NCBI GenBank assembly: GCA_017615355.1
Contig: JAGAAJ010000001.1
Coordinates: 1-48,205, forward strand
Direction of reading: 5' to 3'
Length of the DNA: 48,205 bases
Source of the DNA: Prevotella sp.
Lineage (GTDB): Bacteria; Bacteroidota; Bacteroidia; Bacteroidales; Bacteroidaceae
Below the pieces are notes generated by a model. That model was not told the DNA's origin. It searched no databases and was given only the letters and a program-made list of their open reading frames with translations. Positions 1-48,205 of the stretch are shown one piece after another. Made by a program: the position numbers and the translations under genes. Every line of letters starts with the position of its first letter. The first letter of the stretch is position 1.

Positions 1-938
1 TACTCGGCCCCACGGCGGTCGGCCTCGGCATCGCCCGTACGCTTCGTGGTACCTGCGATGGGGTCGATGTAGGCGCGGAACTTAGCCCCTGTGCCCGACG
101 GTTTTCCGTCGGGTGTCACGGCCTCAATCCGGCAATGCGTCTCGGGGCTGCTTCCGAATATCCTGAACCCGCCGAAGTCGAAATAGAATAGATAGGGCGA
201 GGGATTGATGCTGCGCAGGGCGCGATAGAGCTTGAAGTCGTCGCCCTCGTACTTCTGGATGAAGCGGCGCGAAAGCACAATCTGGAACACATCGCCACGC
301 AGACAGTGCTGGATGCCCTTGCGGATATTCGCCTTGTGCTCCTCGTCGGTCAGCGGACTCGTCGTCTCGCCCACAGGGTGAAAATCGTAAGCCTTCACGT
401 TGGCCTTGTTCATGGCGCGCATCACATCGTCGAGCTTTGCCTCGCCATCGAGCGACACGATCTTCAGCGTGTTATTAAAGTGGTCGAACACAATCACCAC
501 CTTATATAATATATAGAGCAGGTCGGGCGCGTCGTTCTTCGCCTGCGTCTCGTCCTTCACGGCGATGTCCTCGAAATAGCGCACAGCGTTAAAGCTGGTG
601 TAGCCGAAGAGTCCGCAAATCTTGGCATCGTCACCCTCGACATGGATACGATCAATCAACTGGTGAATAGCCTTGTCAGAGCGATACTCCTTATTCACCT
701 CGTGCTGAAAGGTCGTGCCGTCAGGATAGGTGATGGTAGCCACACCGTGACCAATAGCCACGCTGGCCATAGGCTCGATGCCGATAAACGAGCGCGAGTT
801 GTCTTTCTCGTGATAGTCGGAGCTCTCCATCAGCGCACTCTGCGGATACAGGTCGCGCAGCCTCATATACACGCCTACTGGGGTGTACAGATCCGCGAGA
901 ATCGTCTTACTGGTTGTCGTATATTTAAACGTTTCCAT
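1..938 (-). CDS. trpE: Anthranilate synthase component I, 3' end beyond window
   Basis: Chorismate-binding subunit that makes anthranilate, the first committed step of tryptophan synthesis, normally with a TrpG glutaminase. I translated the minus strand from an ATG at 938 (METFKYTT); 312 codons are in the window and the C-terminal part lies outside. Recognisable segments are the N-terminal LMESSD stretch (feedback Trp-site region in the family), GDVFQIVLSRRF, LRSINPSPYLFYF, IFGSSPE and DPIAGTTKRTGD, all typical of TrpE. It lies 30 bases after trpB and is probably co-transcribed under the attenuator upstream of trpB. Oddity: between the SSPE and PIAGT motifs there is a run PDGKPSG encoded by a perfect inverted repeat (94-113), and this stretch looks longer than in the family as I remember it. 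Identification is confident. Confidence 0.93.
   Translation of the reverse strand, partial: METFKYTTTSKTILADLYTPVGVYMRLRDLYPQSALMESSDYHEKDNSRSFIGIEPMASVAIGHGVATITYPDGTTFQHEVNKEYRSDKAIHQLIDRIHVEGDDAKICGLFGYTSFNAVRYFEDIAVKDETQAKNDAPDLLYILYKVVIVFDHFNNTLKIVSLDGEAKLDDVMRAMNKANVKAYDFHPVGETTSPLTDEEHKANIRKGIQHCLRGDVFQIVLSRRFIQKYEGDDFKLYRALRSINPSPYLFYFDFGGFRIFGSSPETHCRIEAVTPDGKPSGTGAKFRAYIDPIAGTTKRTGDAEADRRGAE
94..113. repeat. Palindrome family A, copy in trpE
   Basis: CCCGACGGTTTTCCGTCGGG is an inverted repeat with 8-base arms inside trpE. It is nearly the same sequence as two palindromes in the 2328-aa protein gene at 26739-26758 and 31655-31674. It is read here as PDGKPSG without disturbing the frame. 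Confidence 0.8.
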
Positions 939-968
939 AAAATTCGTGTAATTAGTGAAATTCGTGGT

Positions 969-2174
969 TTAAAAATTCCCGTATTCCTTTGCCATCGCCT
1001 TGTTCTTCAAATACGTTTCCACGTCCTTGTCGCCTCGGCCGCTGACCGTCAGTACGACGACATCGCTTGGTTTGAACGTGAGTTTCTTCAGGGCGGCGAT
1101 GGCGTGTGCACTTTCGATGGCCGGGATGATGCCCTCCATGCGAGTCAGCTCGTAACCGCCGTAGATAGCCTCGTCGTCATTGATACTCAGCACCTGCGTG
1201 CGACCCTTCTTCGCCATGTTGCAGTGCATGGGACCTACGCCAGGATAATCGAGACCGGCAGAAATCGTAAATGCCTCCTGAATCTGGCCGTCCTCGTCCT
1301 GCATCACCAACATCTTCGCGCCGTGCAGAATTCCTGTTGTTCCCTTATGGATGGTGGCAGCAGTATAGTCAGTTTCCCAGCCGTGTCCGCCAGCTTCAGC
1401 CAAAACAATCTTCACGCGTTCGTCATCGACATAATGGTAGATTGTGCCGGCGGCATTGCTTCCGCCTCCGATACACGCGATGAGATAGTCAGGATAGTCG
1501 CGACCAATCTTCTCTTCCAATTGCCATTTGATTTCTTCAGAGATGACGCTCTGCATACGGGCTACAAGGTCTGGGTAGGGGTGAGGCCCCATTGTAGAGC
1601 CGACGATATAGAAAGTGTCAGCGGGATGACAGCACCAATCGCGGATAGCCTCACTGCATGCGTCGCTGAGGGTCATGTTTCCTGTGCGAACAGGGTGGAC
1701 TTCAGCTCCCAGCATCTTCATGCGTTCCACGTTGGTGTGCTGGCGCTCAACATCGGTAGCACCCATAAACACCTCGCATTTCATGTTCATCAGCGCACAC
1801 ACCGTTGCCGTAGCCACGCCATGCTGTCCGGCTCCTGTCTCAGCGATAATCCTCGTCTTACCCATCTTCTTGGCCAACAGAATCTGTCCGATGGTATTAT
1901 TGATCTTGTGGGCACACGTGTGGTTCAGGTCCTCACGCTTCAAGTACATCTGACAGCCGTATTTTTCGCTCATACGCTTGGCGTAGTACAGTGGTGACGG
2001 ACGTCCAACGTAGTCTTTCAGCAATGCATGATACTCCTGCTTAAACTCCTCACTCTCGATAATGGGCAGATAAGCATCCTGTAAGTCCTTCACACACTTG
2101 TAGAGAATCTCCGGCACATACGCGCCACCGAACTCTCCATAGAATCCTTTCTCGTCAACTTGAAATTTTTTCAT
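969..2174 (-). CDS. trpB: Tryptophan synthase beta chain
   Basis: PLP enzyme that condenses indole with serine to give tryptophan. At 401 aa it has the normal length for the short TrpB type. The start MKKFQVDEKGFYGEFGGAYVP is the classic TrpB N-terminus. The PLP lysine is in HTCAHKINN (about K90), followed by AETGAGQHGVA, the phosphate-binding CIGGGSNA, and the C-terminal SGRGDKD. Oddity: the family motif is usually HTGAHK, so a Cys replaces the Gly three residues before the lysine (codon TGT versus GGT). It is the first structural gene of a trp operon, with trpE 30 bases downstream. Expression is probably controlled by the leader peptide and terminator at 2228-2358. Confidence 0.97.
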   Translation of the reverse strand: MKKFQVDEKGFYGEFGGAYVPEILYKCVKDLQDAYLPIIESEEFKQEYHALLKDYVGRPSPLYYAKRMSEKYGCQMYLKREDLNHTCAHKINNTIGQILLAKKMGKTRIIAETGAGQHGVATATVCALMNMKCEVFMGATDVERQHTNVERMKMLGAEVHPVRTGNMTLSDACSEAIRDWCCHPADTFYIVGSTMGPHPYPDLVARMQSVISEEIKWQLEEKIGRDYPDYLIACIGGGSNAAGTIYHYVDDERVKIVLAEAGGHGWETDYTAATIHKGTTGILHGAKMLVMQDEDGQIQEAFTISAGLDYPGVGPMHCNMAKKGRTQVLSINDDEAIYGGYELTRMEGIIPAIESAHAIAALKKLTFKPSDVVVLTVSGRGDKDVETYLKNKAMAKEYGNF

Positions 2175-2227
2175 ATCTAAATACGTTTTTGTTTTGTCTC
2201 TTTATTCCCTGTTTTTTCTACAAAAAG

Positions 2228-2261
2228 TGAGGAGCCCGCCGTAAGAACGACAGGCCCCTCA
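2228..2261 (-). terminator. trp operon attenuator (intrinsic terminator)
   Basis: On the minus strand a 15-bp stem (three G-U pairs) closes a 4-base UCUU loop and is followed by CTTTTTG. It lies between the leader peptide stop (2308) and the trpB start (2174), the position expected of a transcription attenuator. I did not find a convincing alternative antiterminator pairing by eye. Confidence 0.85.
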
Positions 2262-2307
2262 GTATTTTCTTTGCTAAACTTGCAGGTACGCGACTATCTT
2301 CTCACGA

Positions 2308-2358
2308 TTATTCGAATCTTGAGCTGCGCCACCACCAATAGTTTGCTTTTCTTGTCAT
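2308..2358 (-). CDS. trpL: trp leader peptide (MTRKANYWWWRSSRFE)
   Basis: A 16-residue ORF on the minus strand starts at 2358 and ends with TAA at 2308-2310. It has three consecutive TGG codons at residues 8-10. It lies 36 bases downstream of a good Bacteroidetes -7 box and 47 bases upstream of a strong intrinsic terminator, which precedes trpB. Three adjacent Trp codons in 16 residues, directly ahead of trpB, is very unlikely by chance. The expected role, from the general attenuation mechanism, is that ribosome stalling at the Trp codons when tryptophan is scarce prevents terminator formation. The mechanism is inferred; the peptide, its position and the terminator are visible. Confidence 0.85.
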   Translation of the reverse strand: MTRKANYWWWRSSRFE

Positions 2359-2400
2359 TGTTTTTTCAGACTTTTACGCCCTTTTGTTTATTTTCGTCGG

Positions 2401-2431
2401 CAAAAGTACATATTTTCTATCAATCTGCAAA
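2401..2431 (-). promoter_or_regulatory. trp operon promoter
   Basis: On the minus strand, TTTG (2428-2431) and TACTTTTG (2401-2408) are separated by 19 bases, matching the Bacteroidetes TTTG/TAnnTTTG promoter. The predicted start lies about 35 bases before the leader peptide. Confidence 0.75.
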
Positions 2432-2500
2432 ATTTTTCGCCACTTTTTTCGTCAAAGCGCCAAAAAACTTGTTTTCTCTGACTATAACAGATAAAACAAG

Positions 2501-2527
2501 GACGGCACCCTTGTTTAGGATGCCGCC
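2501..2527 (-). terminator. Terminator of the susCD operon
   Basis: On the minus strand, just after the stop codon of the lipoprotein gene (2555), an 11-bp GC-rich stem with a 5-base loop is followed by a T-rich stretch (CTTGTTTTATC). It closes the susC-susD-lipoprotein operon and separates it from the trp promoter. Confidence 0.75.
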
Positions 2528-2554
2528 ATTGTAGTATGATTAGAAGTCGACGTC

Positions 2555-4282
2555 TTATTTGAAGTCGGTGATAGCAGGAAGAACCTTTGCCTTTGCAGCC
2601 TTCTTCACGGGAATCAGGCTTGTGTTGGCGCTGGGCATCTGCTTCTTGTCAAGACCGAGGGCACGAGCCTGGGCGGGAGTGAGTGTGAAGATCTCCTCAC
2701 CCTTGCCGAAGACACCTTGAGAGACAAAGTAGGCCACACGGAAGTGGAAGGCGAGCGTCTCAGGGTCGTAGTAGCTCTGTCCTAAAGCCCAAGCGGGATT
2801 CAGGGCATCAGCCTCGCCAATGTACACGTCGCCATAGGTACTGTGTGTGTAGCCGGTGAACTGGTTGGGCACCGTGACCAAGTTGGTATTCTTATCCATC
2901 TTGAAAGTGAAGTCTACGTCGTAGCCCCAGTGAGTAATGCGGTAGACATCTTCCTCAGCGTTGTATTGCAGCTCGAGGCCTGGATCGGTTGCCGGGTCGT
3001 CTGCACTACCGAAGAAGAGCGTGTATACGTAGTCACCAACACCTACAGATTCCCAAGGGTTGGCCGAACCACCATAATATTCAAAGTCTGCAGTATAGCC
3101 TTCTTTCAACTCGCCATCGTCAACAACCACCACCAGCAAAGAAAGCTTGCCGACCAGCCCCTCGGGAATAGGCACAAAGTTATAGCCATTGACCACGGGT
3201 GTTGACTCAACCTCGTCACTCAGCAAGGCAGCTGCTGCTTCGTCCTTGTCGGCATCGGCACTTACTATAACGGCTCTGACATCGGTAGCATCAGCACCCA
3301 AGGAAGCCGTAAATCCGAAAGAAGCCTGACCATTTGCATCGGTCAAGATGCCAAGAGGCTCTGCCTCAATAGAGAAGTCCTTCTTATAGAAGCCAGGGAA
3401 GACAATGCTCACCATACCATCGTTCTGCGAATAGTTCCATCCACCAACGCTGAACATGTAGTAGCGCGGGGCCAGCTGGATTTCGCCAGGCAGACCGTTC
3501 TCCTGATACTCAATCACATAGCTGTGCAACCAATACTCCTCAGGACCAGTGTTGGTGAAACGGGAAGGATGCAGAATATAGATGTCATCGTCATAGCTGG
3601 GATGATGGTAGCCAGTGTTGTAGTCGCCCCAATATACGAGGTCGTTCTGCGTCACGGTAACACCACGCACTTCATCTCCGGGTTTGAGGATGCGTATCTC
3701 AAGATATTCATCCTGGTTGCCGTCATCCACAGAATTATAGGCTCCATAGATACGGAACACATTGGTGTCCTCAGTGTTCTGCATAATGGTCACCTTTTCG
3801 GAGTTCTCAAAGAAGTCGTCATAGTAGGTACCAGTACCCAGAGTCTTGTAGGGCGACAGGGCGCCTGCACTGAAGGCATAGACAGTCGAACCATAGGCCG
3901 ATGTCAAGTCGGTGCTTGTGATGCTGATGGTATCAGGCACAAACTTGTCGTAGACCATCTTCGTATTGTCATAACCGACAGTGATGATAGCCTCATTCTG
4001 ACCGGCAGCAAACGATACGCTGGCGGGGACATTGTAGAAGCCCGTGGTGTCGGTATGAGCCAGATTCACCGTGATGGCTTCGTCAGTCTTCACGCGCTTG
4101 ATGGGCACAGTGAACTCGGAGCCGCTCATGGGAATCTCTATCTTGGAAGCGAGGTTATTGGCGAAATAGACCTGCTGTCCGCTAACAGTAGCCCACTGAT
4201 AGTCGTCGTCGTCGTTGGAGCAGGCGGTAAAGCCGACCACAGCAACGAGGGCTACGCACAAACTATAAAAATATTTTTTCAT
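2555..4282 (-). CDS. SusCD-associated surface lipoprotein
   Basis: Predicted outer-membrane lipoprotein of 575 aa in the third position of a susC-susD operon, where glycan-binding SusE/SusF-like proteins usually sit. The signal peptide MKKYFYSLCVALVAVVGFTAC ends in a lipobox, and the mature N-terminus CSNDDDD fits the acidic surface-export signal of Bacteroidetes lipoproteins. The first 130 residues are beta-rich and resemble an Ig- or Calx-beta-like module; the rest is rich in Tyr, Trp and Gly, consistent with carbohydrate binding. I do not recognise a named family. It starts 37 bases after susD and is followed by a terminator. A glycan-binding role is inferred from position. Confidence 0.8.
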   Translation of the reverse strand: MKKYFYSLCVALVAVVGFTACSNDDDDYQWATVSGQQVYFANNLASKIEIPMSGSEFTVPIKRVKTDEAITVNLAHTDTTGFYNVPASVSFAAGQNEAIITVGYDNTKMVYDKFVPDTISITSTDLTSAYGSTVYAFSAGALSPYKTLGTGTYYDDFFENSEKVTIMQNTEDTNVFRIYGAYNSVDDGNQDEYLEIRILKPGDEVRGVTVTQNDLVYWGDYNTGYHHPSYDDDIYILHPSRFTNTGPEEYWLHSYVIEYQENGLPGEIQLAPRYYMFSVGGWNYSQNDGMVSIVFPGFYKKDFSIEAEPLGILTDANGQASFGFTASLGADATDVRAVIVSADADKDEAAAALLSDEVESTPVVNGYNFVPIPEGLVGKLSLLVVVVDDGELKEGYTADFEYYGGSANPWESVGVGDYVYTLFFGSADDPATDPGLELQYNAEEDVYRITHWGYDVDFTFKMDKNTNLVTVPNQFTGYTHSTYGDVYIGEADALNPAWALGQSYYDPETLAFHFRVAYFVSQGVFGKGEEIFTLTPAQARALGLDKKQMPSANTSLIPVKKAAKAKVLPAITDFK

Positions 4283-4319
4283 AACAGTGTTTCTTTTTAT
4301 TGATTGAATGACTCAAAAC

Positions 4320-6023
4320 TTACCAGACGTACTCCTCAGAGTTCTTGCCAGGATACTGCGGGTCCTTGTTGTTGGTGCAGTCATAGTTGTAGTTGGTCTC
4401 GGTCTGCACGATACACCAGTTCATCCATTCAGGCGTAGTCTCGCTGTTGTAGCGGTAGCCGTCGGTGTGGTTCGAACCAGCATAGCTGCGGATGATACCC
4501 TTCTGCAGACGCTTGATGTCGAAGGTAGCCATACCCTCACCCCAGAACTCAACGCGGCGCTGCCACCAGCACTCATTCTGGAACTTGGAAGTCGTAGTGT
4601 TGTAGTAAGCCTCGTTGTGAGTGCCATATACGTAGTCGGCATCGCGGGTCTTAGCGAACTTGGTGAGCAGCTCAATGCCGCGAGCCTCGTTCTGCATACC
4701 TGCAGCCTCAGCCTCGATGAGGTACATCTCCTCAACGCGCATAATAGGAACAGCAACCACAAAGCCAATATACTGGTTGTCGCGTCCAGCCTCACCGCCA
4801 GCGGTGCGGAACTTCAGGGGCAGACCACCCACCTTGCCGTAGCCGCGTGCAGCCAGACCAGTATTGATGAGCCAGTCGGGATGGTTGGAGTAAGCGCTCA
4901 GAGCTTCCAAACCCTCGGGTGTGGGATTGCCATCACCGTCGGCAATCTCGATGTTGTCGTCGATGGCGAAGTCTACGTAGCACTTCTTGCGGCAGTCAGT
5001 AGCGGGAATGGTCTCATAGAGGTGACGGTCGATGATGAACGGCTGGCCATAGTTGGCAGCATAACCGCAACCCGAAACCGTAGGATTGATCTCGATACAC
5101 ATCATCGAGCCCCAGCTGGAGTCAGCGTCGTTGTTCAGGATCTGTGGGTCATCGGTCTTGTAGGTCATGCCAAACATCCAAGCACCGTTAGGTGTGTTGA
5201 AGCCTGTGTTCCAGTCGGTATACTCGGCCTGGGTCATGATGGTGTAGCCATTCTGAGCCATCTTTGCATACTTCTCAGCGTTAGCCCAGTCCTCCATCTC
5301 CAGATAGGCACGTGCTTTCAAGCCGTAAACCACGCTCTGGTCAGGAGTGTAGACATCGGTACGCTTATAGTCGGCCAGCAGTGTCTCAGCCTTGTCGAGG
5401 TCGCTGAGGATGAAAGCCCACATATCCTCGTTGGTAGCACGGGGATTGTGTGCCAGGTCCTGCAGCGAGGTATTCTCGTTGACGATGGGCACGCTGACTG
5501 ACTGCTCGCCAGTCTTAGCCAGAGCATAAGGTTTCTGGGCATACATACGGGCCAGATCCATATAGAAGTAGGCACGCATAGCGTAAGCTATACCAGCACC
5601 AGCTTTCTGGTCTTCGGCAGGCTCCTCGCCAGCCATAGAAAGCACTTCGTTGCAGCTCTTGATCCATCCGTAGTAGTAGGTCCAAGGCATCTGCGACATA
5701 CGGTATGAGGGACCCAGATACTGAACGGTATACCAGTAGGTGTACCAGTTCTGATAGACATAGACAACGTCCTGTCCCATGATGTCACGCTCCAGATAGA
5801 AAGCGGGAATACCCAGGTCATAGGGATAGTTGTTGTCGCCTCCGCCATAGACGAACTCTCCGCAGAGAGTGGCCGTGATGGCAGCAACGGCATTGTTGAA
5901 GGCGCCAGGAGCACTCTTCACCTGATCGACGGTGATGGTGCTGCTCTGCGGCTCAATTTCCTTGATGCAGCTGGTTGTCGTCAACGTAGCGGCAACCGCG
6001 ATGATAGATAATATCTTTTTCAT
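4320..6023 (-). CDS. SusD/RagB-family glycan-binding lipoprotein
   Basis: Cell-surface lipoprotein that forms the lid of the SusC channel and captures oligosaccharides. I place the start at 6023 (MKKILSIIAV), six codons inside the longest frame, because this gives a clean signal peptide ending in the lipobox TTTSC; the acidic CIKEIEP follows. The protein is 567 aa, usual for the family. The N-terminal half has the helical TPR-like pattern of SusD (WIKSCNEVL, AYAMRAYFYMDLARMYA, LKARAYLEMEDWANAEKYA). The C-terminal part has the typical VPIMRVEEMYLIEAEA and QRRVEFWGEG segments. It starts 22 bases after susC ends, so the pair is co-transcribed. The substrate cannot be read from the sequence. Confidence 0.95.
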   Translation of the reverse strand: MKKILSIIAVAATLTTTSCIKEIEPQSSTITVDQVKSAPGAFNNAVAAITATLCGEFVYGGGDNNYPYDLGIPAFYLERDIMGQDVVYVYQNWYTYWYTVQYLGPSYRMSQMPWTYYYGWIKSCNEVLSMAGEEPAEDQKAGAGIAYAMRAYFYMDLARMYAQKPYALAKTGEQSVSVPIVNENTSLQDLAHNPRATNEDMWAFILSDLDKAETLLADYKRTDVYTPDQSVVYGLKARAYLEMEDWANAEKYAKMAQNGYTIMTQAEYTDWNTGFNTPNGAWMFGMTYKTDDPQILNNDADSSWGSMMCIEINPTVSGCGYAANYGQPFIIDRHLYETIPATDCRKKCYVDFAIDDNIEIADGDGNPTPEGLEALSAYSNHPDWLINTGLAARGYGKVGGLPLKFRTAGGEAGRDNQYIGFVVAVPIMRVEEMYLIEAEAAGMQNEARGIELLTKFAKTRDADYVYGTHNEAYYNTTTSKFQNECWWQRRVEFWGEGMATFDIKRLQKGIIRSYAGSNHTDGYRYNSETTPEWMNWCIVQTETNYNYDCTNNKDPQYPGKNSEEYVW

Positions 6024-6045
6024 ATTGCTTGTTTCCTCCATGATT

Positions 6046-9000
6046 TTAGAATGTCAACTGAATACCACCGGAGATAGTGCGTACAGGCGAGTAGGTGTTG
6101 ATAGACTTCACGCTACCGTAGCTCTGACGCGGGTCGAAGCCCTGACGCTTGGACCAGAGATAGAGGTTCTCACCCGAGCAGTAAACGCGGATGTTCTGCA
6201 GTCCAGCCTTGGTGATAAGGCTCTTGGGGAGAGTGTAACCGACAGTAAACGACTGGAAGTTCAGGTAAGAGGCATTGGTCAGGAAACGATCGCTGCCGTA
6301 TGCTGAGTAGTTGTCGCCAAACTGCCAGCGGGGGAAGTTGCTGCTTGTGTTGGTGGGTGAATAGGCAGTGAGCACATCCTTGTGGAAGGTGCTACCGGCA
6401 TCAGAGGTGCTGGTGCCAGGACCTACGAGACCTGCATACTGCGAGTCGTAGACCTTGCCGCCCAACTGATAGTCAAACGATGCGGTGACGTCGAAGTCAT
6501 AGAAGCGCAGGCTGGTGGAGAAACCGCCGAATGCCTTAGGCAGGATAGAGCCGTTGGCATAGCGCTGGGCCTGACCGATATCAGTGGTAGCGCCGCTCTT
6601 CTCAGTACCAGGCTTGTTCACGACGTTAGTACCTGTCCATGTGACATTGCCGTCATCATCAGTCTCGCTGCTGAAAGTGCTGTTCAAAGGCTGGCCGTCG
6701 GCACCCATGTAGGGCTGACCATTTGCATCAAGCCTGTTGGTCAGGTTCTTGTCATAGTAGTACAGGGCCAGACCGGCTTTGCTCTCATCAAATTCTGTAT
6801 CGCCAGTGAGCTGGTAGGTGTTCTGGTTGTACACACCTGCGTAGGAGTAGGTCATATAGTTGTACATCGGACCGTCGATGGTGTACCAGTAGCTGCTCTC
6901 ATAGAAGCCGCCGTTGTCGGCAATCTTCGTTTCGGGCAGGTCAAGGATCTTCGTCGAGTTGGTCGAGATATTGGCCGTGACGTTCCAGGTGAAGTTCTTC
7001 GTGCGAATGATATCGCCGCTCAGCACCACCTCAAGACCGCTGTTGCGCATGTCGCCGATGTTGCCGTAGTAGCCGCGTGAACCGGCGCTCTCAGGAACGG
7101 AGAGCCAGAAGAGCAGGTCGCTGATCTTCTTGTTGTAGACATCAACGCTACCAGTCAGGCGACCCTTCCACAGGCTGAACTCAATACCAGCATTGAAGTT
7201 GGTCGTGGTTTCCCATGTAATATCAGGGTTACCGATGCGGTAGAATGACGGAGTCATCGAGGTGTCAGTGGCCTTCGAGAGGCTGTAGAGGTCGATGTAG
7301 GCCCAGCTGCCGATGGCGTCGTTACCCTGCTGACCGATAGAAGCCTTAATCTTCAACTGGTCAAGCCAGCCCTTGGTGCCTTCCATAAAGTTCTCCTTCG
7401 AGATGAGCCATGCGCCGCCTACACTCCAGAACGAACCCCAACGGTGATCTTTGTGGAAGTAGGAGGTGGCATCACGACGGTAGGAAGCCGAAGCGTAGTA
7501 TTTGTCGTTGTAGTTATACTGTGCGTTGCCGAAGTAGCCTTCCACGTTGTACTCTGTGGTGTAGCTGTTCGAGCCAGACATCGTAGCGAAAGCATTCAGC
7601 TCAGGAATCTCAGCCGAGAAACCGCCGGTACGCTCTGCATAGAGGTAACGGGTCTTGGTGTCGTACCACTCGTGGCCGGCCAGCACTGTCAGCTCATGCT
7701 TGCCAAAACGGTTGGCATAGTTCAGTGTCTGGATGTGGTTCTGGCGCAGCGTGTTGCTCTGGTACTTGTAGATCTGTCCGTTCACACCCACCTTCGGGCC
7801 ATAGAGTGCATTCTCATAGTCGGAGTAGCTGGTCTGGCCTAAGTTCAGGGTGCTGTTCAGCGTAGCCTTCAAGTGCTTGGTAATCTGTGCGTCGAGCACG
7901 TAGTTGCCATGCAGCTGGTTGCCCCAAGTGTAGATCTTGTTGTAGTTATTCGAGCCGAGGGGGTTACCCGTCTGCAGGAAAGCACGACCTATACCATAGT
8001 TGGTAGCTGCCACACCGTAGTCATACTGCATGTTGCCATTGGCGTCGGTGCGGATGACAGGCTGGTTTGTAACGGGGTCGAGGATACGCACGTAGGCAGG
8101 ATAGATAGGAGCGATACGTGAGGTGTAGTAGAACATGTTGGTCGAGCCGTAGCTGTCACTCGTCAGGTTCGGGTTCGAAGTGGTCTTCGAGTGCACATAG
8201 CCGATGTTGGCAGTCATCTTCAGCCAGGGCTTCAGCTGATAGTCGGCCTTCAGGCGGGCAGTGGTACGCTGGAATCCTGAGAACTGGATGATACCATCCT
8301 CGTCCAGGTAGCTCATGCTGGCGTAGTAGGAGCCGCGCTCGTTAGCAGCGTTGGCGCTGACGGTGTACTCCTGACGCAGAGCATTGTTGTAGGCAATGTC
8401 CGTCCAATCATCGGGCGTCATGTAGTAGGTCTCGCCGTTCCAGTTGTAAGCACGGCCCAGCGTAGCGTTGGGATTCAGCTTGCCATCGGTACCCACGAGA
8501 TTCTGACCGTCAGGAAGGGTGTAGACGTTGTAGCCCAGATGATCCATCATAGTCTTGTTGGCCCAAGAGTTGGCTGCATTCACGTCCAGTCCGTTCACGT
8601 TCTTGGCGTAGTTGTTCAGCTGGTCATAATAAACCTCGTAGTACTGGGCAGGATTCTTGATGACGTCATAGTCGGGAATGGCACGTGAGTTGGAACCCCA
8701 CTTGGCATCCACGGTAATCTGTGCGTCGCGGCTCTTACCCTTCTTCGTGGTGACGATGATCACACCAGCAGCACCACGTGCACCATACAGGGCTGCAGAG
8801 GCAGCGTCCTTCAGCACGGAGACAGACTCGATGTCGTCCACGGGGATGTTGGTCAGCGATGCGCTGTAGGGAGCGCCGTCAACAATAATCAGCGGGTCGG
8901 TGCCGGCATACATAGAGGCGATACCGCGGATGTTGATGCTACCCGAGCCAGAGCCAGGAGCACCAGAGGCACCACGGATCTGCAGGCCAGGCACTGAACC

Positions 9001-9423
9001 CACGAGGGCGTCAGTAACATTAGCCACCGTGTGCTTCGACAGTTCCTCTGTGCTCAGCATTGCTGCCGAACCGGTGAAAGCACTCTTCTTAGCCGTACCA
9101 TAAGCCACCACAATCACCTCATCGAGGGCTTTCTGGTCACTTGTCAGCAGGATGCGCATGTTGGGACGGGCGCTGAGTTCCAGCGGCTCCATGCCCACGT
9201 AGGTAATGCGCAGCATGCTCTTTCCGGCAGGGACGGTCAGCGAGAACTGGCCGTTTGCATTCGTCACTGTACCGACATTGGTGCCCACGACGAGCACACT
9301 GGCGCCGATGACGGGCTGGCCATCATCCTGCGAAATCACGGTACCGTTGACTTTCGTCTGGGCCAGCGCACCTCCTACGAAAAGGAAGAGCACTGCCAGC
9401 AGTGTCATGATTCTTTTTTCCAT
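6046..9423 (-). CDS. SusC/RagA-family TonB-dependent transporter
   Basis: Outer-membrane TonB-dependent channel importing glycan pieces delivered by its SusD partner. The longest frame begins at 9561, but the start at 9423 (MEKRIMTLLAVLFLF) directly precedes a signal peptide ending at ALAQ, so I use it; the protein is 1125 aa. In order it has a carboxypeptidase-regulatory-like domain (about residues 24-105, with GTVTNANGQFSL and ITYVGMEP), the plug with IVVAYGTAKKSAFTG, GSGSINIRGIAS, IIVDGAPY and SVLKDAASAALYGARGAAG, then the 22-strand barrel ending in GGIQLTF with a terminal Phe. A roughly 155-base leader follows the predicted promoter. No sensor or anti-sigma regulator gene is next to it. 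Confidence 0.96.
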   Translation of the reverse strand: MEKRIMTLLAVLFLFVGGALAQTKVNGTVISQDDGQPVIGASVLVVGTNVGTVTNANGQFSLTVPAGKSMLRITYVGMEPLELSARPNMRILLTSDQKALDEVIVVAYGTAKKSAFTGSAAMLSTEELSKHTVANVTDALVGSVPGLQIRGASGAPGSGSGSINIRGIASMYAGTDPLIIVDGAPYSASLTNIPVDDIESVSVLKDAASAALYGARGAAGVIIVTTKKGKSRDAQITVDAKWGSNSRAIPDYDVIKNPAQYYEVYYDQLNNYAKNVNGLDVNAANSWANKTMMDHLGYNVYTLPDGQNLVGTDGKLNPNATLGRAYNWNGETYYMTPDDWTDIAYNNALRQEYTVSANAANERGSYYASMSYLDEDGIIQFSGFQRTTARLKADYQLKPWLKMTANIGYVHSKTTSNPNLTSDSYGSTNMFYYTSRIAPIYPAYVRILDPVTNQPVIRTDANGNMQYDYGVAATNYGIGRAFLQTGNPLGSNNYNKIYTWGNQLHGNYVLDAQITKHLKATLNSTLNLGQTSYSDYENALYGPKVGVNGQIYKYQSNTLRQNHIQTLNYANRFGKHELTVLAGHEWYDTKTRYLYAERTGGFSAEIPELNAFATMSGSNSYTTEYNVEGYFGNAQYNYNDKYYASASYRRDATSYFHKDHRWGSFWSVGGAWLISKENFMEGTKGWLDQLKIKASIGQQGNDAIGSWAYIDLYSLSKATDTSMTPSFYRIGNPDITWETTTNFNAGIEFSLWKGRLTGSVDVYNKKISDLLFWLSVPESAGSRGYYGNIGDMRNSGLEVVLSGDIIRTKNFTWNVTANISTNSTKILDLPETKIADNGGFYESSYWYTIDGPMYNYMTYSYAGVYNQNTYQLTGDTEFDESKAGLALYYYDKNLTNRLDANGQPYMGADGQPLNSTFSSETDDDGNVTWTGTNVVNKPGTEKSGATTDIGQAQRYANGSILPKAFGGFSTSLRFYDFDVTASFDYQLGGKVYDSQYAGLVGPGTSTSDAGSTFHKDVLTAYSPTNTSSNFPRWQFGDNYSAYGSDRFLTNASYLNFQSFTVGYTLPKSLITKAGLQNIRVYCSGENLYLWSKRQGFDPRQSYGSVKSINTYSPVRTISGGIQLTF

Positions 9424-9589
9424 AAATTCTCTCTCGTTTTTGTTTGTAAAATTGTTATTTGATTGTTCAAAATTAATAATGTACGTGTACCATACTTTAA
9501 TACAAATGCAAATCCCTTTCGAGGAGGCAGATGTCTTATTTATCCATTTTTTCAGGGGCACAAACTGCGCGCCAAATTGTTACAGTTTG

Positions 9590-9621
9590 CAAAAATACGC
9601 AATAATAATTAAAACTCCAAA
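9590..9621 (-). promoter_or_regulatory. Promoter of the susCD operon
   Basis: On the minus strand, TATTTTTG (9590-9597) lies 20 bases from a TTTG (9618-9621). The -7 box fits the Bacteroidetes consensus. Transcription from here would leave a leader of about 155 bases before susC, AT-rich and without an obvious hairpin. Confidence 0.5.
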
Positions 9622-9770
9622 GCTTTTTGTTGAAAATTGAAAATTTTCCATAATTTTTTTGATAATCAATTTGTTTTTTTGCTGCATAATCTTACATTTT
9701 TCAAATAGTCGACTATAAAAAATTGTCCCGGAAACAGGATGATGGCCAGGGCCTGAGTTAGCCCCTCTCC

Positions 9771-9839
9771 GGAGGCTCCGCAGCAAAATTTGGAGGCTCC
9801 TGAGGAAAAAAAGGAGGCTCCGCAGCAAAATTTGGAGGC
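9771..9839. repeat. GGAGGCTCC repeat element, two identical units
   Basis: A 27-base unit beginning GGAGGCTCCGCAGCAAAATT and ending TGGAGGC is present twice without change (9771-9797 and 9813-9839), 42 bases apart, followed by TTTTTT. A related element is at 39931-40005. It sits in the 541-base gap between divergent susC and the DUF2264 gene. Apart from this element and the two promoters, the gap is AT-rich and I see no gene in it. Confidence 0.85.
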
Positions 9840-9912
9840 AGTTTTTTGCTGTTTGTGGAGCAGCGGACAGCAGAATGTGACGTTTATCACAAACTAAAAA
9901 AAACAATTTCCT

Positions 9913-9943
9913 TTTGTATTTCGCTCACTTATTCGTACCTTTG
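9913..9943 (+). promoter_or_regulatory. Promoter of the DUF2264 gene
   Basis: TTTG (9913-9916), 19 bases, then TACCTTTG (9936-9943): a full match to the Bacteroidetes promoter pattern, ending 21 bases before the ATG at 9965. Confidence 0.75.
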
Positions 9944-9964
9944 CAAGAAATAAACCAAAAAGCT

Positions 9965-11260
9965 ATGAAAAAGAATCTCATCACCCCAATCCTCCTCCTC
10001 GTTTGCTCGTTCTTGGCCCTTCCCGTTGCTGGAGCCAAGAAAGAACAACAGCTCAGCGACCGCGAATACTGGTGCGAGCAGGCCTGGAAAATGGCGCAGC
10101 CCGTATTGGAAAACATGGCCAGGGGCGAGCTGCTGAAGAACATGAAGACCGAGTTCAGCCCCTCGTTTGACAACCGCAACCGCAAGGTGGTGTACATGGA
10201 GACCTTCGGCCGCCTGATGGCAGGCCTGGCCCCTTGGCTAGCCCTGCCCGATAGTGCATCCGGCAGTTCTCCCGCCGACATCAAGGAGCTCGAAATGCGC
10301 CGTCAGCTGCGCGAATGGGCGCTGGCCTCCTACAAGAACAGCGTAGACCCTGACTCGCCCGACTATCTCTGCTGGGGTGTCAGCGGACAGAACCTGGTTG
10401 ACGCTGCCTACATTGCTGAGTCATTCATCCGGGCCTACGATGCCCTTTGGGTTCCATTGGACGATGTGACGAAGCAGCGTTACATCAACGAATTCAAGAA
10501 ACTGCGCTCGATAGAGCCTCCCTACACCAACTGGTTCCTTTTCTCTTCTGTTATCGAGAGTTTCATCGCCAAGGCCGCAGGCTTGAGGGAATACGATGAT
10601 TTCCGTGTGATGATGACCATCCGCAAGGTAGAGGAGTGGTACGTGGGCGACGGCTGGTATGCCGACGGTCCTGTCTTTGCCTTCGACTACTACAGCAGCT
10701 ACGTCTTCCACGCCATGTATCTGGAAACCCTTCAGAACATGATTGACGCGAAGGCCAACACACGCCTTGAGTACAGGAAATACTACGACCGAGCCCTTAA
10801 ACGTGCTCAGAAGTTCGCCATCGTTCTCGAGCGTTTCATCTCGCCCGAGGGCACCTTCCCCGTCTTTGGCCGCAGCAGCACCTACCGCATGGCCGCCCTG
10901 CAGCCGCTGGCCCTGATGGCGTGGTATCAGAAGCTGCCCAAGGAGCTGAGCAATGGTCAGGTAAGAGCCGCCTTGACGGCTTCGATGCATCGCATGTACG
11001 ACCAACAGAACAACTACAACGACGGCGGATTCCTCACCATCGGCTTCTGCGGCTCACAGCCCGATATGGCCGACTGGTATACGAACAACGGCTCACTCTA
11101 CATGACCTCGCTCTCGCTGATGCCCCTTGGCCTGCCCGCCGACCATGATTTCTGGACGTGCCCTGCCGAGCCCTGGACACAGGTGAAAGCCTGGGGCGGA
11201 CAGCCCTTCCCCAAGGATCACCGCTGGGCAGACGACATCCAAACCAAGGATCGCTGGTAA
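9965..11260 (+). CDS. Secreted DUF2264 family protein (candidate glycoside hydrolase)
   Basis: The start at 9965 (MKKNLITPILLLVCSFLAL) is chosen over the longer frame at 9914, because the longer version overlaps the promoter and the shorter one starts with a signal peptide cleaved near AGA. The protein is 431 aa. Segments such as YMETFGRLMAGLAPWL, CWGVSGQNLVDAAYIAESFIRA, GWYADGPVFAFDYYSSYVFHAMY and the C-terminal NDGGFLTIGFCGSQPDMADWYTNNGSLYM match the DUF2264 family (PF10022). From the family's mainly helical, (alpha/alpha)-barrel-like pattern I infer carbohydrate hydrolysis, possibly on uronic-acid-containing glycans; the substrate is not visible. It is divergent from the susCD operon and could be expressed for the same glycan, though nothing proves a link. 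It is convergent with dnaE. Confidence 0.85.
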   Translation: MKKNLITPILLLVCSFLALPVAGAKKEQQLSDREYWCEQAWKMAQPVLENMARGELLKNMKTEFSPSFDNRNRKVVYMETFGRLMAGLAPWLALPDSASGSSPADIKELEMRRQLREWALASYKNSVDPDSPDYLCWGVSGQNLVDAAYIAESFIRAYDALWVPLDDVTKQRYINEFKKLRSIEPPYTNWFLFSSVIESFIAKAAGLREYDDFRVMMTIRKVEEWYVGDGWYADGPVFAFDYYSSYVFHAMYLETLQNMIDAKANTRLEYRKYYDRALKRAQKFAIVLERFISPEGTFPVFGRSSTYRMAALQPLALMAWYQKLPKELSNGQVRAALTASMHRMYDQQNNYNDGGFLTIGFCGSQPDMADWYTNNGSLYMTSLSLMPLGLPADHDFWTCPAEPWTQVKAWGGQPFPKDHRWADDIQTKDRW

Positions 11261-11263
11261 AAA

Positions 11264-11374
11264 AAAGACCCACCCCCTACCCCTCCCTGCAGGGAGGGGA
11301 GAGATTACCATGTCAACGCAAAAGTCGGGCATGAAAACATATTTCTCCCCTCCCTGCAGGGAGGGTGGGTCTTT
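11264..11374. terminator. Inverted pair of repeat elements, likely bidirectional terminator
   Basis: Between convergent stop codons at 11260 and 11373, two copies of an element face each other: left arm about 11264-11303 and right arm 11342-11374. Each starts AAAGACCCACCC, read inward, and contains CCCTCCCTGCAGGGAGGG, itself a palindrome. The left copy has seven additional bases (CCTACCC). The outer arms end in A- or T-runs on the proper side for termination in both directions. The right arm overlaps the dnaE stop codon by two bases. Confidence 0.7.
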
Positions 11375-14300
11375 AGTTTATCTTGTAATCCAAAGCCGCC
11401 GTGCGCTCAATGTAATCGATGAGCTGGTGTTTCACATCTATCAACTTAGACTTCGATCGCAGCAGTACATGATGTTTGCCTGTACTGTCGCGCAGCTGGA
11501 AGAAGAGTTTCGTATTCCCAGGATGCTCTGCCACCAATTCGCTAAGCTCTTCCACCACCTGATCGTCAAGCAAATCGCTGTTCATCGAGATGGTGATGCT
11601 CTCGATGGCCTTCTCTTTCACCGACTGCAACAGTTCCACATTGCTCACCTTTAGTTCTTTCGCTTCGGCATTGTAGAAACGTGGACACATCTTACCCGTA
11701 ACGAAGACGGCAGCACCTTCAATGAACTTTCCGTTCAGATTGAGCCAGTCGTTGCCAAAGAGGGCCAGTTCGCCCGATCCATTGAAGTCCTCGAGTGTGA
11801 TGATGCCCCACGGATTATTGTTCTTGCCAAAGCGCGACTGCACACCGGTGACGATACCTCCCAGCGTGATGTCATCGCGGTCGCGCAAGGCGACACCACG
11901 GTCGGCCAGCTCTGGGCATGTGGCATTGCAGAGATTGTCGAGCACAATTTTATACTCGTCCAAGGGATGTGCCGAGAGGTAGATGCCCACCAGGTCACGC
12001 TCCTTGTTCAGCCGCTCGATGTCGCTCCAGCGAACGTCGGTCTTCGGGATTGGCGGCGTGGCTATCTCCATGTCTAAAGCGCCGAAGAGGGAATTCTGCA
12101 TCTCAGCCTTGTCCTGCTGATACTTCTGCCCATAGCGCACCAACGTGTCGAGGAACACCTCACCTTTGGCATTCTCGGCAAAGAAGGCCTCACGACGGAT
12201 GCCAAAGCCGTCGAAGCCACCGCTCAGGGCCAGCGACTCAAAGGCCTTGCGATTGACATTGGCATAGTTGACACGCTGAGCAAAATCGAAGATATCCTTA
12301 TACAGACCGTTCTTCTCTCGCTCCTTGATGATGGCCTCAGCAGCAGCGTCGCCCATGCCCTTGATGGCGGCCAAGCCGAAACGTATCTCACCCTTTTTGT
12401 TCACACCGAACTTCAGGTACGACTCGTTCACGTCTGGCCCTAAGGTGGCGATGCCCATCTGCTTACATTCATCCATCAGCTTCGTGATTTCCGTAATCTG
12501 ATCACGGCGGCGTGTCATGATGGCAGCCATGAACTCGGCAGGATAGTTGGCTTTCATGTAGGCCGTCTGGTAGGCCACCCACGAGTAGCAGGCGGCGTGC
12601 GACTTGTTGAAGGCGTAGGAGGCAAACTTCTCCCAGTCGCCCCAGATTTTCTCCAAGACAGCGGGGTCATAGCCATGTTTCATGCCACCGTTGATGAATT
12701 TCGGCTTCATCTGGTCGACAATCTTTTTCTTCTTCTTACCCATCGCCTTTCGCAAAGCGTCACTCTCGCCACGGGTGAAGTCGGCCAGCTCACGGCTCAG
12801 CAACATCACCTGCTCCTGATAGACCGTGATGCCGTAGGTGTCCTTCAGGAATTTCTCCATGACAGGAATGTCGTATGTGATGGGCTCGTCGCCATGCTTA
12901 CGACGGATAAACGAAGGGATGTATTCCATAGGACCTGGGCGGTAGAGGGCATTCATAGCGATGAGGTCCTCGAAGACGGTGGGTTTCAGGTCACGCAAGT
13001 GCTTCTGCATACCTGCCGACTCAAACTGGAACGTGCCGATGGTGCGGCCCTGCTGGTAGAGCTCGTAGGTCTTGGGATCGTCGATAGGAATTTGGTCGAG
13101 GTCGACATCGATGCCCAGCGTCTGCTTCACGTTGGCACAGGCTTCCTTCAGCTCCGACAATGTCTTCAGGCCGAGGAAGTCCATCTTGATGAGACCTGTC
13201 GACTCAATGACATGACCGTCGTATTGCGTGCAGTTCGTCTTGGTGTCCTTGAAGTCGGGGTCGTCGGCAGTCGAGACGGGCACCCAATCAGAGATGGGGT
13301 CACGACAGATGATGAAGCCGCAGGCATGAATGCCCGTGCCACGCACCGTTCCCTCCAGCATCTTCGCATATTTGATGGTGTTGGCTTGCGCCGGGTCCAT
13401 AGAGGCCTCTGCATCACGCAGCTCAGGTGTGCATTTGATGGCATTGGGCAGGTTCATCTTCATGTCATCGCCTGTCAGCGGGTCTTTCAGACGATCAGGG
13501 ATGGCCTTGCACCATGCGTTGCTCAGCGCCAACGGTACCTTCTCCACACGTGCCACATCTTTAATAGAGTTCTTCGTGGCCATCGAGGCGTAGGTGATGA
13601 TGTGCGCACAATTCTCGTGTCCATATTTATCCTCCACCCACTTCAGCACACGGCCACGGCCGTCGTCATCGAAGTCGGTATCGATATCAGGCAGGGAGAT
13701 ACGGTCGGGATTGAGGAAACGCTCGAACAGCAAGTCATACTTCAACGGGTCAATCTTGGTGATGCCTAGGCAATAGGCCACGACGCTGCCGGCAGCCGAT
13801 CCACGCCCAGGACCTACCATCACACCCAGCTCTTCGCGTGCCGAGTTGATGAAGTCCTGCACGATGAGGAAGTAGCCAGGAAAACCCATCGTCTTCATGA
13901 TATGCAGCTCAAAGCGGATACGGTCCTCCACTTCCTTCGACAGTTCCTCGCCGTAACGCCTATGAGCCCCTTCATACGCCAGTTTTGCCAGATAGTCGGC
14001 TTCGAACTTGATACGGTATATCTTGTCGTAGCCGCCGAGTTTCTTGATTTTCTTCTCGCCTTCCTCACGGGGAAGAGGATTCTCGCCGTTTTCATCGCTG
14101 GTAAACTCGCGGAAGAGGTCCTCCTCGGTATATTTCTTCCGCCACTCTTCCTCCGTGCCAAAGCTCGATGGAATGGGGAAAAATGGCATGATGGGGTCAT
14201 GGTCGAGGCTGTAGATCTCCACCTTGTCCAGAATCTCCAGCGTGTTACTCAGGGCCTCGGGCACATCGCTGAAGATGGCGTTCATCTCAGCCTTCGTCTT

Positions 14301-15098
14301 AAACCACTCCTGCTTGGAGTAGAGCATACGCGTGGGGTCATCAAGGTCCTTGCCTGTGCTGAGACAAAGCAAGTGGTCGTGGGCCTCGGCATTGTCCTGA
14401 TCCACAAAGTGCACGTCGTTAGTACAGATGAGCTTGATGCCATATTCGCGAGCCAGCTCGATCAGCACCTTGTTGGCCTGCTGCTGCAAGGGGAACGTCT
14501 CACGGTTGGCACGAACAGCAGGATCCGTCACCTCATGGCGTTGCAGCTCCAGATAGTAGTCATCGCCGAAGACGCGATGATACCACTCCACAGCCTCGCG
14601 GGCGCCAGCTATATCACCGTCCAGAATCTTCTTTGGCACCTCGCCGGCAATACACGCCGAACAGACGATAAGACCCTCATGGTAGTGCTCCAGATCCTCT
14701 CGGTCAGTTCGCGGACGCTGGTAAAAGCCATCCGTCCATGACCGCGACACCAGCTTGATCAGGTTTTTATAACCTGCGTAGTTCTTTGCGAGCACAATCA
14801 GATGGTAGCCACTCTGGTCCTCCTTGCCACGTCGCAGCAATTTCGAACCATTGCGCGAGACATACATCTCGCACCCGAAGATGGGTTTGAAAGGCTCCTT
14901 GTTGTCCTCGGCGCGCTTGGCATTGACCTCGTTCACAATGTCGTGAAACTCCTTGATGCCGAACATATCGCCGTGGTCGGTGATGGCCATGCCGCGCATC
15001 CCGTCGCCGATGGCCTTGTTCACAAGGTTTTGTATCTTCGACTGTCCGTCGAGTATAGAATAGTACGTGTGTACGTGCAGGTGGATGAAGTCTTCCAT
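11373..15098 (-). CDS. dnaE: DNA polymerase III alpha subunit
   Basis: Replicative DNA polymerase, 1241 aa, a usual length for Bacteroidetes DnaE. The N-terminal PHP domain begins FIHLHVHTYYSILDG. The palm catalytic acidic motif is PDIDTDFDDDGRG (near residue 470), preceded by VGPGRGSAAGS. The fingers region contains LYRPGPMEYIPSFIRRK. A C-terminal OB-fold is seen at about residues 1075-1150 (ITLGGIVTGVQSRFGKN to GSGELALFGNDW). No exonuclease insertion is present, so it is DnaE rather than PolC. It sits 18 bases downstream of the ydfG-like gene on the same strand, so the two may be co-transcribed. Confidence 0.97.
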   Translation of the reverse strand: MEDFIHLHVHTYYSILDGQSKIQNLVNKAIGDGMRGMAITDHGDMFGIKEFHDIVNEVNAKRAEDNKEPFKPIFGCEMYVSRNGSKLLRRGKEDQSGYHLIVLAKNYAGYKNLIKLVSRSWTDGFYQRPRTDREDLEHYHEGLIVCSACIAGEVPKKILDGDIAGAREAVEWYHRVFGDDYYLELQRHEVTDPAVRANRETFPLQQQANKVLIELAREYGIKLICTNDVHFVDQDNAEAHDHLLCLSTGKDLDDPTRMLYSKQEWFKTKAEMNAIFSDVPEALSNTLEILDKVEIYSLDHDPIMPFFPIPSSFGTEEEWRKKYTEEDLFREFTSDENGENPLPREEGEKKIKKLGGYDKIYRIKFEADYLAKLAYEGAHRRYGEELSKEVEDRIRFELHIMKTMGFPGYFLIVQDFINSAREELGVMVGPGRGSAAGSVVAYCLGITKIDPLKYDLLFERFLNPDRISLPDIDTDFDDDGRGRVLKWVEDKYGHENCAHIITYASMATKNSIKDVARVEKVPLALSNAWCKAIPDRLKDPLTGDDMKMNLPNAIKCTPELRDAEASMDPAQANTIKYAKMLEGTVRGTGIHACGFIICRDPISDWVPVSTADDPDFKDTKTNCTQYDGHVIESTGLIKMDFLGLKTLSELKEACANVKQTLGIDVDLDQIPIDDPKTYELYQQGRTIGTFQFESAGMQKHLRDLKPTVFEDLIAMNALYRPGPMEYIPSFIRRKHGDEPITYDIPVMEKFLKDTYGITVYQEQVMLLSRELADFTRGESDALRKAMGKKKKKIVDQMKPKFINGGMKHGYDPAVLEKIWGDWEKFASYAFNKSHAACYSWVAYQTAYMKANYPAEFMAAIMTRRRDQITEITKLMDECKQMGIATLGPDVNESYLKFGVNKKGEIRFGLAAIKGMGDAAAEAIIKEREKNGLYKDIFDFAQRVNYANVNRKAFESLALSGGFDGFGIRREAFFAENAKGEVFLDTLVRYGQKYQQDKAEMQNSLFGALDMEIATPPIPKTDVRWSDIERLNKERDLVGIYLSAHPLDEYKIVLDNLCNATCPELADRGVALRDRDDITLGGIVTGVQSRFGKNNNPWGIITLEDFNGSGELALFGNDWLNLNGKFIEGAAVFVTGKMCPRFYNAEAKELKVSNVELLQSVKEKAIESITISMNSDLLDDQVVEELSELVAEHPGNTKLFFQLRDSTGKHHVLLRSKSKLIDVKHQLIDYIERTAALDYKIN

Positions 15099-15116
15099 GA
15101 TGGCTGATCGTTTGTG

Positions 15117-15872
15117 CTATTTCCTTACTATCACGCTGCCGCTGGCCTGATGGGTGGCCAGGATCAGCACCTCGGCTATCTGCACATGCTCAGGAGCATT
15201 GGCAGCATAGACGGCCACATCGGCGATGTCGTCACCTGTCAGCGGTTTGATACCCTTATAGACATTGGCTGCACGACCGGTGTCGCCATGAAAGCGGATA
15301 TTGCTGAAGTTTGTCTCAACCAAACCTGGCTTCAGGTTTGTCACGCGGACAGCCGTGTCTGCCACATCGATGCGCAGTCCGTCGGTGATTGCCTTTACGG
15401 CAGCCTTCGTGGCACAATAGACGTTGCCGCCGGCATAAGCAGCATCACCAGCTACCGACCCGATATTAATAATGTGTCCGTGGTTGCGTTCCACCATACC
15501 CGGCACAATCAGGCGTGTCATCGTCAGCAGTCCCTTGATGTTCGTATCGATCATGGTCTCCCAGTCCTCCAGGTTGCCTTCATACTCAGGCTCCAGGCCT
15601 AGGGCCAGCCCGGCATTGTTCACCAGCACATCAATCGTCTTCCAATCTTCGGGCAGCCCCGTGATGTATTTCGTAGCTTTCTCGCGGTCTCTCACATCAA
15701 AGGCCAGCGTCAGCACCTGAGCACCCTTGTCGGTCAACTCCTTACCAATCTCTGCCAGCCGATGCTCATTCCTGCCAGTCAGAATCAGTCTGTCGCCATT
15801 CTCAGCGAATTTCCTTGCGCAACCCAGCCCTATACCGCTCGTCGCACCTGTTATCAAGACAATCTTATTCAT
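15117..15872 (-). CDS. ydfG: YdfG-like short-chain dehydrogenase
   Basis: NADP-dependent SDR oxidoreductase; in E. coli the homologue acts on 3-hydroxy acids such as serine and reduces malonic semialdehyde. The start at 15872 (MNKIVLITGATSGIG) puts the nucleotide-binding TGxxxGIG at residues 8-15; the longer frame would run through its own promoter. Later features are VNNAGLALG, DWETMIDTNIKGL, MVERNHGHIINIGS and the catalytic YCATK (YxxxK). These segments match E. coli YdfG closely from memory. Length is 251 aa, standard for the family. A TATTTTTG -7 box lies at about 15896-15903. It is followed closely by dnaE. Confidence 0.9.
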   Translation of the reverse strand: MNKIVLITGATSGIGLGCARKFAENGDRLILTGRNEHRLAEIGKELTDKGAQVLTLAFDVRDREKATKYITGLPEDWKTIDVLVNNAGLALGLEPEYEGNLEDWETMIDTNIKGLLTMTRLIVPGMVERNHGHIINIGSVAGDAAYAGGNVYCATKAAVKAITDGLRIDVADTAVRVTNLKPGLVETNFSNIRFHGDTGRAANVYKGIKPLTGDDIADVAVYAANAPEHVQIAEVLILATHQASGSVIVRK

Positions 15873-16013
15873 TATCGTACTATTTTTTCTACTTTGCAAA
15901 AATAGCAATTTTGTTTCAAACATTCGACAACTCATCCTTAAACATTGTTAAAGACTGCTGAACCGTGTACTATGACCACATTTTTAATAAAATAGAAAAA
16001 ATGTGGAAAAATA

Positions 16014-16045
16014 TTTGGTACTCTCAAGTTTTCTTCTTATCTTTG
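16014..16045 (+). promoter_or_regulatory. Promoter of the first giant secreted protein
   Basis: TTTG (16014-16017), 20 bases, TATCTTTG (16038-16045). It is followed by a leader of roughly 100 bases before the ATG at 16148. The leader is AT-rich with no clear hairpin. Confidence 0.7.
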
Positions 16046-16147
16046 CACCGCATTGTTTTCTCCATTAGCTCAGATGGATAATCCAATGATAACATACAGT
16101 GACCTATAATTCTATTGTTCATTTACTAACTCTAAAAATTCAATTCT

Positions 16148-19100
16148 ATGAGAAAACTTAAACTATTATTGTCGGCCCTCGCCCTGACATTGGGGGGGGT
16201 ACTTTCGGCTAGTGCACAAGCATCTTTCAATCACACTTATACAAAAGGTGTGACTGTTGCTGCAGGTGGAGATTACTTCTTGTATAACATCGGCACAAAA
16301 CAATTCTTGACCTCTGGATTGAACTATGGCACACGTGCTACAGTTGACAACTCTGGTCGTGTACTAACATTGACTGAAAATGGTAGTGGATACAACATTT
16401 ACACAGATTTTGTGTCACTCAACAACCGAGCTGAAAACATAAGAAAAGCTGGTTACCTGACAACCAATGGTTATGTTGACACAGGTACTAGTGATGCTGC
16501 CTGGGTGTTCACACCTGTAGATGTTGCAGGTTATACCAATGCTTATACCATTAAGAATGATGACACTCATTATCTTTTCTTTGATGTTGATAACACTGAT
16601 CCTGGTTGCCCAGTTAACGTAGGTTCAAATACAGGGAATAATTATTCTTACTGGCTTCTTATTCCAAGAGCTACCCGCGAACAAGCAGGTGACTACAGCC
16701 ACTATCTCATCAATACGCAGATGAATGCTTGTTGGGAGTATAGGACATGGGGCGGTTCAACAGGTTGGAACGATGACGCAGTAGTAGCAATTGGTGGAAA
16801 AGCTTCCAATCGTTGTGGAGAAAAATATCATACAGTAGTGGATATCTTCCAGGATATTGCTGTGACTGTGCCTAATGGAAAATATCGTCTGTCTGCTCAG
16901 GGTTTCTACCGTCAGGATGATGGAAAAACTCAGGATGCCCCTGATCTGTATGCCAATACTGACAAAAAGGGTATAGGTGTTTTGACTGGTACTGATAATT
17001 CTATGGACGATGCCTCCGAATCTTTCACAGCAGGGAAATATGCGGATAATTACGTTGAGACCGTAGTAACGAATGGTACGTTACGTGTTGGCATCAACAT
17101 TACAGGAGCCAATCAGTGGGTTATTTTCGATAACTTTGTTTTGGACTTAACAGATCCCTTCATATCTGTTGTCGCCACTGAGATTCCTGCTGCTACAGCT
17201 ACTGCTCTGACCGCTGACAAGTGGTATAAGTTCATTGCTGGGAGCTCAGATAATTTCACTTTCGCCACAACTACTATCGGCGATATTAAGTATACTACAA
17301 CTGATCAGCTGCTGAGTGTGGCAAGTACTTCTGCAACTGCAACTGCTACGATGGCTCTGACGGAAGGTACGACCTATTATATCAAGTCTTCGTCAGCACA
17401 GACGCTGACCATCACTCCGCAGACCTTTACCTATACGGTGGGCGATGCAACTCTTAGTTTAGCTGATGGCAAATATACTCAAACTAATACCGTCACATTA
17501 ACCTTTGCCGATTATTTCACCGATGACCCCGCTGGGATATTCAAAATCTTGGATGCTAGCAAGATAAAGGTCAATAATGCTGCTGCTACAGCCTCTCTAA
17601 CAGATAATGTGCTGACTATTACGTTGGCTTCTGCCCTAGCAGCCTCAACTGATTATGCTGTTAGTGTTGCTGCCGGTGCTGTTGGCTATAAGGCAGACGC
17701 AGCAAACACAGCAATCAACTTGACAGTTCATACCCCAGCCGTCTTCGATGGTCATTTCTATATTAAGAAGGATGGTGCAGACTTGTTCTTCTCTCGCGGT
17801 GGTGAGGAAAACAAGCAGACTGTACTGGATCAGTTCGGCGTTCCTGTGAAGATTACGACAGATGAAAGCAATGTCTCTCGAGTAAAATTCGTTGATACAG
17901 GTCTCCTTCTCGGTGCAAGCGGCTCAAGCAATATGTACTGGACAGACAAGGGCGATAGTAAACCCGAAACTGTTAATTGGACTATTGCTAAAAGTGGTGA
18001 TAAGTACAAGTTCTATCTGAACGGTATGGAAAATGCCAAGAAGGGTATGAACATCCATACCAACGGAACTGAGCCAAAGAGCGATACTGAAGCAAACGCT
18101 TGCGACTGGGAGTTGGAGCTTCCAGCTGCTCATCCTGCTAAACTGCAAGCCGTGAAGAATGCTCAGGCTGCTGGCGTTGCAACTGCTATGGGCTTTACTG
18201 GTGTTACTACTCAGGCACAGATGGAGACTTACCTCGCAAGTCTTAGCAATAATTCAATAGCCATTACAGGTACAGGTGGTAACAATAAAGAAGCGTGGCA
18301 GAAATCTGCATCTCCGGAAACAGACAATGAGTATGATGTTTTTGCAGCAGAAACTGTAAGTGGGCTTGTACCTGGTGTGTATAGACTGCGTGTCCGTGCT
18401 TTCGAGCGTATCGCTGGCGGTGATGATGTATATGCTGCTGGTGGTGCTGCAGGTTTGGCTTATGTCTACGCAAATGATCAAAAGGTGAAATTGGCTTCGC
18501 TCTTTGACGTTCAGTCAGATACACAATGGCAAGAAGGAAACGACCTTAAGTTTGGTGGAAAATATTATGCTAATAGTCAGACTGGCGCTCAGGCTGCTTT
18601 CGATGCAGGACACTATGCCAATGATGTGTATGTCAAGGTAGTAGATGAGGGTTCAGGTACTGGCAGCATCAAGTTCGGTATCAAGCAGCCCAACTGCTAT
18701 TATTCCGGCCAAAATGCGGCCAATAACGCCCAGTGGATTTGCTACAACAACTTCTCACTGACCTTCTTCGATGCTCCGGCTACCGAGGCACAAAAGACAG
18801 CTCTTGCTAATGCTATTACAGAAGCTGAAGGATACACGCTCGGCTTCGAGAAAGGAGAATATGCTCCTTATAATAATGTAGCCGCCCTTAAAGCTCTTTC
18901 AGTTGCTAAGGCTATCGATCCCGCTACCACTACCGGTTCTGCCGCTGCGGCTGCTACTAATGCTCTGAAGGGTGCCACTTGGACTAAAAATACAGCTCAG
19001 ATGGATGCTGTCTACAATGGCAACTTCGCTAATTCTACTCCAAATGCTAACTCTGGTGTTGATGTTGATATGCCTGGTTGGACTCTTGTGGAGGGCATAC

Positions 19101-20161
19101 GCATGGTGATAAACAATACTACCGACTATCCTGGTCTTAGTAGTGCTTCAGGTAAAGCCGGTGTATTCTCGTGGGGAGGTACAAATCTGAAATACGGAGA
19201 GGAAACAGGCTACACAATGCCTCTCGCTGCCAGCACCATCTACGAGCTTACTGCAAAGATTGCAGGTTGGAAAGATGGCGACCTGCCAACATGGCTGAGC
19301 GCCTCTGTTCTCAAAGGAGAGAAGGGTATGGCTTCAATGAACATTCTTTCATCGGAAGTGACAAAGCGTATTACTGACTCTGATCCTTTCGTAACCTGTA
19401 CTGTTAAGTTTGTAACAGGAGAAAAAGGAGACTATGTCCTGACTTTCGCTCCCAACAAGCATAATGTTTTGACAGACATCTCCCTCAAGAAGGCCGCCTC
19501 TCAGGTCCTGGAGTTCGCCGATGGCTCTGATGTTCCTTCTTATGCTCCTGGCATTTATCCCCAGGTGAAGGTTACTCGTACGCTGACTAAAGACAAGTGG
19601 ATAACGGCTGTCTATCCGTTCGAACTGACCTTGACTGCTGCATTCAGTTCATTTGTTAGCGTAGCTACACTCAGTTCCTACAATGATGGTGCACTTGCAT
19701 TTAGTACAAGTAGCAAAAACACCGCAAACGTTCCATTCCTGATGCGTTGTACTGATGCATCGGCTGCCTCTTTAGCTAGTTCTGGTATAACTCTTAGTAA
19801 TGTGGAAGTGAAAGCTGCTACTGCTACCGATGCTACTGCTGGTGATGCTTCGCTGAAGGGCGTGTATGCTTCTACAGACATTACCAACGCTGAGAAGAAC
19901 TACGTGCTGAAAGACAACACCATCTATTCCGTTGGTGCTGCAGGTGCTACCATCCCTGCATATCGTGCTTACATCCAGCTTGCCCAGAATGCTGATCCTG
20001 CCCGTCTGACGTTCTTTGTCGACGGCGAAACAACTGCCATCGAGGGCATCACAGCCAACGAAGGAAATGAAGGTAACGTCTACAACCTGCAAGGCCAGCG
20101 CGTGACGAAGGCTCAGAAGGGTCTGTACATCCAGAACGGGCGCAAAGTATTGGTGAAGTAA
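16148..20161 (+). CDS. Giant modular secreted protein with C-terminal sorting-like tag (1337 aa)
   Basis: I do not recognise a named family for the whole protein. It has a signal peptide (MRKLKLLLSALALTLGG, cleaved near SAQA), a lectin-like N-terminal segment (about 25-180; WVFTPVD, HYLFFDVD, YWLLIP), and at least two jelly-roll-like modules of a shared type (about 184-334 and 714-876; compare GKYRLSAQGFYRQ with GVYRLRVRAFER). An Ig-like stretch lies near 430-535. The C-terminus has VYNLQGQRVTKAQKGLYI and ends in KVLVK, resembling a shortened type IX secretion tail. A carbohydrate- or host-surface-binding role is inferred. Codons are T-ending and GC looks lower than in the next two genes. Eight G's in a row (16192-16199) fall in the signal-peptide codons. 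A small ORF follows 51 bases later, before a terminator. Confidence 0.85.
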   Translation: MRKLKLLLSALALTLGGVLSASAQASFNHTYTKGVTVAAGGDYFLYNIGTKQFLTSGLNYGTRATVDNSGRVLTLTENGSGYNIYTDFVSLNNRAENIRKAGYLTTNGYVDTGTSDAAWVFTPVDVAGYTNAYTIKNDDTHYLFFDVDNTDPGCPVNVGSNTGNNYSYWLLIPRATREQAGDYSHYLINTQMNACWEYRTWGGSTGWNDDAVVAIGGKASNRCGEKYHTVVDIFQDIAVTVPNGKYRLSAQGFYRQDDGKTQDAPDLYANTDKKGIGVLTGTDNSMDDASESFTAGKYADNYVETVVTNGTLRVGINITGANQWVIFDNFVLDLTDPFISVVATEIPAATATALTADKWYKFIAGSSDNFTFATTTIGDIKYTTTDQLLSVASTSATATATMALTEGTTYYIKSSSAQTLTITPQTFTYTVGDATLSLADGKYTQTNTVTLTFADYFTDDPAGIFKILDASKIKVNNAAATASLTDNVLTITLASALAASTDYAVSVAAGAVGYKADAANTAINLTVHTPAVFDGHFYIKKDGADLFFSRGGEENKQTVLDQFGVPVKITTDESNVSRVKFVDTGLLLGASGSSNMYWTDKGDSKPETVNWTIAKSGDKYKFYLNGMENAKKGMNIHTNGTEPKSDTEANACDWELELPAAHPAKLQAVKNAQAAGVATAMGFTGVTTQAQMETYLASLSNNSIAITGTGGNNKEAWQKSASPETDNEYDVFAAETVSGLVPGVYRLRVRAFERIAGGDDVYAAGGAAGLAYVYANDQKVKLASLFDVQSDTQWQEGNDLKFGGKYYANSQTGAQAAFDAGHYANDVYVKVVDEGSGTGSIKFGIKQPNCYYSGQNAANNAQWICYNNFSLTFFDAPATEAQKTALANAITEAEGYTLGFEKGEYAPYNNVAALKALSVAKAIDPATTTGSAAAAATNALKGATWTKNTAQMDAVYNGNFANSTPNANSGVDVDMPGWTLVEGIRMVINNTTDYPGLSSASGKAGVFSWGGTNLKYGEETGYTMPLAASTIYELTAKIAGWKDGDLPTWLSASVLKGEKGMASMNILSSEVTKRITDSDPFVTCTVKFVTGEKGDYVLTFAPNKHNVLTDISLKKAASQVLEFADGSDVPSYAPGIYPQVKVTRTLTKDKWITAVYPFELTLTAAFSSFVSVATLSSYNDGALAFSTSSKNTANVPFLMRCTDASAASLASSGITLSNVEVKAATATDATAGDASLKGVYASTDITNAEKNYVLKDNTIYSVGAAGATIPAYRAYIQLAQNADPARLTFFVDGETTAIEGITANEGNEGNVYNLQGQRVTKAQKGLYIQNGRKVLVK
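16192..16199 (+). repeat. G8 homopolymer in signal-peptide codons
   Basis: A run of eight G's spans codons 15-18 of the 1337-aa protein. Loss or gain of one G would end translation early, so it is a candidate slippage switch. It is the longest G or C run I noticed in the window. Confidence 0.6.
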
Positions 20162-20212
20162 ACCAAGGGTAATTCATAAAATACGTGTTCAACTTTAAAA
20201 AAGCAAAATAAT

Positions 20213-20419
20213 ATGAACAAGAAATATATTAAGCCTAATATCGAGGTCGTTAACGTGAGGACACAGCAAATGATTGCCAACTCGCTCACAAGCATAACAG
20301 GACTCGACGGTGTAACTCTTGGAGGAGAATTTACTGGTGGCGGTACTGACGCTCGCCTCTTCGAAGACGATTCCTTCGACTTCGATGATTTTAATAACGA
20401 ATTCGACTTTAAAGAATAG
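20213..20419 (+). CDS. Small acidic-tailed protein (68 aa), unknown
   Basis: A short ORF beginning MNKKYIKPNIEVVNVRTQQM, with a Ser/Thr/Gly-rich centre (LGGEFTGGGT) and a strongly acidic, Phe-rich end (EDDSFDFDDFNNEFDFKE). It is real rather than chance in my view: it follows the giant protein by 51 bases, is followed at once by a strong terminator, and its KKYIKPxIEVVxV opening resembles many unnamed small proteins of Bacteroidales that I recall. There is no signal peptide or membrane segment. Function is unknown; a ribosomally made peptide precursor or a small partner of the secreted protein are possibilities, neither supported directly. Confidence 0.7.
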   Translation: MNKKYIKPNIEVVNVRTQQMIANSLTSITGLDGVTLGGEFTGGGTDARLFEDDSFDFDDFNNEFDFKE

Positions 20420-20436
20420 AAAAACGTACAAAAGTA

Positions 20437-20466
20437 GCGCCACAGAGGGAAATCCTTCTGTGGCGC
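20437..20466 (+). terminator. Intrinsic terminator after the small ORF
   Basis: A 13-bp stem (GCGCCACAGAGGG with CCTTCTGTGGCGC, one G-U) closes an AAAT loop and is followed by ATTTTTAT. It ends the transcript of the 1337-aa protein and the small ORF. Confidence 0.9.
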
Positions 20467-20614
20467 ATTTTTATGGAAGTTTTACAAAACACGAAAAAGC
20501 CAAGTTTTCGTCTTTTATTACCATTTTACTGCCGTAGTTTATCGAAAAAAGGGATAATTCTCAAAATTTTGCAAAAAATAGCCAAAATGGGAACGACGTT
20601 TCAGCTTTTTTTCT

Positions 20615-20622
20615 TATCTTTG
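20615..20622 (+). promoter_or_regulatory. Promoter -7 box of the second giant protein
   Basis: TATCTTTG, identical to the -7 box ahead of the first giant protein, lies 36 bases before the ATG at 20658. I see no good TTTG at the -33 distance, so this is only a partial match. Confidence 0.5.
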
Positions 20623-20657
20623 CGGTTGAGAAGCTAAAAACTAAAACTTACATAAAC

Positions 20658-23600
20658 ATGAAAACAATTACAACTCTCCTAACTGCTTTGGCCTTTTGCA
20701 TAGCAAACGTGGCCTTGGCCGACGATGTTGTCATTCCGACAACCGAAGAAAATCCTTTCGACCTGACAAAGGGCGTGATTACCAGCGACGAGACCCACGA
20801 GAACTTCACCTCACATGGCGTGGAATGGATGATGGACGGCGACAAGATTGTCTACACCCTGCAGAACCAGCAGGAGGCCGACTTCTACCTCGCTTCTGTC
20901 TGGCTTGACACGGGCGTCAATGGTGTCACCGTAGACTTCAATCTGATGAACCAGAGCGGCACTGTTGTTGCTGACACCACGTTTGCCATCGTCAACCAGG
21001 GCTGGCACAACAAGAACGGCGTCTACCGAGTGAAGACAACAAAGATGAACAAGGGCAAGTATACGCTGACTTTTACCTTCCACTCCACGCCAGGCAACAA
21101 CTCAGCCAACATCAGCTGCATCAAGTTCGAGACGCCGCAGACCGTCAGCATCCCCACGACCGATGACAATCCCTTCGACCTGAAGAAGGGCCTCGTCATC
21201 AGCCTCAGCACGAGCAGTCATTTTACTGAGAACGGAGTGGACAATATGCTGAACGACGACCAGCTCGTCTACGCGTTGCAGAACGAGAGCAATGCAGATT
21301 ATTATAATGTGCTCCTCGACATCAGCACCGACCGCGGTGGTGCATCGGTTGACTTCCTTCTGACGAATCAGAATGGCGCTGTGGTGGCCGACACCACCCT
21401 TAACCTGGTGAACAAGGGAAGAAACAACGCTGTGACTTACGTTGTTCAGGTCCGGAAGATGACGAAGGGCAAGTACATGCTGACGCTCACCTACCACTGG
21501 CCAGAGCGCAATGACTGGGTTGTGGGCTACGTCAAGAGCATCGCCTTCAAAAACCCGAAGAAACTGGAGGTGGGCGACGAGGTGGAGATTGAGAACCCTG
21601 AATTCAACGACGGTGGCAATAGCTGGACTTCTACAAACACCAGACTACTCACCACTAGCGAATACTACGCCAACAAGATTGGAGAATTTGAAGCCACCGA
21701 TAAGGGTAGCATTGAACAAACCATCTACAATGTGCCCAACGGACTCTATTTAGTGCAGGTGAATGGCTTCGACTTTGTGAGCAGCAATAATGATAACAGA
21801 GAACAGGTTCGCGCCGATCGCGACGTTATCGGCACCTACCTCTATGCCAACAGCAGCGAGGTGCTGCTGAAGGATATTTTCGATGACGCCCTGACGGGCC
21901 AGAATGTCTACCGCTGGTATCAGGGCATAGCCCCTGGCTACTATACCGGCGAGAGCAGCACAGCTTTCATGCCCAATGTTAACGGCCAGCAGCCATCGGT
22001 ACTCGCCCTCACATACAACCCCTACCTCTATATAAACACCGTGGTGGTGCCTGTCATTAATGGCAAGCTTACCTTCGGTATCCGCAAGATCGATACCGAT
22101 CGCCACACTTGGATTGTGTTCGACCATTTCAAGGTGACCTACCTCTCGAAGAGCACCGCCACACCTGCCAAAAACGGTCGCGCCTACACACGTCAGCTTG
22201 TTGACGATGCCATCCGTGCAGCTGGAGGGTCTGCCGTCAGCAGCGACACCGACAATGCCGCCCTCAACCGCCTCATCGCCCTTGAGGAGGAGAAGGACCG
22301 CCAGAGTTACCAGATGCTTGATATCACTGTAGAGCAGCCCGGAACCCTCGGCGACGAAATCTTCGGCAAGCTGGGCAACGACTTCAACCTTGTCGACCTG
22401 AAGCGTATCAGGATTAAGGGACAGCTGAACGATGAAGACCTCTACACCCTGCGCGACCGCTGCACCGGGCTTATTGAAATAGACATGAGCAAGGTACTCA
22501 ATACAAGCTTTGTTGACGGGCAGTTCCGTTCCCACTACTACCTGCGCTACGTCAAGTTGCCCGACTACTTGGAGACGCTGCCCAACAACGCCTTCCGCGA
22601 GAACTACAACTTGAACACCGTCGTGCTGCCCGCATCGATGAAGCAGATCGGCGAGGCCGCATTCTATCGCTGCTACAATCTGCGACAGGCCATCATCCCC
22701 GAGGGCGTGACCAGCATGGGCAATGACGCTTATAATGAATCCGGACTATGGAAGGTGCAGTTCTCCTCCATGCTAAAAGTCATCCCGGCAGGCGCTTGCA
22801 GGTATTGCTACGAGCTGACCGACATCCAGTTCAACGGACAGACCACTATAAAGGACAGCTATGCTTTTGAGAAATGTACGCACCTGCGTAAGGTGACGAT
22901 GCCCAGCACCATGGAGCACATCTATGCTAACGCCTTCCAGGGCTGTATACGCCTAGCTGACGTGCAGCTGAACGAGGGGCTCATCGACATTTGGCACAAC
23001 GCCTTCGACAATTGTAAGGCTCTGATGCAGCTCACCCTGCCCAGCTCGGTGCAGGGACTCTATGGCTGTCCCTTCACATACTGCGATAACCTGCAGAACA
23101 TGATCTGTCTCGGCGTGGCACCTCCTTTCACGATGTATAACCTTACCCACGATGCCAGCCGTTCCAATCCCTTCGGTGGCCGTGAGGCTGACAAGAACCG
23201 CACCATCAGCGTTCCCTACATCTCGCAGAACGTCTACAAGCAAACCGCCGGCTGGGACCTGCACAATATCGTCACCCACGACCAGCTGCCAAAGAACGTC
23301 TACATGAACATGCCCTACAACATGACATGGCCTGCCGACCTGATGGCCACGTGGAAACCCAACATTCACATCACACCTAACGCAAAGCACACTGCCAGTG
23401 AGAGCGGCAATGGCGGCATGTTGACCTACGGCCAGCTGTACGTGGGCTCGAAGGCATCGATGTCGGCCGACACGCTGAGTGTCTACTATGGTTTCTACCC
23501 CGCCAAGGAGGCCGACAATCGTAAGTTCTTTACGCCTATGCTGGTCAACGGTACGGCGCGCGCTGATGTCATCGTCAGTGAGCTGTGTGTGGCCAAGAAC

Positions 23601-24755
23601 TATTGGACGTTCTTCTCGCTGCCCTACGATGTAAAAGTATCGGATATCACTACCAACCATCCCGAGGAACCCTACGTCATCCGTACTTACGATGGAAAGA
23701 AACGTGCCGACGGCCTGAATACCGAGACATGGACGAAGATTACCAAGGACAGCATCCTGCATGCCGGACAAGGCTATATCATCCGCACTACCAACGATGT
23801 TTGGGGTCAGGATTACCACGTGTACTACTTCCCCAGCATCAATAACGGCAATAAGACCAAATATTTCACCAACCAGGATGTGACGGTGCCCCTAAAAAAC
23901 TATCCCACGGAGTTCGCCCACAACCGCTCGTGGAACTTCATCGGCAACCCTTATCCCTGTTTCTTCGATATCCGCGCCATGCAGACCACGTCGCCTATCA
24001 CCATATGGAACCGCTCGTCGAACTATGAGACCTATTCGCCGCTTGACGACGATTATATCCTCAACCCCGGCCAGGCACTCTTCATCCAGCGCCCGCTCGA
24101 CCAGGCCAATGTCATCTTCCTGAAGGAAGGTCGCCAGAACGATATGGCTATCCGAGACACCATCTATTATAATAATGTTCGCGCGATGGCCGAGACTCAG
24201 CCGCGACAGGTGTATAACCTTGTGCTCTCCGACGGAACAAACTCGTCGGCACTCGACCGCACACGATTCGTCATCAACGAGGCTGCCACGCAGGGCTATG
24301 ATGTCAGCTTCGATGCCAGTAAGTTCTTCAGCACCGAACCAGGCACCGCCCATCTCTATACCATCGACGGCGACGTGAGCTATGCTATCAACGAGCGTCC
24401 CATCGGCTCTGGCGAGATACTACTTGGCCTGCAGCTTAGTACCGCCGGCACCTACTGCCTTGCATTGTCAAGTAAAAAGGGAAGTGGAAATTGGAATGAG
24501 AATACCGAGGTGTGGCTGATAGACAAGCAGGAGAATACCGAGACGCTCCTCAACGAAGCTTCCTACACCTTCCCGTCCAATGCCGGCACGCTGAATAGCC
24601 GCTTCGTCATCCGCCTTGGCGGTGCCACTGGCGTTCAGTCTGTTGCTGTATCACAGCAACAAACGGAACAGCTCTTTGACCTGCAGGGCCGTCGCATCAG
24701 CGAGCCGCAGAAGGGCATTTACGTGAAAGACGGTCAGAAAGTCGTTATCAAATAA
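20658..24755 (+). CDS. Giant secreted BspA-type leucine-rich repeat protein (1365 aa)
   Basis: Predicted surface adhesin. A signal peptide (MKTITTLLTALAFCIANVALA) is followed by two tandem copies of a module of about 140 residues, starting VVIPTTEENPFDL and VSIPTTDDNPFDL. A jelly-roll-like module (about 310-480) shares the pattern GxYxxxVxGF...YLYANxxxVxLxxIFD with the preceding 1337-aa protein. BspA/LRR_5 repeats cover about 580-815 (LETLPNNAFRENYNLNTVVLP, KQIGEAAFYRCYNLRQAIIP). The C-terminus LFDLQGRRISEPQKGIYV ending KVVIK is the same kind of tag as in its two large neighbours. BspA-type proteins are known to bind host matrix proteins or other bacteria; the ligand here is unknown. The next giant gene starts only 43 bases later, so both are probably on one transcript. 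Confidence 0.88.
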   Translation: MKTITTLLTALAFCIANVALADDVVIPTTEENPFDLTKGVITSDETHENFTSHGVEWMMDGDKIVYTLQNQQEADFYLASVWLDTGVNGVTVDFNLMNQSGTVVADTTFAIVNQGWHNKNGVYRVKTTKMNKGKYTLTFTFHSTPGNNSANISCIKFETPQTVSIPTTDDNPFDLKKGLVISLSTSSHFTENGVDNMLNDDQLVYALQNESNADYYNVLLDISTDRGGASVDFLLTNQNGAVVADTTLNLVNKGRNNAVTYVVQVRKMTKGKYMLTLTYHWPERNDWVVGYVKSIAFKNPKKLEVGDEVEIENPEFNDGGNSWTSTNTRLLTTSEYYANKIGEFEATDKGSIEQTIYNVPNGLYLVQVNGFDFVSSNNDNREQVRADRDVIGTYLYANSSEVLLKDIFDDALTGQNVYRWYQGIAPGYYTGESSTAFMPNVNGQQPSVLALTYNPYLYINTVVVPVINGKLTFGIRKIDTDRHTWIVFDHFKVTYLSKSTATPAKNGRAYTRQLVDDAIRAAGGSAVSSDTDNAALNRLIALEEEKDRQSYQMLDITVEQPGTLGDEIFGKLGNDFNLVDLKRIRIKGQLNDEDLYTLRDRCTGLIEIDMSKVLNTSFVDGQFRSHYYLRYVKLPDYLETLPNNAFRENYNLNTVVLPASMKQIGEAAFYRCYNLRQAIIPEGVTSMGNDAYNESGLWKVQFSSMLKVIPAGACRYCYELTDIQFNGQTTIKDSYAFEKCTHLRKVTMPSTMEHIYANAFQGCIRLADVQLNEGLIDIWHNAFDNCKALMQLTLPSSVQGLYGCPFTYCDNLQNMICLGVAPPFTMYNLTHDASRSNPFGGREADKNRTISVPYISQNVYKQTAGWDLHNIVTHDQLPKNVYMNMPYNMTWPADLMATWKPNIHITPNAKHTASESGNGGMLTYGQLYVGSKASMSADTLSVYYGFYPAKEADNRKFFTPMLVNGTARADVIVSELCVAKNYWTFFSLPYDVKVSDITTNHPEEPYVIRTYDGKKRADGLNTETWTKITKDSILHAGQGYIIRTTNDVWGQDYHVYYFPSINNGNKTKYFTNQDVTVPLKNYPTEFAHNRSWNFIGNPYPCFFDIRAMQTTSPITIWNRSSNYETYSPLDDDYILNPGQALFIQRPLDQANVIFLKEGRQNDMAIRDTIYYNNVRAMAETQPRQVYNLVLSDGTNSSALDRTRFVINEAATQGYDVSFDASKFFSTEPGTAHLYTIDGDVSYAINERPIGSGEILLGLQLSTAGTYCLALSSKKGSGNWNENTEVWLIDKQENTETLLNEASYTFPSNAGTLNSRFVIRLGGATGVQSVAVSQQQTEQLFDLQGRRISEPQKGIYVKDGQKVVIK

Positions 24756-24781
24756 GTTGTCTTAGTTGTTCAAGTTGTCTT
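24755..24781 (+). repeat. Tandem nonamers between the second and third giant genes
   Basis: AGTTGTCTT, AGTTGTTCA, AGTTGTCTT: three consecutive 9-base units filling most of the 43-base gap. They resemble nonamer arrays at other gene junctions in this window. Confidence 0.6.
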
Positions 24782-24798
24782 CTTAAAACATCACGACT

Positions 24799-27700
24799 AT
24801 GAATAGGTTATTTTCTTTCTGCATGTTCTTTCTGCTTGCGATAGCGGCACATGCGCAAGACACAAAATATACGGTGACATTGAACGTTCCAGAAAACAAT
24901 ACGCTCAACGCCTACGCCTACGGCACCAGCACCTACGACCGCCGCACTGAGTATAAAGCCGGCGAGGAGGTGCATATTGTAGGCAGTCTGAAGAGCGAAT
25001 ACAGCTGCACCGGCTGGACTGACGAGAACGGCACGCTGGTATGCGACTCACTGCGCTATGCCTTCACTATGCCTGCCCGCAACATCACCTTGACAGGTCA
25101 CACGGAGTATGACCCTGAAAACCCGCCTAACCCTCGCGAGGACGGCTACACAGACACGTGGAACCGCCTCTATCTGCGTGGCAATCCTGAATATGGCGGT
25201 GCCTTCACTTGGGGCTTGGGTGCTGAGCGTGCTCAGAATTGGCTGGTATGGACAGGCTATGAGTTCACAGTCACCGCCTATCCCTCAACAGGCTTTAACT
25301 TCGTAGGCTGGCAACTCGACGGAGAGATTGTCTCCACCGACAACCCCTACACCTTTATCATGCCTGAGCGTGATATGACGCTCTACGCCATGTATGAGTA
25401 CGACCCCGATGCGCCTGTTAATCCCCATGCCAACTTGTGGAACGAGGAGAGTGGTGAGCTCATCATCAGCGACTTCACTCCTGGCCACCTCTATGAGCAG
25501 GTGATGGAAGTGACGCGACGCGACCCATGGCACAGCGACTGGGATTTGGTAAAGAGTGCTACCATTGCTGGTCCGAGTACCGATGAGAGCCTCACGTACG
25601 ACTATCCCATCGACATACGTGCCATCACCTATGCTTGCGCCAATGTGGAGTTTCTTGACTATAGTCGCACCAGCGGCATTACAAAGGTGACCAACGGTTG
25701 TTTCAGCAAGAATTCGTTGAAGCAGATTGTGCTACCGTCCACCATCACTACTATAGGCAAATACGCTTGCCGCAATTGCGAGAATCTTACCAGCATCACC
25801 TGTTTCGCCACCACACCGCCCGCCTTTGATGGTCGTGTGCCTGGTGACGAGAATTATGGTTCATATTATGGTGAAGACTGGGCTTTCACGGGCTTGACAC
25901 TCGACAACATCATCGTCCATGTGCCTGCTGAGGCTGTGCCGCTCTATCAGGAGGCACGAGGCTGGAAGGAATTTCTCATTCTGCCCATCACACAGGGCGT
26001 GCAGAAACTCACCGTCAATCTGCCGCAGGCCAATAGCTATAAGGATATGTTCCTCGAGCTGGTGAACACGAAGACGCTGCAGAGCCAGCGCTACGTCATT
26101 ACCAGTGCCACGAGCTACACCTTTAATAACCTCATCCACAACACGCAGCACAACCTCTACCTGAAGAATCAGCGGGGTGATGTGCTGGGCAGCATCGAGG
26201 GCATCGACATCGTGGACAAGGATTTGCAGGTCAGTTTCTCTAACCTGAAGACTCCCATCGATGTTACCCTCCAGCTCCTAGACCCGCAGGGTAATCAACT
26301 CACCTCCCCTCAAGGGGAGGGGCAAGGGGTGGGGTCTGTAACCTGGACCGATCGTCAGGGCGTCTACCTCGGCCAAGGCCCCACGCTACCCCAGCAGCTC
26401 AGCGGCACGCAGGTCGTCTGCCGTGTGAAGCTGGGTGAGGCACTGGGCCGCCAGTATCAGAATCCTGCCGACACGCTCTATGCTGTGGTACAAGGTTCTA
26501 CCTTGCGCATACCACTCTCACCTCTCACCTCAATCACGCTCACCGGCACCGTTACGGCTGAGAGTACAGGCAAAACCATTCGTGGCGCAACCGTCACCGT
26601 AAGTCAGATGTTGAACGGCTCCTATCCTGCGACGCAGAGCACGAAGACCAATATAGACGGTCACTACGAGCTGACCGTCTACGACGCCCCGACGACCATT
26701 ACCGTCTCGCACAGCGACTACTTGAAAGCCTCAGTGTGCCCGACGGTTCTCCCGTCGGATGACGTCCTCGACTTCTCCCTCAAGGACATCACCGGCACCA
26801 TTGTCGACCTCGACCTGTCGTACACCGCAGCCGTTGCTGACGGCGAGGAATCCGTTACAGAGGAGGGTTACAGCAATCCTGACAACATCAACTATACCGT
26901 CTATGACGAGACGCATGGCCAGGAACTGACCGACATCAGCTCGCAGTATCCCATCCTTGTGCTCCTTGGCGACGAGCTGGCAGAGGGCACCCGTCTGCGC
27001 ATCACCGCCACCAGCATCACTGGCGACTTCATGCCCATCACTACTACGTGCACCGTCGACAACAATGCACGTGCCACCGCCATCTTCGGCATCAAGGAGA
27101 TGGGCCAGCTGAAGGCCTCCTTCGAGATGACCGACAACATGAGTGTGATGGGTGTGCTCTATGACAGCGAGGGACAGCAGGTAGGCTGGGCACCCTATAA
27201 GAATACGGAGCTGACAGCCACTCACCTGAAGGACGGCAACTACACCCTGGTCACCATGAGCTATTCCGAGCTGTTTACCTCTGTCAGCTCACTCGACAAC
27301 CTCCTGTCCTTAGAGGGTATGGACGACCAGCAGATGGTAATGAACGAGGTGACCATCCGCAGCGCACATATCACGGAGGTAAAGAACCACAGCATCCCCG
27401 TGCTCGATGAAGACCGCTTCCGCTATACCAGCGACGCCACCACCGTGTCGGTAAACAAGACGGAGGTAACCGTTGGCAGCTATGTCACCGTGCGTGCCGA
27501 GCTGGCCTTCAAGCCTGCATACGTCGATGCACTGAGCAAGGTACGTCTCCAGTTCGATATGCCTGAGGGCTGTGAGTTTGTTGAGAACTCGATGATGGTA
27601 GGCAACCGCACAGCCGCCTACGAGGTAGACGACCGTCGCATCACCGTGCTCATCGAGGATTTGAATGATGCCGTGCGCTTCTGTGTCGTTCCCACTCAGG

Positions 27701-30700
27701 GTGGCACTTTCGAAGTGGCTGCCGGCACACGTTTCCATCTGAATGGTGCCACGAAGATACAGCCCATCGGCGCTGTGACATTCTCTGCCGGGGATCTCAC
27801 CATCAACGTGCCTGCTACTACTGGTCGACGCCTGCTGCCCGTCACGGGTATGGCTGTGCCCCTGTCGCAGGTAGAGGTCTTTGACGGCGGCGTGAGCATT
27901 GGTCAGACCACCGCCATCGGCACTGGCTACTTCTCAGTGATGTGCCCCCTGAACAACCCCTATAACCTCTCCGAGCATGATATCTACGCAGTTATCATTA
28001 CGCCTGAGGGCTTGCAGATGCAGTCGGAGACGAAGACGGTCAAGATAGATCGCGGCAGCTTTACGCCTGTGGTAACGTTGCGCTTGAAGGGCTTGAACCA
28101 TGAGCACAATACGGATGACTTCGTGTTCGACTTCCGCAACAACACGGTCACCCCTGGCGGCATGAACATGCGCTATGCCGATAGCAATTTTGAGGTTAGC
28201 CTCTTCGTAGACTTCTACGACCAGAACGACATGCTGGTGAATGACACCACCGTCATACGCGATGTCAAGCTCCACATCCTGCGTGAGAGTCGCGATGTCC
28301 TTTCCGTAGATGCGCCCTACAGTGAGCGCCACAAGCGCTGGGAATACATACTGGGGCAGGCCAGCGACTACACCGTAGGCCATAACCTGCCAATCAACGT
28401 TGACGTGGAGTACACTAACGTGTATGAAACGCCAGCTGTCGACCGTGAGGTGATTGATGACTTCATAGCCGAAGCCGATGCGTATTATGAGGAGAGCCGT
28501 CGCATATTCCTTGAGACTTATCACATCTTCGATGACGATGTGATGCTGGACGATCAGGAAGAGCGCGACGAGCTGGATGCCCTATTGCAGATAGAAAACC
28601 CCGACGATGCAACCATACAACGTATTGACCAGCTTCTGCGTGTCGTCATTGGCGATAGTATCGTAGATGCATCCAAGGAGAAATACCGCATTGATTTCAG
28701 CGAGGTGGATGCCATCATGTCGCAACCCGACCTTACCGTGGAGCAACTGGAGCAGGCCACCGACCTTCTCAACACCATTATTTCACAATGGGAAACGTCT
28801 CACCCAAGAATGGAAACCGATCTTGAATCACGTTTAACAGTCGTTAATTCACTCATTTCTAGTCTTGAAACTCAACAAAAAGAGTTACGTGACAGCGTAC
28901 TTACAGGGCTAACGCTATTTTGGTACCCTGACACAACTGAGGTACATATACAGCAGGGCGAGCAGGATTATATTGTGCAGTATGAGAACCAATACCTGCA
29001 CTATCTGCAACATAAGCTGACCTCTGTCAACAAGGAACAACTTTTGGAAGAGGGCTATGTCGAGATGCCAATGACCGACGGCAGCTGTTTCCTGTGCTAT
29101 GCCGATGAGAATAAGGAGTGTTACATTGACATGAAGAACATGATGCTCTACTCAAGAGAGATTATTGACCAGGCAGAGGCTCAGGCACGAGGTCTCGATT
29201 TGAGAAGGGCACAAGAAGTTGAGATTAAGCCACTTAGCCTCATCGGCTCACTCTTCCCCCAGCACTGCATGGACAAGTTCGGTAAGTTCATCGAAGACTG
29301 CGGCAGTTTCGGACAGAGTCTGAAAAACATCGCTGCCCAAGCAGACTTGAACAACACAGTCGAGCTCATCAGCAACTTCGCCAATATGATGCTCTCTTCT
29401 CTCGACGGGATTAAATGCCTATATGATAATGGTGTTGAGAAATTGAAAAAATTCCTTGAGGACTCATGGAAGAGCACCTTGGATAGGCTTGGCGATGACA
29501 TGTCGAAGGCAAAACTGGAGAAATACTCGATTGAGTGTGACATAGCTGACGAGAATGCCAGAATTAGTGAATACAGTAAAAGCCAAAGGGAATACCAACA
29601 ACAGATACAGGAATATACCGATAAAATCAATAATCCGAATACCGGTACTGCCGAGCGACAGCGCTGCATCAACAGAAGGAATGATTGTCGCACCCAAGTA
29701 TCTGATTTAAGCACAAAGATAACACAGTCTAGTGCAAAAATCAGTGGATGGAATAGCAAACTTAACGGGCCGATAAAGAAAGCTGTGGAAAAGGCTGAGA
29801 AGCTGTTTGCCAGTGCCGAGAAGACCAAGAAACAACTTATTGAACAAGTCAACATATTGTTGCCCAACCATCTGAAGCCAGTTCAAAAACTGGAAATCAA
29901 AGTGGCGAGTTTCTTGAACAATCCACCCATCAAGGCCCTGTTCGAACTTGGTCCATTGATGTGCACAGGAATGAATTGCGCCTATGACATGCTGAAATGG
30001 ACAGTTCTCTTCGGTAAATGCTATGCCAAGCTGCCCTGTGAAGGAAATCCGACAGAGGCATGGAATCTCGTAACAAGCTGCTTTGGATATTGTGTGAAGC
30101 ACACGATAACCAATCAACTAAAATTAGCCGGCGAAGGAGGAAATTTGGCACTGGGTGCATTACCTCCTACCATATGGACGTGGTTGGGAGCAAGAGTCTT
30201 AGACCTTGTCTCAGCATGGTACAGCGCATGGCAGAACAAAGAGTCGGAAAAAGACCGCGGCATCATTGAGAAGCGCCTTGCTGCCTTGAAATGTGACCCC
30301 GATCCTGACGATGATGACAGCAATAAGCCTAACAACGGAACACTTTCAACCAATGACGATAATGATGATTCCGATTCTGGTGGCTGGAAAATTAATATAA
30401 ATTTCGGTTTCACCAATCTTTGGTTCGTACGCGACCCGGCCGGCTACGTCTACGAAGCTGTGAACTCTAACCGTGTGGAGGGTGTTACCACCACGTGCTA
30501 CTACAAGGAGACGAAGGAGGATATGTACGGTGACTTCCATGACGAGGCTGTGCTTTGGGATGCCGAAACGTATGCTCAGGAGAACCCGCTCTTCACCGAT
30601 GCCGAAGGCCGTTACCAATGGGATGTGCCTACAGGCCTGTGGCAGGTGAAGTACGAGAAGCAGGGCTATGAGACAACCTATAGCGACTGGCTGCCCGTGC

Positions 30701-31785
30701 CGCCGCCGCAGTTGGAGGTGAACGTGGGCATCACGCAGATGAAGCAGCCCAATGTGGCCAAGGTGAAGGCTTATGAGAACGGCATCGACATCACCTTCGA
30801 CAAGTACATGCGTCCGAACACATTGAAGACTGAGAACATCTTCGTCACCAAGGGCGGACAGGTCGTCAGCGGCAGGATAGAGCTGCTCAATGCCGAGAGC
30901 GGTTATCAGACACCCGACTCGGTGTATGCCTCGAAGGTGCGCTTCGTTCCGAGTAATGCTAACCTTAACGTGAACGACAAGGTGCAGCTCACCGTCAAGC
31001 GTGTTGTAGAGAGCTATGCCGGCATACCGATGGAGCAAGACTTCACTCAGCAGTTCACTGTGGAGCAGCGCATCGAGGCCCTCATTGCTGACTCGATAGT
31101 GAACCTGGCTGAGAATCAGGAAACCACCATCCTTGTGAAGGCCGTGCCCGCACAGGCTGCGAAGGGAAAGAAGGTGACGGTAGCTACCAGCGATGATCCC
31201 GTAGTATCCGTCCCCACCTCGTTGACGCTCGACCAAAACGGCGAAGCCAAGCTCTCTGTCAAGGCCGAAGCACAAGGTACGAGTGTGGTCAGATTTACTA
31301 TGACGGACGATGAATTGACCACCACCACACTCATCACCGTGCGTAACCCTGAACAGATGCAGGTGGCAGCACCCAAGGCATCGCGCATCAACGGCACCAC
31401 GCTCTACATCGGCTCTGAGATACGGCTCAGTTGTGCTACCAGCGGCGCCACTATACTTTACACCCTTGATGGCACCTGTCCCTGCGACGTTGGAAGTAAG
31501 AGCGTGTACACCTACGATGCACCTATCGTCCTGACTGGCGACAGTATTCACATCAAGGCGATGGCTGTGGCGCCGGGTATGGAAGACAGCCCCGTAGCGG
31601 AGTACCGCTACAAGGGCATCCAGCGGGTTGACGGCATCGAGGCTCCCACCATATCCGACGGTTCTCCCGTCGGGACAGAGCCGGTGCTCTTCTTCCGCCT
31701 CAATGGCCAGCGTATCACCCAACCCGAGCGAGGCATCAATATCAAGCGAAGTGGTTCACGGGTAAAGAAAGTCGTAGTGAAATAA
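24799..31785 (+). CDS. Giant modular surface protein (2328 aa)
   Basis: Signal peptide MNRLFSFCMFFLLAIAAHAQ, then two InlB/Flg_new-like modules (about 24-200; YTFIMPERDMTLYAMYEYD), a short LRR_5 stretch (about 255-345), a carboxypeptidase-regulatory-like domain near 577-640, and a long beta-rich middle. From about 1330 to 1830 the protein changes character: helical, coiled-coil-rich (about 1565-1700) and partly hydrophobic and Cys-containing (about 1710-1800), then a DPDPDDDD linker. A second Gly/Trp-rich module (DPAGYVYEAVNSNRVEGV) follows, then a bacterial Ig-like part, a chitobiase-C-like domain (ATILYTLDGT, about 2197-2273), and the tag FRLNGQRITQPERGINI ending KKVVVK. Adhesin or scaffold function is inferred. 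Three short repeat elements are embedded in frame (26302, 26739, 31655). Confidence 0.85.
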   Translation: MNRLFSFCMFFLLAIAAHAQDTKYTVTLNVPENNTLNAYAYGTSTYDRRTEYKAGEEVHIVGSLKSEYSCTGWTDENGTLVCDSLRYAFTMPARNITLTGHTEYDPENPPNPREDGYTDTWNRLYLRGNPEYGGAFTWGLGAERAQNWLVWTGYEFTVTAYPSTGFNFVGWQLDGEIVSTDNPYTFIMPERDMTLYAMYEYDPDAPVNPHANLWNEESGELIISDFTPGHLYEQVMEVTRRDPWHSDWDLVKSATIAGPSTDESLTYDYPIDIRAITYACANVEFLDYSRTSGITKVTNGCFSKNSLKQIVLPSTITTIGKYACRNCENLTSITCFATTPPAFDGRVPGDENYGSYYGEDWAFTGLTLDNIIVHVPAEAVPLYQEARGWKEFLILPITQGVQKLTVNLPQANSYKDMFLELVNTKTLQSQRYVITSATSYTFNNLIHNTQHNLYLKNQRGDVLGSIEGIDIVDKDLQVSFSNLKTPIDVTLQLLDPQGNQLTSPQGEGQGVGSVTWTDRQGVYLGQGPTLPQQLSGTQVVCRVKLGEALGRQYQNPADTLYAVVQGSTLRIPLSPLTSITLTGTVTAESTGKTIRGATVTVSQMLNGSYPATQSTKTNIDGHYELTVYDAPTTITVSHSDYLKASVCPTVLPSDDVLDFSLKDITGTIVDLDLSYTAAVADGEESVTEEGYSNPDNINYTVYDETHGQELTDISSQYPILVLLGDELAEGTRLRITATSITGDFMPITTTCTVDNNARATAIFGIKEMGQLKASFEMTDNMSVMGVLYDSEGQQVGWAPYKNTELTATHLKDGNYTLVTMSYSELFTSVSSLDNLLSLEGMDDQQMVMNEVTIRSAHITEVKNHSIPVLDEDRFRYTSDATTVSVNKTEVTVGSYVTVRAELAFKPAYVDALSKVRLQFDMPEGCEFVENSMMVGNRTAAYEVDDRRITVLIEDLNDAVRFCVVPTQGGTFEVAAGTRFHLNGATKIQPIGAVTFSAGDLTINVPATTGRRLLPVTGMAVPLSQVEVFDGGVSIGQTTAIGTGYFSVMCPLNNPYNLSEHDIYAVIITPEGLQMQSETKTVKIDRGSFTPVVTLRLKGLNHEHNTDDFVFDFRNNTVTPGGMNMRYADSNFEVSLFVDFYDQNDMLVNDTTVIRDVKLHILRESRDVLSVDAPYSERHKRWEYILGQASDYTVGHNLPINVDVEYTNVYETPAVDREVIDDFIAEADAYYEESRRIFLETYHIFDDDVMLDDQEERDELDALLQIENPDDATIQRIDQLLRVVIGDSIVDASKEKYRIDFSEVDAIMSQPDLTVEQLEQATDLLNTIISQWETSHPRMETDLESRLTVVNSLISSLETQQKELRDSVLTGLTLFWYPDTTEVHIQQGEQDYIVQYENQYLHYLQHKLTSVNKEQLLEEGYVEMPMTDGSCFLCYADENKECYIDMKNMMLYSREIIDQAEAQARGLDLRRAQEVEIKPLSLIGSLFPQHCMDKFGKFIEDCGSFGQSLKNIAAQADLNNTVELISNFANMMLSSLDGIKCLYDNGVEKLKKFLEDSWKSTLDRLGDDMSKAKLEKYSIECDIADENARISEYSKSQREYQQQIQEYTDKINNPNTGTAERQRCINRRNDCRTQVSDLSTKITQSSAKISGWNSKLNGPIKKAVEKAEKLFASAEKTKKQLIEQVNILLPNHLKPVQKLEIKVASFLNNPPIKALFELGPLMCTGMNCAYDMLKWTVLFGKCYAKLPCEGNPTEAWNLVTSCFGYCVKHTITNQLKLAGEGGNLALGALPPTIWTWLGARVLDLVSAWYSAWQNKESEKDRGIIEKRLAALKCDPDPDDDDSNKPNNGTLSTNDDNDDSDSGGWKININFGFTNLWFVRDPAGYVYEAVNSNRVEGVTTTCYYKETKEDMYGDFHDEAVLWDAETYAQENPLFTDAEGRYQWDVPTGLWQVKYEKQGYETTYSDWLPVPPPQLEVNVGITQMKQPNVAKVKAYENGIDITFDKYMRPNTLKTENIFVTKGGQVVSGRIELLNAESGYQTPDSVYASKVRFVPSNANLNVNDKVQLTVKRVVESYAGIPMEQDFTQQFTVEQRIEALIADSIVNLAENQETTILVKAVPAQAAKGKKVTVATSDDPVVSVPTSLTLDQNGEAKLSVKAEAQGTSVVRFTMTDDELTTTTLITVRNPEQMQVAAPKASRINGTTLYIGSEIRLSCATSGATILYTLDGTCPCDVGSKSVYTYDAPIVLTGDSIHIKAMAVAPGMEDSPVAEYRYKGIQRVDGIEAPTISDGSPVGTEPVLFFRLNGQRITQPERGINIKRSGSRVKKVVVK
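26302..26335. repeat. GC-rich repeat in the 2328-aa gene
   Basis: CCTCCCCTCAAGGGGAGG (26303-26320) is a palindrome, followed by GGCAAGGGGTGGGG. It reads TSPQGEGQGVGS in the protein, a low-complexity break in a beta-rich region. The layout resembles the elements at 11264-11374 and 39424-39450. Confidence 0.7.
26739..26758. repeat. Palindrome family A, copy in the 2328-aa gene
   Basis: CCCGACGGTTCTCCCGTCGG, nearly identical to the trpE palindrome at 94-113, is read here as CPTVLPSD, a different frame from the other two copies. Confidence 0.8.
31655..31674. repeat. Palindrome family A, second copy in the 2328-aa gene
   Basis: CCGACGGTTCTCCCGTCGGG is read as SDGSPVG in the linker just before the C-terminal tag. 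It is in a different frame from the copy at 26739. Confidence 0.8.
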
Positions 31786-31863
31786 AAGATGTATACTATT
31801 TATGGAATATAACCCTTGATGACGGCAGAATGTATGCCGATACATAGCAGCTAGAAAATTAGA

Positions 31864-32019
31864 ATGGCTCGGAATATGATTCGTCAAGCAAAAAAGAGAG
31901 ATTTAAATGCTTTCAACAACCTGCTCAGACCCTCGCCTTTTAAAGTTGGGGATGAAGCCTCAATATACCTCAATGGAAATGGTGATAGAGTAACGTTACG
32001 AGTACATACCAAGCATTGA
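31864..32019 (+). CDS. Possible small ORF (51 aa), unknown
   Basis: ATG at 31864 opens a 51-residue frame (MARNMIRQAKKRDLNAFNNL... ending in YLNGNGDRVTLRVHTKH) that stops three bases before the ATG of the GH127-like gene. It has a basic N-terminal half and a beta-like C-terminal half. The spacing to the next gene suggests translation coupling or a decayed gene end. I know no family. It may be a chance frame in the 237-base gap after the giant gene; no promoter box or terminator stood out in that gap. Confidence 0.35.
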   Translation: MARNMIRQAKKRDLNAFNNLLRPSPFKVGDEASIYLNGNGDRVTLRVHTKH

Positions 32020-32022
32020 TAT

Positions 32023-34404
32023 ATGAAAAAGATTCTGACAACGATGCTGATGGCTGCCGCTGTGATGGCTGGTCACGCACAAGACAAGTTGTATGCCGAC
32101 GAGTTCCCGATCGGCGATGTGACATTACTCGATGGTCCGCTGAAGAAGGCACGCGACCTGAACATCGAGACGCTGCTCAAGTATGACGTCGACCGTTTGC
32201 TGGCTCCCTATTTCAAGGAGGCTGGGTTGACGCCAAGGGCGAAGGCCTATCCCAACTGGGACGGGTTGGACGGACACGTGGGCGGTCACTACCTGACGGC
32301 GATGGCCATTAATGCCGCTACGGGTAATGAGGAGTGCCGCAAGCGCATGGAGTATATGATCAGCGAGCTGCAGCTCTGTGCCGATGCCAATGTCAAGAAC
32401 CATCCCGAATGGGGTAGGGGCTACGTGGGCGGTATGCCTAACAGCGAGCGCATCTGGAGCACGTTTAAGAAGGGCGACTTCAGGGTGTACTTCGGCTCGT
32501 GGGCTCCGTTCTATAATCTTCATAAGATGTACGCGGGCCTGCGCGATGCATGGCTCTACTGTGGCAACGAAGATGCCAAGCGGCTCTTCCTTGGCTTCTG
32601 CGACTGGGCCATCGACCTGACGGCTGGCCTCACGGACGAGCAGATGGAGCAGATGCTGGGCAACGAGCATGGCGGCATGAACGAGGTGCTGGCCGATGCC
32701 TATGCCATCACCGGCGATGTTAAGTATATCGACGTAGCACGTCGATTCTCTCACCGCCGACTGCTCACCCCGATGTCGCAGCGTGTGGACAACCTCGACA
32801 ATATGCACGCCAACACGCAGGTGCCGAAGGTGGTGGGCTTCGAGCGTATCAGCGAGCTCTCGGGCGACGAGAGCTATCACGAGGCTGCGAATTTCTTCTG
32901 GGATGTAGTGACGGGTGAGCGTTCACTCGCCTTCGGCGGCAACTCTCGCCGCGAGCATTTCCCCAGCAAGGAGGCCTGCATGGACTTCATCAACGACATC
33001 GACGGCCCCGAGACCTGCAACACCAACAATATGCTGAAGCTGACGGAGGATATGCATCGCCGCAATCCCGAGGCCCGCTATGCCGACTACTATGAGCTGG
33101 CCACCTTCAACCATATCCTCTCCAGTCAGCATCCTGAGCACGGCGGCTATGTGTATTTCACCCCAGCCCGTCCGCGCCATTACCGCAACTACTCGGCTCC
33201 CAACGAGGCCATGTGGTGCTGTGTGGGCACGGGTATGGAGAATCACGGCAAATATGGACAGTTCATCTACACCCATGTGGGCAACGCCCTCTATGTGAAC
33301 CTCTTCGTCAGCTCGGAGCTGAACTGGAAAGAGAAGGGCTTTGTACTTCGTCAAGAAACGACTTTCCCATACGGAGAAACGAGCAAAATTACCATCACTG
33401 GCGGAAAGGGCCAGTTACCTCTGTTGGTGCGCTATCCTGGCTGGGTGAAGCCTGGACAGTTTGAGGTGAAGGTGAATGGCCAGCCCGTCGACATCATCAC
33501 AGGACCGTCGAGCTATGTCACCATCGACCGCAAGTGGAAGAAGGGCGACGTCATTGAGGTCAGCTTCCCCATGCACAACAGCATCAAGTACCTGCCCAAC
33601 GAGCCGCAGTACATCGCCCTGATGCATGGTCCCATCCTGCTGGGCATGAAGACGGGAACGGAGGATATGGCAGGCCTCATAGCCGACGATAGCCGTTTCG
33701 GACAATATGCCGGCGGCAAGAAACTGCCTATCAACGAGGCCCCCATCCTCATCAACGACCACATCGAGGACATCGCCAACCAGCTGACGCCTGTAGCAGG
33801 CAAGCCCCTCCACTTTAAGCTTGAAACAAAAATGGTGAATGGGGCCAATGGGACTAATGAGCTGCAGCCTTTCTTCGAGATTCACGACAGCCGCTATATG
33901 ATGTACTGGCTTGCCCTCTCGGAGCAGAGCTATAAGGGCTATCTCGACGACCTGGCCAAAAAAGAGCAGGAGCGTCAGGAGCTTGAGGCCCGCACCATCG
34001 ACAAGGTACAGCCGGGTGAACAACAACCCGAGACAGACCATAAAATGGAGACAGACCATTCGTATACCGGCAACACGAACGACGTATTCTGGCGCGATGC
34101 CCGCGACGGCCATTACTTCAGCTACCTGATGCAGACTGGCGGCAACACCGAACTGAGTCTCCGCCTGAAGTTCTGGGGCGTAGGCGAGTGGAAGACGCAC
34201 GAGTTTGACATCTTCATCGACGACCAGTTGCTGACAAGCGTCAACAATACAGGCAAGTACCGCATCTCGGAGTTCAAGTACGAGACGTTTGACATCCCTG
34301 CAGAAATGCTTCAGGGCAAGACGCAGGTTCGTGTAAAGTTCGTGGCCAAGCAAGGCAAGCAGATCGGCGAGATCTACGGCGTGCGACTCATTAAGAATAA
34401 ATAA
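32023..34404 (+). CDS. GH127-like beta-L-arabinofuranosidase (DUF1680)
   Basis: Secreted glycoside hydrolase of 793 aa, likely removing beta-L-arabinofuranose from plant arabinan-type side chains. The signal peptide is MKKILTTMLMAAAVMAGHAQ. The catalytic domain is of the DUF1680 type, with metal and nucleophile residues visible: E330-T-C332 in GPETCNTNNMLK and C399-C400 in MWCCVGTGMENHGKYGQFIY. In characterised GH127 enzymes one Glu and three Cys bind zinc and the first of the paired Cys is the nucleophile. The Glu in RREHF (about 311) is a candidate acid/base. GH146 shares these features and cannot be excluded. A C-terminal beta domain (DUF6805-like) covers about 660-793. A short nonamer repeat at 33830-33862 lies in frame, read as NGANGTNE. 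Confidence 0.93.
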   Translation: MKKILTTMLMAAAVMAGHAQDKLYADEFPIGDVTLLDGPLKKARDLNIETLLKYDVDRLLAPYFKEAGLTPRAKAYPNWDGLDGHVGGHYLTAMAINAATGNEECRKRMEYMISELQLCADANVKNHPEWGRGYVGGMPNSERIWSTFKKGDFRVYFGSWAPFYNLHKMYAGLRDAWLYCGNEDAKRLFLGFCDWAIDLTAGLTDEQMEQMLGNEHGGMNEVLADAYAITGDVKYIDVARRFSHRRLLTPMSQRVDNLDNMHANTQVPKVVGFERISELSGDESYHEAANFFWDVVTGERSLAFGGNSRREHFPSKEACMDFINDIDGPETCNTNNMLKLTEDMHRRNPEARYADYYELATFNHILSSQHPEHGGYVYFTPARPRHYRNYSAPNEAMWCCVGTGMENHGKYGQFIYTHVGNALYVNLFVSSELNWKEKGFVLRQETTFPYGETSKITITGGKGQLPLLVRYPGWVKPGQFEVKVNGQPVDIITGPSSYVTIDRKWKKGDVIEVSFPMHNSIKYLPNEPQYIALMHGPILLGMKTGTEDMAGLIADDSRFGQYAGGKKLPINEAPILINDHIEDIANQLTPVAGKPLHFKLETKMVNGANGTNELQPFFEIHDSRYMMYWLALSEQSYKGYLDDLAKKEQERQELEARTIDKVQPGEQQPETDHKMETDHSYTGNTNDVFWRDARDGHYFSYLMQTGGNTELSLRLKFWGVGEWKTHEFDIFIDDQLLTSVNNTGKYRISEFKYETFDIPAEMLQGKTQVRVKFVAKQGKQIGEIYGVRLIKNK
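33830..33862 (+). repeat. Nonamer repeat inside the GH127-like gene
   Basis: ATGGGGCCA and ATGGGACTA lie in tandem (33839-33856) with an ATGAGC tail and a degenerate ATGGTGA before them. They match the units of the array at 47392-47445. They are read in frame as NGANGTNE. Confidence 0.6.
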
Positions 34405-34431
34405 TGAGAAGGATGCCGTGACAGGCAAGTG

Positions 34432-35697
34432 ATGAGAAATCCGCTGCGCCCCATCAACACACCGCTGCTGCCTGTAGCAATCCTGCTGGTAGTGGTGATT
34501 GTCGTCATCAAGGTGATAGGGCCTGACGATCAGCGTGTGCCTGACGGCCAATGGACGGAGGCGGTGGTGGCCTCAGTACCTGCCGACAAGCCGAAGACGC
34601 TGCAGGCCTTCCTGCTGCTCACCGAGACAGGCGAACGCCGCCGCTGCTATATCTGGAAAGACGAGCGCAGTCAGCAACTCAAAGCGGGCGACAACCTCAT
34701 GGTGTGCATCAGCGACGGCCAGTTCGTGCGATGGGATGGCTGGCAGCGAGGCGGCGACGGCTGGAACGACATCAGTCACCTGCAGCGCCTCCGCATCAAG
34801 GCTCTGGTGCTGCGTGAGCATTTGTTGCAGCGCATAAGGATGAATGTAGACGACGACGAGGCACAGGCGCTAATTGCCGCAATGGTGTTGGGCGATAAGA
34901 GTGCGCTGTCGCGTCAGCAGTACGACCGCTTCAACATGACGGGAGCCTCGCATGTGCTGGCGCTGAGCGGCCTGCATCTGAGCATCATCTATCTATTGCT
35001 GACGAGACTGACACTGGGCCGGCGCCGCTCGTGGCTCATACAAATTCTGGTGCTTACGGCCGTCTGGTCTTATGCCTTGCTGACTGGACTGCCCACGAGT
35101 CTCGTCCGTGCCGCCACGATGATTACGGTCTATGGTCTCTTCTCTCTGGGTGGCCGACGGCGGGCATCGCTGAACGTGCTCTGTTTCACCGCTATCATCA
35201 TGCTGCTCTTCGACAGGAGTGCCCTCTTCGACGTGGGTTTCCAGCTGTCGTTCATGGCCATGCTGGGCATCCTGCTGTTTGTGCCCCTGATGGAGTCGTG
35301 GGTGTCGGCACGCTGGATGATGGAGCATCGCATCCTGTCCTGGGTTCTCAGTCTGCTGATGGTGTCGGTAGCGGCACAGATGGGCACAGCGCCCCTCGTG
35401 GCCTATTACTTCGGACGATTCTCCACGTGGTTCCTCGTCACCAACATCATCGTCATCCCACTCACCACTCTCCTACTCTATGCCGCCCTTGCATCGTTCA
35501 TCCTTCCCGTCATCGGCAGCGTGGCTGTGGCCGTTGCCCATGTGATGAACAAGGCTTTAGACACCATGACAACATGGCCACTTGCCAGCGTCGAGGGCCT
35601 TCACCCTTCTGTACTGCAAGTGGCCATGTGCTATGTCGTTGTGGCGGCAGTCTATGTGCTGCTTACATATAGCCGAGCCAGCGCAAGATATCGTTGA
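34432..35697 (+). CDS. comEC: ComEC/Rec2-like membrane protein, short form
   Basis: Polytopic inner-membrane protein carrying the competence (ComEC) domain, which in known systems forms the DNA uptake channel. I start at ATG 34432 (MRNPLRP) rather than the adjacent GTG at 34429. One N-terminal membrane helix is followed by a short OB-like periplasmic part, then the core with MVLGDKSALSRQQYDRFNMTGASHVLALSGLHLSI, a hallmark of ComEC, and about seven further helices. The protein is 421 aa and lacks the C-terminal metallo-beta-lactamase-like domain of longer ComEC proteins; I see no frameshift explaining this. It follows the GH127-like gene by 27 bases. Its last 35 bases overlap the convergent rseP gene. 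Confidence 0.88.
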   Translation: MRNPLRPINTPLLPVAILLVVVIVVIKVIGPDDQRVPDGQWTEAVVASVPADKPKTLQAFLLLTETGERRRCYIWKDERSQQLKAGDNLMVCISDGQFVRWDGWQRGGDGWNDISHLQRLRIKALVLREHLLQRIRMNVDDDEAQALIAAMVLGDKSALSRQQYDRFNMTGASHVLALSGLHLSIIYLLLTRLTLGRRRSWLIQILVLTAVWSYALLTGLPTSLVRAATMITVYGLFSLGGRRRASLNVLCFTAIIMLLFDRSALFDVGFQLSFMAMLGILLFVPLMESWVSARWMMEHRILSWVLSLLMVSVAAQMGTAPLVAYYFGRFSTWFLVTNIIVIPLTTLLLYAALASFILPVIGSVAVAVAHVMNKALDTMTTWPLASVEGLHPSVLQVAMCYVVVAAVYVLLTYSRASARYR

Positions 35698-37153
35698 GGT
35701 TGGCCACCACCATCAAAAGGACGAGGATGCCAAAGCCCACATACTCGGCGCGAATCATGAATTTCTCTGAGGGCTTGCGACCCGTGATCATCTCGTAGAG
35801 CAGGAACAGCACGTGTCCGCCATCCAAGGCTGGGATGGGCAGGATGTTCATGAAGGCGAGGATGATTGAGAGGAAGGCCGTCATCTCCCAGAAGCGGTGC
35901 CAGTCCCACACCTCGGGGAAGAGGCTGCCGATGGCTCCGAAGCCGCCCAATGACTTCGCGCCCTCGCTGGTGAAGACATACTGCATATCGCTGACATAGC
36001 CTGCCAGCTTGTGCCATCCGTAGCCGATGCCGGCAGGGATGCTCTCGAAGAATCCGTACTTAAACGTCGTCGGCTTATACAGCTGCACAGGGAAGAAGCC
36101 CAGCTTCAGGTCGGCAGAGAGCGTGGTGGCGATGGTGTCGTAACGGCAATAGAGGCTGTCGCTCAACGCCTCTTCTGTGGCCACATGGGCAAGGACGACC
36201 TCCACCTGACGCACCTTCATGCTGTCGGCCGGCTTGGCCTCCAATACATCGCGCAGACGGGCAATCTCGTCCTGGAACTGGTTATACGACGTGACGGTCT
36301 TGCCATTGATGCCTACGATAGTGTCGCCAGGCAACATGCCAATCTGCTCCGCAGCACTTCCGGCGATAATGCTATCGGCTACGGCAGGCATCCACACACG
36401 CATGAACATCGGCGTAGCCTTGAACATGTTCAGCAGGTTGAGGTCGACCGATTCAGGGATATTGATGGTGACGGGCTTGCCGTCGCGCAGCACGTTCACC
36501 TGCTTGGCCTTCGACACCTCACGGAACAGGTCGTCATCCCATTTCTTCAGCGGACCGCGGTCGGTGCTGACGAGCACGTCGCCGTCCTGGAAGCCTAGGG
36601 CCTTTGCCTCGTTGTTGAACTCCATGCCGTAGGTCATCTTCTCGACTGGCACGTAGGTCTCACCCCATGTGAAGAGGATCATCGAGTAGATGAACAGGGC
36701 GAGCAGGAAATTCACCAGCACGCCGCCGATCATGATCAACAGGCGCTGCCATGTGGGCTTGGTGCGGAACTCCCAGGGATGCGTCTCCTCCGAGAGCTTC
36801 GTGTTCGTCTCGTCTATCATGCCATCGATGGCACAGTAGCCGCCGAGGGGCAGCCAGCCAAGGCCGTACTCCGTGCCTACATACTCCTTGACGGTCTTCT
36901 TCTCCTTGTTGCCGTCCTTGTCTTCCTCCTCCACTTCCTTCGTGGGCACTACCTCGGGCTTCAGCCTCAACAGCCGGCGCACCCAGTTGTCGTAGGTGCT
37001 GGCGATGTGGAACTTCGGGTTGAAAAACAGATAGAACTTGTTCACCCTGACCTTGAAGATCTTGGCGAAGGTGAAATGGCCCAGCTCATGCAGCAGCACA
37101 AGCAGCGAGATGGCCAGAAGGAATTGTAACAGTCTTATCAGAAAAACTTCCAT
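35663..37153 (-). CDS. rseP: Site-2 zinc metalloprotease RseP
   Basis: Intramembrane M50-family protease, typically cutting membrane-bound anti-sigma factors and leftover signal peptides. The zinc motif HELGH is at residues 22-26 in the first helix; the second conserved motif PIPALDGGH lies near residue 435. Two PDZ-like parts lie between (for example GDVLVSTDRGP and AEQIGMLPGDTIVGINGKTV). It is 496 aa, slightly longer than the E. coli protein because of a charged insertion (EEEDKDGNKEKKTVKEYV) before GWLPLGGY. It is downstream of dxr on the same strand, the usual dxr-rseP pairing in Bacteroidetes. Its 3' end overlaps comEC. Confidence 0.95.
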   Translation of the reverse strand: MEVFLIRLLQFLLAISLLVLLHELGHFTFAKIFKVRVNKFYLFFNPKFHIASTYDNWVRRLLRLKPEVVPTKEVEEEDKDGNKEKKTVKEYVGTEYGLGWLPLGGYCAIDGMIDETNTKLSEETHPWEFRTKPTWQRLLIMIGGVLVNFLLALFIYSMILFTWGETYVPVEKMTYGMEFNNEAKALGFQDGDVLVSTDRGPLKKWDDDLFREVSKAKQVNVLRDGKPVTINIPESVDLNLLNMFKATPMFMRVWMPAVADSIIAGSAAEQIGMLPGDTIVGINGKTVTSYNQFQDEIARLRDVLEAKPADSMKVRQVEVVLAHVATEEALSDSLYCRYDTIATTLSADLKLGFFPVQLYKPTTFKYGFFESIPAGIGYGWHKLAGYVSDMQYVFTSEGAKSLGGFGAIGSLFPEVWDWHRFWEMTAFLSIILAFMNILPIPALDGGHVLFLLYEMITGRKPSEKFMIRAEYVGFGILVLLMVVANLNDILRWLGYM

Positions 37154-37159
37154 TAATTA

Positions 37160-37199
37160 TCGTTATGTCGTTATTACGTTATATCGTTATTACGTTGTT
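37160..37199. repeat. Tandem octamer array between dxr and rseP
   Basis: Five 8-base units (TCGTTATG, TCGTTATT, ACGTTATA, TCGTTATT, ACGTTGTT) fill nearly the entire 52-base gap between dxr and rseP. Confidence 0.75.
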
Positions 37200-37205
37200 T
37201 TGTTG

Positions 37206-38360
37206 TCATCTCAGCAACTCAGAAGCTATCCGCCTTGCCTCGGCATCAGTCTCTACATAGATGTCATAGTCGGGCGTAGCGCTGAAGGTGGCCTTCTGCA
37301 TCGTGGTGGCGATGATATCGGCCATCTGCGGGAACGAGCAGCGGTCTTCGAGGAAAGCGCGGTTGACAATCTCGTTGGCAGCATTGACGATGCAGGGCAT
37401 GTTGCCGCCTTTCTTGATAGCCTCGAAGGCCAAAGCCAGGCAGCGGAACTTTTCCAAGTCAGGCTCGAAAAATTCCAGCGCATGGCTCTCGAAGAGGTTC
37501 AGTTTGTTGCCACTTAGTGGCAACCTACGTGGGAACGACAGCGCATACTGGATGGGCAGGCGCATATCGGGCACGCCCAGCTGGGCCTTCACGCTGCCGT
37601 CGTGGAACTGCACAGCACTATGCACGATGCTCTGTGGATGCACCAGCACCTGTATCTGCTCGGCCTCGACGCCGAAGAGCCACTTGGCCTCAATCACCTC
37701 GAAGCCTTTGTTCATCATCGTAGCCGAGTCGATGGTGATCTTCGCGCCCATGTCCCATGTGGGATGGCGCAGAGCATCGGCCTTCGTCACGGTGGCCAGC
37801 TTCTCGGCAGGCAGCAGGCGGAACGGACCGCCAGAGGCCGTCAGCAAAATCTTTTCTATCGGATTCTCGTCCTCGCCGACCAGGCTCTGGAAGATGGCGG
37901 AGTGCTCGCTGTCGACGGGCAGTATGCTGACGTGATACTGCTGAGCCAGCTGCAGGATGAGGGCGCCGGCCACGACCAGTGTCTCCTTGTTGGCCAGGGC
38001 GATGGCCTTGCGTGCCTTGATGGCGTGTATCGTAGGACTCAAGCCGGCAAAGCCCACCATAGCAGTGAGCACCATATCGATAGGCCCGGCCTCGACAATC
38101 TCGTCTAAAGCCCTTGCACCGGCATACACCTTCACGTCAGGCAGGTCGGCCATCAGGCTCTTCAGCTCGTCGTAGCGCTGTTCGTTGGCTATCACCACAG
38201 CGGCAGGACGGAATTTGTGTGCCTGCTCGGCCAGCAGCTGCACCTTGTTATTGGCCGTGAGGCAATAGACCTCATAGAGGTCGCTGTGCTCCTCAATGAC
38301 CTGCAGGGCCTGCGTGCCGATGCTCCCCGTGGAGCCGAGGATGGCTATCTGTCTTTTCAT
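37206..38360 (-). CDS. dxr: 1-deoxy-D-xylulose 5-phosphate reductoisomerase
   Basis: Second enzyme of the MEP isoprenoid pathway, converting DXP to MEP with NADPH. The start at 38360 (MKRQIAILGSTGSIGTQ) places the nucleotide-binding GSTGSIG at residues 9-15; the longer frame would run into the promoter. Further motifs are ALANKETLVVAG, LPVDSEHSAIFQ, LTASGGPF and the metal-site region HPTWDMGAKITIDSATMMNKG. The length is 384 aa, standard. It is transcribed toward rseP and divergent from mtnN. A perfect 8-base-arm palindrome, GTTGCCACTTAGTGGCAAC (37506-37524), is read as RLPLSGN in a variable loop before the LNLFESHALEFFEPD stretch. Confidence 0.97.
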   Translation of the reverse strand: MKRQIAILGSTGSIGTQALQVIEEHSDLYEVYCLTANNKVQLLAEQAHKFRPAAVVIANEQRYDELKSLMADLPDVKVYAGARALDEIVEAGPIDMVLTAMVGFAGLSPTIHAIKARKAIALANKETLVVAGALILQLAQQYHVSILPVDSEHSAIFQSLVGEDENPIEKILLTASGGPFRLLPAEKLATVTKADALRHPTWDMGAKITIDSATMMNKGFEVIEAKWLFGVEAEQIQVLVHPQSIVHSAVQFHDGSVKAQLGVPDMRLPIQYALSFPRRLPLSGNKLNLFESHALEFFEPDLEKFRCLALAFEAIKKGGNMPCIVNAANEIVNRAFLEDRCSFPQMADIIATTMQKATFSATPDYDIYVETDAEARRIASELLR

Positions 38361-38387
38361 TTTTGTCCTTTTTTCGCAATTTGGGCG

Positions 38388-38447
38388 CAAAAGTACAAAA
38401 TAATAATGAATTACGAATGATGAATGAAGAATTATTTAGTATCTTTG
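38388..38447. promoter_or_regulatory. Divergent promoters for dxr and mtnN
   Basis: TACTTTTG on the minus strand (38388-38395) lies 27 bases before the dxr start, and TATCTTTG on the plus strand (38440-38447) lies 23 bases before the mtnN start. Both fit the TAnnTTTG -7 box; neither has a clear TTTG -33 box. Confidence 0.55.
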
Positions 38448-38470
38448 CACACAAATTATGGAAAAATAAG

Positions 38471-39169
38471 ATGAAAATAGGAATCATTGTAGCAATGGAC
38501 CGCGAGCTGCAGCAGCTGCGCCAGGTTTTCGACAACAGTCAGGTGATAGTAGAGAAATGCGGCATCGGCAAGGTGAACGCCGCCTTGGGTGTGCAGCGTA
38601 TGATCAACGAGCATCGGCCCGATTGCATCATCTCGTCAGGCTGTGCCGGCGGCAACGGCGAGGGTGTGAACATCAAGGATATCGTGGTGAGCCGCGAGGT
38701 GGCCTATCACGATGTCTATTGCGGCAAAGCTGAGGACGGCTCGCTGCAGTACGGACAGATGCAGGGCATGCCAGCCCGTTTCCAGGCCGACCCGTATTTG
38801 CTTCGCAAGAGTGAAGAGCTCACCTCATACTGTTCAAGGGGATTTGCAATCCCCGCACCCCTCACTGTTCAAGGGGATTTGCAATCCCCACACCTCCATC
38901 ATGGCCTCATCGTCACAGGCGACTGGTTCGTCGATTCACGCGAGAAGATGCAGAGCATCGTCGACCTCTTCCCCGAGGCCCTGGCCGTCGATATGGAGTC
39001 GGCAGCCATCGCCCACGCATGTTATGTCAACAAGGTGCCGTTCATCTCCTTCCGCGTCGTCAGCGATGTGCCCCTGCGCGACAGCCATGCCTCGCAGTAT
39101 CACGACTTCTGGAATCAGGTGGCCGCCCAGTCCTTCCAGCTGACACGCACCTTCGTCGAAAGCCTATGA
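38471..39169 (+). CDS. mtnN: 5'-methylthioadenosine/S-adenosylhomocysteine nucleosidase
   Basis: Hydrolyses MTA and SAH to adenine and a ribose derivative, feeding methionine salvage and the activated methyl cycle. The start at 38471 (MKIGIIVAMDRELQQL) gives the catalytic Glu12 of the family. CIISSGCAGG, the substrate-binding VDMESAAIAHAC and the catalytic Asp in VVSDVP are present. Length is 232 aa. Compared with E. coli the region before HHGLIVTGD is about 17 residues longer and is encoded by two copies of a palindrome (38831-38854 and 38866-38889) read in two frames. The stop overlaps the start of the YjjG-like gene (ATGA), so they are translationally coupled. Confidence 0.94.
   Translation: MKIGIIVAMDRELQQLRQVFDNSQVIVEKCGIGKVNAALGVQRMINEHRPDCIISSGCAGGNGEGVNIKDIVVSREVAYHDVYCGKAEDGSLQYGQMQGMPARFQADPYLLRKSEELTSYCSRGFAIPAPLTVQGDLQSPHLHHGLIVTGDWFVDSREKMQSIVDLFPEALAVDMESAAIAHACYVNKVPFISFRVVSDVPLRDSHASQYHDFWNQVAAQSFQLTRTFVESL
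38831..38889. repeat. Tandem palindrome pair inside mtnN (family B)
   Basis: Two identical 24-base copies (38831-38854 and 38866-38889), each TGTTC followed by AAGGGGATTTGCAATCCCC. The core GGGGATT-TGC-AATCCCC is a perfect inverted repeat. The copies are 35 bases apart and so are read in different frames, as CSRGFAIP and VQGDLQSP. Confidence 0.85.
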
Positions 39170-39894
39170 AATACAAAGACCTGTTTATCGACTTCGACGA
39201 TACGCTCTACGACACCCACGGCAATGCGGTCATCGCCCTTCGCGAGACCTTCGAGGCATTCCATCTCGACCGCTGGTTTCCCGATCCGCAAGTCTTCTAC
39301 GATGCTTATTGGGCTGCCAACATCGACCTATGGACACGCTACTCGAAAGGCGAAATCACTCGCGACTACCTGATCGTGGAGCGTTTCAGAAGGCCGCTGA
39401 GCACCTACACTCCCTGTCAGTCATCCCCTCCCTGGGAAGGGCTTGGTGAGGCCTACTGTCTGGAAATGAGCGACCGTTTCCTTGATTTCTGCGCATCGAA
39501 ACCAGGCGTGGTGGAAGGAGCCCACGAGCTGATGGACTACCTGAAGAAGCAGGGCTATCGGATGCACATGACGAGCAACGGCTTCCACGAGGTGCAGTAC
39601 AAGAAACTGGCGGCCTGCGGTCTGCGCGACTATTTCGACACCATCATCCTGAGCGAGGACGCTGGCGTCAACAAACCCTCTCCGCTCTACTTCGACTATG
39701 CCTTTAAAGTGTCGGGAGCCTGTCGTGAGACCACCCTGATGATTGGCGACAACCTGCAGACCGATATCCTCGGTGCCCTCAACGCCGGCATCGATGCCCT
39801 GCTCTTCAACCGCTGGGCCGTCGATGTCAGCGAAAGTCCACAGACCCCCACCTTCGTCATAGATAGTCTGCACGACATCATCAATATTCTTTAA
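39166..39894 (+). CDS. yjjG: YjjG-like HAD phosphatase (5'-nucleotidase)
   Basis: HAD-superfamily phosphatase of the YjjG type, which in E. coli dephosphorylates non-canonical pyrimidine nucleotides. The start at 39166 overlaps the mtnN stop. Motif I is DFDDTLYD (nucleophile Asp9, acid/base Asp11); motif II is HMTSNG; motif III/IV are VNKPSPLYFDYA and MIGDNLQTDILGALNAGI. The length is 242 aa. The cap region between VERFRRPL and MSDRF has the low-complexity TPCQSSPPWEGLGEAYC, which looks longer than in E. coli and coincides with a GC-rich repeat-like sequence (39424-39450). Downstream, a hairpin element at 39931-40005 probably terminates transcription. Confidence 0.88.
   Translation: MKYKDLFIDFDDTLYDTHGNAVIALRETFEAFHLDRWFPDPQVFYDAYWAANIDLWTRYSKGEITRDYLIVERFRRPLSTYTPCQSSPPWEGLGEAYCLEMSDRFLDFCASKPGVVEGAHELMDYLKKQGYRMHMTSNGFHEVQYKKLAACGLRDYFDTIILSEDAGVNKPSPLYFDYAFKVSGACRETTLMIGDNLQTDILGALNAGIDALLFNRWAVDVSESPQTPTFVIDSLHDIINIL
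39424..39450. repeat. GC-rich repeat-like segment in the YjjG-like gene
   Basis: CCCCTCCCTGGGAAGGG followed by CTTGGTGAGG resembles the Bacteroidetes-type CCCTCCC...GGGAGGG elements at 11264-11374 and 26302-26335, in degenerate form. It is read as PPWEGLGE. Confidence 0.55.
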
Positions 39895-39930
39895 AGGCAG
39901 ACCTTCCCAGCGTCATTGTTCCCTTTATTC

Positions 39931-40005
39931 CTGCGGAGGCTCTTTAGCAAAATGCGGAGGCTCCGCAGATTTCTCCGGAGCCTCCGCAGCAAATTTTGGA
40001 GGCTG
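39931..40005. repeat. GGAGGCTCC repeat element with large hairpin
   Basis: The related element at 9771-9839 shares GCGGAGGCTCCGCAG and the GCAAA(A)TTTTGGAGGC end. Here TGCGGAGGCTCCG (39953-39965) and CGGAGCCTCCGCA (39976-39988) form a perfect 13-bp stem with a 10-base loop. It lies between two convergent stop codons (39894 and 40036) and is followed by TTTTTT, so it may serve as a terminator for the plus-strand genes. Confidence 0.8.
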
Positions 40006-40035
40006 CTTTTTTCAGCCGCCCCATTACATACTCGA

Positions 40036-42009
40036 CTACTCAGTCTTGCCGTTGAGCGAATAGATGTAGACGTTGCCTGAGAACTCGGGCGTCTCGTTGC
40101 CGTCCTTGTCCTTGTAGTTCACGAGCTTGCCACAGACGATGACCTCGTCGCCCGTCTTGATGGCGTTCTCGTCGGCAAATGCCTGATTGCCCAGGAACTT
40201 GGAACGGAAGCAGGTGACGAAGTTGGCGTCATTGCCGTCGTCGGAGATGTTGAACGTGGCATTGCCAAAGCTGGTGCTCACCTCCTTGATGCTGCTGATC
40301 TTGCCCTTGGCATAGTAGATGACGCCGTCGCTGGTGTTGCCTATTGCCTGGCACTTGGCCACGGCCTCGGCCACGGTGAAGGGGCTGGCGGCATCCTCGC
40401 CGTGAGTGGGGCCTTCATCAGGATTCTTGGCTTTCTCGAAAGCGAAGCAGGTGCCGCCGCAGATCTCGATGAGTCCGTTGTAGGTGGACTTGTAGCCAAT
40501 CATCGTGAGCTTGTCGCCCACCTCGATGCCGTTGGCGGCGATGAAGCCCTTCTGGGCATCACCCTTCGGAGCGCCCCAGCCGCTGTAGCAGCCGTAGACG
40601 TAGAGCTCGTTGGTGCCGTCGGTGAGATAGAGGTTACCATAGTCGTTGTCCTCGCCCTTGCTGTTCTTCAGCGAGCTGATGGTGCCGGTGACCATGTAGT
40701 AGGTCTCCTTGTCGTCGGGCTTGGCAAGGAATTCGGCAATCGTGACCTTGGTGACGCTGTACTTCAGCAGTTCAAAGGTGCCGCTGGTCATCTGCGGATT
40801 GTTGTTGTAGGCACCGCGCTTACCCACGACGGTAACCACATCGCCTACCTTGGCTCCCGACTCCTTGAAGCCGGCAGCACGATAGACGAGTGCCTGGCCT
40901 GAGTAGTCCTTGATGTAGAAGCTCTGGCCCTGGCTGTCGCCATCGTAGAGCTCAGTGACCACGCCGGTGATGCGGTACTGTGTGTCGCCCACCTCAGCAG
41001 CGAGGAAGTCGCTGACGGGAGCCTCGATGATGGCACCCAGCTGTACGAAGCTAAAGGCTGTGGTAGAGGAAGCGCTGCCATTGGTGCAGGAGAAGCTGAT
41101 GCTGGCTGAACGGTCGCCGCCGGCATTGGGCTCGATGGCGAAGGTGACGATGGCCGTGTCGGCAGGATTCTGCTCTACGGCTGTGGCTACGCCGCTGGTG
41201 ATACTCATATCCTTGTAGCGCACCCACGTATACTGGTCGTCAACCGTAGGCACGACGCCCTTGCCCTTGAAGGCCAGCTTGACAGCGAGTGTGCCGCCGT
41301 CGATGCCAATGGTGTCGGCGTTGGCCTCGATGATCTTCACCAGCGACTTCTTCACGTTGACAACGGTGACGTCGACCAGCTCGGCCTCACCCTTATAGGT
41401 GCTCTTGCCGCCCTCGACGGTAATTACGTCGCCCAGCTCGAGTCCCCAGCTGGCCAGGGGATAGTTCTGCAGCTTGCCTGTCTTGTCGGCCATACCGTAG
41501 ATCTGTATCTCGCCCGTCTCATCGGCAATGTAGCAGTTGCCGTATTTCTCGGCATTGGAAGCCCAGCGCACGATGGCACCTGTGACGCGAAAGGTCTTGC
41601 CGTCGGCACCATCGCAAGCCTCCTTGACGGTGACGGGCTCGACGACGGTCTCACCCTGCACCACATTGATCTCCTGCACGTTGCTGCCGCTGACAATCTT
41701 CAGCTTGGCCGTGCGGGCACCGTTGGCTGCTGTTGCGGTGAAGCTCATCACGCTCTCTCCGGCAGCACCCGATGTGGGACTGATGGTGAGCCAATCAGGA
41801 ATGGTGCTCGTTGCGTCGACAGCCCAGTCGGCACCTGCGCTGACAGTGATGTCGGTAGTGCCGCCCTCGGCAACGATGGAGACATAGGATGCCGATACGC
41901 GCAACTGGTCGTTGTAGCTGCGCTCAAAGTCATCGGAGCAGGCAGCGAGACCAATCATCGTCAAACAATAACAAATAACCGTTATTGCGGAGAATATCTT
42001 CTTGTTCAT
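40036..42009 (-). CDS. Surface lipoprotein with BACON and OB-fold domains
   Basis: The start at 42009 (MNKKIFSAITVICYCLTM) gives a signal peptide ending in the lipobox GLAAC; CSDDFE follows, fitting the surface-export signal. The protein is 657 aa. A BACON domain (about 30-115) begins SYVSIVAEGGTTDITVSAGADW and a second BACON-like part occurs near 240-330. Four OB-fold-like modules can be seen: VTVKEACDGADGKTFRVTG, FLAAEVGDTQYRITG, FLAKPDDKETYYMVTGTI and AVAKCQAIGNTSDGVIYYAKG, each followed by strand and GDxVTVxG. It starts 37 bases after the Oar-like receptor and is likely its surface partner. OB-folds of this class bind nucleic acid or sugars; which one cannot be decided here. Confidence 0.85.
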   Translation of the reverse strand: MNKKIFSAITVICYCLTMIGLAACSDDFERSYNDQLRVSASYVSIVAEGGTTDITVSAGADWAVDATSTIPDWLTISPTSGAAGESVMSFTATAANGARTAKLKIVSGSNVQEINVVQGETVVEPVTVKEACDGADGKTFRVTGAIVRWASNAEKYGNCYIADETGEIQIYGMADKTGKLQNYPLASWGLELGDVITVEGGKSTYKGEAELVDVTVVNVKKSLVKIIEANADTIGIDGGTLAVKLAFKGKGVVPTVDDQYTWVRYKDMSITSGVATAVEQNPADTAIVTFAIEPNAGGDRSASISFSCTNGSASSTTAFSFVQLGAIIEAPVSDFLAAEVGDTQYRITGVVTELYDGDSQGQSFYIKDYSGQALVYRAAGFKESGAKVGDVVTVVGKRGAYNNNPQMTSGTFELLKYSVTKVTIAEFLAKPDDKETYYMVTGTISSLKNSKGEDNDYGNLYLTDGTNELYVYGCYSGWGAPKGDAQKGFIAANGIEVGDKLTMIGYKSTYNGLIEICGGTCFAFEKAKNPDEGPTHGEDAASPFTVAEAVAKCQAIGNTSDGVIYYAKGKISSIKEVSTSFGNATFNISDDGNDANFVTCFRSKFLGNQAFADENAIKTGDEVIVCGKLVNYKDKDGNETPEFSGNVYIYSLNGKTE

Positions 42010-42046
42010 AGTCTTCATATTCAATGTTCTATCTTCAATTTTCAAT

Positions 42047-45000
42047 CTACTTCTTATCGCGCTTCTTGCCCTCGAACATGTACTTCAAGCCTATGCTGGC
42101 ATACCAGCACTGGCCAATGGCATGACTGGGCACCCACGTCTTGATGTTGCCATTGACGGCATTCGGAGTGGAGAAGACGGGATAGCCCTCGCTGTCGATG
42201 CTCTCGAACTTCAGAATGCGGCCAGAGTTGAGGTCGCTGTTCATATACTTCATCACGCCCCATGAGGAGTCGAAGAGGTTGAGCACATTCTTCACGTCGA
42301 GGCTGAGCTGCAGGTTGTGATAGGTATTGCCCACATTGAGGCAGAAGTCGTGCTTGTAGCTGAAGTCGATGCGGTGCACCCAAGGACTATAGACGCTGTA
42401 GGCCTCGGCATACTTGCCCTGCTGGTTCTTCAGATAGCTGTCGTGATGGACGAAATCCATATAACGCACGGCGTCGTCCTTGCTGGTGAAGCGGAAGTCG
42501 CCATTGGCCACCTCTATGTCGGTAGGCACGTAGACAAGGTCGTAGGAATTGCCGTCGCCGTTCATGTCGTTGGTGGTCATGTAGGAATAGTTGTATCCAC
42601 CACGCCAGGTCTCATAGATGAACGAATAGTGGTTGTTGCTCTTGTCGTTGATGGTGGCAGTGGCCACGATACGATCGGGTGTAACGTACTGCGAGTTGTG
42701 CAGCTGCAGGAAGTTAGGACCGTCAACAGAGGGGATGTAGGAGAATGCTGAAGAAGCGTTGCTACCCGGCATACCCGTCAGCTCCTTGTTAATGGTGCGG
42801 GTATAGGCAGCCATGAGGGTCAGCCACTCAGCAGGCTGTGCGTTCACGGTAAGGCTGGCCACAAGACCATAGCCCTTGGAAGTGTTGCTCAGCACATAGG
42901 CGTTGGGCATACTGGCCGTCTTGCCATCGGCACGCTCGTAGGTCAGCTTGTTTTCCTGATACATGGCACGCTGGTCGGCACCGTTCACACGGGCATAGCC
43001 GCTCACGTCGCGCAGGGCCCAGTTGGTCATGTAGACACCATTGATGGTCTTCTTGAACACAGCCTCGGCGGTGACACTAAGCGGGAAGGATGTGGGGAAG
43101 CTATAGTCGACAGCCAGCGACGACTTCCACTCCTGCGGCATCTTGAAGTCGGAGGCAATGGCGTTGACATCGCCAGCCAGGGTACCTTCCTCAGGAGTGA
43201 TAGTATTGGGGCCTAGGCCCTTGCTGATGATATAGTCTTTCAGGGCATCGCGGCTGGGATAGCCGTTGGCGTCGAGGATCATGCCGTTGGGGAAATACTC
43301 CTGCATATCGATCTTTGTGGCGCTGGAACCCGTTGCATTCCATTTGCCCACCAGCTGGAACATATTAGCATTGGTAGGCATGTTGGTGAAGAACACCAGA
43401 GGCAGACGTCCAAGGAAGAAGCCTGTGCCGCCACGTACCTTCAGCGACTTGTCGCCAAAGACATCCCAAGAGAAACCGACACGAGGCGATATGGTGACGG
43501 AGTTGTCGGGCCATTTGCCGGTGTCTACGCGTTTGCCGCCATAGTTGAGGTTGTAGATGGCGTTGTTGGTCATCAGGTCGCTGCTATTGAAGAAGAGCCC
43601 GTCAATACGGGTGCCAAGGGTAATCTTCAGGTTGTCGCGCACCTTCCAGTCATCCTGGGCATAGAGGCCGATCTGATTGAATTCCACACGCGATGCGGGT
43701 TTCTCCTCACCGTTGTAGCCGTAGGTAAGACAAACCACAGAAGGTGTGCGCTGCATGAGGAAGTCCTGCATCGAGTCGAAGCGGTAATAGCCTGTACCGT
43801 TACGCATGTACATATTGTCGGCCATCTGATACTCGAAGCTTGCGCCAGCCATGATGGTATGCTTGCCTAAATAATAGGTAATGTCGTCCTTGATGTTCAG
43901 GATGTTGTTGTGCACGGCATTGTTCCATGTGAACAACTCGTAACCCAAGGAGATGTAGTTGCCGCCGTCGCCGTCAAGGATGTCTATGAAGGGGAAGGGG
44001 GAGGAGTCAGAGTCACGTATGTCGTCGATCTTCGAATAGGTGGCCAGCAGCTGATTCGACAGGTTGTCGGCCAGGCGGCTGTTGAGGTCGAGAGCGAAGG
44101 TCTTCACATAGTTGTCCTGTGCGTAGAGTGAGCCGCGATAGGACATATTGTAAAGCGACATACGAGTATAGGGGAGTGTGCCGCCGTCAACAGAGTTGGA
44201 GGGATTTTTCCAAGTGCGGCTCTTTGTGTAGTTGTAGCGCAATGCCAGCTTATGCCTGTCATTGATGTTCCAGTCCAAGCGTGCCAAAGCCTTGTAGGTG
44301 TCGTTGTCAGTCGACCAGTCGTTGTAGGAGCCGGTGTTGTAGCCGTAGCGGTCACGTACAAAGTCTGAGACCGTCTGCAGGTCGGTGAGTGAGACACGTG
44401 AGAGGTAGTTGTCGGCATCGTAGTTGCCATACGTGGAACCCTTCCAGCGGTTCACCACAGTAGGCTGCTTCACCATTTCTCCACTGGCGAAGAAGAAGAG
44501 CTTGTTTTTGATGATGGGACCGCCAGCGGTAAAGCCCCACGTAGTGGTCTGACTCTTCTCGCGTGCACTCAGTATCTGCTCGCGCTCAACGGCGTCGCCG
44601 TGCATGTTCTCGTTGGTGTGGTAGACATAGGCCGAACCCTTGAACGTATTCGTACCCGACTTCGTGATAGCGTTAATGCCGCCTGCCGTGAAGTTGGTCT
44701 GTCGCACGTCATAGGGTGAGATAGTAACCTGCATCTCCTCGATAGCGTCGAGCGAGATAGGATTGCCACCACCAGGCAGGTTTTCGGTCAGGCCGAAGTT
44801 GTTGTTGAAATTGGCACCGTCAACCGTGAAGTTGGTGTACCTGCCGTTAGAACCTGAGAGGCTCATGCCGTTGCCGCCATAGGCAGAGAGGCGTGTCACC
44901 TCGCTGATGCCTCGGCTCACCGTGGGCAGGCTAAGGATCTGCTGACTGTTGATGTTCGTGGCAGCACCCATCTTCTCAGCTGAGAATTTGGATGCGCGGC

Positions 45001-45367
45001 CCGTCACGACGACCTCGGCCAAGTCGGTGGCATCTTCGGAAAGCTTCACCGGCAGGTTGTAGGTCTCGGCCAGCTGCAGCGTGATGTTACGCACAATCTT
45101 CGTCTGGTGACCGATGTAACTGATTGTCACGGAGTAAGGTCCGCCGGTACGCATACCCTGAATGGTAAACATACCGTCGATGTTGGTCACACCCGTATAG
45201 CGGGTACCCGAAGGCTCGTGCACGGCCACCACCGTGGCGCCGATAATTTCCTCACCACTGCCTTCGAGTGTCACCTTGCCGGCCATACTCGACGTGGTCA
45301 CCTGTGCCATTGCGCCCAGCGTCAGCGTGAGCAGCATGGCTACGAGTAGAAAGAATCTCTTTTGCAT
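42047..45367 (-). CDS. Oar-like TonB-dependent outer-membrane receptor
   Basis: Outer-membrane receptor of 1106 aa. The signal peptide (MQKRFFLLVAMLLTLTLGAMAQ) is followed by a carboxypeptidase-regulatory-like domain (about 25-110; GVTNIDGMFTIQGMRTGGPY, TISYIGHQT), a plug (VVVTGRASKFSAEKMG, GRYTNFTVDGANFNNNFG, AGGINAITKSGTN) and a long barrel. The plug pattern with FTVDGANFNN and ISPYDVRQ is that of the Oar group rather than SusC, and no SusD is beside it. The downstream OB-fold lipoprotein takes the partner position. A TAAATTTG -7 box lies 33 bases ahead of the start. Confidence 0.92.
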   Translation of the reverse strand: MQKRFFLLVAMLLTLTLGAMAQVTTSSMAGKVTLEGSGEEIIGATVVAVHEPSGTRYTGVTNIDGMFTIQGMRTGGPYSVTISYIGHQTKIVRNITLQLAETYNLPVKLSEDATDLAEVVVTGRASKFSAEKMGAATNINSQQILSLPTVSRGISEVTRLSAYGGNGMSLSGSNGRYTNFTVDGANFNNNFGLTENLPGGGNPISLDAIEEMQVTISPYDVRQTNFTAGGINAITKSGTNTFKGSAYVYHTNENMHGDAVEREQILSAREKSQTTTWGFTAGGPIIKNKLFFFASGEMVKQPTVVNRWKGSTYGNYDADNYLSRVSLTDLQTVSDFVRDRYGYNTGSYNDWSTDNDTYKALARLDWNINDRHKLALRYNYTKSRTWKNPSNSVDGGTLPYTRMSLYNMSYRGSLYAQDNYVKTFALDLNSRLADNLSNQLLATYSKIDDIRDSDSSPFPFIDILDGDGGNYISLGYELFTWNNAVHNNILNIKDDITYYLGKHTIMAGASFEYQMADNMYMRNGTGYYRFDSMQDFLMQRTPSVVCLTYGYNGEEKPASRVEFNQIGLYAQDDWKVRDNLKITLGTRIDGLFFNSSDLMTNNAIYNLNYGGKRVDTGKWPDNSVTISPRVGFSWDVFGDKSLKVRGGTGFFLGRLPLVFFTNMPTNANMFQLVGKWNATGSSATKIDMQEYFPNGMILDANGYPSRDALKDYIISKGLGPNTITPEEGTLAGDVNAIASDFKMPQEWKSSLAVDYSFPTSFPLSVTAEAVFKKTINGVYMTNWALRDVSGYARVNGADQRAMYQENKLTYERADGKTASMPNAYVLSNTSKGYGLVASLTVNAQPAEWLTLMAAYTRTINKELTGMPGSNASSAFSYIPSVDGPNFLQLHNSQYVTPDRIVATATINDKSNNHYSFIYETWRGGYNYSYMTTNDMNGDGNSYDLVYVPTDIEVANGDFRFTSKDDAVRYMDFVHHDSYLKNQQGKYAEAYSVYSPWVHRIDFSYKHDFCLNVGNTYHNLQLSLDVKNVLNLFDSSWGVMKYMNSDLNSGRILKFESIDSEGYPVFSTPNAVNGNIKTWVPSHAIGQCWYASIGLKYMFEGKKRDKK

Positions 45368-45399
45368 ATAAAATTATGAGTTAGTTGTGTTTTCGAGCG

Positions 45400-45407
45400 C
45401 AAATTTA
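45400..45407 (-). promoter_or_regulatory. Promoter -7 box of the Oar-like receptor
   Basis: TAAATTTG on the minus strand, 33 bases before the start at 45367. The -33 element is not clear. It would give the receptor and lipoprotein their own transcript separate from obgE. Confidence 0.5.
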
Positions 45408-45484
45408 AGAATAATTTTCGAAACAGAAACTATTTTTACAATTTTTTTCTGTCCCGTTGGAAAATGATGACTTTCGTTCAGAAA

Positions 45485-46654
45485 CTACTCGTCGTCGTCC
45501 AGATACTCCACGTCTTCGAGGTCTTCTATTTCGTCCTCGTCAATGTATTCGATGTCATCGTCGGCATCCTCATCGGCCAGCTCCTGGGCAAAGACCGACA
45601 TATCCTTGTCGCGATGCACCAGACGGTCGTCGGCCATGATGGTCTGAAGCTTGTTGCTCTCACTGTTCAGCTCGCTCCACAGCACGTCTTTCAGCTCGTC
45701 GAGATGGAAACCTGTTACGGCAGAGATGAACACAACGGGAAGGCCCTCCTCAGAAGGCAGCTGTTCACGCAGCATCTCCATCAGCTCTTCGTCCAGCAGG
45801 TCGCATTTCGTCACGGCCAGCACGCGCTGCTTCGACAGCAGCTCAGGGTTGAACTTGCGTAATTCGTCGATTAGGATGTGGTATTCGCGACTGATGTCGT
45901 CAGTGTCGCCAGGCACCATGAAGAGCAGCAGCGAGTTACGCTCAATGTGACGCAGGAAGCGCAGCCCCAGGCCGCGGCCCTCGGCAGCCCCCTCGATGAT
46001 ACCCGGGATGTCGGCCATCACAAATGACTTGTTGTCACGATAGCCCACAATACCCAGCGACGGCTCCATCGTGGTGAAGGGATAGTTGGCAATCTTCGGC
46101 TTGGCATTGCTCAGGGCCGATACCAGCGTCGACTTGCCCGCATTGGGGAAGCCCACGAGACCCACGTCGGCCAGCAGCTTCAGCTCCATGATAATCGTCA
46201 TCTCCTGTGCCGGCTCGCCAGGCTGGGCATAGCGCGGCGCCTGATTGGTGGCTGAGCGGAACTGGAAATTGCCCAAGCCGCCACGGCCGCCCTTCAGCAA
46301 CACGATCTCCTGTCCGTCGTAGGCCACGTCGCACACGAACTTGCCCGTTTCAGCGTTGTAGACAACCGTGCCAGGCGGCACGTCGATGTAGACATCCTTG
46401 CCGTCGGTGCCGTGACATTTGTCCTTGCCGCCGTTGCCGCCATGCTCGGCGAAGATATGGCGCTCGAACTTCAGGTGCAGCAGCGTCCAGAAATTATGGT
46501 TGCCACGCAGGATAATGCTGCCGCCCTTGCCGCCGTCGCCGCCGTCGGGTCCGCCGTTGGGGTTGTACTTCACATGGCGCAGGTGCATCGAGCCCCTGCC
46601 GCCCTTGCCCGACCGGCACAGAATCTTGACGTAGTCTACGAAATTAGATTCCAT
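45485..46654 (-). CDS. obgE: GTPase Obg/CgtA
   Basis: Ribosome-associated GTPase involved in large-subunit assembly and stress responses. The start at 46654 ([19 protein letters not shown]) is the typical Obg N-terminus; the longer frame extends into the gap after adk. The Gly-rich Obg fold follows ([27 protein letters not shown]). The G domain has GFPNAGKST (about 168-176), [17 protein letters not shown] and TKCD. The 389-aa protein ends in an acidic tail ([19 protein letters not shown]), which many Obg proteins have. It follows adk by 34 bases in the hpt-adk-obgE cluster. Confidence 0.97.
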
Positions 46655-46688
46655 AAAAGTCTCAGTATTTCTCGTTCGGAGAGTCGGA

Positions 46689-47261
46689 CTAGATGTTATC
46701 CACCACCTCGCAGATGTCTGCAAAAATGCGGTCTAACTCGCCCAAGCCGTTGATATGGTGGTGCAGGCCTTCCTGCTTGTACCATTCGATGAGGGGCTGC
46801 GTCTGCGAGTGGTAAACGACGAGACGCTTCTTGATGGTCTCCTCGTTGTCATCGGCACGGCCACTCTGCTGTCCGCGGAGGATGAGACGCTTCATCAGCT
46901 CATCCTCGGGCACATCGAGCTCCAACATCGCAGCCACCTTGTCGCCACGCTCGGCCAGCATATTCTTCAGCGCCTCTGCCTGCGGAATGGTGCGGGGAAA
47001 ACCGTCGAAGATGACACCCTTGTGGCCGCGGCCAAAGCCGTCGTAGACCGAGGCGAGGATGCTCACCATCAGCTCGTCGGGGATGAGCTGTCCCTGGTCG
47101 ATGTAGCCCTGAGCCGTCTTGCCCAGCTCCGTGCCTTTCTTGATCTCTGCTCGCAGCACGTCGCCAGTGCTGATGTGCTCCAGGCCGTATTTCTCAATGA
47201 GCTTGTCGCTCTGCGTTCCCTTGCCTGAGCCGGGAGCGCCGAATATCACGATGTTCTTCAT
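46689..47261 (-). CDS. adk: Adenylate kinase
   Basis: Interconverts AMP, ADP and ATP. I place the start at 47261 ([17 protein letters not shown]), the standard N-terminus, with the P-loop at residues 8-16. [18 protein letters not shown] and [24 protein letters not shown] follow. The 190-aa length and short LID are the small-LID type. The frame stays open upstream for 53 codons, back through LIPDVWYKGKEYRVEQNQVEQ to a nonamer repeat, so a longer form is possible. It lies between hpt and obgE on the same strand. Confidence 0.95.
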
Positions 47262-47391
47262 ATGGATATGTTGTTCTACTTGATTTTGTTCTACACGATA
47301 TTCCTTCCCCTTGTACCACACGTCGGGGATGAGGTCGCCCGGCTGAGCCGTCGTCTTCTCGCTGGGCAGATGAGGGAGTTTAACTATTCTC

Positions 47392-47445
47392 ATAGGGCTA
47401 ATTGGGCTTATGGGACTCATGGGACCAATGGGACCAATGAGTTAG
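47392..47445. repeat. Tandem nonamer array between hpt and adk
   Basis: Six 9-base units: ATAGGGCTA, ATTGGGCTT, ATGGGACTC, ATGGGACCA (twice) and ATGAGTTAG. The last unit contains the hpt stop codon (47442-47444, complement). On the minus strand the array is open in the adk frame and would read SPISPM-like repeats. Confidence 0.85.
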
Positions 47446-47978
47446 GGGACTAATGTATAGATGTCTTTCAGGCCGCGGGCAGCCTGGTCGTAGTCGAGGC
47501 CGTAGCCAAGGATAAACTCATTGGGAATCTTGAAGGCCACATACTTCAGGTCGAGCTCCACCTGCAACTTATCAGGCTTCACCAGCAAGGCGCAGACGCT
47601 GACCGAAGCGGGATTGCGGGTGCCCAGCGACTCAATCATTCGTTTCATAGTAAGACCTGTGTCGACGATGTCCTCCACGATGATGATATCACGTCCCGTC
47701 AGGTCTTCATTGATGCCCAGCACCTCCGTCACCTTGCCTGTCGAAGTGGTGCCCTGATAGCTGGCCAGTTTCACAAAGGAAATTTCACAGGGTATGGTCA
47801 TCTCGCGCATCAGATCGGCAGCGAAGATAAACGCACCGTTGAGCACGCCCAGCAGCAGCGGGTTTTTGCCCTCCAAATCGCGGCTGATTTCCTCTGCCAC
47901 AGCCTTCACTCTCTTCTTGATTTCTGCCTCTGGAATGGAAATCCGAAAGGTCTTGCCATTTACTTCTACTTGTTCCAT
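47442..47978 (-). CDS. hpt: Hypoxanthine phosphoribosyltransferase
   Basis: Purine salvage enzyme making IMP (or GMP) from hypoxanthine (or guanine) and PRPP. The start at 47978 (MEQVEVNGKTFRISIP) avoids the upstream frame, which would run through the promoter. The PRPP-binding motif is IIIVEDIVDTGLTM. GVLNGAFIFAADL, VKLASYQGTTSTGKV and the C-terminal VAFKIPNEFILGYGLDYDQ are typical. The length is 178 aa. It is first in the hpt-adk-obgE cluster; the TACTTTTG promoter box lies 26 bases upstream. Confidence 0.95.
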   Translation of the reverse strand: MEQVEVNGKTFRISIPEAEIKKRVKAVAEEISRDLEGKNPLLLGVLNGAFIFAADLMREMTIPCEISFVKLASYQGTTSTGKVTEVLGINEDLTGRDIIIVEDIVDTGLTMKRMIESLGTRNPASVSVCALLVKPDKLQVELDLKYVAFKIPNEFILGYGLDYDQAARGLKDIYTLVP

Positions 47979-48003
47979 AGTTTTTGTCGTTTCAAGTTTG
48001 CTG

Positions 48004-48062
48004 CAAAAGTACGAAAAAAATAGTGAAAATAGCAAAGAAATGCAAACTTTTTTGTACTTTTG
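48004..48062. promoter_or_regulatory. Divergent promoters for hpt and the YjeF-like gene
   Basis: On the minus strand TACTTTTG (48004-48011) has a TTTG 21 bases away (48033-48036). On the plus strand TACTTTTG (48055-48062) ends only 7 bases before the ATG at 48070, so that transcript would have almost no leader. Confidence 0.55.
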
Positions 48063-48069
48063 CAGCGCT

Positions 48070-48205
48070 ATGAAGATATTTACCGCTGCTCAGATTAAAG
48101 AATTAGACAAATATACCATCGAGCATGAGCCCGTTAAGTCCATTGACCTCATGGAACGTGCTGCCCGTGCCCTCACCTCAGCCATTACTTCCAGATGGAA
48201 TTCCA
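48070..48205 (+). CDS. nnrE: NAD(P)H-hydrate epimerase (YjeF family), partial
   Basis: The first 45 codons only: MKIFTAAQIKELDKYTIEHE then SIDLMERAARAL, which is the characteristic opening of YjeF N-terminal domains (epimerase of damaged NAD(P)H hydrates). Whether a C-terminal NnrD dehydratase domain is fused, as is common, cannot be seen because the gene leaves the window. Confidence 0.8.
   Translation, partial: MKIFTAAQIKELDKYTIEHEPVKSIDLMERAARALTSAITSRWNS

Follow-up and report, generated by a model that had tools for sequence, protein, structure and literature searches.

A probable ribosome-mediated attenuator in the trp leader of Prevotella, related to Bacteroid-trp RNA

Architecture of the trp leader

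Near its start, the window (the whole analysed stretch of 48,205 nucleotides of Prevotella sp. contig JAGAAJ010000001.1) carries a trp unit consisting of trpB and a truncated trpE, preceded by a leader, all parts of which lie on the minus strand (Table 1). The initial annotation, which gave no strand, had proposed a promoter, a 16-aa ORF with three Trp codons, a 15-bp terminator with a U-tract and trpB in this region, and each of them was recovered on the minus strand. The promoter is of the Bacteroidota type, for which the consensus is TTTG-N19-TAnnTTTG. For the partial trpE product the top models were TIGR00564 (171 bits) and TIGR01820 (145 bits), both scores being below the whole-protein cut-offs.

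Table 1. Features of the trp leader and its surroundings in the window.
Feature	Position	Strand	Remarks
Terminator-like hairpin 3' of the upstream gene	2527-2501	-	separates the trp unit from the upstream gene
Promoter, Bacteroidota type TTTG-N19-TACTTTTG (TAnnTTTG)	2431-2401	-	-33 box 2431-2428, -7 box 2408-2401
Leader peptide ORF MTRKANYWWWRSSRFE, 16 aa	2358-2308	-	ATG at 2358, stop 2310-2308
Three adjacent Trp codons (putative sensor)	2337-2329	-	inside leader ORF MTRKANYWWWRSSRFE
Protector hairpin (segments 1:2)	2332-2290	-	RNAalifold consensus and pair counts
Protector lower stem, including Trp codons 2-3	2332-2328 with 2294-2290	-	
Protector upper stem	2323-2315 with 2309-2301	-	
Predicted antiterminator strand (segment 2)	2307-2292	-	directly 3' of the leader stop codon
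Predicted partner of the antiterminator strand (segment 3)	2256-2239	-	terminator 5' arm, loop and start of 3' arm
Intrinsic terminator hairpin (segments 3:4)	2261-2228	-	15 pairs, 9 G-C; then CTTTTTG
Terminator U-tract	2226-2222	-	
trpB, tryptophan synthase beta subunit, first gene of the unit	2174-969	-	TIGR00263, 562 bits (cut-off 392)
trpE 5' part, truncated at the contig end	938-3	-	30 nt after trpB

The terminator has an energy of -27.1 kcal/mol and lies 53 nt before the trpB start, and the leader as a whole folds with z = -3.3, none of 200 shuffles reaching so low an energy. Among ORFs of 6-45 codons that begin with ATG, the window holds seven with a pair of adjacent Trp codons against a shuffle mean of 4.9, so that such a pair is not unusual. 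Three adjacent Trp codons occur in two ORFs of this class (shuffle mean 0.065), and their combination with a terminator within 90 nt occurs once in the window and in 0/200 dinucleotide shuffles; the second of the two ORFs begins at about 3189, within the neighbouring gene, and has no terminator. No comparable leader ORF with a terminator was found in the same genome before hisG or before two class-Ib synthetase genes (trpS and tyrS by eye), and R1, a covariance model described below, matched this genome once only. Upstream, at 2555-9561 on the minus strand, three genes encoding 575, 573 and 1171 aa resemble by eye a SusE/F-SusD-SusC glycan-uptake set.

Conservation and competing folds

We sampled 120 genomes of the genus, 94 of which carried trpB by the cut-off used. 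After four duplicate loci and two loci with no upstream sequence (L034, L064) had been dropped, 88 trpB upstream regions of at least 150 nt were kept; seven of the 94 genomes (G068, G071, G078, G089, G093, G096 and G114) are outside this set. A leader ORF (6-45 codons, two adjacent Trp codons, within the last 450 nt) together with a strong hairpin precedes trpB in 58 of the 88 regions, the hairpin following the ORF in all 58, with a U-rich tail that does not directly adjoin it in every row as cut. Among these leaders the Trp run is three codons long in 53, two in three and four in two. The full promoter motif is present in 53, the -7 box alone in three and neither in two, with the ATG used there. 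SD-like 4-mers at -16 to -4 were found in 0/58 leaders, the stretches in question being A-rich, which fits the interest that the initial annotation had seen in translation initiated without Shine-Dalgarno pairing.

We also examined close relatives, taking the best 80 of 571 contigs by TrpB, which are mostly Prevotella/Prevotellaceae, including P. ruminicola and Xylanibacter brevis, and some of which are genomes already in the genus sample. The leader stands before trpB in all 79 of them with 200 nt upstream (L206 was too short), and 73 of the 79 have the full promoter. The Trp codons and the terminator on which the initial annotation had staked its reading are thus kept in relatives. In a side observation, the 26 of 120 genus genomes in which trpB was absent by the cut-off include several that are 99% complete, and tryptophan auxotrophs may be common in the genus.

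For the structural analysis, 57 genus leaders (the window and 56 relatives; L089, identical to L088, was left out) were combined in alignment A1. The protector and terminator together have 95.7% of their cells paired, 15 of 28 pairs are changed on both sides, and 0/500 shuffles were as high on any of five measures. Trp codon 1 (A1 columns 13-15) is nearly invariant and unpaired in the consensus, and the Trp-codon ORF has a fixed position relative to the protector in the 58 leaders. In most of them the antiterminator strand starts 27-30 nt after the first Trp codon, and in 56 of 58 the stop codon starts no more than 9 nt from the point 30 nt past that codon.

This strand (UCGYGAG...; A1 columns 44-60, window 2307-2292) pairs with columns 27-35 in the protector and could, as an alternative, pair with columns 107-125 of the terminator. 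It comes in two forms, CUCA/UGAG with the terminator motif UACG or UGCG, and CUCG/CGAG with GCG. An antiterminator core of eight pairs, which was picked after the duplexes were seen, is 98.5% paired, against 30-50% in slid versions, and 0, 1, 0, 21 and 0 of 500 shuffles reached it on the five measures. The full antiterminator of 16 pairs has 81.6% of cells paired and exceeds nearly all shuffles in percentage paired (0 of 500 as high), cells changed on both sides (1) and covariation (3); it is not above the shuffles in pairs changed on both sides (75/500) or pair types (185/500). Covariation is thus strong for protector and terminator and good for the antiterminator core; regarding the stem covariation and alternative folds that the initial annotation had pointed to, the terminator stem covaries and an alternative fold was found that, judged from the alignment, largely covaries.

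The clearest case is pair 47:122, which is CG in 23 rows of A1, UA in 19, UG in 14 and another combination in one. Together with base 30 of the protector, the alignment columns 30-47-122 read GCG in 23 leaders, AUA in 18 and AUG in 14, with the exceptions GCA and UUA (one each), so that one base of the antiterminator strand tracks both partners in 55/57 leaders. Among the 66 close relatives outside A1 the triplet is GCG in 29, AUG in 26 and AUA in nine, with no contrary case and two others without a call for base 30, as found by patterns restricted to A/G, U/C and A/G for bases 30, 47 and 122, respectively. In a TrpB tree of 28 loci we counted four switches between the two strand forms, three of them forced by supported branches; a sign test would need more than these three to four switches of base 47. 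In the three independent pairs, base 30 followed base 47 every time and base 122 on average in 0.9 of three, since G suits both forms of base 47.

Cognate antiterminator duplexes were more stable than permuted ones, the permutations ignoring the relatedness of the leaders: in the genus the means were -17.2 and -15.1 kcal/mol (51 distinct pairs; L098, which has no antiterminator strand by the pattern used, was excluded), and in 49 modules outside A1 they were -17.7 and -16.0 kcal/mol, with 0/10,000 permutations as low in either set. The 49 modules, of which 38 belong to other genera and 11 to the genus, the latter at other trp genes, were chosen as sense matches and do not comprise all matches in the order. 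In 38 of them the duplex beat the row mean, and in 31 it beat 95% of shuffled strands, which the other 18 did not.

Relation to Bacteroid-trp and distribution

No Rfam family reached its cut-off in the window. A lax search with 411 bases gave RF01692 (Bacteroid-trp) as the sole trp-related match. The full model (1-131) is aligned, at 22.3 bits where the cut-off is 49. The E-value, 4.3, is meaningless alone; four unrelated families (RsaD, FsrA, rliE and FAM13A-AS1_1) had lower ones. The proteobacterial RF00513 (Trp_leader) had no match in the leader at E up to 10. Rfam names RF01692 the Bacteroidete tryptophan peptide leader RNA, and the setting agrees, as the window element stands before trp biosynthesis genes (trpB by TIGR00263) and the nearest named contigs are mostly Prevotella/Prevotellaceae. 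The RF01692 structure line shows one stem and stops within the terminator's 5' arm, whereas the window leader has in addition a terminator hairpin and a predicted antiterminator.

From A1 we built the covariance model R1. At E up to 0.001, R1 matched 96 of 120 genus genomes, although in three of these (G071, G075, G084) the best match is the terminator of another gene, and RF01692 matched 7 of 100 genus genomes, four over its cut-off, a comparison that is uneven since R1 was trained on the genus and the samples differ. In the order, RF01692 matched 26 of 295 genomes, 15 of them over the cut-off. Searches of more than 40 genomes use stricter filters and lose weak matches. All seven RF01692 matches in the genus and 25 of 26 in the order overlap the R1 matches listed (the 26th, in G309, is not comparable, its R1 place not being among those listed), and we therefore regard both as one family of elements. 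Through these intermediates the window leader is homologous to the RF01692 members. The RF01692 model itself fails to recognise the window leader and most of its close relatives.

When the listings were compared by eye, 55 of the 94 trpB genomes had contributed to the model, and one more has a sequence identical to one used there. Of the other 38, 32 have an R1 match on the contig and strand of trpB, no more than 5 kb upstream of it, and five have one on another contig; in G071, where trpB lies at the contig start, the best of three matches is a plain terminator (L134). Among the 26 genomes without trpB, 24 had no R1 match, and G075 and G084 had weak matches on the terminators of other genes. 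As an RNA model, R1 matches the trp leader of the majority of trpB-bearing genomes sampled in the genus, few of which bring the library model over its cut-off.

Further afield, R1 matched 150/295 genomes of the order (E up to 1e-3), and R2, a second model from a selection of 63 sources, matched 116/295 in the order and 66/295 in the class (E up to 1e-5). Weak matches (some 28-47 bits) frequently lack a Trp-codon leader, being terminators or sequence of another kind, so that these numbers count matching genomes and not attenuators. Matches with no Trp-codon leader were set aside at L131, L133-L136, L138 and L147, and likewise at L175, L177, L178, L183, L184, L186, L187, L188, L190, L193 and L194; the ORF after L186 resembles TrpS by eye, and a Trp-codon ORF was not found there. 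Among 26 loci that first came up at class level, a leader containing two or three adjacent Trp codons is present in 22 and absent from L163, L167, L168 and L174.

All 49 modules outside A1 have a leader with at least two Trp residues, which was a condition of the script that left none empty, and 48 have a downstream ORF. They stand before trpB, trpD, trpE or a TrpB-like gene, as named by eye from the N-termini, with a gap of 17 to 281 nt between the match end and the start of the next ORF. Profile tests of first genes were over the cut-off for the trpB genes of the window and L141, trpD of L144 and the TrpB-like gene of L129; TrpE of L139 was, like the partial trpE of the window, below the cut-off with anthranilate synthase models on top. 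A Trp-codon leader (WCW, WWW, WW or WRWRW) and a terminator precede a TrpB-like gene at L129 (G047), L130 (G070), L132 (G116) and L181 (G133), an identity that was profile-tested for L129 only (NF009057), and this paralogue is therefore probably under tryptophan control. At L179 (G413) a terminator precedes a similar gene, and no ATG-started Trp ORF was found.

The trpB motif RF04312 of Firmicutes and Fusobacteria resembles the window element in being a leader with a terminator and a possible antiterminator that sometimes stands before trpB, and has been proposed to be a riboswitch. We dropped it as a candidate, there being no match in the window leader at E up to 10 and none over the cut-off in 198 order genomes. 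Five weaker matches (E up to 0.001) were seen in G195, G197, G279, G293 and G315 (L195-L198).

The Bacteroid-trp family goes back to a comparative study of 2010 (Weinberg et al. 2010; PMC2864571), and in another paper it is likened to the E. coli trp leader and placed before the trp operon of Flavobacterium psychrophilum (PMC6414381). For the same species, another report gives strong clues for leader-peptide attenuation before amino-acid operons (PMC9723704), and sORFs recalling leader peptides have been described in B. thetaiotaomicron in a paper whose main text does not contain trp or tryptophan (PMC7366714). A paper of 2010 stated that no leader-peptide system was known outside Proteobacteria and Actinobacteria except its own Firmicutes case and ermC (PMC2965389). 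Since Bacteroid-trp was already catalogued, trp attenuation had been hinted at in the phylum before the present leader. The literature searched, in which subscription journals are thinly covered, yielded no experiment on trp attenuators of Bacteroidota. What the present analysis adds is a likely antiterminator, a testable three-state structure and the distribution of the element.

Proposed attenuation, alternatives and tandem modules

The E. coli trp attenuator has a 1:2 protector, a 2:3 antiterminator, a 3:4 terminator and adjacent Trp codons in its leader, two in number. The window leader follows the common logic of these segments but differs in having three Trp codons, no Shine-Dalgarno sequence and trpB as first gene, and its predicted antiterminator, unlike that of E. 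coli, extends into the terminator loop and the first part of the 3' arm. The window RNA was folded at growing length, with an assumed ribosome footprint of 13 nt. With no ribosome, the protector formed first and then the terminator. Masking that reached 13 nt beyond either the first or the third Trp codon made the antiterminator the fold of lowest energy while the 3' end lay at 2240-2236, before the 3' arm of the terminator was complete, and this occurred only with the ribosome at the Trp codons; masking to 13 nt past the stop codon left no more than two antiterminator pairs. At full length the terminator was the minimum-energy fold in every ribosome state, and the antiterminator must therefore hold kinetically.

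From this we infer stalling, ribosome masking and readthrough as follows. While RNA polymerase makes the leader RNA, a ribosome would translate the 16-codon ORF without Shine-Dalgarno pairing. With ample Trp-tRNA it would reach the stop codon (2310-2308) and mask the antiterminator strand (2307-2292), the terminator (2261-2228) would form and transcription would stop near 2222. With scarce Trp-tRNA it would stall at the Trp codons (2337-2329) and open the protector from its 5' side, whereupon the freed strand could pair with the emerging segment 2256-2239, pre-empting the terminator, and trpB and trpE would be transcribed. A leader RNA that is not translated would form protector and terminator and be off. 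A Trp-codon leader ORF, recognised by sequence, a terminator before the first gene and a conserved, mutually exclusive protector and antiterminator, i.e. the parts of a trp-type attenuator, were all found. We consider it very likely that transcription of the trp operon is controlled here by ribosome-mediated attenuation, through an element homologous to Bacteroid-trp; the classical attenuation proposed by the initial annotation gains support from conservation, covariation and the alternative fold.

Other explanations have to be weighed against it. A plain leader terminator with an adjacent small ORF and no response to tryptophan would be in keeping with the stability of the terminator, which exceeds that of the other parts, and with its being the full-length fold in each state modelled. 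This is highly unlikely, as the first Trp codon is nearly invariant while being unpaired in the consensus, the strand 2307-2292 keeps its complementarity to two competing partners and the element accompanies trp genes whichever of them is first. A riboswitch or a leader binding a TRAP-like protein, with incidental Trp codons, is brought to mind by a conserved two-hairpin leader with covariation, which resembles many riboswitch candidates, and by the proposal for RF04312; the Trp-codon ORF at its fixed place against the protector in 58 leaders, the lack of any Rfam family over cut-off in the window, the order-wide score of RF04312 (0/198 over cut-off, five weaker) and the absence from A1, by eye, of a conserved unpaired core apart from the Trp codons make it extremely improbable.

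Leader peptides can also act on translation, and Bacteroides tetQ is said to use translational leader-peptide control, in which case the hairpin would here hide the trpB start. The U-tract after the hairpin, the 53 nt between the terminator and the trpB start and the variable distance (17 to 281 nt) to the next ORF in other modules speak against this, and we give it scarcely any credence. If the attenuator reading is true, the leader would offer a compact test bed for the coupling of transcription and translation in bacteria thought to use little Shine-Dalgarno pairing.

The work also points to tandem trp attenuators. Whereas the window leader is a single module, six Bacteroidales genomes, i.e. 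G303 (L139), G317 (L140), G305 (L141), G333 (L142), G125 (L143) and G394 (L185), have two modules in series on the same strand, 136-144 nt apart, before a trpE-like or trpB gene. In G125, G303, G305, G317 and G333 both modules come with a Trp-codon ORF and a terminator of their own; in G394 there are two Trp-codon ORFs, and the terminators rest on model matches. At L139 and L143 each strand pairs better with the terminator of the other module than with its own, whereas at L140, L141 and L142 the own partner is better. In Salmonella mgtCBR, two leader-ORF attenuators in series respond to two signals, ATP and proline; the Bacteroidales modules are likewise serial, but both carry Trp codons. One targeted literature search, judged by titles and the start of abstracts, gave no description of tandem trp attenuators. 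There is perhaps an even chance that Bacteroidota use a complete three-state trp attenuator that works without Shine-Dalgarno pairing, needs close coupling of ribosome and polymerase and has been doubled in several lineages, where it could give a steeper or two-step response with possible cross-pairing.

The leader of one Prevotella relative (L203), MTKTANFCWW, reads Cys-Trp-Trp at the site of the three Trp codons of its neighbours, and thus represents a natural variant of the sensor.
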